Shown here piece by piece: positions 1 to 64,000 of a stretch of DNA of 64,000 nucleotides. The stretch comes from Gammaproteobacteria bacterium (GTDB lineage: Bacteria > Pseudomonadota > Gammaproteobacteria > Ga0077554 > Ga007554): NCBI GenBank assembly GCA_016191235.1, contig JACPOZ010000011.1:62001-126000 (forward strand), given 5' to 3'. The notes below the pieces were generated by a model. That model was not told the origin of the DNA. It was given only the letters and a program-made list of their open reading frames with translations, and did no database searches. A program made the translations under genes and the position numbers. How positions within the stretch are numbered: the stretch's first letter is position 1; every line of letters begins with the position of its first letter.

Positions 1-2949
1 GATATTGCCGATGCGCGCGCGGTTTTGAATGCGACGTATGGTTTCCTCGATGCGACTGTGGATACCCAGGGTAAGGCCGTAACCAGTGTGGTTGATTGCG
101 TCGATCACCTGATCAAGCTTGTCCGATGAATAGCGAAGGATATGCAGACAGGGTCCGAATACTTCGCGCTCTAATCTCTCCAACCGGTCTATTTCAAATA
201 CACGCGGGGCGAAGAAGGTGCCGTACTCCGTGCCAGGGGGCAAGCTCAATTGATGGATGAGTTTGCCTTCACTTGCCATGCGTTGCGCATGTTTTTCCAG
301 TGTTTCTCTGGCAGCAGCATCTATCACTGGCCCAATATCCGTCTCAAGCAATGCAGGGTCGCCGATGCGTAACTCATCCATTGCGCCTTGCAGAACGGAA
401 AGCACACGCGGGGCAATTTCATTTTGCAGGAATAACACGCGCAACGCGGAGCAGCGCTGCCCCGCGCTGTTAAAGGAAGAACGAATGACATCATTCACTA
501 CCTGCTCGACAAGCGCGGAGCTGTCCACAATCATTGCATTCTGCCCGCCGGTTTCGGCAATGAATGGCACGATGGCGCCAGGGCGAGCGGCAAGCGTTAG
601 ATTGATGCTGCGCGCGGTTTCGGTAGCGCCGGTGAAGGCCACTCCGGCAATGCGCGGATCGGCGATGAGTTTGTTACCTACCACATCGCCCTTGCCGGGC
701 AACAGGTGCAGCACATCGACTGGCACGCCCGCCTCATGCAACAGGCACACGGCGTGTGCGGCAATCAATGGGGTTTGGCTGGCGGGTTTGGCAATCACAG
801 CATTGCCCGCGGCGAGCGCCGCAGTGATCTGGCCGGTAAAGATAGCCAGCGGAAAATTCCACGGGCTGATACAGGCAAACACGCCTCGCCCATGCAGGCT
901 GAGTTGATTGCGTTCGCCCACGGGTCCAGGCAGCACCCTCGGCGCGGCAAAGTCGCGGCGCGCAAGGCAGGCGTAGTAACGGCAATAGTCCACCGCCTCG
1001 CGCACTTCCGCGAGCGCATCCGAAATCGTCTTGCCGCCTTCGCGCACGCACAAGGCGATAAATTCCGCCTGGCGCTGTTCAAACAAATCAGCCGCCCGCA
1101 GCAGACATTCTGCGCGCTTTTCCGCAGGCGTACCGTCCCAGCCATGAGCAGCATTCGAAGCACGTTGCAGCGCCTGTTCAACCATTCCAGTATCAGCCAG
1201 CACCACAGAACCCACTTCCCTGCGATTGTCATGCGGATCAACCACGCAGTGGGTTATGCCTGGGAGCATCTCACCACCAACCATGGGTGCGACAGACCAG
1301 TGACGCGCCAGCGGCTCGCACAACGCCTGGGACAGCCCTTCAATTTCCAGTGGATCAGAGAGATTGATGCCATACGCATTGCGTCGTTCTGTACCATACA
1401 AATCAGCCGGCAATGGCAGATACGGATGCGGTTTGATTTTTAAACTGCTCAACTCAATCGCCGGGTCTGCAATCACCTGCTCGATCGGCGCCCGCTCATC
1501 CGCAATGCGATTGACAAACGAGGTATTGGCGCCATTCTCCAGCAACCGCCGCACCAGGTAGGGAAGTAGATCCGTTTCATTACCCACCGGCGCATACACC
1601 CGGCATGCCACATTTAATTTGTCGGCCCCCACCAGCTCGCCGTACAAGGCTTCACCCATGCCATGCAGGCGCTGGAACTCAAAATTGCGATCCTGCCCTG
1701 CCAGTTCGAGGATATACGCCACAGTGTGCGCATTGTGCGTGGCGAATTGCGGATAAAAGGCATCACGCGCAGAGAGTAAGCGCTTGGCGCAAGCGAGATA
1801 AGAGACATCCGTGGCGGCCTTGCGGGTAAATACCGGATAGCTCACCAATCCTTGCACCTGTGCGCGCTTGATCTCGGTGTCCCAGTAGGCGCCCTTTACC
1901 AGGCGTAACGGGATACGGCGCTTCTCGCAGCGCGCCAGGCTTGCCAACCAATCCAGCACATAAGGCGCACGTTTCTGGTAGCTCTGCACGGCAAGGCCAA
2001 ACCCCTGCCAATCTCTCAACACCGGATGGCGAAACACCTCAGCAAAAATATCCAGGGATAACTCCAGCCTGTCCGCCTCTTCGGCATCGAGCGTCAAAGC
2101 GATATTCGCCGCTTGGGCATGTTGCACCAGCGCCAGCACCTTGGGCACAAGCTCACGCAACACACGCTGACGCTGCGAGAATTCATAGCGCGGATGCAGG
2201 GCAGAGAGTTTTACTGAAATACTGGGAGCACTGACAATATCTGCATTTAATGCAGAATCGGCAAGGCTTGCGATGGCGTGCGCATACGCAACGAAATAGC
2301 GCTCGGCATCATCCACACAGAGCGCCGCCTCTCCCAGCATATCGAAGGAATAACGGTAACGCTGATTTTCCGCTGACTGGCTGCGCCGCTGAGCCTCCTC
2401 TATCGTCGGCGCCATAACGAATTGCTGTGCCATGACGTACATCGCCTGCTTCAAGGCCAGACGAACCAGTGGCGCACCACTCTTCGCCACCAGACGTTTC
2501 AGCGATGACATGATTCCATCGTCAGTCGCCGGTTCGAGCTTGACGATTTGGCCTGTCAACATCAGCCCCCATGTGGAGGCGTTTACCAGCAACGAATGGC
2601 TTTGGCCAAGATGTGCATCCCAATGCCCCTGGGAAAGCTTGTCGTGAATCAGCCGATCCGCTGTGCCGGCATCAGGAATGCGCAGCAGTGCCTCCGCCAG
2701 ACACATCATTAGCACGCCTTCCTCTGAGGAAAGATCGTATTCGCTCAAAAAGGCATCGAGCCCATGAGCAGATTTTGCCCGCACTGCGCCAACCAGTTGC
2801 GCTGCCCGCGCATGCACGCGAAGTTGCGCCTCGCTGGGAAGCAGTGCTTCATGCAGCAAGGATTCGACACACAGGGTTTCGTCTGCGGAATAAGCAGGAC
2901 GGATTGCGATGCGCAGGAGATCCAACGAGCAAGGGGTATTTTCAGCCAT
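1..2949 (-). CDS. putA: Bifunctional proline dehydrogenase / glutamate-semialdehyde dehydrogenase, C-terminus cut by window edge
   Basis: Oxidises proline to glutamate in two steps: an FAD-dependent proline dehydrogenase domain followed by an NAD-dependent aldehyde dehydrogenase domain. I translated the minus strand from ATG at 2949; the frame stays open for 983 codons to the window edge. The proline dehydrogenase barrel shows motifs such as RLVKGAYWD, and the ALDH half shows CISPWNFPLAIF, GNAVIAKP, AFTGATETA and SAGQRCSALR with the catalytic Cys. The last visible residues are GNI of the conserved GNIYVNRN region, so only a short tail is missing. The start is fixed by in-frame TAG and TAA just upstream. 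The protein begins directly with the PRODH arm region and has no N-terminal ribbon-helix-helix segment, so it is probably a non-DNA-binding PutA. It is divergent from zwf. Confidence 0.95.
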   Translation of the reverse strand, partial: MAENTPCSLDLLRIAIRPAYSADETLCVESLLHEALLPSEAQLRVHARAAQLVGAVRAKSAHGLDAFLSEYDLSSEEGVLMMCLAEALLRIPDAGTADRLIHDKLSQGHWDAHLGQSHSLLVNASTWGLMLTGQIVKLEPATDDGIMSSLKRLVAKSGAPLVRLALKQAMYVMAQQFVMAPTIEEAQRRSQSAENQRYRYSFDMLGEAALCVDDAERYFVAYAHAIASLADSALNADIVSAPSISVKLSALHPRYEFSQRQRVLRELVPKVLALVQHAQAANIALTLDAEEADRLELSLDIFAEVFRHPVLRDWQGFGLAVQSYQKRAPYVLDWLASLARCEKRRIPLRLVKGAYWDTEIKRAQVQGLVSYPVFTRKAATDVSYLACAKRLLSARDAFYPQFATHNAHTVAYILELAGQDRNFEFQRLHGMGEALYGELVGADKLNVACRVYAPVGNETDLLPYLVRRLLENGANTSFVNRIADERAPIEQVIADPAIELSSLKIKPHPYLPLPADLYGTERRNAYGINLSDPLEIEGLSQALCEPLARHWSVAPMVGGEMLPGITHCVVDPHDNRREVGSVVLADTGMVEQALQRASNAAHGWDGTPAEKRAECLLRAADLFEQRQAEFIALCVREGGKTISDALAEVREAVDYCRYYACLARRDFAAPRVLPGPVGERNQLSLHGRGVFACISPWNFPLAIFTGQITAALAAGNAVIAKPASQTPLIAAHAVCLLHEAGVPVDVLHLLPGKGDVVGNKLIADPRIAGVAFTGATETARSINLTLAARPGAIVPFIAETGGQNAMIVDSSALVEQVVNDVIRSSFNSAGQRCSALRVLFLQNEIAPRVLSVLQGAMDELRIGDPALLETDIGPVIDAAARETLEKHAQRMASEGKLIHQLSLPPGTEYGTFFAPRVFEIDRLERLEREVFGPCLHILRYSSDKLDQVIDAINHTGYGLTLGIHSRIEETIRRIQNRARIGNI

Positions 2950-3084
2950 GCGTTACTATGCAACGATTCCCCCAGAGGATCAACGGTGATTATCTTCCTG
3001 ATTAACTCGGTTGATGATTTTCAGCCACAAAACCGCTACGATTGAATCAAGTCGCGTATAACCTTCCCCTTTGAAGGAGATGAC

Positions 3085-4599
3085 ATGGACAATGTGGCAA
3101 CAACCACCCCGACCATCCTGGTGTTATTCGGCGCCAGTGGTGATCTGTCCCAGCGCCTTATTGTCCCTGCGCTGTTTGATCTTTACCAAGATGGGCATCT
3201 GCCGGAACGCTTCGCGCTGCTCGGCGCGGGCCGGTCCGACCTGGATGCGGCGGCGCTTGTCTTACGTTACCGTGACGGCGTGGCGGCCCATGCGCGTCAC
3301 GGCGCGCCCGATGACGCGACCTGGCAAGCGTTTTCCGCCATGATCGAGTATTTGCGCACCGACGCCGTCAGCCAGGATGCCAACGCGCAACTGAGCGAGC
3401 GGCTGTCCCGCTATGAAAAGGATTGGGGCGCTCCGGCGCAACGAATCTATTACCTTGCCACACCGCCCATCCTGTTTGCGCCCATCGCCCGGGGCCTGTG
3501 CGCCGCCGGCCTTACTGCGAACCACGAACGGACACGCATCGTCGTCGAAAAACCGCTTGGCCATGATCTGGAAAGTTTTCTTGAAATCAACCGGGCGCTT
3601 ACCGGCTGCTTCAGCGAGCGGCAGATTTTTCGCATCGACCACTTTCTGGGCAAGGAAACTGTGCAGAACATTCTTGCGCTACGCTTTGCCAATCCCATAT
3701 TCGAGCCCATCTGGAACCGCCGTTATGTGGATCACGTGGTAATCACCGTCGCGGAAACCATGGGCGTGGAACATCGCGCCGGTTACTACGAGCACGCAGG
3801 TGCACTGCGCGACATGGTGCAGAATCACCTGATGCAGGTGCTCTGCCTGGTGGCGATGGAACCGCCGGTAGCCTATGATGCGGAGGATGTGCGCGGCAAA
3901 AAGGTGGATGTGTTGCGTGCCTTGCGGCCGATCCCCAGGGATGCGGTGGGCGAGTTCACGGCCCGCGGCCAGTATGGCGCGGGCTGGATACGTGGCGAAC
4001 GACGTCCCGCCTATCGCGAGGAACCCGAGATTGATCCACGCTCCAACATCGAGACCTACGCCGCCCTCAAGCTGCTGGTGGATAACTGGCGGTGGCAGGG
4101 CGTACCTTTTTATCTGCGCACCGGAAAACGCATGGCTGCGGATGTCTCCGAAGTCTCCATCCGTTTTCGCGATGTACCGCACCGTGCCTTCCCCGCTGCG
4201 GGCGGGCTCCAGGCCCAGCCTGTGCGCCTGGTGATCCAGATCCAGCCGGAACAGGGAGTAGTTCTCAAGTTCATGGCCAAGGAGCCCGGTTATCAACTGC
4301 GGCTACGACCGGTGGACATGAGCTTTCGCTACAGCGAGGCGTTCGAAACGCCCAGCCCCAACGCCTACGAGACCCTGCTTTGGGATGCGTTGCGCGGCGA
4401 CGCTACCCTGTTCATGCGCGCCGACCAGGTGGAGGCGGCCTGGCGCCTGCTCATGCCAGTGCTGGAGGTATGGGGCGAGAACCCGGCCCCGGACTTCCCG
4501 AACTATCCCGCCGGCTCGTGGGGACCGGAGGCCGCCGAGATCCTGCTGGCACGGGACGGACGCAGTTGGCTGACTCCGAGCCTGTCACGCGAAACATAA
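3085..4599 (+). CDS. zwf: Glucose-6-phosphate 1-dehydrogenase
   Basis: Catalyses the NADP-dependent first step of the oxidative pentose phosphate or Entner-Doudoroff pathway in the cytoplasm. At 504 aa it has normal family length. The N-terminal nucleotide-binding motif GASGDL is at about residue 12, and the substrate/catalytic signature RIDHFLGKE is at about residues 185-193. The start ATG has a strong GAAGGAGATGAC leader. The usual R-K-L after the nucleotide-binding loop reads R-L-I here (SQRLIVPALF), so the Lys conserved in many homologues is replaced by Leu; some bacterial homologues share this. No other pentose phosphate gene is adjacent. A DedA-family gene follows 43 bp downstream. Confidence 0.95.
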   Translation: MDNVATTTPTILVLFGASGDLSQRLIVPALFDLYQDGHLPERFALLGAGRSDLDAAALVLRYRDGVAAHARHGAPDDATWQAFSAMIEYLRTDAVSQDANAQLSERLSRYEKDWGAPAQRIYYLATPPILFAPIARGLCAAGLTANHERTRIVVEKPLGHDLESFLEINRALTGCFSERQIFRIDHFLGKETVQNILALRFANPIFEPIWNRRYVDHVVITVAETMGVEHRAGYYEHAGALRDMVQNHLMQVLCLVAMEPPVAYDAEDVRGKKVDVLRALRPIPRDAVGEFTARGQYGAGWIRGERRPAYREEPEIDPRSNIETYAALKLLVDNWRWQGVPFYLRTGKRMAADVSEVSIRFRDVPHRAFPAAGGLQAQPVRLVIQIQPEQGVVLKFMAKEPGYQLRLRPVDMSFRYSEAFETPSPNAYETLLWDALRGDATLFMRADQVEAAWRLLMPVLEVWGENPAPDFPNYPAGSWGPEAAEILLARDGRSWLTPSLSRET

Positions 4600-4642
4600 C
4601 ACCCGGAACCCAAACATAGACCGTCAGGTTGCATAAAAAATC

Positions 4643-5263
4643 ATGATAGAACATGCCCCCTGGCTGCAGCATGCCTTGAGCCTGGCTCAGCCGTATATTG
4701 AGCGCTATGGTTATCTTGCGGTGTTTGGCGGCGTGATGATTGAAAGCTTCGGCATACCCGCGCCGGGGCAATCATTGCTGATCGTAGGCGCCCTGGCGGC
4801 ATCCCGAGGGGAGATGCACATTGTTGCGTTGCTGTTCACCGCATGGAGCGCGGCGATCATCGGCGACAACATAGGCTATGCAATCGGCCGCTACGCCGGC
4901 CGCCGCCTCATCCTGCATCATGGCCGTCACGCCGGAGCACGCACGGCGTACCTGGAGCGGGTTGAATGGTTCTTCGGGCGTTATGGGGGCTGGATAATCG
5001 TTGTGGCGCGTTTCTTCGATGTCTTGCGTCAACTCAACGGCATTGTTGCCGGCACCAGCGGTATATCCTGGTGGCGATTTCTCGCATTCAACGTACTTGG
5101 CGCGACGTTATGGGTTGGGCTCTGGGGGATGGGCGCCTACTATCTCGGGCACCACCTCGAACCGGCTCTCGCTCTTTTTAAACACTTTGAGCCATACATC
5201 ATCGGCGCTGGCCTGCTGGCGATTGCACTCGTAGTGTTTTACGTATTCAAACGCCGCTTTTAG
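4643..5263 (+). CDS. DedA-family inner-membrane protein
   Basis: 206-aa polytopic membrane protein of the DedA/VTT family, members of which are linked to lipid (undecaprenyl-phosphate or phospholipid) flipping and membrane homeostasis. Visible hallmarks are the early acidic-proline motif ESFGIPAPGQ at about residues 34-43, GDNIGYAIGR at about residues 74-83, and an Arg-containing re-entrant segment VARFFDVLRQLNGIVAG at about residues 119-135. Hydrophobic helices continue to the end, and the C-terminus is basic (FKRRF). It lies 43 bp after zwf on the same strand and may be cotranscribed. The precise substrate cannot be read from sequence. Confidence 0.85.
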   Translation: MIEHAPWLQHALSLAQPYIERYGYLAVFGGVMIESFGIPAPGQSLLIVGALAASRGEMHIVALLFTAWSAAIIGDNIGYAIGRYAGRRLILHHGRHAGARTAYLERVEWFFGRYGGWIIVVARFFDVLRQLNGIVAGTSGISWWRFLAFNVLGATLWVGLWGMGAYYLGHHLEPALALFKHFEPYIIGAGLLAIALVVFYVFKRRF

Positions 5264-5280
5264 CCTGGCATGTTGCCAGG
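5264..5280 (+). terminator. Short hairpin after DedA gene
   Basis: CCTGGCA-TGT-TGCCAGG starts immediately after the DedA stop codon: a perfect 7-bp stem with a 3-nt loop. The following sequence has only a loose T-rich stretch (GTTTTATTTT about 8 nt later), so termination activity is uncertain. Confidence 0.35.
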
Positions 5281-5436
5281 GGACCCTGTTTTATTTTCCA
5301 TGTTTGCGAAATTGTGCATCATTACTTGATCACGCCATGAGATGTTTCTTGGAGAGATGGAGCGAGCCGTAAATCGAATTGTGTATACTGATTGCACCGA
5401 TCTTCTTTCATCTTCTCCGTTATCATCAGAGATTTA

Positions 5437-5994
5437 TTACAACATCCCAATCAAATCTTTAATATCGGCCCTTATGCTCTCGAAGACCTGTTTCTCCTGC
5501 TCAGCCCAACAACCACTCCAACGGTCGTCAAGTTTTTTTTCGAGCGAAGCCATGGTCTTTTCTATTTCCTGAATTTTTTTCTGAATCTTTGGTATATCAG
5601 GACTCTCCACGGCGGCCTGGGCATTCCTCAAGTAAGATTGAGCGAGCCGCAACTCGGAACGCACCAACCCAGGATCCGTGGAAAAAACCTGGGTGAGTTC
5701 ACTGAGAGTAACGTGGAATCTGGCCTCTACCAGATAACGCTTCGCCAGGGAATTTGTAATAGTCTTGTCTGTATCATCAACTGCAGAGTAATCATTGTCG
5801 CGTTCAAATATCGCCCTGTCATACTCCCAACGCCGGACCTGTGGCGTCACCGTCTCGTTGCATTTGGCCTTCCATGCCTTCTCTGTATTTTGCAGCGCTT
5901 TTTCGGGGGATGTGTCTGCCCGCAGCATGGCAGGCATGATTACGATCAGGAATGTGATCAATGATGTGGTTATGTTACGTAACAATTTTTTCAT
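5437..5994 (-). CDS. Exported protein of unknown function, last gene of the efflux operon
   Basis: 185 aa. A Sec-type signal peptide is visible: basic MKKLLR, a hydrophobic stretch to about residue 23, and a likely cleavage near MLRADT. The mature part is hydrophilic, with two Cys (CNE near residue 45 and CWAEQEK near residue 165) and a charged helical segment at about residues 133-155 (IPKIQKKIQEIEKTMASLEKK) that looks coiled-coil-like. No family was recognised. The gene begins 23 bp after the RND permease stop on the same strand, so it is probably the last cistron of the efflux operon. A periplasmic accessory role is inference from position only. Confidence 0.7.
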   Translation of the reverse strand: MKKLLRNITTSLITFLIVIMPAMLRADTSPEKALQNTEKAWKAKCNETVTPQVRRWEYDRAIFERDNDYSAVDDTDKTITNSLAKRYLVEARFHVTLSELTQVFSTDPGLVRSELRLAQSYLRNAQAAVESPDIPKIQKKIQEIEKTMASLEKKLDDRWSGCWAEQEKQVFESIRADIKDLIGML

Positions 5995-6017
5995 GCTGGT
6001 ATCCTCCAGGTGTTGCG

Positions 6018-9000
6018 TTAAGGGTGGCTAAACATGCGTCTATCAACCACCTCACTAAAAAACAGGTAAAGTACGGGCATCAAAAGAAGCACCAAGGGCA
6101 CCGCTGCAATCAGCCCAAAAATGATGCTGATGGCCAACGGTGTCTGCATTGCGGAACCCGCGCCTATGCCCAGAGCCAGTGGCATCAGAGCGAGGATGGC
6201 GATGGTGCTGGTCATGAAGATAGGCCGCATGCGCTTGATCCCGGCAACGATCAGATCTGACGCGCTATGACGCGCTTGCGTGTCTAATTCAGCGAAATAA
6301 AAAATCGCCACTTCGGTTACGATGCCGACGATCATCGTCATCCCCATCATGGCAGAGACGTTAAGCTCGGTACCGGTCAGGAACAAGCCCGCAAAGACGC
6401 CGCTCAGGGCCAGCAACGTGGTCAGCAGGATGCTCAAAACGACAGTAAAGCGCTCATACAAAAACAGCAGCAGCACTGTCACCAACATCACTGCGCTGAC
6501 GAAAACCACGAGCAAATCACGGAAAGATTGTTGTTGTTCCTGATAAAGCCCGCCGTATTCAATATAGACACCCGCAGGCAGATTCATCTTCGCCAGCACA
6601 CGCTGCACATCCCGCATGGTGGAACCGAGATCACGCCCTTCGAGACGTGCCGTCACGGCTACCATTTGCTTGAGATTTTCACGTGTCACCTGGGCCTGGC
6701 CTTCAGTGATGCCGATGTCGGCCACGCGCTTGAGTGGCAGGTAATGGCCGTCCAGCGCGCGGATTCGCAGCTCATTGAGCACTTCGATGCGGCTGCGCAG
6801 ATCCCCTGGAGTCCAGACTCTGATACCAATCATTTTTTCACCCGATTGAATCTGGCTGGCCACTGCGCCAGCCAGTTGCTCCTGAACCTGGAGAGCGACA
6901 AGGTTGGGATCAACACTTTCAAGCGCCGCTTTGACGCGGTTGACGCGAATGTCGATGGCATCACCGGCAATGGTGATGCCATCAAAGACTTCCACTGCAC
7001 CGGGAACGCTGGCGACGCGTCTTGCGACTTCCGGCGCCAGCTTGCGCAGTACGGCGCCATCGTCCCCGAAGATTTTCACCTCTATGGGCTGAGGAACGGC
7101 AGTGAGGTCACCGATCAAATCTTCCATAAGCTGCGCCGTCTCGATACGCAGGCCAGGCACCTCATTTTCCACGCGCTGGCGTAACTCCGCCATGATGGTC
7201 TCTATATCACGCCTGGGCAGTGGTTTAAGACGAACGAAGAAGTCTCCGTGAGTAGCTTCCGTCAATCCACCGCCGAGCTGCAAACCGGTGCGCCGTGAAT
7301 AGCTGTCCACTTCCGGCAAAGAGGTGATAATACTTTCCACCTGACGCAACAGCCGGTCAGTTTCAGTCAACGATGTGCCGGGCACGGCCTTATAATCGAG
7401 AATGAAGCCACCTTCGTCCATGCGCGGCATGAAACCAGAACTCAGATGGGTATAAGCGGCGTAGCCAACAAAACCCAGCAGCACAATCATCGGCAGCACT
7501 ATCACAGGGCGTGCCATGAGCCGCTGCATGAGGCGCCGATACCATGAATGTAAGCGCCCCATCCATGGGCCAACGGCCTCCAGGCGCGCTGCGTCACGTT
7601 CACGCAACCAAAGGTCTGCCAACAATGGCACGGCGAGAAAGGCGACAAAAAAGGAAATGACGAGACTGGCGGCCATGGTGAGGGCCAATGCCTTGAAGAA
7701 GCCGCCTGTTACCCCGCTCAAGAAAGCCAAAGGCAGAAATACGATGATCGTGGCAAGAGATGACCCCAGCAGTGGCCGCCCCATTTCCATGGCGGCTGAC
7801 AGCACCCTGCCCCGAGTGGGCGTGTCACGCTCGGCCTCGCTGAGGCGGCGCATGATGTGCTCCAGCATCACTACCCCGTCATCGACGATTAAGCCTACTG
7901 CTGCCGCCATACCACCCAGGGTCATAATATTGAAACTCATGTGGAACACGTACAACAACAGCACGGTAGCCGCCAGCACGCCTGGCAGCGCAATGGCGAT
8001 AATCAGGGTAACGCGCAAGTTGCGCAGAAAGAGCAGGAGGATAACGGCGGCCAGCAATGCGCCGATGAGGATTGCGTCGCGGACACTCAATGCCGCACCA
8101 GTAATGAGATCAGACTGATCGTAATAGGGCTTGATCTGAATATCCGATGGGATCTTCCCGCCAAACGCCGCCAGCTGCGCCTTGACATCCTGAACGATGG
8201 CTACCGTATTCGCGTTGCGCTGCTGCTTGATATTGATCAGCACCGCATCCCGGCCATTGGCGGTGACCCGCGTCCACTGCGGTATTTGCCCCAGGCGCAC
8301 GTCGGCCACATCTTCAAGTTGAACAATACCGCTGCCACCGCCGCGCAGTATGGTGCGGCGGATTTCGTCAAGGCTATGCAGCCGCGAATCAGCCAGTACC
8401 AAGTACAGGCGATACCGGTCTTCCATGCGCCCTACCGCCGTCACAACATTATTGGCGGACAGGGCAGTGGCGACATCAATAGGGGTCAAGCCCAGCGCCT
8501 GGAGGCGGACCGGATCCACCAGCACCTGGTACTCCGCCTGTTGCCCACCCAGGACTTCTACCTGGGCCACGCCGGGCGCAGCGGAAAGCGCTGGCCTTAA
8601 TTGATAGTACGCAAAATCACGCAAGGAAACCGGATCACGGCTGGCTGATGTCAGCGCCAGCCCCAGCACGGGAAAGACGGTGGGATCCATCCGGCGCGCG
8701 GAGAAACTCACCCCTGGCGGAAATGAGGTGAGGGCCTGATTCACTGCGGACTCCACCTGCAACAGAGCGGTCACCATGTCGCTGTTCCACGCAAAAGTTA
8801 CCGCGATGTCCGCCGAACCGCGACTGCTGGTGGAGCGGATCGCGCGAACATCCGGCACAGCCCGGAGCGCCTGCTCCAAGGGACGCGTCACCTCCACCAC
8901 CATGCGATCCACGGGGCGATCCCCGGCATTGAGGCTGACCACTACACGGGGGAAGTCAATGGTGGGAAACAACGCCACTGGCAGGCGCATTGCAAACAGG

Positions 9001-9074
9001 CCACCCCCTACAGCCAAAAGCGCCAATAGAAACAGCAGGGAACGGCGATGCCGCTGCAACCAGGTGCCCATCAT
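6018..9074 (-). CDS. RND-family efflux pump inner-membrane permease
   Basis: 1018-aa proton-driven transporter, the inner-membrane part of a tripartite efflux system. The topology is typical: TM1 near residues 11-29, a large periplasmic domain, a block of TM helices (about 330-530), a second periplasmic domain, then a C-terminal TM block (about 845-1010). The TM4 proton-relay motif reads VGLIVDDGVVMLEH, with two adjacent Asp as in the hydrophobe/amphiphile efflux group; heavy-metal CzcA-type pumps have a DFG...DGAVV pattern instead. The sequence start LPVALFPTIDFPRVVV matches the family's P-x-x-x-F-P entry. Its ATG overlaps the TGA of the adaptor gene (ATGA), so the two are translationally coupled. 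Substrate unknown. Confidence 0.93.
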   Translation of the reverse strand: MMGTWLQRHRRSLLFLLALLAVGGGLFAMRLPVALFPTIDFPRVVVSLNAGDRPVDRMVVEVTRPLEQALRAVPDVRAIRSTSSRGSADIAVTFAWNSDMVTALLQVESAVNQALTSFPPGVSFSARRMDPTVFPVLGLALTSASRDPVSLRDFAYYQLRPALSAAPGVAQVEVLGGQQAEYQVLVDPVRLQALGLTPIDVATALSANNVVTAVGRMEDRYRLYLVLADSRLHSLDEIRRTILRGGGSGIVQLEDVADVRLGQIPQWTRVTANGRDAVLINIKQQRNANTVAIVQDVKAQLAAFGGKIPSDIQIKPYYDQSDLITGAALSVRDAILIGALLAAVILLLFLRNLRVTLIIAIALPGVLAATVLLLYVFHMSFNIMTLGGMAAAVGLIVDDGVVMLEHIMRRLSEAERDTPTRGRVLSAAMEMGRPLLGSSLATIIVFLPLAFLSGVTGGFFKALALTMAASLVISFFVAFLAVPLLADLWLRERDAARLEAVGPWMGRLHSWYRRLMQRLMARPVIVLPMIVLLGFVGYAAYTHLSSGFMPRMDEGGFILDYKAVPGTSLTETDRLLRQVESIITSLPEVDSYSRRTGLQLGGGLTEATHGDFFVRLKPLPRRDIETIMAELRQRVENEVPGLRIETAQLMEDLIGDLTAVPQPIEVKIFGDDGAVLRKLAPEVARRVASVPGAVEVFDGITIAGDAIDIRVNRVKAALESVDPNLVALQVQEQLAGAVASQIQSGEKMIGIRVWTPGDLRSRIEVLNELRIRALDGHYLPLKRVADIGITEGQAQVTRENLKQMVAVTARLEGRDLGSTMRDVQRVLAKMNLPAGVYIEYGGLYQEQQQSFRDLLVVFVSAVMLVTVLLLFLYERFTVVLSILLTTLLALSGVFAGLFLTGTELNVSAMMGMTMIVGIVTEVAIFYFAELDTQARHSASDLIVAGIKRMRPIFMTSTIAILALMPLALGIGAGSAMQTPLAISIIFGLIAAVPLVLLLMPVLYLFFSEVVDRRMFSHP

Positions 9075-10179
9075 TGATGGCCGCCCTGAGTACGCACCCT
9101 CATGCCGTTCTTCAGCTCATAATTACCCAAGATAACCACGCGCTCATTGTTCGCCAGTCCACCGAGGATTTCCACGTAGCGGCCATCATCATGCCCTATA
9201 TCCACGCCACGCCACCAAGCCTGTCCTTTATCGTTCACGAAGACATAAGCCTTACCGCCGCGCTCATACAGCACGGCGGCACGTGGCACGGCCAGGGCGT
9301 TGCGCGCCTGGAGAATAATGTCACCCCGCACCATCGTGCCTGACAACATATCGGGGGCTGTCAGCAAGGGCACCACCACCTCGCTCAAATGCGTTTTAGG
9401 GTCTATCAATTGATAGACCTGGGTAATCTGGCCAGTCACGGGCATCCCTTTGACATACACCGGCATCACTTGCACGGACTGACCTGTCCTGATCCTGCGA
9501 ATGTCTTCGGCTTCCACACCGAGGCGCACCCGCAACCGATCTCCCTTGGCAATGCGCAACAAGGGAGTGCCTGGCGCAGCGATGTCACCCTGGCGGACAT
9601 TGACCACATCCACTACACCCTCCATATCGGCGCTCAAAACTCTGTCTATCTTGCCGCCCAGGCGTTTTTGGATACCCGCGAGGATGGCCTGATCCCTGGC
9701 CAGACTCTGTTCTGCCGCCTGGACTTCGGCATTGGTCGCCAATTGACGGGAGAGTAAATCACGCAATCGCACTGCATTTTTTTCGGAGAAAGTCACATCG
9801 ATCCGGGCGCGCTCCAATTCGAGTTGAGCGTTGGCTGTTGCGCGCAATGAAAGCAGCGCGTCGCCCCGCCGCACCCGCTGCCCCGCCGCACCCGCTGCCC
9901 CGCCGCAACAAAGACCTGATTCACCATCACCTCCGTCATGACATCCATAGCCTGGACATACTCTGGTGAAAACTCTACTGTCCCATAGGTGGTCAGGGTT
10001 TCCGTCAGGCGCACTTGCTGCACAGGACTGGTTTGAATCAGCACCGACGGTGAACTCTTTGCGGCAGGTACTGTCTCGTCTGAGTCAGCCTGGCCCATCA
10101 TGGGTACACCCAGAACTACCGCAACAAGAGGCCAGCATAGCCAGGCCTTAAAGGATTTCGTCATAATCAAGGGTCTCAT
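9071..10179 (-). pseudogene. RND efflux membrane-fusion (adaptor) protein, frameshifted by a 17-bp tandem duplication
   Basis: HlyD/AcrA-type periplasmic adaptor that would join the permease to the outer-membrane channel. The 5' part (from 10179; ATG overlaps the OMF stop as ATGA, with an alternative ATG at 10164) encodes a signal peptide and the first barrel strand up to VFVAAGQRVRRG. The 3' part, in another frame, continues DALLSLRATANAQ with the coiled-coil hairpin and barrel to the stop at 9071. The break coincides with a duplicated 17-bp unit at 9864-9897. Removing one copy leaves 1092 nt, exactly 364 codons, and restores a normal 363-aa adaptor. The gene is therefore either inactive, reversibly switched by slippage, or misassembled. 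Confidence 0.88.
9864..9907. repeat. 17-bp tandem repeat, 2.6 copies, inside the adaptor gene
   Basis: The unit CCCCGCCGCACCCGCTG occurs at 9864-9880 and again at 9881-9897, followed by ten matching bases at 9898-9907. Because 17 is not a multiple of 3, the second copy shifts the reading frame of the adaptor gene. Confidence 0.97.
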
Positions 10180-11636
10180 AGCGCCAGCGGCGCACCGGAA
10201 GCAAGCTGCAAAGCCACCTCCTGCTCAGCCGCTGCCTGTTCCAAGCTCAGCAGTTTGATCTGCTTATCCAACAACGTGGCGCGCACCGTCTCATAATTCA
10301 CCAGGGAGGTATCGCCGCTGGCCACGGCGGCACGCAAGACACGCTCCACTCGCTCCAGTTCCGGCAACTGTTGCACCAATGCCTCGTATTCCTGGCCGAT
10401 GCGATAAAGGTCTGCGATTAACGTGGCAATATCCGCACGGGTTTGATACAGCCGCGCCAGATATTCGGCATACAATTTATCGCGGGTGGCTTCAGCCTCG
10501 GCAATGACGCCGCGATTAGCGCTATTGAACAGGGGAATATCCAGGCTGATGCCGATGCTTTGACTACGCACACCCGCTGTATCCCGCACCTCGCTCAACC
10601 CCAGATTAAAGCGCGGATATTGCCCCAGCACTGCACGGTATATGCGCGCCTCCTGGGTGTCATAGCCCGCCCTCAACGCCGCCAAATCCAGGCGTGCTGT
10701 ACGCGTTTCAGCAAACAGGGCCTCAGGGTCTGGCAACGATGCCGGCAAGGAAATCCTGGAAGTGGCGACTGAAACAATTTCCCCAGGCAACAAACCCAAC
10801 ACCCGGTTCAAATCCTGGCGCGCTTTCTGGAGTTCCCGCGCCAGCGCGAGGACACGATCACGCGCATCCAGATAGGCCACCTGGCGCAACCCCACCTCAT
10901 CGATTTTCACATTCCCTTCACGCAGGTTGCGACGCGCCACTTCAAGCAACTTGGCGGCAATATCGGAAAACTGCTGAGCCATCGCTTGTTGCCGTTCGAG
11001 ATAGGCAACACGCCTGCCCATGAGGGCCGCCTGATTAGCCACCAGCCATTCCTGCCAGGCAATGTCATTGCGCACTTGCAATGCCTGGTTATTGGCGATA
11101 CGCATATCGCCCTGGCGTGTAATCAGACGCGCGATATCCCAACTCAGGCCCAGGTTTTGCGCGTTGACCAGACCACCTCCACCAAGAGGGTGATCCAACC
11201 CAACGGCAAGCTGTGGATCAGGCAATAGCCCCGCCGCGAAAACCTGCGCCTGGGCCACCCCCTCCTTGGCGCGAAATGCCTGTAGATCAGGACTGGCCAG
11301 CACAGCAATAACACCCAGCGCTTCGCCGGTAAGGGGTTGGGAAAAGTCCAGTGTCATGGGGGGCAAACGGGGATGGCGGAGCCGGGCCGCCTCCCGGGCC
11401 AGAGCGACCCGATCGGGCGCCGCCAGAGATTCATTCAGACGGTTATCGTCCAAAGGTTTTGGATGATAGCCTGCACAACCAGCGATGAAGGCCGTCAACA
11501 TCATCACGGCGCAACCTCTGAGTTTCTCGGAGGTTTCAATGCGCCATCCAACATGCGGACTCTTCACTTCAAAAAATCGGGCAAAAAAACGTGGCGCGAA
11601 CCGGCGGAAATCTTCACTCACAGTGTCCGTTCGCAT
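10176..11636 (-). CDS. TolC-like outer-membrane efflux factor (lipoprotein)
   Basis: Outer-membrane channel of the tripartite pump, of the NodT/CzcC-like OMF family. The 486-aa frame contains two repeated helical segments (for example LLEVARRNLREGNVKIDEVGLRQ and the second half from QYPRFNLGLSEV onward) and ends with the long helices typical of the family. A lipobox is visible as MLTAFIAGC at about residues 46-54, so the true protein is probably a lipoprotein. The upstream 45 residues are not signal-like; a later GTG or ATG start between 11573 and 11492 is likely, and the listed start is the longest frame. The stop overlaps the adaptor ATG. It lies 26 bp after PepSY gene 1. Confidence 0.88.
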   Translation of the reverse strand: MRTDTVSEDFRRFAPRFFARFFEVKSPHVGWRIETSEKLRGCAVMMLTAFIAGCAGYHPKPLDDNRLNESLAAPDRVALAREAARLRHPRLPPMTLDFSQPLTGEALGVIAVLASPDLQAFRAKEGVAQAQVFAAGLLPDPQLAVGLDHPLGGGGLVNAQNLGLSWDIARLITRQGDMRIANNQALQVRNDIAWQEWLVANQAALMGRRVAYLERQQAMAQQFSDIAAKLLEVARRNLREGNVKIDEVGLRQVAYLDARDRVLALARELQKARQDLNRVLGLLPGEIVSVATSRISLPASLPDPEALFAETRTARLDLAALRAGYDTQEARIYRAVLGQYPRFNLGLSEVRDTAGVRSQSIGISLDIPLFNSANRGVIAEAEATRDKLYAEYLARLYQTRADIATLIADLYRIGQEYEALVQQLPELERVERVLRAAVASGDTSLVNYETVRATLLDKQIKLLSLEQAAAEQEVALQLASGAPLAL

Positions 11637-11662
11637 TGGGGAAGACCTTATTTAGGCTTTAT

Positions 11663-11998
11663 TTAAGATCCCGTTATGGGGTCATCGGTTTGATCTGTTT
11701 GTATGCTCAAAATCTTACCGGTCTTGCCGTCCACATGCACGTCCGTGGCTTTACCGCTGTTGATAATTTTCACTCTGTAAACAGGTTCACCATGTACATC
11801 ATTCAACTCCACCCTGGCAGCCTTGCCATTGGCATGCCGTTCCGCGCCGGAAACGGCTTGGATCAGGCTGATCTTGGTCTGTTCAATGACGTCCGCATCG
11901 CTTACGTCCTGAAGCATTTCCTGACTGACATACAACATCGCAATGGCCAAGGCCGCGGCAGTCACAGCAACCATAATGAATGACAGTTTCTCGCCCAT
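11663..11998 (-). CDS. Small PepSY-domain protein 1, membrane-anchored or secreted
   Basis: 111 aa. It has an N-terminal hydrophobic segment (about residues 5-24) and then one PepSY domain: ISLIQAVSGAERHANGKAARVEL, the PVYRVKI strand, and DVHVDGKTGKILSI. Single-domain PepSY proteins are periplasmic and often sit beside two-component systems; their biochemical role is poorly known. The start at 11998 is preferred over a frame opening at 12022 because AGGAGGA lies 5-6 nt upstream of it. It is the first gene of the PepSY-OMF-adaptor-permease operon and has its own NTTAAG-box promoter. It is a paralogue of the PepSY protein at 15658-16008. Confidence 0.85.
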   Translation of the reverse strand: MGEKLSFIMVAVTAAALAIAMLYVSQEMLQDVSDADVIEQTKISLIQAVSGAERHANGKAARVELNDVHGEPVYRVKIINSGKATDVHVDGKTGKILSIQTDQTDDPITGS

Positions 11999-12057
11999 GA
12001 TATTCCTCCTGAAGTAAAGCAAGAATCAATAACGCTTACCGCGTTACCGTGATTGGC

Positions 12058-12090
12058 ATATTACCAGCCGATTCTTAAGCCATTCTTAAC
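12058..12090 (-). promoter_or_regulatory. Response-regulator box and -10 in front of PepSY gene 1 and the efflux operon
   Basis: Read on the minus strand: GTTAAG (12090-12085), 5 nt, CTTAAG (12079-12074), exactly 10 nt, then TAATAT (12063-12058) as a -10 element. The direct repeat with 11-bp period matches the known PmrA/QseB recognition pattern. Geometry is shared with the box at 16067-16099. The start codon is 60 nt downstream. Confidence 0.65.
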
Positions 12091-12189
12091 CGGCTATTGA
12101 AAAGCGCGATTTTTTTCGATCAGCCTGATTTGCAGGTCGAAATTGTATTCGCGGGGAAAATTAATGCGTTATTTCTGCCAGTTCATTCA

Positions 12190-12426
12190 ACCTAAAAACG
12201 GCAGTTGGACGGGGTGGAGTGTGCGGTTTTCGGGGTGCAGGGCAAGGCGCGACGACGCGGAATGGTTGTTCCAGTCCAAGGAGTTGCAACGCTGCCATGC
12301 ACCCCGAAAATCGTGCAATCCGCCCCGTAGCGGGCTTCACCAAACAGGTGAACCCGCAGGGTACGATAAAGTCTCACAAAACATATTGCTAGCCGTCCAG
12401 AGAAGCGGTCAACTGCCGTTTTAGGT
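12190..12426. mobile_element. MITE-like non-autonomous element, copy 1 (237 bp)
   Basis: Bounded by terminal inverted repeats ACCTAAAAACGGCAGTTG and its near-perfect complement, and flanked by a 3-bp target duplication TCA (12187-12189 and 12427-12429). It is about 95% identical, in inverted orientation, to the copy at 38501-38739. The interior contains a long imperfect palindrome (arms near 12209-12247 and 12289-12325) able to fold into a hairpin. There is no transposase gene. Short frames inside it are not convincing genes. It inserted at the 3' end of the small membrane-protein gene and supplies that gene's present stop codon. Confidence 0.85.
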
Positions 12427-12742
12427 TCAACATTATGATATTAACCACGGCCGCGATAGCGACAAACCCGAGCGCAACCAGGAACACCATTTCAGCTAGG
12501 CTTTCTAGCCGACGTTCGAGACGCTGAACCCGCATCGACATGAAGGACACGATGGCACTCGCCAAAAACATGATAGTGGTTAGAGCAAGCAGCTTGTCGA
12601 CAAAAAATCCGGCACGACCCAAATGCATCAACTTGACCAGGCTGACCGCCGTGATGCATGCTCCAACCAATGTAGCCGAGGTGGGAAGGATATGGGTCGA
12701 GAGTCCTGAATTTTTAATGTTTTCCAAAAAAATTTTCCTCAT
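12389..12742 (-). CDS. Small three-helix membrane protein, tail altered by MITE insertion
   Basis: 117 aa from ATG 12742 (an upstream in-frame TTG at 12754 is possible; no clear ribosome site for either). Three hydrophobic segments are visible at about residues 20-40, 46-70 and 83-107. No family was recognised. The last 12 codons lie inside the MITE copy, ending at a TAG within it. If the element and one TCA duplication are removed, the frame continues from IIML into NELAEITH and stops, so the insertion swapped a short native tail. An NTTAAG-type box lies upstream at 12840-12871, suggesting co-regulation with the PepSY genes. An Nramp remnant is divergent to it. Confidence 0.6.
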   Translation of the reverse strand: MRKIFLENIKNSGLSTHILPTSATLVGACITAVSLVKLMHLGRAGFFVDKLLALTTIMFLASAIVSFMSMRVQRLERRLESLAEMVFLVALGFVAIAAVVNIIMLNLKRQLTASLDG

Positions 12743-12839
12743 CACAGCAACCAAGCCACACTCTGCCAGTTTTGCGCTCTATGAGTCATTTCCTTTCTGC
12801 GTCGGTTCGTGAAGTAATGCTCTTCACGTTGATGTACAC

Positions 12840-12871
12840 TTTATGATCGTAAAACTTAAACCTGACTTAAG
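12840..12871 (-). promoter_or_regulatory. Third NTTAAG direct-repeat box, facing the small membrane-protein gene
   Basis: Minus strand: CTTAAG (12871-12866), 5 nt, TTTAAG (12860-12855), 9 nt, then CATAAA (12845-12840) as a weak -10. The 11-bp period equals that of the other two boxes. A further lone CTTAAG lies at 12886-12891. The -10 match is only moderate, so the direction is less certain than for the other two. Confidence 0.5.
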
Positions 12872-12922
12872 GGGAATGGCACTGACTTAAGCCGCAGAGG
12901 TATTAGCACGTTGGGCTAATAG

Positions 12923-13330
12923 ATTGAAATAAAATTCGCAGCCGGAATCATCGGAACCGGACTCCTCGCTGTCCCAGTGCTTGCCGGTTCAGCCGCCTAC
13001 GCTGTCGCAGAGATACTTGGCTGGCGCAATGGCCTTAGCTTGAAATCCATGGAGGCAAAAGGCTTTTATGGCATTGTTGCAACCGCAACAATCATAGGTA
13101 CCTTGCTGGACTTCACGCCGATCGACCCCATCAAGGCTCTCTATTGGAGCGCTGTGATCAACGGCGTAATTGCAGTCCCGATTATGGCGATGCTGATGGT
13201 GATGGCCGCAGACAAGCGTATTATGCGGCAATTTGTGATCACACTCCGGCTCAAAGCGCTCGGCTGGCTCGCCACACTTGTCATGGGGCTGGTCGCCGTG
13301 GCGATGTTCATCTCGATATTCATGGTCTGA
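12923..13330 (+). pseudogene. C-terminal remnant of an Nramp-family divalent metal transporter
   Basis: The frame opens after TAG at 12920-12922 and immediately reads Nramp-like sequence: FAAGIIGTGLLAVPVLAGSA, the AEILGWRNGL segment, and DPIKALYWSAVINGVIAVP near the end, followed by two hydrophobic helices and a stop at 13330. Nramp proteins have about 400 or more residues and 11-12 helices; only about 130 residues remain, with no N-terminal two-thirds and no convincing start codon (a GTG lies at 12977). Homology seems to start abruptly near 12932, just after the regulatory-box region, which points to a deletion or rearrangement. It is oriented opposite to its neighbours. A short expressed product cannot be excluded. 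Confidence 0.75.
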
Positions 13331-13402
13331 AACAACGAGTTTTAGCCACAGGGAGATTGGGTGAGCAGCGCCGGCAAACGACCCGTCTATATCTCGCTCA
13401 GA

Positions 13403-14713
13403 TTACACCTTTGCGACAAATTCGACGCGAGCCAGCAGCCCGCCGCCGCTCGCCTCGCCAAGTGTCACTGTGGCACCATGACGCTCTGCAATCGCCTTGA
13501 CAATCGCCAGCCCCAGTCCACTGCCAGACTCTTCGGTTCCGGCGCGGCGATAGAATCGGTCGAATACCCGCTCGCGATCCTCGGGCGGAATGCCCGGTCC
13601 GGTGTCGGCGACTTCCGCAAATGGCTGTCCCTCATCGATACCAACCGACACATCGACCTTACCTCCCGCGGGAGTGTAGCGAATTGCGTTCTCGACCAGA
13701 TTCGCAATCAAAATGCGTAACGCATCGGCATCACCTTGTACCAACACGTTGTTATCCACCGAAGAGACACCGAGATCAATCTGCCTGGCTTCGGCCAAGC
13801 GAATATGCTCCGCGACAACCAGACGGGCAAGCTCTCCGAACTTCACTGGTGCAAATGGGCGCTCGACCTCGCCCGGCTCCTGGCGTGCAAGAGTGAGCAA
13901 CTGTTGCACCGCATGAATCGTGCGTTGCAACCCTTGTTCCAGCTCCGCAATAGTCTCGGTGCGTTCCTGCGCATCCGTTGCCCTTTTGACGAGTTGCACT
14001 TGAAGCTGCAAGGCGGCGAGCGGCGTGCGCAGCTCATGGGCGGCATCGGCGATGAACGCACGCTGAGCCTCCATGGCGCTTTTCAGTCTTGCCAGGAGAT
14101 CATTGAGCGCATGCACCAGCGGCTGCACTTCTACCGGCGCCCGTTGCTCAGAGAGTGGATCCAGAGCTGAAGGCGTCCTGGCAGTCACCGCTTGCGCGAT
14201 TTGCGCAAGCGGTGACAAGCCGCGGCCTACAACAACCCATATCAGCACACCCAACACCGGCAGCAGGATAAAGAACGGCATCAAGGTGCGCAGGGCGGCC
14301 TCAGCGGCCAGTCCATTGCGCACGCTCATCGGCTGGGCGACCTGAATGGTCTGTCCGCGCAACTGGGCGGTGAATACGCGCCATGCACCGTCTCTGGCCT
14401 GGATGGTGGAGAAACCGAGCTGTGCGTGATCGGGTAGCGCGCTATGCGGATGCGAATAGTAGAGCCTCACGCCTTCCCGATCCCAGACCTGGATGACGAA
14501 ATCGAAATCTTCCTCATCGGCTTCGCCTTTGGGCACCACCGCACTTTCAAATGCCTGGTCGCGCAGAGAAAGTGCAACCTGCCGCAAGTGGTAATCGAAA
14601 ATCTCATCCGCCTCCTCACGTGCCATACGATACATGGCAAATGCACCGAGCAGCATCACGGTAGTTACTGCCCCGAGCAGTGCCACCAGCAGATAGCGGC
14701 GGATTGATGTCAC
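13403..14713 (-). CDS. Sensor histidine kinase, QseC/PmrB-like
   Basis: 436-aa inner-membrane kinase that should phosphorylate the response regulator encoded just upstream. TM1 is at about residues 8-27 and TM2 at about residues 144-163. The periplasmic loop between them carries an acidic patch EADEEDFDF at about residues 64-72, reminiscent of metal- or peptide-sensing loops, though the signal is unknown. The H-box FIADAAHELRTPL places the phospho-accepting His at 226. The N-box NLVENAIRYTP and G-boxes DTGPGIPPEDRERVF and GSGLGLAIV are intact. Its ATG overlaps the regulator's TGA (ATGA), so the pair is coupled. Confidence 0.93.
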   Translation of the reverse strand: MTSIRRYLLVALLGAVTTVMLLGAFAMYRMAREEADEIFDYHLRQVALSLRDQAFESAVVPKGEADEEDFDFVIQVWDREGVRLYYSHPHSALPDHAQLGFSTIQARDGAWRVFTAQLRGQTIQVAQPMSVRNGLAAEAALRTLMPFFILLPVLGVLIWVVVGRGLSPLAQIAQAVTARTPSALDPLSEQRAPVEVQPLVHALNDLLARLKSAMEAQRAFIADAAHELRTPLAALQLQVQLVKRATDAQERTETIAELEQGLQRTIHAVQQLLTLARQEPGEVERPFAPVKFGELARLVVAEHIRLAEARQIDLGVSSVDNNVLVQGDADALRILIANLVENAIRYTPAGGKVDVSVGIDEGQPFAEVADTGPGIPPEDRERVFDRFYRRAGTEESGSGLGLAIVKAIAERHGATVTLGEASGGGLLARVEFVAKV

Positions 14714-15372
14714 AGCTCTTTCGGCACCATGTAGCCCACGCCACGGATGTTCTTGATAAACTCCACGCCCAGTTTGCGCCGCAACGAGTGGATATATACC
14801 TCGACCGCATTGCTCTCGATCTCTTCACCCCAGCCGTAGATACGCTCCTCCAACTGGACACGGGAGAGAGGTACGCCGGGCCGTTCGAGCAGTGCATGCA
14901 ATAATGAAAATTCCCGCGCCGATAAGTTCACTCGCACACCGTCGAGAAGTACTTCATGAGTAGCAGGGTATACAGCGAGTCTGCCATGCTCGATGACCGG
15001 CTCGGCGCGGCCAGCTTGCCGCCGCAGCAACGCGCGGATGCGCGCGGCAAGCTCGTCGAGATCAAAAGGCTTAACGAGATAGTCGTCGGCACCTGCATCG
15101 AGACCCTTCACACGATCAGCCACAGAGTCCCTTGCTGTAAGGATGAGCACAGGAATGCGGTTTTTCCTGCGGCGAAGGTTAGCGAGGACATCAAGCCCCG
15201 CCTTGCGCGGCAGGCCAAGGTCAAGCAGCACCATGTTATACACGCCATTCTCCAGCGCCAGCTCGGCGGCCTGCCCATCGCGAACCCAATCGACCATATA
15301 GCCGTCTTGCTTGAGTCCCTTCTGGGCGCTTTTACCAATCATGGCATCGTCTTCGACAAGCAACAGACGCAT
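14710..15372 (-). CDS. OmpR-family response regulator, QseB/PmrA-like
   Basis: 220 aa. The receiver domain has the acidic pair E7-D8-D9, phospho-acceptor Asp51 (LLDLGLP), Thr79 and Lys101. The C-terminal winged-helix DNA-binding domain spans about residues 125-218, with the recognition region NAVEVYIHSLRRKL. The closest groups by eye are QseB, PmrA/BasR and TctD. PmrA and QseB bind direct repeats of CTTAAG type with 11-bp period, and three such repeats occur in front of nearby genes, so this protein is the obvious candidate to bind them. It is cotranscribed with the kinase gene, and PepSY gene 2 lies 285 bp upstream on the same strand. Confidence 0.93.
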   Translation of the reverse strand: MRLLLVEDDAMIGKSAQKGLKQDGYMVDWVRDGQAAELALENGVYNMVLLDLGLPRKAGLDVLANLRRRKNRIPVLILTARDSVADRVKGLDAGADDYLVKPFDLDELAARIRALLRRQAGRAEPVIEHGRLAVYPATHEVLLDGVRVNLSAREFSLLHALLERPGVPLSRVQLEERIYGWGEEIESNAVEVYIHSLRRKLGVEFIKNIRGVGYMVPKEL

Positions 15373-15523
15373 GGATCCACCTCAAGAATACAAGATAAAG
15401 TAGCCGCAAAACCACCCGTCGGCGGGTCTATTCCGCACCACCGAGCATGCGCCATGCGTCACCAATAAAAACGTGTGGCTGAGCTGCTCCATCACCGTAA
15501 CCTATTCATCTGAAAATCATAAA

Positions 15524-15650
15524 GGAATCTCTGACTTAGTCAGAGATTCCGCGGACAAGGACGTGATACCTCTGAAAAATTCAGAGATGAACGGTTCAGA
15601 GTTCCCTGAAGTGAACCGAAGTGATGAGACGGGGGCAGATTCCTGCCCCC
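15524..15650. other. Three hairpins between PepSY gene 2 and the response-regulator gene
   Basis: Perfect palindromes: GGAATCTCTGAC-TTA-GTCAGAGATTCC at 15524-15550 (12-bp stem), CTCTGAA-AAA-TTCAGAG at 15570-15586 (7-bp stem), and GGGGGCAG-ATTC-CTGCCCCC at 15631-15650 (8-bp stem). None is followed by a clear T-run in the minus direction. They could be partial terminators or processing sites that separate PepSY and two-component expression, or a binding site for another regulator. The first two share the CTCTGA core. Confidence 0.6.
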
Positions 15651-15657
15651 GCATGGC

Positions 15658-16008
15658 CTATCCCTCATCCTCCTCCTGCCCCTCATGTTCGGCATCGGCC
15701 TTGTCCGGCTTGGCACTGATGACCTTACCGTCGATGCTGTCGACCTGAACGTCCATCACCTTTTTTGCGCTCGCCACCTCTACATTGTAGACGAGGCGGC
15801 CGTTTTCATCTTCCAGCGCAGCGCGCGAGGCCTTGCCGGACACATGCTGCTCCGCGACTGTGATCGCCTGGGAAAGCGAAACCTTCGTCTTCGCCAGCTC
15901 TGCGATTGCATCGTTCTCGTGCTTCGTCTCGGAATCGGCATAAGCAAATGCGCCAGCCGTACCCAATGCTATGAGTGCGCCCATCAAGATAGTCGTTTTC
16001 GTAGCCAT
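15658..16008 (-). CDS. Small periplasmic PepSY-domain protein 2
   Basis: 116 aa with a clear Sec signal peptide (MATKTTILMGALIALGTAG to AYA-DS). One PepSY domain follows: VSLSQAITVAEQHVSGKASRA, RLVYNVEVAS, DVQVDSIDGKVIS. The tail is very acidic (DKADAEHEGQEEDEG), which might bind cations. The start at 16008 is supported by GAAAGGAGAG upstream; the frame extends to 16068 but without signal character. It is a paralogue of the protein at 11663-11998 with the same TKxSLxQA core. Its promoter box lies within the 3' end of tilS, and the two-component genes follow downstream on the same strand. Confidence 0.87.
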   Translation of the reverse strand: MATKTTILMGALIALGTAGAFAYADSETKHENDAIAELAKTKVSLSQAITVAEQHVSGKASRAALEDENGRLVYNVEVASAKKVMDVQVDSIDGKVISAKPDKADAEHEGQEEDEG

Positions 16009-16066
16009 GATTACTCTCCTTTCAATGGAATCATCGATCCGGCATGATTGCCGTTTCGTGGAGGCC

Positions 16067-16099
16067 ATACTAGAGGCAGATACTTAAATGAGGCTTAAA
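16067..16099 (-). promoter_or_regulatory. Response-regulator box and -10 in front of PepSY gene 2, overlapping tilS 3' end
   Basis: Minus strand: TTTAAG (16099-16094), 5 nt, TTTAAG (16088-16083), exactly 10 nt, then TAGTAT (16072-16067). The layout is the same as the promoter at 12058-12090. The box covers the last codons and stop of tilS. The PepSY start codon is about 60 nt after the -10. Confidence 0.65.
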
Positions 16100-17466
16100 G
16101 TCGAGAAGGAATTTTGATGATTCCATTCCAGAGCAATCCCCGCTTCGCCACTCTCGGCCTGAAACGGTTCGCAGACCCACAGGCCCGCCACTGCCGCGAG
16201 TTGGTCGCCGACATAAATCAGCGGTATGCGGTCGCGCTGCCAGGGCGGAATGCCCTGTTCCTGAAAGAGCTTTTTCAGCGCGTGGGTGTGGCCACGCGCT
16301 GCGGGACGGCAGCGCTCGCCGCCTTGACGGAAGCGCACGCTAACGGCTAGCGCGCGACACAGCGACGCCTTGAGGCCATCGCCCATCTCGCTGTGTGCAA
16401 TCAATTTTCCGTTGCAATCCGGCAATATCAAAGGTTGATCCAGATCCCATGCCAATACAGTGTTGGCATCATGCACAGGCAGTGGAGGCATGGCATATAT
16501 CAGATCACGATAACGACGCACCTCGGCACCAGCCCAGCGCACGCAAGGGGTGCTGTCTTCGGCGGCGGCCAGCACGTCGCCCTGAATCCTCTGGAGGTGC
16601 GCCGCCCACGGCGCGGGGAGGCCCAACATCTTGAACCAGCGGCGCAGCGCATTGCGCTGGCGCGCATCTTCCAGCTTTAGCAATTGGCTAACCAGTAATG
16701 TGCCCGGCAGCGGGCCACGCAATGCTTGCAGATCGTTATCCGCCAGCGCATCGAGCAATGCCGCTGCCTCGGCGGCGTTCGCGGCGGCGCGTGACAGCGT
16801 GCTTGCGCACGACGGCCAGCGTTGCTTGAGATGTGGCATGACCTCGTGGCGCAGGTAATTGCGTTCAAAGCCGGTGTCGAAGTTGCTGTGGTCATCGACC
16901 CAGGAAAGATCATGCTGCGCGGCATTGGCAGCCAATTCGTCGCGCGTAAAGCCAAGCAGCGGACGCGCGAGACATCCATTGGCAAACGGGGCATGCACAG
17001 GCATGGCGGCCAGACCATGCGGGCCGGCGCCGCGCAGCAGTTGCAGCAGCAGGGTTTCGGCTTGGTCATCCTGATGGTGAGCGGTGAGCAGGTAGTCGCC
17101 TGCCTCAATGAGCGAGGCAATGGCCTGGTAACGTGCCTGGCGCGCTGCCGCTTCGGGGCTTTCGCCGGGCTGGGGTGTGGCGTTGACGCGCAGCGTATGG
17201 CAGGAAATGCCAAGCCGGGCGCAAGCTGTCTCACAATGACGCGCCCATTCACCCGAGTGAGGACTCAGGCCGTGATCGACATGTACAGCGTACAGCAGTA
17301 AATCAGGAGACAGGAAGGCGCGTAATCCAGAGAGTGCATGCAACAGCACCGTAGAATCGCGCCCGCCACTGTAAGCTACCCAAAAGCGTCGCGCGGGCGG
17401 CAACTGGTTTAGCGCATTGAGAAGGCGTCGTGAGAAGACGTCTGCGGGGGGGCGATGGGAAGTCAT
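16084..17466 (-). CDS. tilS: tRNA(Ile)-lysidine synthase
   Basis: Modifies C34 of the tRNA-Ile(CAU) anticodon to lysidine, so that the tRNA reads AUA and is charged with Ile. 460 aa from ATG 17466; an in-frame TTG at 17478 exists but the ATG fits better. The PP-loop ATPase motif AYSGGRDSTVLLHAL is near residues 31-45. Family elements HVDHGLSPHSGEWARHC, LTAHHQDDQAETLLLQLLRG and ERNYLRHEVMPHL follow, then the C-terminal TilS substrate-binding domains with GGERCRPAARGHTHALKKL. It lies 47 bp downstream of accA on the same strand, the usual gammaproteobacterial accA-tilS order. Confidence 0.95.
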   Translation of the reverse strand: MTSHRPPADVFSRRLLNALNQLPPARRFWVAYSGGRDSTVLLHALSGLRAFLSPDLLLYAVHVDHGLSPHSGEWARHCETACARLGISCHTLRVNATPQPGESPEAAARQARYQAIASLIEAGDYLLTAHHQDDQAETLLLQLLRGAGPHGLAAMPVHAPFANGCLARPLLGFTRDELAANAAQHDLSWVDDHSNFDTGFERNYLRHEVMPHLKQRWPSCASTLSRAAANAAEAAALLDALADNDLQALRGPLPGTLLVSQLLKLEDARQRNALRRWFKMLGLPAPWAAHLQRIQGDVLAAAEDSTPCVRWAGAEVRRYRDLIYAMPPLPVHDANTVLAWDLDQPLILPDCNGKLIAHSEMGDGLKASLCRALAVSVRFRQGGERCRPAARGHTHALKKLFQEQGIPPWQRDRIPLIYVGDQLAAVAGLWVCEPFQAESGEAGIALEWNHQNSFSTLSLI

Positions 17467-17513
17467 GGTAGATTCCAATCGCTGTTTTTAGGTCGCCCAG
17501 TAAAAGCGCGTTT

Positions 17514-18479
17514 TCACTTACGCGCAGAGGCAAAATGCCCGAACTGCATGAGCCGCGCGTAACGCGTTTCGAGCAGCTTGTCGATGTCGATCTGGCTGAG
17601 ACGATCCAGATCCTTCGCCAGCACCGCCTTGAGATTCGCTGCCATGGCGTCAGGATCACGATGGCTGCCGCCCAACGGTTCTTCGATCACATTATCCACC
17701 AGACCCAGCGCCTTGAGTTTGGCGGAGGTAATACCTAAGGCTGCGGCGGCCTCGGCGGCCTTGTCCGCGCTTTTCCATAGAATGGAGGCGCAACCCTCGG
17801 GCGAGATTACCGAGTAGGTGCTGTATTGCAACATCTGCACATGATCGCCCACCCCAATGGCGAGCGCGCCGCCGGAACCGCCCTCGCCGATGACGGTGCA
17901 AATGATCGGGATGCGCAATTCGGACATCACGAACAGGTTGCGGGCAATGGCCTCGCTCTGATTGCGTTCCTCGGCGTCGATACCGGGATAGGCGCCGGGG
18001 GTGTCGATGAAGGTAAGCAGAGGCAGCTTGAAACGCTCGGCCATCTGCATGAGGCGCAACGCCTTGCGGTAACCTTCCGGTCGCGGCATGCCATAATTGC
18101 GCCGCACCCTTTCCTTGGTATCACGCCCCTTTTGCTGGCCGATCACCATCACCGGCTTGTCATCCAGGCGCGCAACGCCACCGACAATCGCAGCGTCATC
18201 GGCATAACTGCGGTCACCATGCAATTCTTCAAAATCGGTGAAAATCCGGCTCATGTAATCCAGCATGTAGGGACGCTGCGGATGGCGCGCCAACTGCGCG
18301 GTCTGCCATGCGGTAAGCGAAGAAAAGATTGATTTTGTCAACACCCTGCTACGCGCCTCAAGGCGCGTAATCTCTTCACTGATATTGATCTCATTGTCAC
18401 TACCTACGTAACGCAATTCTTCGATCTTGGCCTCCAGCTCGGCGATGGGGCGTTCAAATTCAAGGAAGTTTAGATTCAT
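17514..18479 (-). CDS. accA: Acetyl-CoA carboxylase carboxyltransferase subunit alpha
   Basis: The alpha subunit pairs with AccD to transfer carboxyl from biotin to acetyl-CoA, giving malonyl-CoA for fatty-acid synthesis. 321 aa from ATG 18479 ([19 protein letters not shown], the family's typical start). Visible motifs are [47 protein letters not shown] and the oxyanion-forming [13 protein letters not shown] longer frame reaches 18542 but the added residues are not AccA-like. It is divergent from the CBS-domain gene, with 257 bp between them; nothing further was recognised in that gap. Confidence 0.96.
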
Positions 18480-18736
18480 AGGGTTTAAGTAGTGAGATGT
18501 TCGGTTGAAATAACTAAAGTCGCGGCGCGGCAAGCACTGCACCTATTTCTGTCGCAAAAAACAATAGGATAAATATACTCCGATGCCCAGCGCTTGCCAA
18601 GCAGCATGCCAATGTCAGGGAGGCCGGAATGGTGACGCGACAGGGAATGCCAGACCAGTTGGACACTGGCGTAAAAGTGTGTATAAATAGAAAAATGGTT
18701 AGCGATGATTTTTTGCTTGCGTAGAGGAACAAAAGC

Positions 18737-19195
18737 ATGAAAGTAGCCCACATTTTGAAGCAAAAAGGACCCAACATTTACAGCATCACACCCGATCGAT
18801 TATTGACCGAGGCGGTGGCGCTGATGATGCAAAACCGGATTGGCTCGCTGGTAGTATTGGATGAGGGCCACCTTGCCAGCATTGTCACGGAGCGCGACGT
18901 GATGGGTGCGGTGGACAAGTACGCCGCCAATCTGACCGAAGTGCGGGTGCGCGATGTCATGGCGCCGAAGCTGATTACCTGCGATGCGCAGGACACCCTC
19001 GACCATGTCATGAATTTAATGATGAGCAATAGCCTCGGACATCGCGTTCGCCACTTGCCGGTCATGCGCGATGGCGAGTTCGCCGGCCTGCTTTCCATCG
19101 TCGACATCGTGCAGGCGCTGCTCACCGAAACCCAGTTCGAGAACAATCTGCTCAAGAATTACATCAAAAACTGGCCGGAATCCGAAGAAGCATAG
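18737..19195 (+). CDS. CBS-domain pair protein
   Basis: 152 aa made almost entirely of a tandem CBS (Bateman) module: CBS1 at about residues 5-60 (IYSITPDRLLTEAVALMM, GSLVVLDEG, VTERDVMGAV) and CBS2 at about residues 72-137 (VRDVMAPKLITCDAQDTLDHVMNLM, RHLPVMRDGEFAGLLSIVDIV). Such stand-alone pairs bind adenine nucleotides and regulate partner proteins. No partner is evident nearby. GAGGA 8 nt before the ATG supports the start. Confidence 0.92.
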   Translation: MKVAHILKQKGPNIYSITPDRLLTEAVALMMQNRIGSLVVLDEGHLASIVTERDVMGAVDKYAANLTEVRVRDVMAPKLITCDAQDTLDHVMNLMMSNSLGHRVRHLPVMRDGEFAGLLSIVDIVQALLTETQFENNLLKNYIKNWPESEEA

Positions 19196-19222
19196 ACGCA
19201 AAAGGGCTGTCTTTTATCCCTG

Positions 19223-19315
19223 CTGGAAATCTTCAATTTGCAGGCGGTTACTTTTGGCGAAGCGCGATGGCGCGCCAATGCGGCAGTTGACGTCGAAATC
19301 GTAGACTATCATTGA
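19223..19315 (+). pseudogene. Remnant of a HigB-type toxin gene
   Basis: The in-frame stretch ends AAVDVEIVDYH-stop at 19315, which is the characteristic C-terminus of HigB/RelE-like toxins, and it sits immediately before a HigA antitoxin gene, as in intact modules. The preceding residues (about 20 codons) match a toxin only loosely, and there is no room for the roughly 90-residue full gene between the CBS-domain stop at 19195 and here. Identification of the last 11 residues is good; the 5' boundary is arbitrary. Confidence 0.5.
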
Positions 19316-19332
19316 ACGAATCAGAATTGCTC

Positions 19333-19632
19333 ATGAAAACGAAGCGTATTGCCCCGGTACACCCCGGGTTTTATCTGAAAGAGTTACTGGATGAACTCGG
19401 ACTTTCCCAGTCCGGGCTTACCAAGGCGATCGGCGTCCCTGCCATGCGGGTAAATCACATCGTCAAAGGGAAACGTCCAGTGACGGCTGAAACGGCATTG
19501 CGGCTCGGCCTTTTTTTCGGCCAAACACCGCAATACTGGCTCAACCTGCAAAGCCGTTACAGCACGGATTGCGCAACGGACAGCATAGGCGAACGGCTTC
19601 GCCATGAAATCGCACCGCTGCAGGCTGCTTGA
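19333..19632 (+). CDS. higA: HigA-like antitoxin, XRE family
   Basis: 99 aa. It starts RIAPVHPGFYLKELLDELGLS, the hallmark HigA entry into a helix-turn-helix (SQSGLTKAIGVPAMRVNHIVKGKRPVTAETALRL, about residues 25-60). The conserved tail TPQYWLNLQSRYSTDCA follows. In intact systems HigA neutralises the HigB RNase and represses the operon. Here the toxin gene upstream is reduced to a fragment, so this looks like an orphan antitoxin that may persist as a regulator or as protection against related toxins. The ATG at 19333 is chosen; a TTG at 19312 overlaps the toxin stop. Confidence 0.85.
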   Translation: MKTKRIAPVHPGFYLKELLDELGLSQSGLTKAIGVPAMRVNHIVKGKRPVTAETALRLGLFFGQTPQYWLNLQSRYSTDCATDSIGERLRHEIAPLQAA

Positions 19633-19650
19633 GAGTATGCGGCCAACCCG

Positions 19651-19863
19651 GTAGGGAGCAATAACCGAAGGGCATTGCGCCGAATGCTAGTGCCGCGATG
19701 CTTCCGCCATGCCTGATTATCATTGCGCCTGACACCCGGGCGACACCTATTTTTTCACCGTCAGCCTAAACAATGATACCCCACACAATGGCACCAGGTC
19801 TTACATTAACACATAGCCCGCCGCTACCAGTTGTTCCCCGGATTGCGCTCTGCTTCATCCGGG
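19651..19863. repeat. REP-like palindromes in the 464-bp gap 19633-20096
   Basis: Two dispersed-repeat-like hairpins: GGAGCAAT...ATTGCGCC around 19655-19682, of the family that contains ATAACCGAAGGGC, and CCCGGAT (19837-19843) with ATCCGGG (19857-19863). Both resemble intergenic REP/BIME sequences common in gammaproteobacteria. The second shares the ATCCGGG-TTACTTGC-like flank with the repeats at 62134-62220. Apart from these, no gene was seen in the gap. Confidence 0.55.
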
Positions 19864-20096
19864 CTACTTGCTGCGATTTTCAGGATAAATTTCGATAGTG
19901 TCGCCATTTTTTGCAAGCCTACGGCTATACAGGAGTCGTCGCACACGCTTCACTTCCCTATAATCCTTCGCCGTACAGACCAAACTCCAAAATCGTGTAC
20001 TGCATCACATATCCCGCATGACTTTGTGTGCAGAAATAAATTCGTCCTACCGATAACGTAGTAACACCAGCAACCTTATTCAGGACCCCCCCTAAC

Positions 20097-21860
20097 ATGA
20101 ACAGTTCAAAGTCACGCCCAGCTTCCGTAGCAGCGCTATCCGCTGTGATCACGACCACCACCCTGCTGGCCGCAGCAATGACGGCCACCGCCGCTGCGGC
20201 GCCTGAGCAATGGGTGCCACACCGGATACTCATCCAGCCACGCGCTGGCTTATCAGGCCTTGAATTGGACAAAATCATCAAACCCCATGGTGGGCGCGCC
20301 ATGCGGAACATCCCGCGCATCAACTTCCAGGTCGTGGAACTGCCCCCCCAGGCGGATGAAGCTGCAATAGCGCGAGTATTGTCGCGCCATCGCCATATAA
20401 AATTTGCGGAACTGGACCGGCTAGTGCCTCTGACCGTGACCAGCGCAAACGACCCCTATTATGGCAACGCATGGCATCTGCCGAAGATCCAGGCTCCCAC
20501 CGCATGGGATACCTCACGCGGCACAGGCATCACCGTAGCCATCCTCGACACTGGCGTTGATCCAACCCATACGGATCTGGCCGGGCAAATGGTCCCAGGC
20601 TGGAATATGTACGACAATAACAGTAATACCTCCGATGTCCACGGCCATGGCACGCAGGTCGCCGGCGTGGTAGCGGCAGGTAGTAATAACGCCACAGGCG
20701 TCACATCCATTGCATGGCAGACCAAGATCATGCCGGTGCGCATCAGCCAGCCGGATGGCTACGCCTCTTTTAGCACCATCGCCAGCGGTCTCACATGGGC
20801 AGCGGACAACGGCGCACGCGTTGCCAACATCAGCTATGGCGTATCCGGCAGCGCCGCCGTGCAAAGCGCGGCCCAATATATGAGAAACAAAGGAGGGGTC
20901 GTGGTGGTTGCAGGCGGCAACAGCGGCGTCTATGACGCCACCGCACCAAACGCCTCAATGCTCTCCGTTGCCGCCACAGACAGCACCGACACGCGTACAA
21001 GCTGGTCCACCTATGGAGAATTCATTGATATCTCGGCCCCCGGCGCGGGCATCTGGACCACTGCCAGAGGCGGTGGCTATTCGGCGCCCTCCGGCACCTC
21101 GTTCGCCAGCCCTGCCACGGCTGGCGTGGTCGCACTCGTCATGGCCGCCAATACCGCTCTTCAGCCTTCCCAGGTGGAAAACATTATGACCTCAACTGCG
21201 GATGATCTGGGCACAGCCGGTTATGATACCTATTACGGATATGGCCGAATCAACGCCACAGCAGCGGTGCTCAAGGCCACGCAAACCCAGGCACTCGACA
21301 TCCAGGCTCCCACCGTCTCCATCGCCTCACCCACTGGCGGCACGGTGTCCGGTGTAGTGCCCGTGAGCGTAAACGCGAGCGACAACATCGGCGTCACCCG
21401 TGTGGATCTCTTTGCTAATGGTAAATTACTGGCCAGTGACACCACCACACCCTATTCATTTAGCTGGGATTCCACGCTCACCCCAGGCGGAGCAGTTAAA
21501 CTGACAGCCAACGCAGTGGATGCCGCAGGCAACCAAGGCACATCCCAATCAGTCAGCGTCACCGTTGCCAATACATTGACCACAGCGGACACCTCCCCAC
21601 CGACCATCAGCATCACCAACCCCGCCAACGGCAGCACTGTGGGCTCAGCCGTCACCATCCGGCTGGCAGCATCTGACAATGTCGCCGTATCCAAACTAAG
21701 CTTATACATCAATGGAGCAGTAAGGAGTGTCACCACCGGCAGCACACTGTCCTACAGATGGAAAACGGGGCAGGCTTTGAACAGGTGGAATACTATTAGT
21801 GCAGTGGCGGAAGACGCCGCAGGGAACAAGACTACTACTTCCATACAGGTTTTAAGGTAA
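20097..21860 (+). CDS. Secreted subtilisin-like serine protease with two C-terminal Ig-like domains
   Basis: 587 aa. Signal peptide about residues 1-35 (long hydrophobic run ending TAAAA-PE). A propeptide-like segment covers about 42-113. The S8 peptidase domain has catalytic Asp151 (AILDTGVDPTH), His184 (HGHGTQVAG), oxyanion Asn275 (AGGNSG) and Ser335 (PSGTSFASPATAG), all in the right order. Two similar modules follow at about residues 400-490 and 500-587, each starting PTVSIASP or PTISITNP and containing ASDNxxVxxxxLxxNG, the pattern of bacterial Ig-like repeats of cell-surface proteins. It is probably secreted and may bind the surface or polymers. It stands alone, with a strong terminator after it. 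Confidence 0.93.
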   Translation: MNSSKSRPASVAALSAVITTTTLLAAAMTATAAAAPEQWVPHRILIQPRAGLSGLELDKIIKPHGGRAMRNIPRINFQVVELPPQADEAAIARVLSRHRHIKFAELDRLVPLTVTSANDPYYGNAWHLPKIQAPTAWDTSRGTGITVAILDTGVDPTHTDLAGQMVPGWNMYDNNSNTSDVHGHGTQVAGVVAAGSNNATGVTSIAWQTKIMPVRISQPDGYASFSTIASGLTWAADNGARVANISYGVSGSAAVQSAAQYMRNKGGVVVVAGGNSGVYDATAPNASMLSVAATDSTDTRTSWSTYGEFIDISAPGAGIWTTARGGGYSAPSGTSFASPATAGVVALVMAANTALQPSQVENIMTSTADDLGTAGYDTYYGYGRINATAAVLKATQTQALDIQAPTVSIASPTGGTVSGVVPVSVNASDNIGVTRVDLFANGKLLASDTTTPYSFSWDSTLTPGGAVKLTANAVDAAGNQGTSQSVSVTVANTLTTADTSPPTISITNPANGSTVGSAVTIRLAASDNVAVSKLSLYINGAVRSVTTGSTLSYRWKTGQALNRWNTISAVAEDAAGNKTTTSIQVLR

Positions 21861-21892
21861 AAAAAGCGACCACTACTTTCACTATAAAACAG

Positions 21893-21926
21893 CGCCGGTC
21901 TTTCCCTGGAATGACCGGCGTTTTTT
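21893..21926 (+). terminator. Intrinsic terminator of the protease gene
   Basis: CGCCGGTC (21893-21900), 12-nt loop, GACCGGCG (21913-21920), followed directly by TTTTTT. Confidence 0.92.
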
Positions 21927-21983
21927 CGTACGTCGATAATAATTAATTTAAATTCAATTAGATAGAATTACAACATGCCAATT

Positions 21984-22145
21984 TGTCGGAAAACTTTACA
22001 GACAAACTCCCGTTTTTCGCCTCCGCTGCAACGTAAAAACATCCTTCCTGATCGCAAATAAATTCACAACTAATTGTTTTTAAAGTTCTTTATTTTAAAT
22101 AATCAATCAATGCACGTATTGCACAAGGTGTCGGGATATTTTACA
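21984..22145 (+). promoter_or_regulatory. Two direct repeats upstream of the sigma-54 promoter, possible activator sites
   Basis: TGTCGGAAAACTTTACA at 21984-22000 and TGTCGGGATATTTTACA at 22129-22145 agree at 14 of 17 positions in an otherwise AT-rich, gene-free stretch (21927-22220). The downstream copy is 78 bp before the -24 element, a normal distance for an enhancer-binding protein. An inverted CCGAC partner lies near 22170. Function is inferred. Confidence 0.45.
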
Positions 22146-22220
22146 TTTTGTGTCTCTTACGGAATACCGACGAGCATAATATTGTTATTTATTCTTTTTA
22201 TAACAAATAATTATGTTCTA

Positions 22221-22238
22221 TTGGCACAGAACATGCAT
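22221..22238 (+). promoter_or_regulatory. Sigma-54 (-24/-12) promoter of the PEP-CTERM gene
   Basis: TTGGCACAGAACATGCAT has GG at 22223-22224 and GC at 22235-22236, with the exact 10-bp gap required by RpoN, and agrees with the consensus TGGCACG-N4-TTGCW. The start codon is about 70 nt downstream. PEP-CTERM genes are often controlled by the sigma-54 regulator PrsR in species that have exosortase systems. Confidence 0.75.
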
Positions 22239-22306
22239 TAAATTATGCAAAGGGAGGTGCGTTAGCCAAGAGGGCGACAAATATACTTGATCTCAAGGTG
22301 AAAAAC

Positions 22307-22948
22307 ATGAAAAAGTCCATTACACATGCTGCTGGGGCGCTAATGATGATAAGCGCTGGGATATTATTCCTGCCAATCACAACAGCCCATGCGTTTGTTA
22401 TCACGGGACAGCTTACAGGGGATATTCGCCCTCAGAACCCTGACAATCTGATTGTCGATGTGACGATTACTGTAAACAATAATACCGCATCATGGGTTGT
22501 AGATATAAACTCACCCCTTCACCCAACGGTAAAACTGGATGAGTTTTACTTTAACCTTGCCAATACTATAAACCCGCTAAACCTCACGTTCTCTGGATTT
22601 AACCCGACAGGGTGGGCTATTAATTTTCCAGCCTCAGTGCAAGGAGCCGGGGGAACCACGTTTCAATTCGAAGCCCTGGATCCTCCCAAGGACAAAGTGA
22701 ATGCCGCCAATGTAACCAACTCTCAGAACCTGACATTCAATATGATTCTATCGACGGGAATCTTCACAGCAAACGACTTTCTCAATGCCCCGCTTGCCAT
22801 CAGTAACGATGCCGGATCCGGTCTTGGAAACTATAGCGGTGGTGGAAGCCCGCCCCAGCAAATCCCCGAACCCACCACACACCTGCTGCTGGGCCTGGGA
22901 CTTCTTGGCCTGCTATTCACCCGTAGAGCCGTCCGCCGTATTTCCTGA
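22307..22948 (+). CDS. PEP-CTERM sorting-domain protein
   Basis: 213 aa from ATG 22307 (AAGGT 8 nt upstream; a GTG at 22298 is the alternative). It has an N-terminal Sec signal (KKSITHAAGALMMISAG to AHA-FV) and a Ser/Thr/Asn-rich mature region of predicted beta structure. The C-terminal signal IPEPTTHLLLGLGLLGLLF is followed by RRAVRR: the PEP motif, a helix and a basic tail that define substrates of exosortase (EpsH/XrtA). The protein is probably processed and exported with exopolysaccharide or displayed at the surface. No exosortase gene is in the window. Base composition upstream is clearly more AT-rich than its neighbours. Confidence 0.88.
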   Translation: MKKSITHAAGALMMISAGILFLPITTAHAFVITGQLTGDIRPQNPDNLIVDVTITVNNNTASWVVDINSPLHPTVKLDEFYFNLANTINPLNLTFSGFNPTGWAINFPASVQGAGGTTFQFEALDPPKDKVNAANVTNSQNLTFNMILSTGIFTANDFLNAPLAISNDAGSGLGNYSGGGSPPQQIPEPTTHLLLGLGLLGLLFTRRAVRRIS

Positions 22949-23097
22949 TCAACCTTCCGTGGTTGGCCTGTCCGACGGTTCCCACCGTATAGCAATAAAA
23001 ACGAGGCAAGGATGCCCTTTCCCCATAGTCGCCTCACCGTCATCGCTGGGTGGTCGCCAGATATTTTGTTCGCCCACCCTGTCCATTTCGCGTCTAT

Positions 23098-23456
23098 AAA
23101 CCCAAAAAAAGCATTGCCATTTCAATCCTGTACTTAATCATCCCCTCCTCCGCTTGCGGGGAGAAGGGGACATAAAAACAGTTAGCGTGTAGGTTTTGTC
23201 AAGGAGCACAAGCTCTGGGGACCCAACAAACTCATTGATTCAGACATTGCGCCCCATCGCCCCTTTCACGGGGATTCACGGGTGCAATGTTGGGTCCGCT
23301 TCGCTTGACCTACCTACTTTAAGTAAAACGGTTGTGAGGCTAATGGATAATCTGGGTTAAACCCAAACAAACCATTGCCATTTCAATCCTGCAGTTAATC
23401 ATCCCCTCTCCCCGCAAGCGGGGAGAGGGTTAGGGGGAGGGGAGATAAAAACAGTT
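23098..23456. repeat. Direct repeat of about 85 bp in the 627-bp gap 22949-23575
   Basis: Copy A (about 23098-23183) and copy B (about 23359-23456) share CATTGCCATTTCAATCCTG, then TTAATCATCCCCTC, a GC palindrome and ATAAAAACAGTT. In copy B the palindrome is perfect: CCCTCTCCCCGC-AA-GCGGGGAGAGGG at 23404-23429, 12-bp stem. Between the copies lies non-coding DNA with GGGACCCAAC and a partial inverted GTTGGGTCC. This looks like dispersed intergenic repeat material. No gene is supported in this gap. Confidence 0.7.
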
Positions 23457-23475
23457 TGTCACAGGGAACCCTGTG
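23444..23475 (-). terminator. Possible terminator of the nuo operon
   Basis: Minus strand: CACAGGG-TT-CCCTGTG (23475-23460) followed within 8 nt by TTTTT (about 23450-23446), 100 bp after the nuoN stop. The loop is very tight and the T-run is displaced, so strength is uncertain. Confidence 0.45.
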
Positions 23476-23575
23476 GCCAACTGTTTTTTACAGGATGAAG
23501 GGGGCACCAACTACCGGATTTATCTATGTGGCGTGCGCGCAACACACGCTACTATTCATGTCGTTGTGTAAAGGA

Positions 23576-25024
23576 TCATTTCAACGCGGCAACACACAGT
23601 GCAGTGAGGGCACTGGGGTAGACGCCTAGGGCGAATACAGCGAGACCATTGGCGCTCATCGCCACACGCATGTCCAAGGCGGGTTGAATCGGACTGGTAT
23701 CCTCGGGTTTATCGAAGTACATCAGCTTGACGATGCGCAGGTAGTAGTAGGCGCCAATCACGGAGAAGAGCACAGCCACCACCGCCAGCCAGGTCATATC
23801 GGCCCTGATAAGGGCCTGGAGCACGGCGAGTTTGGCCCAGAAGCCCACGGAGACGGGGATGCCGGCCATGGAGATCATCAGGATAAGCATGATAAAGGCG
23901 AACCACGGACTACGTTGATTCAGACCCTTGAAGTCCTCCAGACGGTCCGCCTCGAAACCAGCGCGGCTGAGCAGTATCACCATACCGAAGCCACCCAATC
24001 CCATCAAGGCATAGACGAGGATGTAAAACATCGAGGAGGAATAGCCGTTTTCCGTGCCGGTCAGGATACCCAGCAACAGAAATCCGACATGAGCAATGGT
24101 GGAGTAGGCAAGCATGCGTTTGATATTGCTTTGGGCAATGGCGATGATGTTACCCACCGCCATCGAGGCGATGGCGAGCATAATGAGCATGCCCTGCCAC
24201 TGCATATGCAAATCACCCAAGCCCTCCACCAGTAGACGCATCACCATGGCGAATGCGGCGATCTTGGGCGCAGTGCCAATATAGAGCGTCACGCTGGTTG
24301 GCGCGCCGTGATAGACATCCGGCACCCACATATGGAACGGCACCGCGCCCAGCTTGAAGGCGAGGCCCACCACCACAAACACCACACCAAATGCCAGCAC
24401 GATATTTTTGTCATGGCTCTGCGCAAGATAGGCGCCCACCTCGGTGATATCGAGGCTGCCGGTCACGCCATAGAACATCGACATGCCATAGAGCAGCATG
24501 CCGGAGGCCAGCGAACCGAGCACAAAATATTTCATCGCAGCCTCGGTGGCGCCGATGGAATCCCTTTGCAAGGCGACCATTGCATAGAGCGACAACGACA
24601 GCAGCTCCAAACCAAGGTAGATGGTGAGGAAGCTGTGCGCGGAGACCATTACCATCATGCCCAGCACACCAAACAGCCCCAGCACAAAATATTCACCAGT
24701 GAATAGCTGCCGCACACGCAGATATTCGCGCGAGTACAAAAACACCACGGCCGTGACAAGATAGATAAAGACCTTGAGCACATCCCCCATGGTGTCGCTG
24801 ATGAAGCTGCCACCGAATGTCATCTGCGTCTCGCCGGTATGCAGGCCAACCGTCAAAATCGCAGCGCCGACGAGGGTCGCTTGTGACATCAAATAGGTGA
24901 CGACACGGTTTCGCTCACCCACGAAGAGATCAGCCAGCAACACCACACAGGCCATGCACAGCACAAAGATCTCCGGCAGGGCCAGCGCAAAATTGGGCAT
25001 ATCGAAATTCATATTAGACATCAA
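23576..25024 (-). CDS. nuoN: NADH-quinone oxidoreductase subunit N
   Basis: 482-aa antiporter-like membrane subunit of complex I, one of three proton-pumping modules. About 14 hydrophobic helices. The family signature surrounds the pumping Lys/Glu residues: [38 protein letters not shown] and [17 protein letters not shown]. The last gene of nuoA-N. The 115-bp spacer to nuoM holds an imperfect palindrome. Confidence 0.96.
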
Positions 25025-25054
25025 TCCTCAATCCCAAGCTTCATATCTTGATTT

Positions 25055-25136
25055 GTACTAAGTTGACCACTGAGACACAGAGTTTTTATAAATGAATTCA
25101 AAATTTCTCTGTGAACCCTGAGTCTCCGTGGCAAGA
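25055..25136. repeat. Imperfect palindrome between nuoM and nuoN
   Basis: CCACTGAGACACAGAG near the left and CTCTGTG with GTCTCCGTGG near the right form two complementary arms separated by an AT-rich centre with ATGAATTCA. This type of sequence is a common dispersed intergenic repeat and may act as an RNA stem in the polycistronic transcript. Confidence 0.5.
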
Positions 25137-25139
25137 ATC

Positions 25140-26651
25140 TTATAATTTTGAACTCACCGCCTGTTCAAGCAAATGACCGACAGAAGCGTGCATCACCTCA
25201 ACCAGGGGCGCGGGATAAACACCCAGCAACAGAACCAGCACGGCCAGCGTTCCCAGCACCAGCGCCTCGCGGCCATTCAAATCCTGCAAGGCCGCGACGT
25301 TTTGATTACCAACCGGGCCGAAGATGACACGCTTCACCATCCACAGGGTATAGGCGGCACCCAGCACCAGCGTGGTGCTGGCGAGCAACGCTATCCAGAA
25401 GTTCGCCTTGAATGCCGAGAGGATCACCATGAACTCGCCGACAAACCCGGAAGTGCCCGGCAAACCGGCGTTGGCCATGGCGAACAATACCATCAACGTC
25501 GCAAATACCGGCATGGTGTTGGCCACGCCGCCGTAATCGCTGATGTTACGGCTGTGCAACCGGTCATACATGACGCCCACGCACAAAAACATCGCCCCGG
25601 AGACAAAGCCATGCGAGATCATCTGCACCAGCGCGCCTTCCAGGCCCAGCGCGGCCCCGGCCACGCTGTTGGTATTATCGAAGATGCTGAACACCAGAAA
25701 GAATCCCAGCGTGACAAAACCCATGTGCGAGATCGACGAATACGCGATCAACTTCTTCATGTCCTCCTGCACCAGCGCAACGAGCGCGATATAGACCACC
25801 GCGACCAACGACATGACAATTACCAGCCAATCCAGCTCATGACTGGCGTCGGGCACGATCGGCAGGATAAAGCGCACGAAGCCATACGCGCCGAGTTTGA
25901 GCATGATGGCGGCAAGGATCACCGAACCGCCGGTGGGCGCTTCGACGTGCGCATCCGGCAACCAGGTATGCACCGGCCACATCGGCACCTTGACAGCAAA
26001 GGCAATGAGGAACGCAAAAAACAGCAGCACCTGGGCAGTCATGCCGATGCGCAGGTCGTGGAAGTCGAGGATCGAGAAACTGTCGGACTGAAAGTACAGG
26101 TACAGCACGGCAACCAGCAACAGCACCGAACCAAGGAAGGTATACAGAAAGAACTTGATCGCGGCATAGACGCGCCGCTGCCCGCCCCAGATGCCGATAA
26201 TCAGGAACATCGGCACCAGCATAAACTCCCAGAACACATAGAACAGCACGGCGTCGAGGGCGGCAAACACGCCGATCATGAGTCCTTCCATGATCAAAAA
26301 AGCTGCCATGTATTGCGAAACTTTATTCTGGATGACCTCCCAGCTCGCAATGATCACCAACACCGTGGTGAAACTGGTCAGCAGGATGAGCGGCATGGAG
26401 ATGCCGTCGATGCCCAGCGAGTAATTGATGTTAAAGGTGGCGACCCACGGCATCTGCTCGGCAAACTGCATCTGATACGTGCCGTTGTCGAAGCCGGTAT
26501 ACAACGGCAGGGACGCCACAAAAGTGAGGATTGAAAATATCAGCGCCAGCCAGCGTACCAATACATCGTTTTTACCGGCGGCAAGCACCACCAGTCCGCC
26601 GATGATCGGCAGCCAGATAATCAGGCTCAGGAGCGGCAAATCAGAAAACAT
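25140..26651 (-). CDS. nuoM: NADH-quinone oxidoreductase subunit M
   Basis: 503-aa antiporter-like, proton-pumping membrane subunit of complex I. Visible are SLGIDGISMPLILLTSF, FYVFWEFMLVPMFLIIGIWGG with the conserved Glu (about residue 142), the pumping-Lys segment AFLIAFAVKVPMWPVHTWLPDAHVEAPT, and the second-half YSSISHMGFVTLG. Length and helix pattern are normal. It lies 24 bp after nuoL. Confidence 0.97.
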   Translation of the reverse strand: MFSDLPLLSLIIWLPIIGGLVVLAAGKNDVLVRWLALIFSILTFVASLPLYTGFDNGTYQMQFAEQMPWVATFNINYSLGIDGISMPLILLTSFTTVLVIIASWEVIQNKVSQYMAAFLIMEGLMIGVFAALDAVLFYVFWEFMLVPMFLIIGIWGGQRRVYAAIKFFLYTFLGSVLLLVAVLYLYFQSDSFSILDFHDLRIGMTAQVLLFFAFLIAFAVKVPMWPVHTWLPDAHVEAPTGGSVILAAIMLKLGAYGFVRFILPIVPDASHELDWLVIVMSLVAVVYIALVALVQEDMKKLIAYSSISHMGFVTLGFFLVFSIFDNTNSVAGAALGLEGALVQMISHGFVSGAMFLCVGVMYDRLHSRNISDYGGVANTMPVFATLMVLFAMANAGLPGTSGFVGEFMVILSAFKANFWIALLASTTLVLGAAYTLWMVKRVIFGPVGNQNVAALQDLNGREALVLGTLAVLVLLLGVYPAPLVEVMHASVGHLLEQAVSSKL

Positions 26652-26675
26652 GCAAAACTATCCTGTTTTTTGTTC

Positions 26676-28625
26676 TTAATACACAAAGAAGGTCAGCAAC
26701 ACCACAAGACCAATAATCATGGCGAAGGCGTAGTGATACATATAGCCCGATTGGGCACGGCGTATAACACCTGAGAGCCAGCCGATGCCATTTGCTGTGC
26801 CATTCACCATCACGCCGTCGATCAGCTTGATGTCACCAAAGCGCCAGAAGAGCCGCCCCACGCTACGCCCACCACCCGCGAATACAGCATCGTTGAAATC
26901 ATCGAAACCATATTTTTTATCGAGGATGTTGTACACCCCGGAGAAACGTTCCTTGAAGCTCGCCGCGATATCGGGACGCTTCATGTACAGGAACCAGGCC
27001 ACGGCGACTCCGGCAGCGGACAGCCAAACTGCGGGGGCCATCAGGCCATGAATAATAAACTCAACCCACCCGTGGTACTCGCCACGCAACACGCCCAGCA
27101 CATCATGCTCAGGCAGAACATAAATGGCGCGGCCGAAGAAATCACCAAACTGGAGGGGGCCTATTGCAATGGCGCCCATCACCACCGAGGGAATCGCCAG
27201 CAGGATTAATGGCACGGTCACCACTGCCGGGGATTCGTGCAAGTGGCTGCGGGTGTGCTCATCCATGCGCTCCTTGCCGTGGAATACCAGGAAGAACATG
27301 CGGAAGGTATACAAGGCCGTGACGAACACGCCCAACAGCACGGCGAAATAGGCAAACCCGGCACCCGGTACGGTCGAAATCTGAACAGCCTCAATAATGC
27401 TGTCCTTGGAAAAGAACCCGGAAAATCCTGGGAAACCGATCAAGGCCAGCGCGCCGATCAAGGATGTCCAGTAAGTAATCGGCATGTATTTTTTCAGGCC
27501 GCCCATTTTTGAAATATCCTGCTCGTGGTGCATGGCGATAATCACCGAGCCTGCAGCCAGGAACAGCAACGCCTTGAAGAAGGCATGGGTCATCAGATGG
27601 AAAATACCCGTCGCATAGGCCGACGCACCCAGCGCCACGGTCATATAACCCAATTGCGAAAGCGTCGAATATGCCACAACGCGCTTGATATCGTTCTGCA
27701 CAAGGCCGAGAAAGCCCATAAACAGCGCAGTGATCGCCCCGATGACTATCACCACGCTCAGCGCGGTTTGCGACAATTCATACAACGGCGACATGCGCGC
27801 CACCATGAAGATACCGGCGGTCACCATGGTGGCGGCGTGGATGAGGGCCGAAATCGGCGTCGGGCCTTCCATTGAATCCGGCAGCCACACATGCAGCGGC
27901 ACCTGCGCCGATTTGCCCATAGCGCCGATGAACAGCAGGATACAGATCATTGTTATCACGGACCATTGCTGATTCATGGCAACTTCGGCAGTGACATTCG
28001 CCATCGACGGAGCCGCGCTGAATACATCAGCATAATCCAGGGTATTGAAGTACATCAACACCGCTGCGATGCCGAGCAGGAAACCCAGGTCGCCGACACG
28101 ATTGACCAGGAATGCCTTCAGGTTGGCATAAATCGCCGACTCTTTTTGATACCAGAAACCGATCAGCAGGTATGACACCAGGCCCACCGCTTCCCAACCG
28201 AAGAACAACTGCATAAAGTTGTTGGCCATGACCAGCATCAGCATGGAGAAGGTAAACAGCGAAATATAGCTGAAAAAACGCTGATAGCCGGGATCATCGT
28301 GCATATAGCCGATGGTATAGATATGCACCATCAGCGACACAAAGGTCACCACCACCATCATCAATGCGGTGAGCTGGTCGATCATGAAACCGACTTCGAA
28401 TTTGATTCCGTCGCTGACCAGCCAGGTATAGACAGCGCCGTTATAAGGGTCCGTACCATCAAGGATGATCTGTTTGAAGACTAGCAGCGACAGGCCAAAG
28501 GAAATGGCAACGCCGATTATGGTTGCCCAATGCGCCCCGGCGCGGCCTATGGCCTTGCCGAACAGGCCGGCGATAATCGCGCCGAACAGTGGCGCCAGGA
28601 CAATGGCGAGCGAAATATTCTGCAT
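26676..28625 (-). CDS. nuoL: NADH-quinone oxidoreductase subunit L
   Basis: 649-aa, the most distal proton-pumping subunit of complex I. It carries the antiporter core (FFGWEAVGLVSYLLIGFWY with the conserved Glu, AMGKSAQVPLHVWLPDSMEGPTPISALIHAATMV, and AYSTLSQLGYM). The C-terminal extension contains the long lateral-helix region characteristic of NuoL. It starts 13 bp after the nuoK stop. Confidence 0.97.
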   Translation of the reverse strand: MQNISLAIVLAPLFGAIIAGLFGKAIGRAGAHWATIIGVAISFGLSLLVFKQIILDGTDPYNGAVYTWLVSDGIKFEVGFMIDQLTALMMVVVTFVSLMVHIYTIGYMHDDPGYQRFFSYISLFTFSMLMLVMANNFMQLFFGWEAVGLVSYLLIGFWYQKESAIYANLKAFLVNRVGDLGFLLGIAAVLMYFNTLDYADVFSAAPSMANVTAEVAMNQQWSVITMICILLFIGAMGKSAQVPLHVWLPDSMEGPTPISALIHAATMVTAGIFMVARMSPLYELSQTALSVVIVIGAITALFMGFLGLVQNDIKRVVAYSTLSQLGYMTVALGASAYATGIFHLMTHAFFKALLFLAAGSVIIAMHHEQDISKMGGLKKYMPITYWTSLIGALALIGFPGFSGFFSKDSIIEAVQISTVPGAGFAYFAVLLGVFVTALYTFRMFFLVFHGKERMDEHTRSHLHESPAVVTVPLILLAIPSVVMGAIAIGPLQFGDFFGRAIYVLPEHDVLGVLRGEYHGWVEFIIHGLMAPAVWLSAAGVAVAWFLYMKRPDIAASFKERFSGVYNILDKKYGFDDFNDAVFAGGGRSVGRLFWRFGDIKLIDGVMVNGTANGIGWLSGVIRRAQSGYMYHYAFAMIIGLVVLLTFFVY

Positions 28626-28638
28626 GATTCTGGCGTCC

Positions 28639-28944
28639 CTATCCTTTTAAGGTATCAAGATCTTCGACATTAATGGTGCGCTTGTTGCGGAACAACACGA
28701 CCAGTATAGCCAGGCCGATGGCTGCCTCGGCGGCGGCGACCGTGAGTATGAAAAAGACGAAGACCTGCCCGGCGCTATCGCCAAGATAGTGGGAAAAGGC
28801 GATGAAATTCATATTCACCGCCAGCAGCATGAGCTCAATCGCCATGAGCAGGATGATAACGTTCTTGCGATTGAGGAATATCCCTGCCAGGCTGACGCTG
28901 AACAATACAGCCCCCAGAATTAGAAAATCCGATAACGCGATCAT
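28639..28944 (-). CDS. nuoK: NADH-quinone oxidoreductase subunit K
   Basis: 101-aa membrane subunit with three helices. The conserved Glu residues of the proton path are present in the second helix ([16 protein letters not shown]) and third helix ([15 protein letters not shown]). A normal-length NuoK. A 76-bp spacer separates it from nuoJ. Confidence 0.96.
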
Positions 28945-29020
28945 TGCGTCCCCACCCTTTGTGATCTTTTATTGTAAATCCGAGAGCCCGCCCTGCCTTA
29001 CCCTACCCAGCAAAAGCAGC

Positions 29021-29629
29021 TCAACTTTCTTTCTTTTCCGTTTCCATCTTGACGATGCGCACACGATCATTGCGGCGCGTTGCAACCTGCCATCCCGCAT
29101 TCTGATACTTGGTCTGGGGCCGTCTGCGCAACGTCAGGGCAATGGCGGCGACAATCGCCACCAGCAAAATCGCGGCGGCGATTTCAAACGGATATACATA
29201 CACCGTATAAAGTATCCGCCCCAATTCCTTGGTGTTGCTGTAATCGGCCATATGCCTGGCGGGTTCGGCGAAATGCTCCAGCCCAAAATACTTGGGGCCT
29301 ACCGCAATCGCCATTTCCGCCACCACAACCAGCGCGACGATGATTCCCACCGGCAGGTATCTGATGAAACCCTCACGCAGTACCGTGATATTGATATCCA
29401 GCATCATGACCACGAACAGGAACAACACCATCACCGCGCCAACATATACCAGCACCAGAGTAATGGCGAGGAATTCCGCTTCGAGCAGCATCCACACCGC
29501 AGCACTGGTAAAAAAGGTCAACACCAGAAAGAGGACGGCATGGACCGGGTTGCGCACGGTAATCACCGCTACCGACGCAGCCACCAAAATTGCCGCAAAA
29601 GCGTAAAAAACGATCTGTTCCATGCTCAT
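29021..29629 (-). CDS. nuoJ: NADH-quinone oxidoreductase subunit J
   Basis: 202-aa membrane subunit; five hydrophobic helices in the first 165 residues, including the conserved third helix LVLVYVGAVMVLFLFVVMML (about residues 58-77). The C-terminal 35 residues are basic and soluble. ATG 29629 is used; ATG 29623 is possible. It lies 33 bp after nuoI. Confidence 0.95.
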   Translation of the reverse strand: MSMEQIVFYAFAAILVAASVAVITVRNPVHAVLFLVLTFFTSAAVWMLLEAEFLAITLVLVYVGAVMVLFLFVVMMLDINITVLREGFIRYLPVGIIVALVVVAEMAIAVGPKYFGLEHFAEPARHMADYSNTKELGRILYTVYVYPFEIAAAILLVAIVAAIALTLRRRPQTKYQNAGWQVATRRNDRVRIVKMETEKKES

Positions 29630-29662
29630 AGTGTTATGGGTAAGGCCTGCTTAACATAGTAA

Positions 29663-30151
29663 TTAACGGTAAGCCGCATCATGGGCACGATCTGCGGCAA
29701 TCTGTTTCTCGTAACGGTCGCCCATGGCCAGCAGCTTGTCCTTGGTCATGACGGTGCCTTCCCTGCTCTCAAAATGGTATTCGAAGATCCGCGTCTCGAC
29801 GATGGCGTCCACCGGGCATGCTTCCTCGCAAAAACCGCAGTAAATACACTTGAACAAGTCGATATCATAGCGTGTGGTACGGCGTGTGCCATCATCACGC
29901 GGCGCGGAATCAATGGTAATGGCAAGCGCCGGACAGACTGCCTCGCACAGCTTACACGCAATGCAGCGTTCCTCGCCGTTGGCGTAGCGGCGCAGCGCGT
30001 GCAACCCACGAAAGCGGAACGACTGAGGGGTCTTTTCCTCGGGATACTGCACGGTAATCTTTTTTGCAAAAAAGTACTTGCCCGTGAGTTTCAGCCCAAT
30101 AAAAAGCTCCCACAGCAGCAGACTTCTAAAATAGTTTGTGATCGCGTTCAT
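29663..30151 (-). CDS. nuoI: NADH-quinone oxidoreductase subunit I, two [4Fe-4S] clusters
   Basis: 162 aa from ATG 30151 ([16 protein letters not shown], the typical start); upstream in-frame codons to 30196 are not family-like. Two ferredoxin motifs, [12 protein letters not shown] and [12 protein letters not shown], bind clusters N6a and N6b, which pass electrons towards NuoB. It connects the peripheral arm to the membrane arm, and starts 47 bp after the nuoH stop. Confidence 0.96.
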
Positions 30152-30198
30152 CGGCGTTCTCCATCCAATGCAGGGTGCGTAATACGCGCCCTGCATTT

Positions 30199-31245
30199 CT
30201 AATCAAACCAGGGGCCTATTTCAGCCAATACCGCAGCGCCCACCACCAGCAGCCAGACTATGGTAATAGGGATAAATATCTTCCACCCCAGGCGCATGAT
30301 CTGGTCATAGCGGTAACGCGGAAACGTAGCGCGGAACCACAGGAACATAAACAGGAACACCGCCGTTTTGCCGAGCAGCCAGACTATGCCCGGCACCCAG
30401 GTGAAGGCATCGGCAAGGATCGGGATACCTTCGAAGGGGGACAGCCAACCGCCCAGGAACATGACGGATGTCAGCACCGACACCAGAATCATGGCGGCGT
30501 ACTCGGCCAGGAAGAACAGCGCGAACGCTATTCCCGAATATTCCACATGAAAACCGGCAACGATTTCGGATTCGCCTTCGGCTACGTCAAACGGCGCACG
30601 GTTGGTCTCGGCCACACCGGAAATGAAATACACCAGAAACAACGGCAGCAGCGGCAGCCAAAACCAATGTATCACGCTGCCCTGCTGGGCCAGCACGATC
30701 TCGCGCAGATTCAGGCTCCCGGCGGCAATCAGCACACCAACCAGGGCAAACCCCATGGCGATTTCATAGGACACCACCTGCGCGGCGGAACGCAGCGCGC
30801 CGAGGAATGCATACTTGGAGTTGGACGCCCAACCGGCAATGATGATGCCGTAGACACCCAACGAGGTCATCGCCAGGATATACAGCAAGCCCGCATCGAC
30901 GTTGGCAAGCACCAGAGTGTCGTCGAAAGGGATCACTGCCCATGCGGCAAGCACCGGCGCAAGCGCCACGATTGGGCCAAGAAGAAACAGGAAGCGGTTA
31001 GAGTTGGTGGGAATAATGATTTCCTTGAGCACCAGCTTCAAACCGTCCGCAATCGGCTGCAACAGTCCGAGTGGCCCGACGCGATTTGGTCCGATGCGCA
31101 CCTGGATATAACCGATCACCTTGCGTTCGGCCAAGGTAAGATAGGCGACCGAGAGCATGATCGGCACCACAATCACTACAATTTTGAGCACAATCTGGAG
31201 GATTTCGGGGATCCCGCTCCACACGGTTTGCAGCATCTCAAGCAT
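30199..31245 (-). CDS. nuoH: NADH-quinone oxidoreductase subunit H
   Basis: 348-aa membrane subunit forming part of the quinone chamber. Motifs: [19 protein letters not shown] (about residues 43-61), the quinone-site acidic loops, and [20 protein letters not shown]. The ATG at 31245 overlaps the last codons and stop of nuoG by 8 bp, indicating coupled translation. ATG 31236 is an alternative. Confidence 0.97.
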
Positions 31246-33493
31246 GGGCAGCCACCTTTCCGGACGGCACCGCGCTCTCGGCACCTTGCAGCCCCAAACG
31301 CACCTTTATAGCCTCGATCTCATTAAAATAGTTCGCTGCCACCTGCCCGTCTGCGGTTTTTTGCAACGAGGAGGCGCGGCGCACGATGGCGTCAACAGCA
31401 TACATGGGTGTTTCAATCGTGCCCGATACGGCTTCAGCACCCAGCTTGGACGGGCAAGACCAAGTCATTGCGTTGTCCGCCTTAACATCCGCGGCCATGG
31501 TGCGCAGCTCGTCACGCACTTCTTCCGATGAAAAATAGTCAAAACCATCGAGGCCAAACAAATTGCTCAGCACACGTAACACTTTCCAGCCTGGACGGGA
31601 TTCGCCCAATGGAGATACCACACCCGTGAAGCTCTGCCAGCGGCCTTCGGCGTTGACAAAGGTGCCCGAGGTTTCGGTGAACGGACCGATGGGCAAAATG
31701 ACATTGGCATAGCGCTGCATAAGCTCGCTCTTATAGGACGACAGCGACACCACGAAATCCGCACCCGTCAGTGCCGTCAGTGCTGCTGAAGGATCGGCGC
31801 AATCGAACTCCGGCTCGATGCCGAGCAGCAGATAGGCTTTCAGCTTGGAATCCAGCATGGCACGCGCGTCCAGACCGGGGGTTGCTATGGATTTGCCGAA
31901 GGCACCACGATGCGGCAGCGCACCCGCCAGCCAGCCCCCCACGCTATTGCCCGCCTCCGGCAAGTAGCCGAGCACCGCGTTACTCAATTGCGAGATCACG
32001 CCCGCCAGCGCGCGCAACGTGGACATGGCGGGATGGGCTAACGCCTGGCTGCCCATCAGCACTGTCGCCTTGTTCGCTTGGCGCAACTGCTGGGCAATTA
32101 TCTTGTGGGCATCATTCACAGCCACGTCCACCAGCAGCGCATCCAATCCCACTGGCGCTTGCCCACCGGTCAGATGCAGCAACGCCTTGGCAACACCGCC
32201 AAGGTCACGCTCCATGCCCGCAACGCCAGAGATCAACCTGGCCTTGACCGGAAAGTTGAATTCATAATCTGCGGCGTTGACAAACATCACACTGGCGCCG
32301 GCCATGGCCGCCATGCGCAAGCGGTGAGCAGCAATAGGCTGCTCTTTGCGCACGTTGGAGCCGATCAGCAACGCGGCGTCAACATATTCGAGATCCGGTA
32401 TCGCCTGACCGATCCAGGGATAGACCGGCGCACTCTGCTGGTCGCTGAAATCGCGCTGGCGCAGGCGATGGTCGACATTGGAGCCACCCAGGCTACGCAC
32501 CAGTTTTTGGGTGAGATACATCTCTTCCGTGGTGGCTATCGGAGAAATCAATGCGCCCAACTGGCTGGCCCCATGGCGGGTCAGCACGGACTTAAGCCCG
32601 GCCACGGTGAACTCAAACGCCGTGGTCCAATCGGTTTCCTGCCAGTGGCCGTCCTTTTTGATCATCGGTGTGCGCAGCCGGTCAGCGCTGCTCAACCCTT
32701 CATAGCTGAAACGATCGCGGTCGGAAATCCAGGTTTCATTGATCTCTTCGTTTTCGCGCGGCAGAACACGCATGACCTGGCTGCCGCGCACATCCACGTG
32801 GAGGTTGGAACCGATACAATCATGCGGCGCAACAGTGTCGCGCCGCACCAGTTCCCAAGCACGGGCAGCATAACGGAACGGTTTGGAGGTCAGCGCGCCC
32901 ACCGGGCACAAGTCGATGACGTTGCCGGACATCTCGGATGCCAGCGCCTTTTCGACATAGGTTCCGATTTCCATATGTTCACCGCGCCCGGTGGCACCCA
33001 ACTCCTTGATGCCGGCAATCTCCTCGCCAAAACGCACACAGCGGGTGCAATGGATGCAACGCGTCATCTCTGTTGCAATCAGGGGGCCGATATCCTTGTC
33101 TTTAACGACGCGCTTGTTTTCCATAAAACGCGAATTGCTGGCACCATAACCCAAGGCCATTTCCTGCAAATCGCACTCGCCGCCCTGATCGCAGATCGGG
33201 CAGTCCAGCGGGTGATTGATCAACAGGAACTCCATCACGCCCTTTTGCGCATCAAGCGCGCGGGGAGATTTTGTGTATATCTTCATCCCCTCGGTCACTG
33301 GCGTGGCGCAGGCGGGCAAGGGCTTGGCGGCTTTTTCAACCTCGACCAGACACATGCGGCAATTCGCTGCTATCGACAGTTTTTTGTGATAACAGAAACG
33401 CGGAATAGGAATACCGGCGTCATCGGCGGCCTCGATTACCATCGCGCCGTCTTTCGCCTCTACCAGTTTCCCATCAATCTCAATATTTACCAT
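31238..33493 (-). CDS. nuoG: NADH-quinone oxidoreductase subunit G
   Basis: 751-aa iron-sulfur subunit in the NADH-oxidising arm. The N-terminus holds a [2Fe-2S] ferredoxin domain ([15 protein letters not shown] and later CATPVTEG), then the His/Cys cluster region ([17 protein letters not shown]), [14 protein letters not shown] and [13 protein letters not shown]. The remainder is a molybdopterin-oxidoreductase-like domain without cofactor, as in other NuoG. It starts 14 bp after nuoF. Confidence 0.97.
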
Positions 33494-33507
33494 GACTGCT
33501 TATCCGT

Positions 33508-34800
33508 TTATGCCGCCGCGGCTGGCGCTGTCTTACCCACCATACACTGACGGTGGTCGATGTGATACTGGAACTCATCCCGGAAATGCTTTATGAAACT
33601 AACCACCGGCATCGCCGCAGCATCGCCCAGGGCGCAAATGGTGCGGCCCTGGATCTTGTTGGAGACATCCACCAGCATATCCAGATCTTCCGGCTTGCCC
33701 TGCCCATGCTCAATGCGGTGGATTACGCGAGCCAGCCAGCCCGTACCCTCGCGGCACGGCGTACACTGGCCGCACGACTCCTCATAATAAAAATGGGCGA
33801 GGCGCGCCAACACCTTGACCATGCAGGTGGTGTCGTCCATCACGATTACCGAGCCCGCGCCGAGCATCGAACCTGCCTTGGCGATGGAGTCGTAATCCAT
33901 ATTGACATTCATCATCACGTCGCCGGGCACCACCGGCACAGAAGAACCGCCCGGAATAACCGCTTTCAGCGTGCGTCCGTCGCGCACTCCGCCAGCCATT
34001 TCCAGCAACCGGGAAAAAGGCGTGCCCATCGGCACTTCATAGTTCCCCGGTTTGTTCACATGGCCCGAGACGGAAAAGATCTTGGTGCCACCGTTGTTGG
34101 GCTTGCCAAGCTCCAGAAACCAGCGCCCGCTGTTGCGCATGATGGACGGCACTGAAGCCAATGTTTCGGTATTGTTGATGGTAGTGGGCCGCCCATACAG
34201 ACCATAGCTGGCGGGAAACGGTGGTTTGAAGCGTGGCTGGCCTTTTTTGCCTTCCAGGGATTCGAGCAACGCCGTCTCCTCACCGCAGATATAGGCGCCC
34301 GCGCCCAGATGCGAATACAGGTCGAAATCGACGCCCGACCCCAGAATATTCTTGCCTAACAATCCGGCTGCACGCGCCTCGGCCAACGCCGCCTCGAAGC
34401 GTTCATAGGGTTCCCAGAACTCACCGCGCATGTAGTTATATCCCGCCGTGGCACCGATAGTATAGGCGGCAATCGCCATTCCTTCGATCAGCGCATGAGG
34501 GTTATAACGCAGGATATCGCGGTCCTTGAAGGTGCCCGGCTCGCCCTCGTCGGAATTGCACACGATATACTTCTGGCCGGGGACATTGCGCGGCATGAAA
34601 CTCCACTTCAAGCCAGTGGGAAACCCTGCCCCGCCGCGCCCGCGCAAGGCCGAGGTTTTGAGTTCGGCAATAATTTCATCAGGCGGCGTCTTTTCCGCCA
34701 GAATCTTTTTCCATGCCTCATAACCACCCGCACCCTGGTAAGTCGCCAGAGTCCAGGGCCGGTCAAGGTGCAATGTATTGAAACAGACTTCGTTTGCCAT
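33508..34800 (-). CDS. nuoF: NADH-quinone oxidoreductase subunit F, NADH/FMN site
   Basis: 430-aa subunit that oxidises NADH through [18 protein letters not shown] is the nucleotide-binding loop (about residues 54-68). [14 protein letters not shown] follows, and the C-terminal [10 protein letters not shown] plus a distal Cys bind [4Fe-4S] N3. It begins 5 bp after the nuoE stop. Confidence 0.97.
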
Positions 34801-34805
34801 GGCCG

Positions 34806-35300
34806 TTACTCAAGATTATCGAGGATTGCGTCAATCTTCGACGGGGTCAGATTCTCGTAGTATTGCTTGCCGATCTGAAACATCGGCGCACCCGCACATG
34901 CCCCCAGACACTCCACTTCACGGAGGGTGAATTTGCCATCGGGGGTGGTCTCACCCATACGAGCGCCCAGCTTCTTCTCAAGATGCGTCACGATCTCATC
35001 CGAACCGCACAGCATGCAGGAAATGTTGGTGCAAACGGCGATCTTGTGGCGGCCAACGGGCTTCAGCGAATACATGGAGTAAAAGGTCGCCACCTCGTAA
35101 ACCGAGATCGGCTCCATCTCCAGATAACCCGCCACTGCGTCCATCAACTCCTTGGTCAACCAGCCACCGTTCGCATCCTGCACGATATGCAACGCAGGTA
35201 TCACTGCGGACTGCTTTTGTTCGGCTGGATATTGGGCGACCCACTGGTCGATTCCGGCGCGTACCTCACCGGAAAGCAGATTCAGATTCGCTTGCGACAT
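34806..35300 (-). CDS. nuoE: NADH-quinone oxidoreductase subunit E, [2Fe-2S] protein
   Basis: 164-aa thioredoxin-fold subunit with cluster N1a. The Cys ligands are in [14 protein letters not shown] and [13 protein letters not shown]. The ATG at 35300 shares its A with the nuoD stop TGA (TGATG), so translation is coupled. Confidence 0.96.
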
Positions 35301-36553
35301 CAACGATCAACCTCACCAAATACAATATCCTGCGTCCCGATAATAGCTACCACGTCTGCAATCATGTGGCCACGCGTCATCTCATCCAGCCCGGCAATAT
35401 GGGCAAATCCCGGCGCGCGGATTTTCATGCGATAGGGCTTGTTGGCGCCATCGGACACCAGATAAATGCCAAATTCACCCTTGGGGTGCTCCACCGCCGC
35501 GTAGGCCTCGCCTTCAGGCAGGCAAAAGCCCTCCGTAAACAGCTTGAAGTGGTGGATCAGCGCCTCCATGTCACCCTTCATCTGCACACGCGGCGGCGGC
35601 GCAATCTTGTGATTTTCGATCATCACAGGGCCGGGGTTCTTGCGCAGCCAGTCTATGCACTGGCGGATGATGCGGTTGGACTGACGCATCTCTTCGACAC
35701 GCACCAGGTAACGGTCATAGCAATCACCCTGCACACCTACCGGAATATCAAACTCCAGGCGGTCATACACCTCATAGGGCTGCTTCTTGCGCAGATCCCA
35801 GGCGATGCCGGAACCGCGTAACATCGGGCCGGTAAACCCTAGCTGCAAGGCACGCTCCGGCGATACCACGCCGATACCCACGGTACGCTGCTTCCAGATG
35901 CGATTGTCTGTCAGCAGGGTTTCATATTCATCGACATACTTCGGGAAACGCTCGGTGAAGTCCTGGATAAAATCCAGCAGCGAACCCTGGCGATTGCGGT
36001 TGAGTTGATTTACTTCCTTCTGGTTATGCCACTTGGACGTCTGATAGTGGGGCATGGCATCCGGCAGATCCCGGTAGACACCGCCAGGACGGTAATAAGC
36101 TGCGTGCATGCGCGCGCCGGACACTGCCTCGTAGCAATCCAGCAGATCCTCACGCTCGCGAAAGGCGTACAGGAATACCGTCATGGCCCCTATATCGAGT
36201 GCGTGCGCGCCCAACCAGAGCAGATGATTGAGGATGCGCGTGATCTCGTCGAACATCACACGGATATACTGCGCACGCAACGGCGGCTCGACGCCCAGCA
36301 ACTTCTCCATAGCCAACACATAGCCATGCTCGTTGCACATCATGGACACGTAGTCGAGGCGATCCATATAGGGAACGCTCTGATTGTACGGCTTGCTCTC
36401 CGCCAGCTTCTCGGTGGCGCGGTGCAACAGGCCGATATGCGGATCGGCGCGCTCGATGACTTCGCCGTCCAGCTCCAGCACCAAACGCAGCACACCGTGC
36501 GCGGAGGGGTGCTGCGGCCCGAAATTCATTGTGTAATTGCGTATCTCAGCCAC
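35300..36553 (-). CDS. nuoD: NADH-quinone oxidoreductase subunit D
   Basis: 417-aa subunit lining the quinone site, related to the large subunit of NiFe hydrogenases. It starts with GTG at 36553 (then [22 protein letters not shown]), preceded by GGAGAG at 8-nt spacing; in-frame codons upstream to 36592 lie inside nuoC and are not NuoD-like. The HPSAHG loop and the [11 protein letters not shown] segment with quinone-contacting residues are present. It overlaps nuoC by 8 bp. Confidence 0.97.
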
Positions 36554-37163
36554 GCCTGCTCTCCTTCGTACCCGTCTCATATCTGCTGTCATGACGGATC
36601 ACACGCGGCACCAGGGTGCGCGGCTCGATGCTCACCGGCTCATAGACCACGCGCTTTTTCTCGGGATCGTAACGCATCTCGACGTTGCCAATAAGCGGGA
36701 AATCCTTGCGGAACGGATGACCAATAAAGCCGTAATCAGTGAGCAGACGGCGCAGATCTGGATGGCCGTCGAACAGAATGCCGAACAGGTCAAATGCCTC
36801 ACGCTCGAACCAGTTCGCCACAGCCCAGACATCAATGACGGAATCCAGCCGCGGCAGGTCATCGCCAAGAAACACCTTGAGGCGCAGGCGCTGATTATTC
36901 TGTACAGACAACAAATGATAAACCACGGCAAAGCGCGGGCCTTGCCAGCTTCCCTCGCCATACTCCAGGTAGTCCACGCCGCACAGGTCGATAAGCTGCT
37001 CAAAGCCAAACGCAGGCTCATCATGCAATGCGGCGCACACCTCTAAAAGTTTTTCGCTATGCACATTCACGGTCACTTCGCCAACCGCCACGCGGCAATC
37101 GGCCAGTGCGTCACCGAAACGCTCCTGAAGGCTCGCCGCCAGATCCTGTTTTATATCAGACAT
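36546..37163 (-). CDS. nuoC: NADH-quinone oxidoreductase subunit C
   Basis: 205-aa '30-kDa' subunit of the hydrophilic arm. The family signature [27 protein letters not shown] is visible (about residues 122-150), followed by [12 protein letters not shown]. It is separate from nuoD here, not fused as in enterobacteria. It starts 13 bp after nuoB. Confidence 0.96.
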
Positions 37164-37176
37164 CAATCAATACTCT

Positions 37177-37656
37177 TTAGCGGGCGATCGTATTGGTACG
37201 CTTGATTTTATTTTGCAACTGGATAATGCCGTACAATAGGGCCTCTGCGGTAGGCGGACAGCCAGGGACATAGATGTCGACTGGCACGATACGGTCGCAC
37301 CCTCGTACCACCGAATAGGAATAATGGTAATAGCCACCGCCGTTGGCACAGGACCCCATCGAGATTACCCAGCGCGGCTCGGACATCTGGTCATATACCT
37401 TGCGTAGAGCGGGGGCCATCTTGTTGACCAGCGTTCCCGCCACCACCATCACGTCGGACTGGCGCGGACTGGGACGGAACACCACGCCAAAACGATCTAA
37501 ATCATAGCGGGCGGCACCTGCGTGCATCATTTCCACGGCGCAGCAGGCCAAGCCGAAAGTCATCGGCCACAATGAACCCGTGCGCGCCCAATTGATGAGT
37601 GAGTCGGCAGTGGTCGTGACTACGCCTTTTTCAAGAACGCCCTCTATTATTCCCAT
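37177..37656 (-). CDS. nuoB: NADH-quinone oxidoreductase subunit B, cluster N2
   Basis: 159 aa from ATG 37656 ([11 protein letters not shown]). Ligands of terminal cluster N2 are the tandem Cys in [10 protein letters not shown], Cys in GSCANGGG, and Cys in [14 protein letters not shown]. The start overlaps the end of nuoA by 10 bp. Confidence 0.97.
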
Positions 37657-38003
37657 TCCAGGGCCCCCTTCTTCCACTCGTAGATAAACCCGATCACGAG
37701 GATACCGAGAAACACCACCATGGCAATGTAACCAAACATGCCTATTTCACCCAGCACTGCGGCCCAGGGGAACAGAAAGGCAATCTCAAGATCGAAGACG
37801 ATAAACAGGATGGCCACGAGATAGTAGCGCACGTCGAACTTCATGCGCGAATCTTCGAACGCCTCGAAGCCGCACTCATAGGGAGAGAGCTTTTCGCTAT
37901 CAGGACGATTTGGCGCGACCAAAAAGCCGGCGACAACCGGCGCCACTCCAAAAAAGACGCCAAGCCCGAGAAAAATCAAGATAGGCAAGTAATTTTCCAA
38001 CAT
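37647..38003 (-). CDS. nuoA: NADH-quinone oxidoreductase subunit A
   Basis: 118 aa from ATG 38003 ([15 protein letters not shown]); extra in-frame codons to 38063 are not NuoA-like. Three helices. The conserved loop [36 protein letters not shown] includes the quinone-loop Cys. First gene of the nuo operon. Confidence 0.97.
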
Positions 38004-38116
38004 TGCCGCTATTCCCCCACCCAAAGAAAAAATACGCACGGACGCCCTCTTCGCGCCAGGCAAAGGGACGTCATCAATTTTTGCTCAAAATAAAACAGTT
38101 CGAGTTTTTGAGTCTA

Positions 38117-38140
38117 GGCTAGGAAACAAGATGCTGTCAA
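38117..38140 (-). promoter_or_regulatory. Candidate sigma-70 promoter of nuoA-N
   Basis: Minus strand: TTGACA (38140-38135), then 18 nt and TAGACT (17 nt would give CTAGAC). It lies about 115 bp upstream of nuoA in a gap (38004-38314) with no gene, and downstream of a strong terminator, so nuo needs its own promoter around here. The -10 is weak. Confidence 0.4.
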
Positions 38141-38314
38141 GCAGCTAATGCAAGCCTACCACCATACAATTCATATGGTTACGCAGGAAGCATAATGACT
38201 CGACCGAAAAAAAGTCAAATACTGTTTTTTTAAGATCCCCGTAAAATACAACAGGGATATGCTACAGGAACATCGCCCCACAAAATCGAACGCATGAATG
38301 CCTGTTTTTATTAC

Positions 38315-38356
38315 AAAAAAAAGCAGCCAAAATTTGATTTTGGCTGCTTTTTTTAA
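38315..38356. terminator. Strong bidirectional intrinsic terminator
   Basis: AGCAGCCAAAAT-TTG-ATTTTGGCTGCT (38322-38348), a perfect 12-bp stem with an A-run on one side and a T-run on the other, so it works in either direction. On the minus strand it ends the orn-tpiA-secG-tRNA transcript after tRNA-Leu and insulates nuo. Confidence 0.92.
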
Positions 38357-38392
38357 AAATCCCCAAGAACAGTGCTTTCAGGGTCAATCATA

Positions 38393-38477
38393 TGGTACCG
38401 ATGGCCGGACTCGAACCGGCACAGCTTGCGCCACTACCACCTCAAGGTAGCGTGTCTACCAATTCCACCACATCGGC
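38393..38477 (-). tRNA. tRNA-Leu (anticodon GAG)
   Basis: 85 nt on the minus strand. Acceptor GCCGATG pairs with CATCGGT (T at the end is the discriminator region before CCA), and CCA is encoded. The anticodon stem CTACC/GGTAG closes the loop TTGAGGT, giving GAG. A long variable arm (TGGCGCAAGCTGTGC), typical of Leu, and the T-loop GGTTCGAGTCC are present. It lies downstream of the secG remnant and a MITE copy. Confidence 0.95.
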
Positions 38478-38500
38478 TTAAACTTTACAGGAACCCATGA

Positions 38501-38739
38501 ACCTAAAAACGGCAGTTGACCGCTTCTCTGGACGGCTAGCAATATGTTTTTAAGAGACTTTATCGCGCCCTGCGGGTTCACCTGTTTGGTGACGCCCGCT
38601 ACGGGGCGGATTGCACGATTTTCAGTGCGCATGGCAGCGTTACAACTCCTTGGAATGGAACAACCATTCCGCGTCGTCGCGCCTTGCCCTGCACCCCGAA
38701 AATCGCACACTCCACCCCGTCCAACTGCCGTTTTTAGGT
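38501..38739. mobile_element. MITE-like non-autonomous element, copy 2 (239 bp)
   Basis: Same element as 12190-12426 but inverted, about 95% identical by eye. Terminal inverted repeats ACCTAAAAACGGCAGTTG and its complement are perfect here. Flanks carry a 3-bp duplication TGA (38498-38500 and 38740-38742). Together with TCA at the other copy this suggests a T-N-A target duplication, as known for some IS5-related transposases; the mobilising enzyme is not in the window. The interior has a long imperfect hairpin and no gene. It lies between the secG remnant and tRNA-Leu. Confidence 0.88.
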
Positions 38740-38744
38740 TGATC

Positions 38745-38908
38745 CTATTGTGCAGGCTTGGCCGGCACAACCGGTGACTGCTGGGCAGGGCCGCCAGGCA
38801 CCATTGCCGGAACCATCGGCGTCGCGCACCCTTGCCCTGCTGAATCAACACCAGACTGATCAGGGCAACCGCCACAACCACAAGAACAATCGACAAAATA
38901 GTATACAT
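38745..38908 (-). pseudogene. secG: Internally deleted secG
   Basis: SecG is the small two-helix subunit of the SecYEG translocon. The start is intact: MYTILSIVLVVVAVALISL-VLIQQGKGA, i.e. helix 1 and the conserved QQGKGA turn (about residues 22-28). The next codons are out of frame. A separate frame then reads TPMVPAMVPGGPAQQ and so on, ending KPAQ-stop at 38745, which is the Pro/Ala-rich tail expected of SecG. The central part (GSGAS-type loop and helix 2, probably 50-70 residues) is missing. From the start, the frame would run through the MITE into the tRNA to 38456. The position after tpiA and before tRNA-Leu supports identity. Confidence 0.78.
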
Positions 38909-38955
38909 TTTAAATTACGCCAATAAAATCTAGGGAAATCCTGCCCAGCGGGAAC

Positions 38956-39711
38956 TCATTCTGCCGCATGGCAGATCGTCAGAAACTCACTAGCGTCCAG
39001 GGAAGCGCCACCTATCAGGCCACCATCGATATCCGGCTTGGCGAACAGCTCCGCCGCATTGGAACCTTTCACGCTCCCGCCATAGAGAATCTGGATTTTG
39101 CCCGCAATCTCCGCACTATGCGCAGCAATCTGCCTCCGGATAAAGGCATGAACCTCCTGCGCCTGATCGGGTGATGCGGTTTTTCCTGTGCCTATCGCCC
39201 ATACCGGCTCGTAGGCAATCACCGCGCCGCCAAGAGCCGCCAGGCATTCCGGTGACTCCAGCACTGCGTCGAGCTGGCGCGCCACGACGGCCTCAGTCAG
39301 CTCGTTTTCACGGTCTTCAAGCATCTCTCCGACACAGAAAATCGGCGTGAGCCCACCCTTGCTTGCCGCGAGAAACTTGCGCGCCACTATTTTGTTGTCT
39401 TCGCCAAACAGCGCGCGCCGCTCTGAGTGGCCTACGATCGCATACGTACAGCCGAAATCCAGGAGCATCGTCGCCGATATTTCGCCGGTATAGGCCCCTG
39501 AAGAAGCGTAGCAAAGATTCTGCGCACCCAGCATTACAGGCGTGCCTTGCAGCATGGCCGAAACATCCGCAAGGTAGGCGTGCGGAGGGCACAAGGCGAT
39601 TTGCGTCTTGACGGCACTGGCAACACCCGCCTTGATACCTTCGACCAGCTCCTTGGCGCTCGCGCGGGAACCGTTCATTTTCCAATTTCCAGCGACTAAC
39701 GGCTGCCGCAT
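38956..39711 (-). CDS. tpiA: Triosephosphate isomerase
   Basis: Glycolytic/gluconeogenic enzyme interconverting DHAP and glyceraldehyde-3-phosphate. 251 aa from ATG 39711 (an adjacent in-frame ATG at 39714 is possible). AGNWKMNG has Lys11, VGHSERR has catalytic His95, and AYEPVWAIGTGKTA has Glu168. The phosphate-binding LYGGSVKGSNA is near the C-terminus. Followed by the secG remnant in standard order. Confidence 0.97.
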   Translation of the reverse strand: MRQPLVAGNWKMNGSRASAKELVEGIKAGVASAVKTQIALCPPHAYLADVSAMLQGTPVMLGAQNLCYASSGAYTGEISATMLLDFGCTYAIVGHSERRALFGEDNKIVARKFLAASKGGLTPIFCVGEMLEDRENELTEAVVARQLDAVLESPECLAALGGAVIAYEPVWAIGTGKTASPDQAQEVHAFIRRQIAAHSAEIAGKIQILYGGSVKGSNAAELFAKPDIDGGLIGGASLDASEFLTICHAAE

Positions 39712-39802
39712 CATTCTACCTCAAGGCTGTGCAAACAAAGTGCCAAATGTTACAGCGACCAGCGTAAGAAATCAATTTTATTAGAGGAGTTATTCCACCC
39801 GC

Positions 39803-40363
39803 TCAGCTCTGCGGCAGTTTGAAAAGATGTTCCCGGTAATATTTCAACTCACTGATGGAATCGCGTATATCCTGTAGCGCCAGGTGGCTTGCTTCCTTGT
39901 TCTTGGCAAAACCGGCGGCGACAGTGGGCGCCCAGCGCAATGCCAGCTCCTTGACCGTACTGACATCCAGGTGACGATAGTGGAAATATTTTTCCAGGTC
40001 GGGCATGGCGCGGTGCAGGAAACGCCGGTCCTGGCAGATGCTGTTGCCGCACATGGGGGACTTGTTGGGCGGAACATATTTTTTCAGGAATTCCAGTGTC
40101 TGCTGTTCGGCGTCGATTTCCGTCAAGGGGCTTGCGCGCACCCTGTCGATCAAGCCGGATTTGCCGTGCTGAGTGCGGTTCCAGGCGTCCATGTTATTAA
40201 GCACCTGCGCATTCTGGTGTATCGCCAGCACAGGGCCTTCGGCCAGGACATTCAGATGGGCATCGGTAACAATCGTGGCGATCTCGATGATATAATCCTG
40301 CTCTGTATCCAGACCAGTCATCTCCAGGTCGATCCAGATAAGGTTGCTGGGGTTTTGCGCCAT
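39803..40363 (-). CDS. orn: Oligoribonuclease
   Basis: 3'-5' exoribonuclease that finishes RNA decay by cleaving dinucleotides, including pGpG from c-di-GMP. 186 aa. DEDDh exonuclease motifs: [11 protein letters not shown] (Asp12, Glu14), [11 protein letters not shown], and the C-terminal [11 protein letters not shown] with catalytic His/Asp. It lies upstream of tpiA on the same strand and divergent from the M48 protease gene (89 bp between). Confidence 0.96.
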
Positions 40364-40452
40364 AAAGCCTTCTCGTCATAGCAATATCAATGTCCTGCAT
40401 TCTATCAGAGACACCCCAGCGCGCGGAAAAAAACCGGAGATTATTTTAGTTT

Positions 40453-41739
40453 ATGAGCGTCTTCACCCTGATATTTCTCGTTATGCTGACGCTCAGCGCC
40501 GGTATACGCCTGTGGCTGGCGCACCGCCAACAGACCCATGTCCTGGCCCACCGCAAACATGTGCCTGACGCCTTCCGCGACACAATCCCCGAACCCGCCC
40601 ATCAGCGCGCGGCGGATTATACGGTCGCCAAGACGCGGCTGGAAACGGCGGAAATCTGCATCAGCGCCCTCTTGTTAGTGGGATGGACGCTCGGCGGCGG
40701 GCTGGACCTCATGGACCATGCCTGGCGCAATCTGCATCTCACCCCAATCGCAACCGGCGTGGGCGTGCTGATCAGCATATTTATGCTGACGCAATTGCTT
40801 GATTTGCCGATGTCTGTCTACCAGACATTCAGGCTTGAACAACGCTTTGGATTCAATCACACCACGCCCAGGCTGTTCATCATCGACCTCATCAAACAGA
40901 GCGTCCTGCTGCTCGTGCTGGGCGCGCCACTGGCGTGGCTTGTTCTATGGCTACTGGGAAATAGCGGCAGTTTGTGGTGGCTGTATACCTGGGCGGTGTG
41001 GATGGGATTTATACTGCTGATGATGTGGGCCTACCCTGCGGTAATCGCGCCGTTGTTCAACAAGTTCAAGCCCTTGCAGGACGGTGCGCTGCGGGATCGC
41101 GTGCTGGATTTACTGAACCGCAACGGCTTCGCCAGCCAGGGTATTTTTGTCATGGACGGCTCGCGCCGCTCCGGGCATGGCAACGCCTATTTCACAGGGT
41201 TGGGCACAAATAAGCGCATCGTTTTTTTCGACACTCTGATTAACGCGCTGAGTGCCGATGAGATCGAGGCGGTGCTGGCCCACGAGCTAGGCCACTTCAA
41301 GCGCCGCCATATCCACAAACGCATCGTACTGACTGCGGTGGCGGCGCTGGCCGGGCTTGCTCTGCTCGGCTGGCTGCTGGATCAGGCGTGGTTTTATACC
41401 GGACTGGGGGTGACGCAGCCCTCCCCCTACATGGGATTAATTCTGTTTTTGCTGGTAACGCCGGTATTCAACTTTTTCATGCAGCCGGTGTCGGCCTATT
41501 TCATGCGCAAACATGAATTCGAAGCCGACGACTTCGCCGCCGCGCAAACCGACCCGAACGATTTGATCCGCGCGCTGGTCAAACTCTACAAGGAGAACGC
41601 CGCCACGCTGACGCCCGACCCACTCTATTCAGCGTACCACGACTCCCACCCTCCGGCCCCAGTGCGGATTGCAAACTTATCTGCTAAATTAGCTAACCGG
41701 CATCTGACGCACAAAAAGGGGATGTCGTTGCCTACTTGA
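40453..41739 (+). CDS. M48-family membrane zinc metallopeptidase (Ste24-like)
   Basis: 428 aa. The N-terminal CAAX-protease-type region has several membrane helices (about residues 5-21, 70-82, 98-118, 147-170, 178-200), then the catalytic motif HELGH at 277-281 and two further helices. The third zinc ligand is probably the Glu in KHEFEADDFAA (about 353-363). The YSAYHDSHPPAPVRI tail is typical of Ste24-like M48A peptidases. In bacteria these degrade or process membrane proteins; the substrate is unknown. Confidence 0.92.
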   Translation: MSVFTLIFLVMLTLSAGIRLWLAHRQQTHVLAHRKHVPDAFRDTIPEPAHQRAADYTVAKTRLETAEICISALLLVGWTLGGGLDLMDHAWRNLHLTPIATGVGVLISIFMLTQLLDLPMSVYQTFRLEQRFGFNHTTPRLFIIDLIKQSVLLLVLGAPLAWLVLWLLGNSGSLWWLYTWAVWMGFILLMMWAYPAVIAPLFNKFKPLQDGALRDRVLDLLNRNGFASQGIFVMDGSRRSGHGNAYFTGLGTNKRIVFFDTLINALSADEIEAVLAHELGHFKRRHIHKRIVLTAVAALAGLALLGWLLDQAWFYTGLGVTQPSPYMGLILFLLVTPVFNFFMQPVSAYFMRKHEFEADDFAAAQTDPNDLIRALVKLYKENAATLTPDPLYSAYHDSHPPAPVRIANLSAKLANRHLTHKKGMSLPT

Positions 41740-41853
41740 ACGCAACCTTTTACAAGTTCAAACAAACACCATGACAGAATGGAAGGGTGAAAACCCAATG
41801 TCAGCGGTTTTTTTTGCATTGTTATGGCCAGACTGTCATCCGGGTAAAGGGCT

Positions 41854-43440
41854 TTGACCCCTTTAAGAAGCGAGACCCCTCTGATCCGCTCGCTGCAAAA
41901 CTCCGCACTGTATGACCATCCGGCGCGGAGTTTCGAGGTCATCGAAACGCACATTTCCTGGGTAATATTGACCGGCCTCTATGCCTACAAGATCAAAAAG
42001 CCAATAGACCTGGGGTTCCTCGATTTCTCCACGCTGAAAAAACGCCGCTATTACTGTGAAGAGGAACTGCGCCTCAACCGGCGCCTCGCACCGCAGCTTT
42101 ATATCGGGGTTGTCGCTATCACGGGCAGCCCTGCCAAGCCCGCCTTAAATGGGACGGGGCCGCCCATAGAGTATGCAGTCAAAATGGCGCAGTTCCCGCA
42201 AGAGGCGCAGCTCGACCGTGTCATGGCGCGCGGCGGGCTCCGGTCCGCACATATCGACAGTCTTGCGCAACTCATCGCCGGATTTCATCAACGCATCGCC
42301 ATTGCCGGACAAGACACCCCCTACGGTAGACCGGCGAATGTCTATCAACCGGTGGAGGAAAATTTCTTACATATACGGCCACATCTCACCGAACCCGCCG
42401 ACATCGAACAACTCGAACGCCTACACACCTGGAGCAAGGCCGAAAATGCCCGCCTTCTGCCCTTTTTGCAGCAGCGCAAGGCGGACGGTTTTATCCGCGA
42501 ATGCCACGGCGACATGCACCTGGCCAACATGGCGCTGCTGGATGACCAGATAACCATCTTCGATTGCCTGGAATTCAACGAAAACCTGCGCTGGATCGAC
42601 GTGATGAGCGAGGCGGCCTTTCTGATGATGGACCTCGACAGCCGCAGCGCAAGCGCTCTTGGGTGGCGCTTCCTCAATGCCTATCTCGCCGCTGGCGGCG
42701 ATTACCAGGGGTTGCGCTTACTGCGCTACTACCTGGTCTACCGCGCCCTGGTGCGCGCCAAGGTGGCGTGCATCCGTCTCGGACAAACCGGCCCGAGCGA
42801 AGAGGAAGTACACGCTACCTGCCTGCAATACCAGCGCTACGCTGGTTTGGCCGAAAGCTACACGCATCCCCGCGCGACGCCGCTCATCATCACCCACGGC
42901 TTGTCAGGCTCAGGCAAGACTACCCATACCCAACGGCTGCTCGAAACGTTGGGCGCCATCCGCGCGCGCTCCGATGTGGAACGCAAACGCCTGTTCGGCC
43001 TTGACCTGGAAGCGCGCACAGCCTCCGGCATCGGCACCGGCCTGTATACCGCCGACGCCAGCCGCCGCACCTATCAACACCTCGCTGGCCTGGCACGCAC
43101 CGTCATCGAATCCGGCTATCCGGTGATTATCGACGCCGCCTTTCTCCAGCGCGCGCAACGCGACATGTTTCACGACCTCGCCGCGCGCTTAGGCGTGCCC
43201 TTCATAATCCTAAGTTACCAGGCTCCCGAAGCCGTGATGCGCGCGCGCATTACCCGGCGGGCACAAGAAAGCCATGACGCATCGGAGGCGGATATCAGAG
43301 TGCTCGAACACCAGCTCGCCACTTTTGATCCCATTACGCCGGAGGAATCGGCCCACACGCTGGATATCGACAGCGAACATCCGCCCGCGCCGGAAAAAAT
43401 CCGGGAGTTTATTGAAATCCGGGGTAAAATAAACCACTGA
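41854..43440 (+). CDS. Fusion of phosphotransferase-like (APH) domain and P-loop kinase-like ATPase
   Basis: 528 aa. The first half is an aminoglycoside-phosphotransferase/kinase fold: CHGDMHLANM is the catalytic loop and IFDCLEFNENLRWIDV the metal-binding Asp segment (about residues 215-250). The second half begins with the Walker A motif GLSGSGKTT near residue 350, followed by an arginine-rich RSDVERKRLFG, resembling small-molecule kinases. This two-domain architecture is widespread and functionally uncharacterised; drug resistance should not be assumed. The start is a TTG in ACCCCTTTAAG context and may be wrong; no clear ribosome site is seen. It converges on ureG. Confidence 0.82.
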   Translation: MTPLRSETPLIRSLQNSALYDHPARSFEVIETHISWVILTGLYAYKIKKPIDLGFLDFSTLKKRRYYCEEELRLNRRLAPQLYIGVVAITGSPAKPALNGTGPPIEYAVKMAQFPQEAQLDRVMARGGLRSAHIDSLAQLIAGFHQRIAIAGQDTPYGRPANVYQPVEENFLHIRPHLTEPADIEQLERLHTWSKAENARLLPFLQQRKADGFIRECHGDMHLANMALLDDQITIFDCLEFNENLRWIDVMSEAAFLMMDLDSRSASALGWRFLNAYLAAGGDYQGLRLLRYYLVYRALVRAKVACIRLGQTGPSEEEVHATCLQYQRYAGLAESYTHPRATPLIITHGLSGSGKTTHTQRLLETLGAIRARSDVERKRLFGLDLEARTASGIGTGLYTADASRRTYQHLAGLARTVIESGYPVIIDAAFLQRAQRDMFHDLAARLGVPFIILSYQAPEAVMRARITRRAQESHDASEADIRVLEHQLATFDPITPEESAHTLDIDSEHPPAPEKIREFIEIRGKINH

Positions 43441-43473
43441 GAACCGTACAAAAACCTCATCCAAAAACTATGT

Positions 43474-44079
43474 CTAACCTGCCACCACCCGGCGCGATTT
43501 AATGAATTCGATGACCGTGTTCAGCCCACTGCCCTGCCTGAGATTGGTGAATACAAATGGCCGTTCGCCACGCATGCGGCGCGTGTCGTGGTCCATGACT
43601 TCGAGGCTGGCGCCGACATAGGGCGCAAGGTCGGTTTTGTTGATGACGAGGAGATCGGACTTGGTGATGCCGGGGCCACCCTTGCGCGGGATCTTGTCAC
43701 CGGCGGCAACGTCGATCACGTAGATCGTCAGGTCGACCAGTTCCGGGCTGAAGGTGGCGGCGAGGTTGTCGCCGCCGCTTTCGACGAAGATCAACTCCAC
43801 GTCCGGGAAGCGCCGTTCAAGTTTTTCGATAGCGGCGAGATTCATGGAAGCGTCTTCGCGGATGGCGGTGTGCGGGCAACCGCCGGTCTCGACGCCGATG
43901 ATGCGCTCCGGCGCGAGGGCCTGGCTGCGCACCAGAAACTGGGCGTCTTCCTGTGTGTAGATGTCATTGGTGACAACCGCCAGGCGGTAAGTGTCGCGCA
44001 TGCTTTTGCACAGCGCGTCGACCAGGGCGGTTTTACCTGACCCCACTGGCCCGGCGATTCCGACACGAAAGGCGTTCAT
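43474..44079 (-). CDS. ureG: Urease accessory GTPase UreG
   Basis: 201 aa. Cytoplasmic GTPase that hands nickel to urease with UreF and UreD. Walker [11 protein letters not shown] (about residues 10-19), the metal-binding Cys-Pro-His ([15 protein letters not shown]), [15 protein letters not shown] and the GTP-specificity [10 protein letters not shown] are present. Last gene of the urea operon, 12 bp after ureF. Confidence 0.97.
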
Positions 44080-44091
44080 GGTATTTTCTCC

Positions 44092-44778
44092 TTAACTTCG
44101 AAACAGCCGTGTATATTGCGTCTCATGCGCCATGCTGGCGAGCGCCATTCCCCAGCCGCCGACGCCGAGCTCGTCATCCGCCAGGGTGATTGCAGAGTTT
44201 GCCGCAGTGCTTATCGCGGCTTGTAGATCCCACATCATTTGCTGTCCGGCGGTCTGGCCGAGCGGGATCAGTTTGACGCCGGCACTCACCAGATTCGCCG
44301 CCCAGCCTTGCAGATAGCCGGTGATGGCATCACCGCATGGTATGCCCCAATGCGCTGCGGCGAGCGCATAAGCGGCGGCGAAGTTGCATGGTTCTTCTTG
44401 CCATGACACGCCATCGGGCAGAGCGGGCTTAAGGTCGCGCAGCAGGCGCAGCAGTGCGCGGCCCATGTCGAGACTTTGCTGGCGCAGCTCCTCGCTTTCG
44501 CGTGACGCAGTGAGCCAGCGATTCCACTGCCGTACTGCCGCGCCATCGTCGCGCTGCCGCGCCTCGTATATGCGGCATGCAACTGCGGCATCGAGCAGCG
44601 CGGAGCCGTAATGCAGCCCATCCTCCAGCCAGGCGCGCAGCGTAGCAGCGTCTTTCACCTGTCCAGTGTGGACAGCGTATTCCAGACCCTCGGAATAACT
44701 GTATGCGCCGACCGGCAGCGACGGGCTTGCAAGCTGTAGCAGCCGCAGCAGCGAAGTATCGCGCTCACTCGTGTTCAT
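44092..44778 (-). CDS. ureF: Urease accessory protein UreF
   Basis: 228 aa from ATG 44778 ([33 protein letters not shown] in short segments typical of UreF). Longer in-frame extension to 44856 lies in ureE and lacks family character. UreF links UreG to the UreD-apo-urease complex and gates GTP hydrolysis. The start overlaps the His-rich end of ureE by 14 bp. Confidence 0.94.
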   Translation of the reverse strand: MNTSERDTSLLRLLQLASPSLPVGAYSYSEGLEYAVHTGQVKDAATLRAWLEDGLHYGSALLDAAVACRIYEARQRDDGAAVRQWNRWLTASRESEELRQQSLDMGRALLRLLRDLKPALPDGVSWQEEPCNFAAAYALAAAHWGIPCGDAITGYLQGWAANLVSAGVKLIPLGQTAGQQMMWDLQAAISTAANSAITLADDELGVGGWGMALASMAHETQYTRLFRS

Positions 44779-45222
44779 GGGCATGATGGCCGTGACCGCC
44801 ATAGGCGCCTGGCTCCGGATCGAAGGGCGCGGTTTCATATGCCACGTGCAGGCCAAGCTGTTCGAGCATCCCGGCCAGAACGGGATCGGGGAGAATGCGT
44901 ATATGGTGTTCGCCGATTTCTGCCGGTACGTGGCGGTTGCCGAGATGGTAGGCTGCGCGCAACAGCGTCAGGGTATCGTAGACGCGCGCAGTTAGAACCG
45001 GTTCGGCCTTGGCGCGAATACGCACTAGCGTGCCGTCGGTGGCACGCAGAAGGTCACCGTCATGCAGAACCGTGCCGCGCGGCAGTACAAGCTGGACTTC
45101 CGTGCTGTCTTCGGCGGTCAGGCGGATACGGCTGCGGGCGCGTTCTTCGGCGGCCAGCGCCAGTGTCAGTGCGACTGCGGCGTTTTGATCCGGCGGCAGG
45201 ACTTCGGTCAGGCTGAGCACGG

Positions 45223-45226
<4 letters not shown>
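44765..45226 (-). CDS. ureE: Urease nickel metallochaperone UreE
   Basis: 153 aa. The N-terminal peptide-binding domain is followed by the metal-binding domain ([12 protein letters not shown]) with the conserved metal-binding His, and a short His-rich tail [11 protein letters not shown] that binds extra Ni. Its ATG overlaps the ureC stop (ATGA). Confidence 0.95.
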
Positions 45227-46928
<1,702 letters not shown>

Positions 46929-46932
<4 letters not shown>

Positions 46933-47246
46933 GATTTTTTCTCCAGCGGGCCATTTACTTTGGCATTGAAACCGTAGACCTCGCGGCGTCCGGCGAAGGC
47001 GACGAGCTGCACCTCGCGCTCGTCGCCCGGCTCGAAACGCACCGCAGTGCCGGCGGGGATGTCCAGGCGCATGCCATAGGCGCGCTCGCGCTCAAAGCGG
47101 AGCGCCGTGTTCACTTCGTAAAAGTGAAAATGCGAGCCGACCTGTACCGGCCGGTCGCCGGTGTTGGCTACTGTAACCCGTGCCGTGTCACGCCCGGCAT
47201 TGAGTTCGATCTCACCTTCCATAACCAGGATTTCACCGGGGATCAT
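46929..47246 (-). CDS. ureB: Urease beta subunit
   Basis: 105-aa structural subunit: [19 protein letters not shown] start, [19 protein letters not shown], and [20 protein letters not shown] are conserved. Not fused to ureA, as is usual in proteobacteria. It starts 13 bp after the ureA stop. Confidence 0.97.
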
Positions 47247-47259
47247 TGCTGTAATCTCC

Positions 47260-47562
47260 TTAGCGGATAGGGTTGTGTACCGTCACCAGCTTGGTGCCAT
47301 CGGGAAACGTGGCTTCGACCTGCACGTCGGCAATCATTTCCGGCACGCCTTCCATTACGTCATTGCGCGTGAGCAGGGTTGTGCCATAGGCCATCATGTC
47401 GGCGACGCTGCGGCCGTCGCGCGCGCCTTCGAGTATTGCTGCGCTGATATAGGCTACCGCCTCGGGATAGTTGAGTTTGAGTCCACGATCCTTGCGCCGT
47501 TCGGCGACGAGTGCGGCGGTGAAAATCAGCAGTTTGTCTTTTTCTTGCGGTGACAGGTGCAT
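47260..47562 (-). CDS. ureA: Urease gamma subunit
   Basis: 100 aa, exactly the family length, from ATG 47562 ([14 protein letters not shown]) with AAGGAA upstream; an adjacent ATG at 47565 is too close to that site. Conserved [11 protein letters not shown] and [19 protein letters not shown]-like end. A longer in-frame extension into ureD is not UreA-like. Confidence 0.97.
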
Positions 47563-47573
47563 CATTCTTCCTT

Positions 47574-48431
47574 TTATGTATTCCAGATGCGCGGCGGGCA
47601 GGCTGCGCGGTTCCGGTGATGCCGTCGCAGCATGTCCCACACGGCGACGAACCAGGCACGCGCCTCGGCGCTCGATGGGCCGCGATAGCGGCACAACAAT
47701 CCTTCTTCGAGACGCGTCACGCCAGCCTCGCCATGGCGGGGCTGAGCCGTCCACAATCTGCGCGCCTCTTCGGCAAGCGTTGTTTCCACCACCTGCCCGA
47801 GCCAGGCGAGACAGCCTGTCACCGGCATTCCACTGAGTCCGAACGGCCTGTCGAGCAGACGGCTGCCGCCCTCCAGCCGCTGGCGGTCGATCCATAACGG
47901 TGTGCCGCCGCGCCACACTTCGATGCTGTTTCGCCAATGCCCGTGGTCGAAGCGTTCGCCGCATGCGCTGCGGCCAAAGCGCGTAATATCCCAACCGAGC
48001 CAGGTCGCGCCCGGCGCAAGTTCCACACGCATCGTCTGATGCGCCAAGGCGCCGTCGAACACGATGCTTTCTTGCGGAAGCCATTCAAGGTGTGCGCCCG
48101 TATCCACACACGCCCGCACGATTTGTGCCGCTGGCAAACCACTACTTCGATACCACTTGTTGGCCGCCGGTGTGGTGAGCAATGCCTGTGTGCCGGGTTC
48201 GAGATGCAGCGCGATTTCCAGCCGGTCGCCGCCGGCCATGCCACCCGGCGGATGCAGGACGACCGCATGGCACACATCCGCACCCTCGGGATAGAAGGGC
48301 CGCTGGATCGCCAACGGCATGCGCGCCTCGACGACTTGCATCACCGTGTCTGGGCCTTGGCTGAAACGTAGATCCAGGCTCCCACGCCACGTCGGGGTAT
48401 CGCCCGCCGACGCAAGAACATGTCCACTCAT
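47574..48431 (-). CDS. ureD: Urease accessory protein UreD
   Basis: 285 aa. Scaffold that binds apo-urease and, with UreF and UreG, routes nickel. Visible motifs: [38 protein letters not shown] and [14 protein letters not shown]. Its ATG overlaps the urtE stop (ATGA), so transport and urease genes are directly coupled. Confidence 0.94.
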
Positions 48432-49120
48432 ACTGCAATATGGCGTCGCACCTGATCGGCCTCCATATCCACACCGCGCATCACTATTTCGCCGCGTGAC
48501 ATTATCAGGTAGCTGTCCGCAAGCGCTCGCGCAAAATCATAATACTGCTCCACGAGCAGTATAGCCATGTCGCCGCGTTCGAGAAGCAGGCGGATGACGC
48601 GCCCGATATCCTTGATGACGGAGGGCTGTATGCCTTCTGTCGGCTCATCGAGAATGAGCAGTTTGGGTTCCATCAGCAATGCGCGGGCAATCGCAAGCTG
48701 CTGTTGCTGGCCGCCGGACAGGTCACCGCCGCGGCGCCTGCGCATCTCGCCCAGCACCGGGAACATCTCGAAGGTCGCGGCCGGAATCTCGCGCGGCGGG
48801 CGGTCGTGTACGGCGAAGCCGGTAATCAGATTCTCTTCCACTGTCAGACGTGGGAAAATGTCGCGCCCCTGGGGTACATAACCCATGCCCAGCCGGGCGC
48901 GGACGTGGGGCGGTGCAGTGGTGATGTCCTGTCCGGCAAAGGTGATGCGGCCGGAACGGCCACGCTCCACGCCCATCAGACACTTGAGGAGCGTTGTTTT
49001 GCCCACGCCATTTCGTCCCAGCAACGCGGTACAGGTGCCCGGCCGGATGTCCAGCGAGATGTCGCGCAACGTATGGCTGCCGCCGTAATAATGATTGAGT
49101 TGTTCGGTCACAAGCAACAT
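48428..49120 (-). CDS. urtE: Urea ABC transporter ATP-binding protein UrtE
   Basis: 230 aa from ATG 49120. LivF-type ATPase: Walker A GRNGVGKTTLLKCLMG, ABC signature LSGGQQQQLAIARAL, Walker B LLILDEPTEGIQPS. Powers UrtBC with UrtD. One base separates it from urtD. Longer in-frame extension to 49285 lies in urtD and is not real. Confidence 0.96.
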   Translation of the reverse strand: MLLVTEQLNHYYGGSHTLRDISLDIRPGTCTALLGRNGVGKTTLLKCLMGVERGRSGRITFAGQDITTAPPHVRARLGMGYVPQGRDIFPRLTVEENLITGFAVHDRPPREIPAATFEMFPVLGEMRRRRGGDLSGGQQQQLAIARALLMEPKLLILDEPTEGIQPSVIKDIGRVIRLLLERGDMAILLVEQYYDFARALADSYLIMSRGEIVMRGVDMEADQVRRHIAV

Positions 49121-49121
49121 A

Positions 49122-49958
49122 TCAGCGTCCCAGATATACTTCGATGACCTGCTCGTTGCTCTGGACATGCTCCATCGTACCCTCCGCCAGCACACGACCT
49201 TCGTGCAGCACGGTGACCTTGCGCGCGATTGATGTGACAAACTCCATGTCGTGCTCGACCACGATGAGGGAATGCTCACCGGCAAGCGAGGTAAAAAGCT
49301 CCGCCGTCCGTTCGCGCTCGGCGTCCGTCATGCCCGCCACCGGCTCGTCCAGCAGGAGCAGCTTGGGTTCCTGAGCCAGCAGCATGCCGATTTCGAGCCA
49401 CTGCTTTTGGCCGTGTGATAGCGTACCGGCCTCGCGGTCCGCCAGTGCCGACAGAGCAATGAGTTCCAGCGTTGCGGCGATGCGATCCTTCTGCTCCGCT
49501 CCCAGCCGCCAGAACAGCGATGCCCAGATGCCCTTGTCCACCTTAATGGCAAGCTCCAGATTTTCGAATACGGTGTGCTGCTCGAACACCGTAGGTTTCT
49601 GGAATTTGCGGCCGATGCCGGTGCGTGCAATTTCGTGTTCGTTGAGGCGTGTCAGATCGAGGGTCTGGCCGAAATAGGCCGTGCCGCTGTCGGGCCGGGT
49701 CTTGCCTGTGATGACGTCCATCAGCGTGGTTTTGCCCGCGCCATTGGGGCCGATGATGCAGCGCAGCTCACCAGCGTCCACGGTGAGCGATAGCTCGTTA
49801 AGCGCACGGAAACCGTCAAAACTGACGGTGATGGCGTCCAGATACAGCACTGTGCCGTGACTCAGATCCAGAGTTTCCGGCGTGGCGACATGAGCGAGGC
49901 CCGTCACTTCGCTGCCGTCTATTCCGTCGACTCCAGGTGTTATCAAATCAGCTTTCAT
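49122..49958 (-). CDS. urtD: Urea ABC transporter ATP-binding protein UrtD
   Basis: 278 aa from ATG 49958, which overlaps the urtC stop (ATGA). LivG-type ATPase: Walker A GPNGAGKTTLMDVITG, signature LSHGQKQWLEIGMLL, Walker B LLLLDEPVAGMT. It has about 35 extra N-terminal residues before the ABC domain, common in UrtD. Confidence 0.96.
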   Translation of the reverse strand: MKADLITPGVDGIDGSEVTGLAHVATPETLDLSHGTVLYLDAITVSFDGFRALNELSLTVDAGELRCIIGPNGAGKTTLMDVITGKTRPDSGTAYFGQTLDLTRLNEHEIARTGIGRKFQKPTVFEQHTVFENLELAIKVDKGIWASLFWRLGAEQKDRIAATLELIALSALADREAGTLSHGQKQWLEIGMLLAQEPKLLLLDEPVAGMTDAERERTAELFTSLAGEHSLIVVEHDMEFVTSIARKVTVLHEGRVLAEGTMEHVQSNEQVIEVYLGR

Positions 49959-51052
49959 GTGTTGCGTTTGGACCTCATGCGTTGTGCAAGCCCCATCACA
50001 CCCTGCGGGAGGAACAATGTCACCAGCACGAACAGCAATCCCAGGAAGTACAGCCAGTACTCGGGCAGCGCGACGGTAAACCAGCTTTTCGCACCGTTCA
50101 CCAGCGCAGCGCCGAGGATCGGGCCGACGAGGGTGCCGCGCCCGCCGACGGCAGTCCAGATGGCGATTTCGATGGAGTTGGCGGGCGACATCTCGCTGGG
50201 GTTTATGATGCCTACTTGCGGCACATAAAGCGCTCCGGCGATGCCGCACAGCATGGCCGATAGCGTCCAGGCGAAGAGCTTGTAGGGCACGGGATTGTAA
50301 CCGCAAAACCGCACACGGCTTTCGGCGTCGCGGATGGCAGTGAGCACCCGCCCCAGCTTGGACGTGACGATGTAGCGGCACAGCAGCAGCGCCAGGATCA
50401 GCGTCACACCGCTGGCGATGAACAGGGCGGTTTTCGTGGCAGGATCAGCCAGGGAAAATCCCAGGATGCGCTTGAAATCGGTGAAGCCGTTGTTGCCGCC
50501 GAAGCCGGTATCGTTGCGGAAGAACAGCAGCATTGCCGCAAAGGTGAGGGCCTGGGTGATGATCGAGAAATATACGCCCTTGATGCGCGAGCGAAAGGCG
50601 AAGTAACCGAACACCAGCGCCAGCAGACCCGGCGCCAGCACAATAAGCAATGCGCAATACCAGAACTGGTCGGTGCCTGCCCAGTACCACGGCAATTCCT
50701 TCCAGTCCAGGAACACCATGAAATCGGGCAGGTCACTGCCGGACTCACCCTCGCGCCCGATCATGCGCATCAGGTACATGCCCAGCGCATAGCCCCCCAA
50801 AGAAAAAAACAGCCCGTGGCCCAGACTCAGGATGCCCGCGTAGCCCCACACCAGATCCATCGCCAGAGCCACCAGGGCGTAGCACATGATTTTGCCCAGC
50901 AGCGTGATGAGCCAGGCGGGGACGTGGAAGGGTGAGTCCTCAGGCACAGCAAGGTAAAGCGCAGGCATAAGCACGCACACCAGCGCGAGAAAAGCGGCGA
51001 TGACCAACCAGCCCTTTGTGCCGTACAACTGCGGAAGACGTTCGATTATCAT
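49955..51052 (-). CDS. urtC: Urea ABC transporter permease UrtC
   Basis: 365-aa LivM-type permease with about 10 helices. MDLVWGYAGILSLGHGLFFSLGGYALGMYLMR is the conserved core helix region (about residues 62-93), followed by the EAA-like loop (TAIRDAESRVRFCGYN). It is separated from urtB by 6 bp. Confidence 0.95.
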   Translation of the reverse strand: MIIERLPQLYGTKGWLVIAAFLALVCVLMPALYLAVPEDSPFHVPAWLITLLGKIMCYALVALAMDLVWGYAGILSLGHGLFFSLGGYALGMYLMRMIGREGESGSDLPDFMVFLDWKELPWYWAGTDQFWYCALLIVLAPGLLALVFGYFAFRSRIKGVYFSIITQALTFAAMLLFFRNDTGFGGNNGFTDFKRILGFSLADPATKTALFIASGVTLILALLLCRYIVTSKLGRVLTAIRDAESRVRFCGYNPVPYKLFAWTLSAMLCGIAGALYVPQVGIINPSEMSPANSIEIAIWTAVGGRGTLVGPILGAALVNGAKSWFTVALPEYWLYFLGLLFVLVTLFLPQGVMGLAQRMRSKRNT

Positions 51053-51058
51053 GGTCTG

Positions 51059-52663
51059 TTATCCTTCCACCGTGCGGCCCTTAACGGCGAACAGCCCCTG
51101 TGGACGCTTCTGGATGAACAGGATGATGAACACGAGCAGCATGATCTTGGCGAGCACCGCACCCCAGTAGGGTTCGAGGAATTTATTCAACACCCCCAGC
51201 CCCAGCGCGGCGTATACCGTGCCGGCGATCTGGCCCACACCACCCAGCACAACTACCATGAAGGAATCGACGATATACCCTTGGCCCAGCTCCGGTCCCA
51301 CGTTGCCGATTTGCGAGAGCGCGCAACCTCCGAGTCCTGCCACGCCCGCCCCCAGGCCGAAGGCCAGCATGTCGGTACGGCCGGTGGGGACGCCCATGCA
51401 GTCCGCCATGCTGCGGTTCTGCGTCACGGCGCGCACATGCAGGCCAAGCCGGGTGCGGGTGAGCGCCAGCCACACCAGGCACAGCACCAGCATGGCAAAA
51501 ACAATGATGACGATGCGGTTATAGGGAAGCACCAGACTGCCCAGCACTGTCACGCCGCCCGTCATCCACGAGGGATTGGCTACCTCCACGTTTTGCGCGC
51601 CGAATACTGTGCGCATGAATTGAATCAGGATCAGCGAGATGCCCCAGGTGGCGAGCAGCGTTTCCAACGGCCGGCCGTAGAGATGGCGGATTACGCCGCG
51701 CTCCAACGCCATACCCACCAATGCCGCCACGCCGAAAGCCACCGGCACGGCGGCGACAAGATAAAAATCAAGATACTGCGGCAGATGGGTCTTGAACAGA
51801 TTTTGCACCACATAGGTCGCATAGGCGCCGATCATCAGCAGCTCGCCGTGGGCCATGTTGATGACACCCATCAGGCCGTAGACGATCGCCAGCCCCAGCG
51901 CCGCGAGCAGCAATATGCTGCCCAGGCTGATGCCAGTGAATACGTGGCCCGCATATTCGGCAGTCTTCAGCCGTTGTTCGATAGCTGCGATGGCCTTTTT
52001 CGCCGCCACACGCACCTTGGCATCCGGCTCGGCAAACTGGCCCGCACCGTCTTTTTCCAGCAATACCAGCAGGCGGGTTTTTGTGGCTTCCTGGGCGCTG
52101 TTGCCCAAGGTCTGCACCGCCGCCAGACGCTGCTGCGGGTCATCGCTTTGCAGTGCCATGCCACTTTGCGCCAGCTCCAGCGCGGCGCGTACCGCCGAGT
52201 CCTTTTCATCTGTCAGCGCTTTTTGCACCAGAGGCAGTAATACAGGGTCGCCTTCACCCAATTGTTGCGCGGCTTCCAGGCGCTTTGCGCTGTCCGGGGA
52301 AAAGAGTTTAAAGGCCGCCAGCGCGGCATCCAGGGCGCGGCGCACCCGATTGTTGATGGTGATGCGCGCGGCGTCTGCGGGCGCACTCGCCAAAGGTTGA
52401 TTCGTTACGGCATCAGTCACTCCGGTCTCAGTCACGATCAGCAACCGGCCGGCCGGTGTCGCCTGTAAAGCACCGTCTTGCAATGCCCGGAGCACAGGCA
52501 ACGCCGCCACATCACCCGCCGCTGCCAGCGCTTCTATCGCAGTGATCCTGGCATCGTTGTCACCCGTGGCGAGGTTTTGCAGCGCCGTGGCGTCCAGGGC
52601 GTGCGCGTTACCCAGCCAGACAGCGAACAGCGTGGCGATGCAATATCGGCAGAGGTGTTTCAT
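51059..52663 (-). CDS. urtB: Urea ABC transporter permease UrtB
   Basis: 534 aa from ATG 52663 (MKHLCRYCIATLFAVWL, a signal-like start). UrtB proteins carry a periplasmic HEAT-like N-terminal extension (about residues 25-235 here, repeated alpha-helical pairs such as NLATGDNDARITAIEALAAAG) before the LivH-type permease (about 240-534; YGLMGVINMAHGELLMIGAYATY). Frame upstream of 52663 is not UrtB-like. A terminator-like hairpin lies in front of it. Confidence 0.95.
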   Translation of the reverse strand: MKHLCRYCIATLFAVWLGNAHALDATALQNLATGDNDARITAIEALAAAGDVAALPVLRALQDGALQATPAGRLLIVTETGVTDAVTNQPLASAPADAARITINNRVRRALDAALAAFKLFSPDSAKRLEAAQQLGEGDPVLLPLVQKALTDEKDSAVRAALELAQSGMALQSDDPQQRLAAVQTLGNSAQEATKTRLLVLLEKDGAGQFAEPDAKVRVAAKKAIAAIEQRLKTAEYAGHVFTGISLGSILLLAALGLAIVYGLMGVINMAHGELLMIGAYATYVVQNLFKTHLPQYLDFYLVAAVPVAFGVAALVGMALERGVIRHLYGRPLETLLATWGISLILIQFMRTVFGAQNVEVANPSWMTGGVTVLGSLVLPYNRIVIIVFAMLVLCLVWLALTRTRLGLHVRAVTQNRSMADCMGVPTGRTDMLAFGLGAGVAGLGGCALSQIGNVGPELGQGYIVDSFMVVVLGGVGQIAGTVYAALGLGVLNKFLEPYWGAVLAKIMLLVFIILFIQKRPQGLFAVKGRTVEG

Positions 52664-52676
52664 GGTGTGGTTATCT

Positions 52677-52708
52677 GTAATAAAACTCCCCGCCGTCGCG
52701 GCGGGGAG
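52677..52708 (-). terminator. Terminator-like hairpin between urtA and urtB
   Basis: Minus strand: CTCCCCGCC-GCGAC-GGCGGGGAG (52708-52686), a perfect 9-bp GC stem, followed directly by TTTTATTAC. It is placed 10 bp after the urtA stop, inside the operon. Probably a partial terminator or 3' stabiliser that gives more binding protein than permease. Confidence 0.75.
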
Positions 52709-52718
52709 CTGGGCGGGG

Positions 52719-53999
52719 CTACATATCTTTCTTCTTTTCGTTGCCCGGTATGAAGGGACTCCACGGCTGTGCGCGCAGGGTCTTCTTCGTTTCCCATACG
52801 ATATCGAACTGGCCGTCGGGACGGATTTCGCCAATCATCACCGGCTTCCACAGGTGATGATTCTTTTCGTCCATCTTCAGCTCATAACCGCTGGGCGCTT
52901 TGAACGTCTGGCCCGCCATAGCTGTGCGCACTTTGTTTACATCGACGGACTTGGCTTTTTCCGCTGCCTGCGCCCACATATGGATGCCAGCGTAAGTCGC
53001 TTCCATGGGATCGTTGGTCACGCGCTTATCACCGCCGGGGAGTTTTTGTTTCTTGACATAGTCCTTCCACATCTTGATGAACTTGTCATTCTCCGGGTTT
53101 TTCAGCGACATGAAATAATTCCATGCCGCCAGGTGGCCGACCAGCGGTTTGGCGTCGATGCCGCGTAGCTCTTCCTCTCCGACCGAGAACGCCACCACCG
53201 GAATGTCCGTGGCCTTCACGCCCTGATTGGACAGCTCTTTGTAGAAGGGCACGTTGGAGTCGCCGTTAATGGTGGAAATTACCGCCGTCTTGCCGCCCGC
53301 AGCAAACTTTTTAACATCTGCCACAATGGTTTGATAATCGCTATGGCCGAACGGCGTGTAGATCTCCTTGATGTCGCCCTCTTTCACGCCCTTGGATTTG
53401 AGAAAGGCGCGCAGGATCTTGTTGGTGGTGCGCGGATACACATAGTCCGTGCCCAGCAGGAAGAAGCGCTTGGCCCCGCCGCCGTCCTTGCTCATCAGGT
53501 ATTCCACCGCAGGAATCGCCTGCTGGTTAGGTGCGGCCCCGGTGTAGAACACATTTTGCGACAGCTCTTCTCCCTCATATTGCACCGGATAGAAAAGCAG
53601 CCCATTCAACTCCTCGAACACCGGCAACACCGACTTGCGCGATACCGAAGTCCAGCAACCGAACACAACTGCCACTTTCTCCTTCTGCAACAACTCGCGC
53701 GACTTCTCGGCAAACAGTGGCCAGTTGGAGGCCGGGTCCACTACTACCGCTTCCAGCTTCTTGCCCAGCACGCCACCCTTGGCGTTGATTTCGTCGATGG
53801 TCATCAGCGCCACGTCTTTCAGCGAGGTTTCGCTGATCGCCATGGTGCCGGACAGAGAATGCAAAATGCCGACCTTGATGGTATCCGCAGCGTGGGCCGC
53901 CGTCGCAAATGCGATGCCTGCGGCTATGGCGGCTGTTTTGAAGATGGAGCGAGTGAGATGATTTCCTACGGCACTATTAAGCAAACAAGACGACTTCAT
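52719..53999 (-). CDS. urtA: Urea ABC transporter substrate-binding protein UrtA
   Basis: 426 aa. Periplasmic binding protein with a long signal peptide (to about residue 38, AAHA-ADTIKVGILHSLSGTMA). FGCWTSVSRKSVLPVFEELNGLLFYPVQYEG is highly typical of UrtA/FmdD proteins, which bind urea or short amides. It follows the porin gene by 92 bp that contains a hairpin. Confidence 0.96.
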   Translation of the reverse strand: MKSSCLLNSAVGNHLTRSIFKTAAIAAGIAFATAAHAADTIKVGILHSLSGTMAISETSLKDVALMTIDEINAKGGVLGKKLEAVVVDPASNWPLFAEKSRELLQKEKVAVVFGCWTSVSRKSVLPVFEELNGLLFYPVQYEGEELSQNVFYTGAAPNQQAIPAVEYLMSKDGGGAKRFFLLGTDYVYPRTTNKILRAFLKSKGVKEGDIKEIYTPFGHSDYQTIVADVKKFAAGGKTAVISTINGDSNVPFYKELSNQGVKATDIPVVAFSVGEEELRGIDAKPLVGHLAAWNYFMSLKNPENDKFIKMWKDYVKKQKLPGGDKRVTNDPMEATYAGIHMWAQAAEKAKSVDVNKVRTAMAGQTFKAPSGYELKMDEKNHHLWKPVMIGEIRPDGQFDIVWETKKTLRAQPWSPFIPGNEKKKDM

Positions 54000-54040
54000 G
54001 TTGTCCCCCTTGGGTTGATCGTAACAACGCTTCTCTATGC

Positions 54041-54069
54041 GGAACCCCTGAGTGGAGTCGTGGGGTTCC
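54041..54069 (-). other. Hairpin between porin gene and urtA
   Basis: GGAACCCC (54041-54048) pairs with GGGGTTCC (54062-54069), 8-bp stem with a 13-nt loop, 23 bp after the porin stop and 42 bp before urtA in transcript order. No T-run follows. It could stabilise or attenuate the transcript. Confidence 0.55.
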
Positions 54070-54091
54070 GTACTCCATTAGCCGTAGCCGT

Positions 54092-55188
54092 TCAAATCTG
54101 AAGCTGCACACCAATTTTGAAGATATTGGTATCCCGCGCCGCCCCCATGTTGTCATCGGTGTACACAGCAGTGACACGGGCGTTGTGGCCGTCGATCACA
54201 TAGTGCAGTTCGAGATCGTAACGGTTACGCTTCTCCGTGGCGCCATCGAGGTCCAGGCTCTGGAAGCGCACCTGCGGCATGAGCTTGCCGATGCCGACCT
54301 TGGTGTTGAAAAGATAGCCGGCACGGGCCATGTAACCATTGCCCTGAAACAGTGCAGCATCAATCACCTTATTTTTGTCATAGCTGTAGTATGCACCCTC
54401 CAGCGACAGCGTACCGGCACCGAGGTTTTTCTCCATAAGTGCATCAAGGTTCCAGCCGGAGAAATCGCCAGGCGCGCCAGCCGTTCCGGCGCCGTTCTTC
54501 TGCGTCATCGCCGCCAGGCCGAAGGCGAGAATCTGCTTTTCGCCGTAGTAAGTGCTGCTGTTGTAATAACCCGGCTCCGGGTCCCACAGATTGAGGGTCA
54601 AGCGACCGGAGTAAAGCAGATCGTCCCCTCTGTTTGATGTGCCAACGCCGTTACGCCCCTGAAAGGCACCTGCCTGGTACTTGAACATGCCACCGCCAGT
54701 CTGCCCCCACACCGCCGCGCCGTCATCACGCCCGGCGAACAGGGCAGGGTAGTTCTGCACGATGGGGAAATCCCAGGCGGCATGTAGTAGGGGCCAGAGA
54801 GGTTGGAGCGATCACTGGGCGGCAGGAAACGTCCGAGCCACACGTTGAATACATCCGACGGTTCGACCCGAACGATGGCGTCGAGGACTCGCGCGGCGCT
54901 ATTGTTGGCCGAGTCTTTCTCGGTATTGAAAGTCAGCTTGATATCCTTATGCACTTGCCCGTTCAGGTAGAGCCGCACGCTGTCCACCGCGAAATCCAGC
55001 GAGCGGTCCGAGCCGTTCGGCGCCGCCTTATCCTCCGATATAAAACTGCTGCGCAGCCCGCCGCCGATGCTGATCCATTTGGTTTCGTCGATTTTGAGTG
55101 TGGGTCCGGCCAGAACAGGGACCGAAAGTGTTGACAGGGTGAGAACAGAAACAGCTGCAGACAAAACAGCGTTACGACCGTGTATCAT
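54092..55188 (-). pseudogene. Porin (OprO/P- or FmdC-like), frameshifted
   Basis: First gene of the urea operon. The 5' part (from ATG 55188) encodes a signal peptide (to about residue 27, VLA-GP) and beta-barrel sequence to GRFLPPSDRSNLSGPYYM. The frame then breaks near 54780; in the next frame the sequence continues AWDFPIVQNYPALFAGRDDGAAVWG, a hallmark of phosphate-selective-porin-like proteins, to the terminal QLQI. Total length is 1097 nt; one added base would make 366 codons, so a single-base deletion explains it. In methylotrophs a related porin, FmdC, precedes amide/urea transporter genes, so a role in urea entry fits. The break may be a sequencing error. Confidence 0.85.
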
Positions 55189-55238
55189 GGTGATGCCCCC
55201 TCTTTAGTTGTTGTGCGGAAGACTGTCCAGACTCAACT

Positions 55239-55254
55239 AGCAAGCGTTATGCCA
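55239..55254 (-). promoter_or_regulatory. Sigma-54 promoter of the porin-urt-ure operon
   Basis: Minus strand TGGCATAACGCTTGCT. GG and GC have the exact RpoN spacing and the -12 half TTGCT is perfect. It is about 50 nt upstream of the porin ATG. Confidence 0.8.
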
Positions 55255-55316
55255 TTTTTTATTTGCATGAATATTCAATGTGTTAAATTATTTTTTATTT
55301 TCTAACCGGCCGAGAT

Positions 55317-55331
55317 GAGCTAAAATGGTGC
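55317..55331. promoter_or_regulatory. NtrC-like enhancer site
   Basis: GAGCTAAAATGGTGC, close to the NtrC pattern GCACYA-N3-TGGTGC, with a perfect right half-site. It is centred about 72 bp upstream of the -24 element, a normal distance for NtrC. Supports nitrogen-limitation control of urea use. Confidence 0.6.
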
Positions 55332-55506
55332 GAAATTCCCACGCTGCGCATCTTTTTTGTGCGTTTCTTTCGGGCGACCATGTCCGCCCTGCATTGAGAC
55401 AGGGCAGTCGGGCAGGGAGGTGGAATGGGGAGCAGCCAATAGCCGGGGCGCACAGCGGAGACACCCCTTCCGTTCAGGCCCGCCTGTCATTGGGCAAGGC
55501 TCATCC

Positions 55507-55535
55507 TTGTCATCGCATTGTGTCGCAAGTACTAT
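55507..55535 (+). promoter_or_regulatory. Sigma-70 promoter of dapA
   Basis: TTGTCA (55507-55512), exactly 17 nt, TACTAT (55530-55535), 29 bp before the dapA ATG. It fits a housekeeping promoter. The rest of the porin-dapA gap (55332-55506) shows no gene. Confidence 0.65.
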
Positions 55536-55564
55536 GACATCTTTTGCAGTCGCGGAGATTTCCC

Positions 55565-56440
55565 ATGTTTCACGGTAGTATGGTGGCCTTGGTCACCCCC
55601 ATGCACGCGGACGGCTCGCTGGATCACGACAGCCTGGCCAGTCTCATCGAATTTCACATCGAGAACGGTACTGACGCCATCGTCGCGGTCGGCACGACGG
55701 GCGAATCCGCAACGCTCGACATGAAAGAACATGTTGACCTGCTGCGCGAGGTGGTTGAGCGGGTACGCGGGCGCATACCGGTAATCGCCGGCACCGGTGC
55801 CAACTGCACCCGCGAGGCCATCGAGCTGACACGTTGCGCGATGGAGGCCGGGTCCGACGCCTGCCTGCTGGTGACCCCCTACTACAACAAGCCTACCCAA
55901 GAGGGGCTGTATCTGCACCACAAGGCGATTGCCAACGCCGTGCCGATCCCGCAGATACTCTACAATGTACCGGGACGCACCGCATGTGACATGCTGCCGG
56001 AGACAGTGGAGCGCCTCTCCGCGATTTCCAACATCGTCGGCATCAAGGAAGCCACCGGCAATCTGGAGCGCGGCCGGGAGATTCTTGAGCGCTGCGGCGA
56101 CCGCCTTGACCTGTACTCGGGCGACGACGCCACCGCCACGGAGTTGATGCTGATGGGGGCCAAGGGCGACATCTCGGTGACAGCCAACGTTGCGCCCAGG
56201 GCCATGCACGACATGTGCGCCGCCGCGCTACGGGGCGACCGTGAACAGGCGCACGCCATCAACAACCGCCTCATGGCCTTGCACCGCGATCTGTTCGTGG
56301 AGTCCAATCCCATACCCGTGAAATGGGCATTACATGAAATGGGGCTGATACCCCCCGGCATCCGCCTGCCGTTGACTGTCCTCTCGGAACACCACCATAA
56401 CACCGTCAGAGCCGCCTTGCGCGAAGCTGGCGTGCTATAA
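55565..56440 (+). CDS. dapA: 4-hydroxy-tetrahydrodipicolinate synthase
   Basis: Condenses pyruvate and aspartate semialdehyde, the first step towards lysine and meso-diaminopimelate for peptidoglycan. 291 aa from ATG 55565 ([13 protein letters not shown]) with GGAGA upstream; codons upstream to 55544 are non-family. [10 protein letters not shown], Tyr133 (YNVPGRTA) and the Schiff-base Lys161 ([10 protein letters not shown]) are present. Divergent from the urea operon. Confidence 0.97.
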
Positions 56441-56506
56441 TTTATTGCGTCAGGAATCGGCAAGGGAATCCCCTTCGCAGCAAAAATCACAGGACCACCA
56501 GAAAAT

Positions 56507-57631
56507 ATGCCGTTTATCCATCGCGTGCTCAGGGCAGGCGCAATTGCATCGTGTATCGCGGCAATTTCCGCATGTGGCATGGTTTCCAGCAAGGAAACCG
56601 AATACAAAAAGAGCACATCACTGCCTTCGCTGGAAGTACCGCCGGATCTTATTACTCCGGCGATAGATGACAACGCCATCATCCCGGGCCGTGCATCAGG
56701 TGGCACAGCGCCGACTTCTCCGTCGAACAACGCACCCGTCGCGCCCCAGCAAACACGGGTGGCGGACAAGCTGCTCGCGCCAACACCGGAAAATATCCGT
56801 GTCGAGCGTGATGGCGGCCTGCGCTGGCTGGTCATCAAGGAAGACCCTGCCCAGCTATGGCCGAAAGTGCGCGGCTTCTTGACGGAAAGTGGTTTTGCCG
56901 TAACCAAAGAAGAGCCGCGCCTGGGCATTCTGGACACAGACTGGGTGGAAAACCGCCCCGGCGCCGGAAAAGGCGGGCCCAGCTCCTTCCTGCGCAAATC
57001 GTTTGACTTTCTGCATTCATCATCCACGCGCGACACGTTCCGCGTGCGCCTGGAGTCCGGCGTGACACCCGGCACCACCGAACTTTACCTCAGCCACCGC
57101 GGCATGGCGCAGGTAACAAAAGGCGACTCGGTGAACTGGCTGCCCCGCCCGTCCGACCCCGAACTGGAGGCCGAGATGCTCAAACGCCTGGCACTGTATT
57201 TAGGCACAGATGAAACCAAGGCCCAAGAGATCAAAAGCGAGCTGACCGGCCAACCCGCGCCGCGCGCCACCCTGGCCAACGATGCGCAGGGCCAGCTCGC
57301 ACTGACCCTGCAAGAGGAATACGCCAATGCCTGGCGCCGCACCGGCCAGGCACTCGATCATATGGGCCTCAAGGTGGAAGACCAGGACCGCGCCAAAGGC
57401 ATCTATCAGGTTCGCTTCAGTGGCACTGTTGTCCAGGACGGAGAAAAGCAGGGATTCTTCTCCAAGCTGCTCTCCTCGGACGACAAAAAAACGGGCACCT
57501 CATATCAGCTCAATCTGGCGAGCCAGGGGGAAAAGGAAACGCGCATTATCGCGCTGGACATGGCAGGCGGCCGCGACAATTCGCCCATGGCGCAGCGCCT
57601 GCTGACGCTGCTGCATGAACAACTGAAATAA
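56507..57631 (+). CDS. bamC: Outer-membrane assembly lipoprotein BamC (NlpB/DapX)
   Basis: 374 aa. Lipobox AISAC places the lipidated Cys at 23. A disordered segment (about 30-90) is followed by two helix-grip domains (for example RWLVIKEDPAQLWPKVRGFL and the C-terminal YANAWRRTGQALDHMGLKVEDQDRAKGIY split segments). The dapA-bamC order matches the nlpB (dapX) location in many gammaproteobacteria. BamC is an accessory subunit of the beta-barrel assembly machine. Confidence 0.93.
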   Translation: MPFIHRVLRAGAIASCIAAISACGMVSSKETEYKKSTSLPSLEVPPDLITPAIDDNAIIPGRASGGTAPTSPSNNAPVAPQQTRVADKLLAPTPENIRVERDGGLRWLVIKEDPAQLWPKVRGFLTESGFAVTKEEPRLGILDTDWVENRPGAGKGGPSSFLRKSFDFLHSSSTRDTFRVRLESGVTPGTTELYLSHRGMAQVTKGDSVNWLPRPSDPELEAEMLKRLALYLGTDETKAQEIKSELTGQPAPRATLANDAQGQLALTLQEEYANAWRRTGQALDHMGLKVEDQDRAKGIYQVRFSGTVVQDGEKQGFFSKLLSSDDKKTGTSYQLNLASQGEKETRIIALDMAGGRDNSPMAQRLLTLLHEQLK

Positions 57632-57636
57632 CGCCC

Positions 57637-58398
57637 GTGCGCTTCGCATCCCTCGGTAGCGGCAGCCAGGGCAACGGTGCGCTGGTGGAAAAAAACGGCA
57701 CGTGCATCCTTGTCGACTGCGGATTTTCCGTCGCAGAAACAGAGCAGCGCCTGGCACGGCTAGGCAGACAGCCTGAGAGCATCACCGCCATAGTCATCAC
57801 CCACGAACACGGTGACCACGTGAGCGGCGTGGGTCCTCTGGTCAAAAAATACGGATTGCCGGTATGGGCCACCACCGGGACCGCTCAACATCAATGGCTG
57901 CGAAAACTGCCGGGATTGCACCGTTTCAGCAGCCATAAACCCTTTGCAATCGGCGACCTGCAGGTGCAACCCTTTCCCGTGCCGCATGACGCGCGCGAGC
58001 CCACCCACTTCGTCTTTAGCGACGGTGCGCGCCGTCTTGGCATGTTGACGGATATCGGCCGCAGCATGCCGCATATCGAGCAGCACTTGACCGGCTGCGA
58101 CGCATTGATGCTGGAAAGCAATTACGACGTTGAAATGCTTGCGAACGGCGAATACTCAAAAAAACTGAAGCAGCGCGTCGGCGGCCCCTATGGGCATCTG
58201 AGCAATGTACAAGCCGCAGAATTGCTGGCGCACCTCGATTGCTCACGACTGCAACACCTGGTGGCAGCGCACCTGAGTGCCAAAAACAATACGCCTGATC
58301 TGGCGCGCGCGGCACTCTCGAAGGTGATGGGTTGCGAGCCGGACTGGATAGCCATCGCGGAACAGGACAACGGCCTGGCGTGGCGCGAGATTTTGTGA
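57637..58398 (+). CDS. Metallo-beta-lactamase-fold hydrolase, YycJ-like
   Basis: 253 aa, starting with GTG at 57637, 5 bp after bam[13 protein letters not shown] near the N-terminus and the metal motif [10 protein letters not shown] (about residues 50-59) place it in the YycJ/WalJ group of MBL-fold hydrolases. Later elements include [25 protein letters not shown] and [10 protein letters not shown]. Probably a nuclease-like hydrolase; in Gram-negatives its role is poorly defined. Confidence 0.9.
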
Positions 58399-58438
58399 AT
58401 TCCAAACCTGTATTTTTTCAAATTTGCGAGAACGTGCA

Positions 58439-59164
58439 ATGCAAAAACTAGCTGAACTCTATTCCGGCAAAGCCAAAACAATTTATGCCACCGATGATGC
58501 AGATCGAGTGATCATGCACTTTCGTGATGACACATCAGCTTTTGACGGGCAGAAGATCGTGCAACTGGCGCGCAAGGGCATGGTCAACAACAAATTCAAT
58601 GCCTTTATCATGGGAAAACTGGCGGAAGCGGGCGTGCCCACGCATTTCGATCGCCTGCTGTCCGATAACGAATCCCTGGTCAAAAAAATGGAGATGATTC
58701 CCATCGAATGCGTTGTACGCAACATCGCCGCAGGGAGCCTTTGCAGGCAGCTGGGCATCCCCGAAGGCACGGAGCTGTCACCGGCAACGCTCGAATTCTT
58801 CCTCAAAAACGATGCACTGCATGACCCGATGGTCAACGAATACCATATCAGGTCCTTCAACTGGGCAACGGATGCAGAGGTCGAGCACATGAAGGACCTT
58901 ACCTTCCGCGCCAACTATGTCCTCAAAACCATCTTTCTGGAGGCAGATATCCTGCTGGTGGATTATAAGCTGGAATTTGGCCGTTTTCATGGCGAGGTCG
59001 TACTGGGTGACGAATTTAGCCCCGACGGTTGCCGCCTGTGGGATGCCGCAACGCGCAAAAAACTCGATAAAGACCGCTTCCGCCAGGATCTGGGCAATGT
59101 CATCGAAGCCTACGAAGAAGTCGCCCGGCGCTTGGGCGTGGATTTGGGAACCAAGCAAGAATAA
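58439..59164 (+). CDS. purC: SAICAR synthase
   Basis: Purine biosynthesis step that joins CAIR and aspartate. 241 aa from ATG 58439 ([16 protein letters not shown]); upstream frame to 58424 is too short to matter. ATP-binding GKAKTIY, the [12 protein letters not shown] loop, [15 protein letters not shown] and [12 protein letters not shown] are all conserved. Follows the MBL gene by 40 bp. Confidence 0.97.
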
Positions 59165-59278
59165 TTGGTCCCCACAGGCGAGGTGTCAGGCCAGGCTGTG
59201 TTATTGAGGAAGACTACACCTGTGCTTCTGTGGCAAAATCTAAGGCATCCTCACGATTTTGGCATATTGAGATACATA

Positions 59279-62083
59279 ATGGCGACGCAAAAAAACAATC
59301 TGAACAGCTTCGGCACCCAGTCCACCCTCACTGTTGACGGAAAAAATTACCTCTATCATTCGCTGCCGGCGCTGGCCAAGGCCGGTATCGGCGATAGTGC
59401 GCGGCTGCCCTTTTCGCTGAAGATCCTGCTGGAAAACCTGTTGCGCCAGGAAGACGGCGTTGCGGTCAAAAAGGCCGATATCGAGGCCCTGACACAGTGG
59501 AATCCCACGGCCGAACCTGACCGGGAAATCTTTTTCATGCCATCACGGGTGCTGCTCCAGGACTTCACTGGTGTACCCGCCGTTGCCGATCTAGCAGCGA
59601 TGCGTGCCGCGCTGCAACGCCTGGGCGGCGACCCCCGCAAGATCAACCCTTTCACGCCCGCCGATCTGGTGATCGACCATTCGGTACAGGTAGACCAGTA
59701 TGGCAGCTCCACGGCCTTCCAGGCCAATGCTACCCGCGAATTCGAACGCAACAGCGAGCGCTACCAGTTTCTGCGCTGGGGACAAAACGCCTTCAACAAC
59801 TTCCATGTCGTGCCGCCGGACAACGGCATCGTCCATCAGATCAACCTCGAATACCTGGCTCCGGTGGCGATGGTTGCCGAGCAGGATGGCGTTGCCTGGA
59901 TCTATCCCGACACCGTGATCGGCACCGACTCCCACACCACCATGATCAACGGCCTGGGCGTGCTGGGCTGGGGCGTGGGCGGTATCGAGGCTGAGGCGGC
60001 ACTGCTTGGCCAACCCAGCTCTATGCTCATCCCGCAAGTGGTGGGATTCAAGCTCGTCGGCAAACTGCCTGCCGGGGCCACTGCCACCGATCTGGTGCTG
60101 ACCATCACCCAGGTGTTGCGCAAAAGGGGCGTGGTGGGCAAATTCGTGGAATTTTATGGCCCCGGCCTTGCCTATCTGACACTGGCCGACCGTGCCACTA
60201 TCGCCAACATGGCCCCGGAATACGGCGCGACCTGCGGCATCTTCCCGGTGGACAGCCAGACCTCCGGCTATCTGCGCCTCACCGGACGGTACCATCTGAT
60301 ACCGCTGGTGGAGGCCTATTACCAGGCGCAAGGACTGTGGTATTCGCCGGATCAACCCGAACCGGCCTATTCGGAGACTGTGGTGTTCGACCTGGGTTCC
60401 GTCGTGCCATGCCTGGCCGGCCCATCCCGTCCGCAAGACCGCGCCCCACTCGGCGAAGTACGCAATTCATTCCGTAAGTTACTTGCTAGCCAGTACAAAG
60501 AAGAAGCCTCCGCCCTGCATAAAGAAGAGCTCAATCACTGGCTGAATGAGGGTGGCAACCCCGTCCTTATTACCCCGGAACTGGCGCCCACCCATCCGGA
60601 CGAGGCGCTGAATGTGTTCGGCACCTGCGTGCCGGTGCGACAGCCCGATGGATTAGCCTACAAACTCTGCCACGGCTCCGTTGTGATCGCCGCCATCACC
60701 AGTTGCACCAACACCTCCAACCCGTCAGTGATGATCGCCGCCGCGCTGCTGGCGAAAAACGCGGTACAGCGCGGCCTGCAGGTCAAACCTTGGGTCAAGA
60801 CCAGCCTCGCGCCCGGATCGAGGGTGGTCACCGACTACCTTGTCAAGTCCGGCCTTATGCCGTATTTGGAGGCATTGCGCTTCCATCTGGTGGGTTACGG
60901 CTGCACCACCTGCATCGGCAATAGCGGCCCGTTGTCCGACCACATATCGCAGGCCATTCTCGACGGCGATCTCGCGGTGGCGTCGGTGCTGTCCGGCAAC
61001 CGCAATTTCGAAGGGCGCGTCAATCCACTGGTGCGCGCCAACTATCTTGGCTCGCCGCCGCTGGTGGTAGCCTATGCCCTGGCAGGCAACATCAACATCG
61101 ACCTGACGGTAGACCCCCTCGGCATCACACCCAACGGCGAGATGGTCTACCTCAAGGACATCTGGCCTTCCAACGAGGAAATCGCGGATCTGGCGCGCGC
61201 CCACGTGGTATCCGCCCAATACAAGCGTACCTACTCCGACATCTTTCACGGCAATCGCGAATGGAATAGCCTGGAAGTGCCCAGTGGCCAGCTATTTGAC
61301 TGGAATAGTGATTCGACTTACATCAAAGAGCCGCCTTTCTTTGACGGCATCACCACCACGCCCGCACCACTCACCGACATTGTCCAGGCCCGCGTGCTGG
61401 CACTGCTGGGAGATTCCGTCACCACCGACCACATATCCCCTGCCGGCTCCATCGGCAAAACCAGTCCCGCCGGGAAATACCTGATCGGCCTGGGCGTACC
61501 CGCCACCGATTTCAATTCCTACGGCGCGCGACGCGGCAACCATGAAGTGATGGTGCGCGGCACCTTCGCCAATGTGCGCCTGAAAAACAAACTGGTCGAA
61601 GGTGTGGAAGGCGGCGTGACACTACATTTGCCCGGCGGCGAACAGATATCGATCTACGACGCCTCGATGCGCTACCAGGCGCAGGGCACACCGCTGATCG
61701 TCATCGCCGGCAAGGAATACGGCACCGGCTCGTCGCGTGACTGGGCCGCCAAAGGACCCAAACTGCTCGGCATCCACGCCGTGATCGCCGAGAGCTTCGA
61801 GCGCATCCACCGCTCCAACCTGGTGGGCATGGGCATCCTGCCGCTGCAATTCCTGCCCGGCGAAAACGCCCAGACACTGGGGCTGACTGGACACGAGACC
61901 TATGACATCGCCGGCCTCACCGCACTCACACCGGGGCAGAAGATCCAGGTCATGGCGCAATCCGCCGACGGCAGCATCAAACGCTTCACCGTCCAGTCGC
62001 GCATCGACACCGCCAACGAAGTGGAATACTTCCGCCACGGCGGCATCTTGCCGTATGTGTTGAGGCAGTCGGCGCGGGAATGA
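59279..62083 (+). CDS. acnA: Aconitate hydratase A
   Basis: TCA-cycle enzyme that interconverts citrate and isocitrate with a [4Fe-4S] cluster. 934 aa from ATG 59279. Cluster ligands lie in SCTNTSNPSVM and GYGCTTCIGNSGPL, and the active-site GTGSSRDWAAKGPKLLG is in the C-terminal swivelling domain. It belongs to the AcnA/IRP1-type, slightly longer than usual. An in-frame extension to 59165 is not family-like. Confidence 0.97.
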   Translation: MATQKNNLNSFGTQSTLTVDGKNYLYHSLPALAKAGIGDSARLPFSLKILLENLLRQEDGVAVKKADIEALTQWNPTAEPDREIFFMPSRVLLQDFTGVPAVADLAAMRAALQRLGGDPRKINPFTPADLVIDHSVQVDQYGSSTAFQANATREFERNSERYQFLRWGQNAFNNFHVVPPDNGIVHQINLEYLAPVAMVAEQDGVAWIYPDTVIGTDSHTTMINGLGVLGWGVGGIEAEAALLGQPSSMLIPQVVGFKLVGKLPAGATATDLVLTITQVLRKRGVVGKFVEFYGPGLAYLTLADRATIANMAPEYGATCGIFPVDSQTSGYLRLTGRYHLIPLVEAYYQAQGLWYSPDQPEPAYSETVVFDLGSVVPCLAGPSRPQDRAPLGEVRNSFRKLLASQYKEEASALHKEELNHWLNEGGNPVLITPELAPTHPDEALNVFGTCVPVRQPDGLAYKLCHGSVVIAAITSCTNTSNPSVMIAAALLAKNAVQRGLQVKPWVKTSLAPGSRVVTDYLVKSGLMPYLEALRFHLVGYGCTTCIGNSGPLSDHISQAILDGDLAVASVLSGNRNFEGRVNPLVRANYLGSPPLVVAYALAGNINIDLTVDPLGITPNGEMVYLKDIWPSNEEIADLARAHVVSAQYKRTYSDIFHGNREWNSLEVPSGQLFDWNSDSTYIKEPPFFDGITTTPAPLTDIVQARVLALLGDSVTTDHISPAGSIGKTSPAGKYLIGLGVPATDFNSYGARRGNHEVMVRGTFANVRLKNKLVEGVEGGVTLHLPGGEQISIYDASMRYQAQGTPLIVIAGKEYGTGSSRDWAAKGPKLLGIHAVIAESFERIHRSNLVGMGILPLQFLPGENAQTLGLTGHETYDIAGLTALTPGQKIQVMAQSADGSIKRFTVQSRIDTANEVEYFRHGGILPYVLRQSARE

Positions 62084-62133
62084 GTTGCTGATTTTAGTTG
62101 GTCATGCTCGTAATTCGCCCAACAGAAATGGAG

Positions 62134-62220
62134 GCAAGTAACCCGGAGAAATATAGCGTAATCCAGGGAACATATACCGAGCCGACAAGGTGTTCCCGGA
62201 TTACCATCCGGGTTACTTGC
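62134..62220. repeat. Inverted REP-like pair between acnA and glyQ
   Basis: GCAAGTAACCCGGA (62134-62147) and its exact complement TCCGGGTTACTTGC (62207-62220) form a 14-bp inverted repeat; inside them lie a second related pair (TAATCCAGGGAAC and GTTCCCGGATTA). The CCCGGAT...ATCCGGG core is shared with 19837-19863. A BIME-like dispersed repeat; no gene is in 62084-62293. Confidence 0.7.
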
Positions 62221-62293
62221 TACGGACTACATAAACCCGCCTGTACCCGCTATACTTTGCGCCACGCTCCATTCATGAATAAAAGGGTCTGTT

Positions 62294-63241
62294 TTGACAC
62301 ACACCACTCCTTCTGGCGGCACACCATCCGCTGACGTTTCCACCTTCCAGGCCCTGATCCTGACACTCCAGAATTACTGGGCTGCCCAGGGTTGCGTGCT
62401 GTTGCAGCCTTACGATATGGAAGTCGGCGCGGGCACGTTCCATTCCGCCACTTTTTTACGTGCCATCGGCCCGGAGCCGTGGCGTGCCGCTTACGTGCAG
62501 CCCTCGCGCCGTCCTACCGATGGACGCTACGGCGAGAACCCCAACCGCTTACAGCATTATTACCAATTCCAGGTAATCCTCAAGCCGTCGCCGCTCGACA
62601 TCCAGGATCTGTACCTGGGTTCGCTGAAAATGCTGGGGATCGACCCGCTGGTGCATGATATCCGCTTTGTCGAGGATAACTGGGAGTCACCCACGCTGGG
62701 CGCGTGGGGCTTGGGCTGGGAGGTGTGGCTGAACGGCATGGAGGTGACGCAGTTCACCTATTTTCAGCAGGTGGGCGGGCTGGAATGCCAGCCGGTGACC
62801 GGCGAGATCACCTATGGGCTGGAGCGCATCGCCATGTATCTGCAAGGGGTAGAGAGCGTGTTTGACCTGACGTGGACCGACGGGCCACATGGGAAGGTCA
62901 CGTATGGGGATGTGTTTCACCAGAACGAGGTGGAGATGTCCACATACAATTTTGAACATGCCGATGTTGCATCGCTGTTTGGCTGGTTCGATACCTGTGA
63001 ACGCGAGAGCAGTAAACTGATCGAGGCGGGATTACCGCTGCCCGCCTATGAGATGGTGCTCAAGGCCTCGCACACCTTCAACCTGCTCGATGCGCGCCGT
63101 GCGATTTCCGTGACCGAGCGTCAACGTTACATCCTGCGCGTGCGCACCCTGGCGCGCGCCGTGGCGGAGGCCTATTACAAACGCCGCGAGGCACTGGGCT
63201 TCCCTATGGCTCAGACAGCTACGGCGGGAGGTGCGGCATGA
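62294..63241 (+). CDS. glyQ: Glycyl-tRNA synthetase alpha subunit
   Basis: 315 aa; alpha chain of the bacterial alpha2-beta2 glycyl-tRNA synthetase, carrying the catalytic core. [18 protein letters not shown] is the usual start region, and [26 protein letters not shown] contains class II motifs. It begins with TTG at 62294, since no in-frame ATG precedes the conserved core; the first 16 residues are therefore less certain. It overlaps glyS by 4 bp. Confidence 0.95.
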
Positions 63242-64000
63242 CACAGCATCGTGACCTGCTGGTGGAAATCGGCACCGAGGAATTGCCGCCCAAGGCCTTA
63301 AAGAAGCTCATGGCGGCATTTGCCAGCGGCATTGAGGATGGACTCGCCAAGGCCGATCTGGAATTTGGCACAGTGCGCCCCTATGCCACACCGCGCCGAT
63401 TAGCGGTACATATAGAGACGCTGATCACCACCCAGACTGACCGTCTGGTGGAACGCCGCGGCCCAGCGTTGAATGCCGCATTTGACGACATTGGCCTGCC
63501 TACCAAGGCTACCGAAGGCTTTGCGCGCTCGTGTGGCGTTGCGGTAGAGCAACTCGAAAAACTGGAAACCGACAAAGGCACATGGCTGGCGTTCCGCGCC
63601 ACGCAGCCTGGCTGCGCCACAAAGGATTTGCTGACCAGCATCATAGAGCAATCACTCGCAGCACTCCCCATCCCCAAACGCATGCGCTGGGGCAGCTCGC
63701 GCGTGGAATTTGTGCGCCCGGTGCATTGGGTCGTTCTGCTATTCGGTGATGAAGTGGTCGATGCCGAAATCCTCGGCGTGCGTACCGGACGCGAGACACG
63801 CGGGCACCGCTTCCATCACCCCGCCCCCATGTATCTGGCCGAACCTGCTGCCTATGCCCCGCTGCTGGAAACCGAAGGGCGGGTGATGCCCGACTTCGCC
63901 GCGCGGCGCGAGGCGATCTATGGGCAGGTGCAGGAGAAAGCCGTCTCGGTCGGCGGCACAGCAGTGATCGACGACGCCCTGCTCGACGAAGTCACAGCCC
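63238..64000 (+). CDS. glyS: Glycyl-tRNA synthetase beta subunit, C-terminus cut by window edge
   Basis: 254 codons visible of a protein normally near 690. [21 protein letters not shown] is the canonical beta-subunit start. Further family motifs are TPRRLAV, KRMRWG and [14 protein letters not shown] overlaps the glyQ TGA (ATGA). The beta subunit binds the tRNA; it continues past base 64000. Confidence 0.95.

Follow-up and report, generated by a model that had tools for sequence, protein, structure and literature searches.

Does a tandem duplication inside the periplasmic adaptor gene of an RND efflux operon act as an ON/OFF switch of the pump, or is it an ordinary loss-of-function mutation? 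The question is raised by the draft genome of a Gammaproteobacteria bacterium (GCA_016191235.1), in which we analysed a 64,000-nt stretch of contig JACPOZ010000011.1 (positions 62,001 to 126,000; hereafter the window). The features on which the answer depends are as follows.

6018..9074, minus strand: RND permease gene, intact, its start overlapping the adaptor stop (ATGA); PF00873, 711 bits, and the junction
9071..10179, minus strand: RND periplasmic adaptor gene, its frame broken at the array; TIGR01730 and PF16576 on its downstream part, and an intact orthologue
9071..9874, minus strand: downstream in-register adaptor part of 267 codons that opens at a GTG within the array and has no signal peptide; ORF list, 90% identity to the sister species
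9793..10179, minus strand: upstream adaptor frame, 128 aa, with a signal-peptide-like start and, past the array, ~28 out-of-frame residues; ORF list and translation
9863..9907, minus strand: frame-breaking tandem duplication, 17 bp, 2 units + 11 bp; Tandem Repeats Finder (TRF) and exact scan, 17 bp absent from the sister species
9864..9901, minus strand: G-quadruplex motif, five G-runs on the coding strand, two-unit state only, a predicted structure; motif scan
10176..11636, minus strand: outer-membrane efflux protein gene, intact, its stop overlapping the adaptor start (ATGA); PF02321 and the junction
13403..15372, minus strand: two-component pair (histidine kinase, response regulator) located upstream of the efflux operon, a possible regulator; NCBIfam matches

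An interrupted adaptor gene in an otherwise intact operon

On the minus strand the genes are ordered as response regulator (15372-14710), histidine kinase (14713-13403), PepSY protein (12022-11663), outer-membrane efflux protein (11636-10176), adaptor (10179-9071) and RND permease (9074-6018). The adaptor overlaps each neighbouring gene by 4 bp (ATGA), in the window genome and in a sister species alike, and the frames of the outer-membrane protein and the permease are undamaged, in agreement with the preliminary description of this DNA, which had called both flanking genes intact. In the profile search the permease stayed under the NCBIfam subfamily cut-offs. The NCBIfam matches of the two-component pair are nearest to QseC/PmrA types, all under their cut-offs, and its position makes it a possible regulator of the efflux operon. 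PepSY-domain proteins at 11663-12022 and 15658-16068 (minus strand) flank this QseBC/PmrAB-like pair beside the operon.

The adaptor gene spans 1109 bp, which is 2 modulo 3. Its frame from the ATG at 10179 (complement) runs into a stop at 9793, yielding 128 aa, whereas the downstream part, taken alone, scores 121.3 bits against TIGR01730 and thereby passes the curated cut-off of 94.9; this part also matches PF16576. With the same downstream part as the only query, the CzcB/NccB heavy-metal adaptor profile TIGR00999 gave 87.9 bits against a cut-off of 319.3. Inspection of open reading frames revealed no second stop or frameshift in the adaptor gene or its neighbours.

A perfect 17-bp tandem array lies at the frame break

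TRF and an exact scan delimit a perfect tandem array of 45 bp (2 x 17 + 11; 100% identity) at 9863-9907 on the minus strand. No other array in the window comes close: its TRF score is 90, and the next locus has 49. Its self-match run extends over 28 bases; the next array reaches 10, and 40 simulated windows (order-4 Markov) gave no more than 12. The array is therefore a real duplication rather than a product of chance. The preliminary description had located the array correctly but had given it as 9864-9907 with two units plus 10 bp, one base too short. It had also placed the array exactly where the frame breaks, and this is borne out, since the open reading frames switch frame there and the sister gene is shorter by 17 bp at the same place. 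Because 17 bp is not divisible by 3, two units break the frame and one unit, as in the sister species, leaves it open; the intact one-unit orthologue is direct evidence for the earlier claim that the duplication throws the adaptor out of frame. The 364 codons predicted for the gene with one copy removed are arithmetically correct with the stop included (1092 nt), and the sister gene has 365 codons. The array falls on the codons for the conserved G-Q-R-V-R-R-G motif of the adaptor.

The two-unit state is derived and apparently recent

The only close relative is the sister species, a metagenome-assembled genome in the same genus (Gammaproteobacteria bacterium ND4_Bin_8). Its adaptor gene, with 88% DNA identity, has exactly 17 bp fewer at the array site and a reading frame uninterrupted over its whole length. 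The 17 distinct homologues compared (~29-90% identity; four in records named Acidithiobacillus, and a duplicate listing of the sister locus counted once) are all open across the array site. The two-unit state is seen in the window genome only. Together with the intact one-unit sister gene, the open homologues show that the two-unit state is derived. Copy-number variation was found in none of the relatives, each of which has a single unit or lacks the array. The operon is missing from the two further species of the genus that were examined, a DNA search at family level recovered it in the sister species only, and viral contigs and plasmids yielded no relative.

The dN/dS values relative to the sister species are 0.20 for the downstream part of the adaptor and 0.26 for its upstream part; the corresponding values are lower for the permease (0.08) and the outer-membrane protein (0.10). 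When changes in the downstream part were polarised with three outgroups, the window-to-sister ratios, from small counts, were 7:7, 2:12 and 5:8, with no excess on the window branch; the higher adaptor dN/dS thus looks like a property of the adaptor rather than decay in the window genome. Old pseudogene decay was ruled out, given that there is neither a second lesion nor an excess of changes on the window branch. Since the gene is otherwise undamaged and the branch gives no indication of relaxed selection, the loss appears to be recent, or else the sampled allele would be one of several. A frequently ON allele would also be compatible with the lack of additional decay.

Slipped mispairing as the probable origin

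We consider it probable (about 0.76) that a recent replication-slippage duplication, promoted by microhomology, frameshifted the adaptor of an otherwise intact RND tripartite efflux operon, which makes the allele an ordinary, potentially revertible loss of function. An array of 2 x 17 + 11 implies a one-unit state with an 11-bp direct repeat, TGCGGCGGGGC, at 17-bp spacing with a 6-bp spacer. A short direct repeat at such spacing is a usual substrate of slipped mispairing. The repeat sits on the codons for A-A-G-Q-R-V-R-R-G; the sister species holds 10 of its 11 bp, owing to one silent third-position difference (GCA versus GCG), and lacks the exact tandem copy. The G-Q-R-V-R-R-G codons are GC-rich and internally repetitive, and mispairing of the 11-bp repeats during replication would add exactly one 17-bp unit. 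Slippage is thus the mechanism to which the array's architecture points.

Weighing a switch, an artefact and rescued expression

The preliminary description had gone further and read the array as a possible reversible ON/OFF switch. Under phase variation, cells would alternate between an in-frame one-unit state and an out-of-frame two-unit state often enough for selection to keep both, and pump activity would be bet-hedged. A unit that is not a multiple of 3, perfect copies and 28 bp of homology for slippage would all serve such a device, and the adaptor gene shows no decay; there is also a precedent, as Waite et al. 2003 reportedly found that spontaneous sequence duplications govern phase variation of the pneumococcal capsule (cap8E, tts). 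Moreover, having two units completes a G-quadruplex motif missing from the sister's one-unit gene, and G-quadruplex-type repeats increased deletion rates in E. coli plasmid assays (PMC7023247); however, this motif class is not rare in the genome (38 in ~0.89 Mb by motif scan). There are just two units, which is what one duplication event leaves, and no relative has the tract or any variation in it. Nor does ~0.96 Mb of the window genome, some stretches of which are N, contain another frame-shifting perfect tandem with a match run >14, a result on which a genome-wide contingency-locus system was also rejected. In Xenorhabdus nematophila lrp, the alleles interpreted as plain mutants included tandem duplications of 26-116 bp, and none of the isolates tested reverted genetically (PMC6786866); a recent review cautions against stretching the term phase variation to cases without demonstrated reversion (PMC11868660). 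Titles and abstract openings in the literature yielded nothing relevant on repeat-driven phase variation of efflux adaptors. We therefore regard the switch as unlikely, and nothing points to an evolved phase-variation device. Of the earlier reading the frame disruption stands, whereas the reversible switch is reduced to a possibility by the lack of variation among relatives, the two copies and the lack of an array class in the sampled genome. A single fixed copy number in reads and relatives had been named as the outcome that would speak against a switch, and on the side of the relatives this is what was found, all having one unit. It is highly improbable, furthermore, that the G-Q-R-V-R-R-G codons constitute a natural slippage hotspot at which populations mix one- and two-unit alleles, with the two-unit-only G-quadruplex speeding the return to pump-ON.

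The extra unit might alternatively be an assembly artefact, or a minor-strain allele caught in the draft consensus, most cells having one unit and a working pump. The genome is indeed a draft in 73 contigs with 78.6% completeness, and the repeat is GC-rich, but misassembly of tandem repeats is expected to collapse copies rather than add any (an argument made in PMC12817950), the 45-bp array is shorter than usual reads, and its ends match a plausible biological microhomology; this explanation, too, is improbable. Least credible of all is that a working product is still made from the two-unit gene through an internal start or ribosomal frameshifting. A right-frame GTG does occur inside the array at 9874, yet a product begun there would be missing the signal peptide as well as the initial half of the barrel-sandwich region, and the frame of the relatives is plainly open, so that frameshifting is not needed; programmed frameshifting was ruled out on the same ground. 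Eight contigs of the window genome (C4, C5, C18, C33, C34, C36, C48 and C49; ~1-2.4 kb each) read as N throughout in the copy analysed.

Predicted consequences for the pump

The two-unit gene would yield a truncated 128-aa fragment and no working adaptor, and loss of adaptor function is accordingly predicted from the sequence. Translation would end ~720 nt short of the permease start codon, which overlaps the adaptor stop (ATGA). Given the ATGA overlaps at both junctions, the downstream permease may lose translation too: coupling to it is probably lost, and permease synthesis would probably fall. The genome contains ten further adaptor-like matches, which could soften any phenotype. Slippage could drop one unit in rare cells, so the mutation would be revertible in principle, and reversion by unit loss is plausible.

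Relation to known systems

The locus resembles RND tripartite efflux operons with a TIGR01730-type adaptor in that genes for adaptor, permease and outer-membrane protein lie together with a two-component system nearby; unlike typical members, it has an interrupted adaptor gene and a permease under the NCBIfam subfamily cut-offs. With the pneumococcal cap8E/tts case of Waite et al. 2003 it shares a short in-gene tandem duplication that disables a gene and is undone in principle by copy loss, but there both states and reversion were observed in culture, whereas here a single state is seen in one draft genome. Short coding-sequence duplications likewise serve as loss-of-function alleles in Xenorhabdus nematophila lrp (PMC6786866); those were recovered in culture and their reversion was assayed in isolates, while the present one is known from sequence alone. 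As in simple-sequence-repeat phase variation of Neisseria, Haemophilus and Campylobacter, the frame is set by repeat number and slippage is the proposed mechanism, yet those tracts comprise many units of 1-8 bp, in contrast to two 17-bp units here and relatives without a tract.

Were the switch real, an environmental bacterium would be using a two-unit duplication to bet-hedge its efflux. As a slippage product, the locus offers a clean example of how GC-rich, internally repetitive motif codons may give rise to one-step, potentially revertible gene loss, and it cautions that such duplications should not be called switches without population data.

The tandem scan also took in ~0.80 Mb of the sister genome, where it recovered perfect arrays of a 10-bp unit x 3.9 (L117:3041-3079) and an 8-bp unit x 3.75 (L128:8447-8476), neither unit being a multiple of 3; these two resemble slippage tracts more than the window array does. 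Contig C61 of the window genome carries a 9-bp unit, GGAGGTACA, repeated ~7 times (L101:12634-12698), whose length is a multiple of 3.
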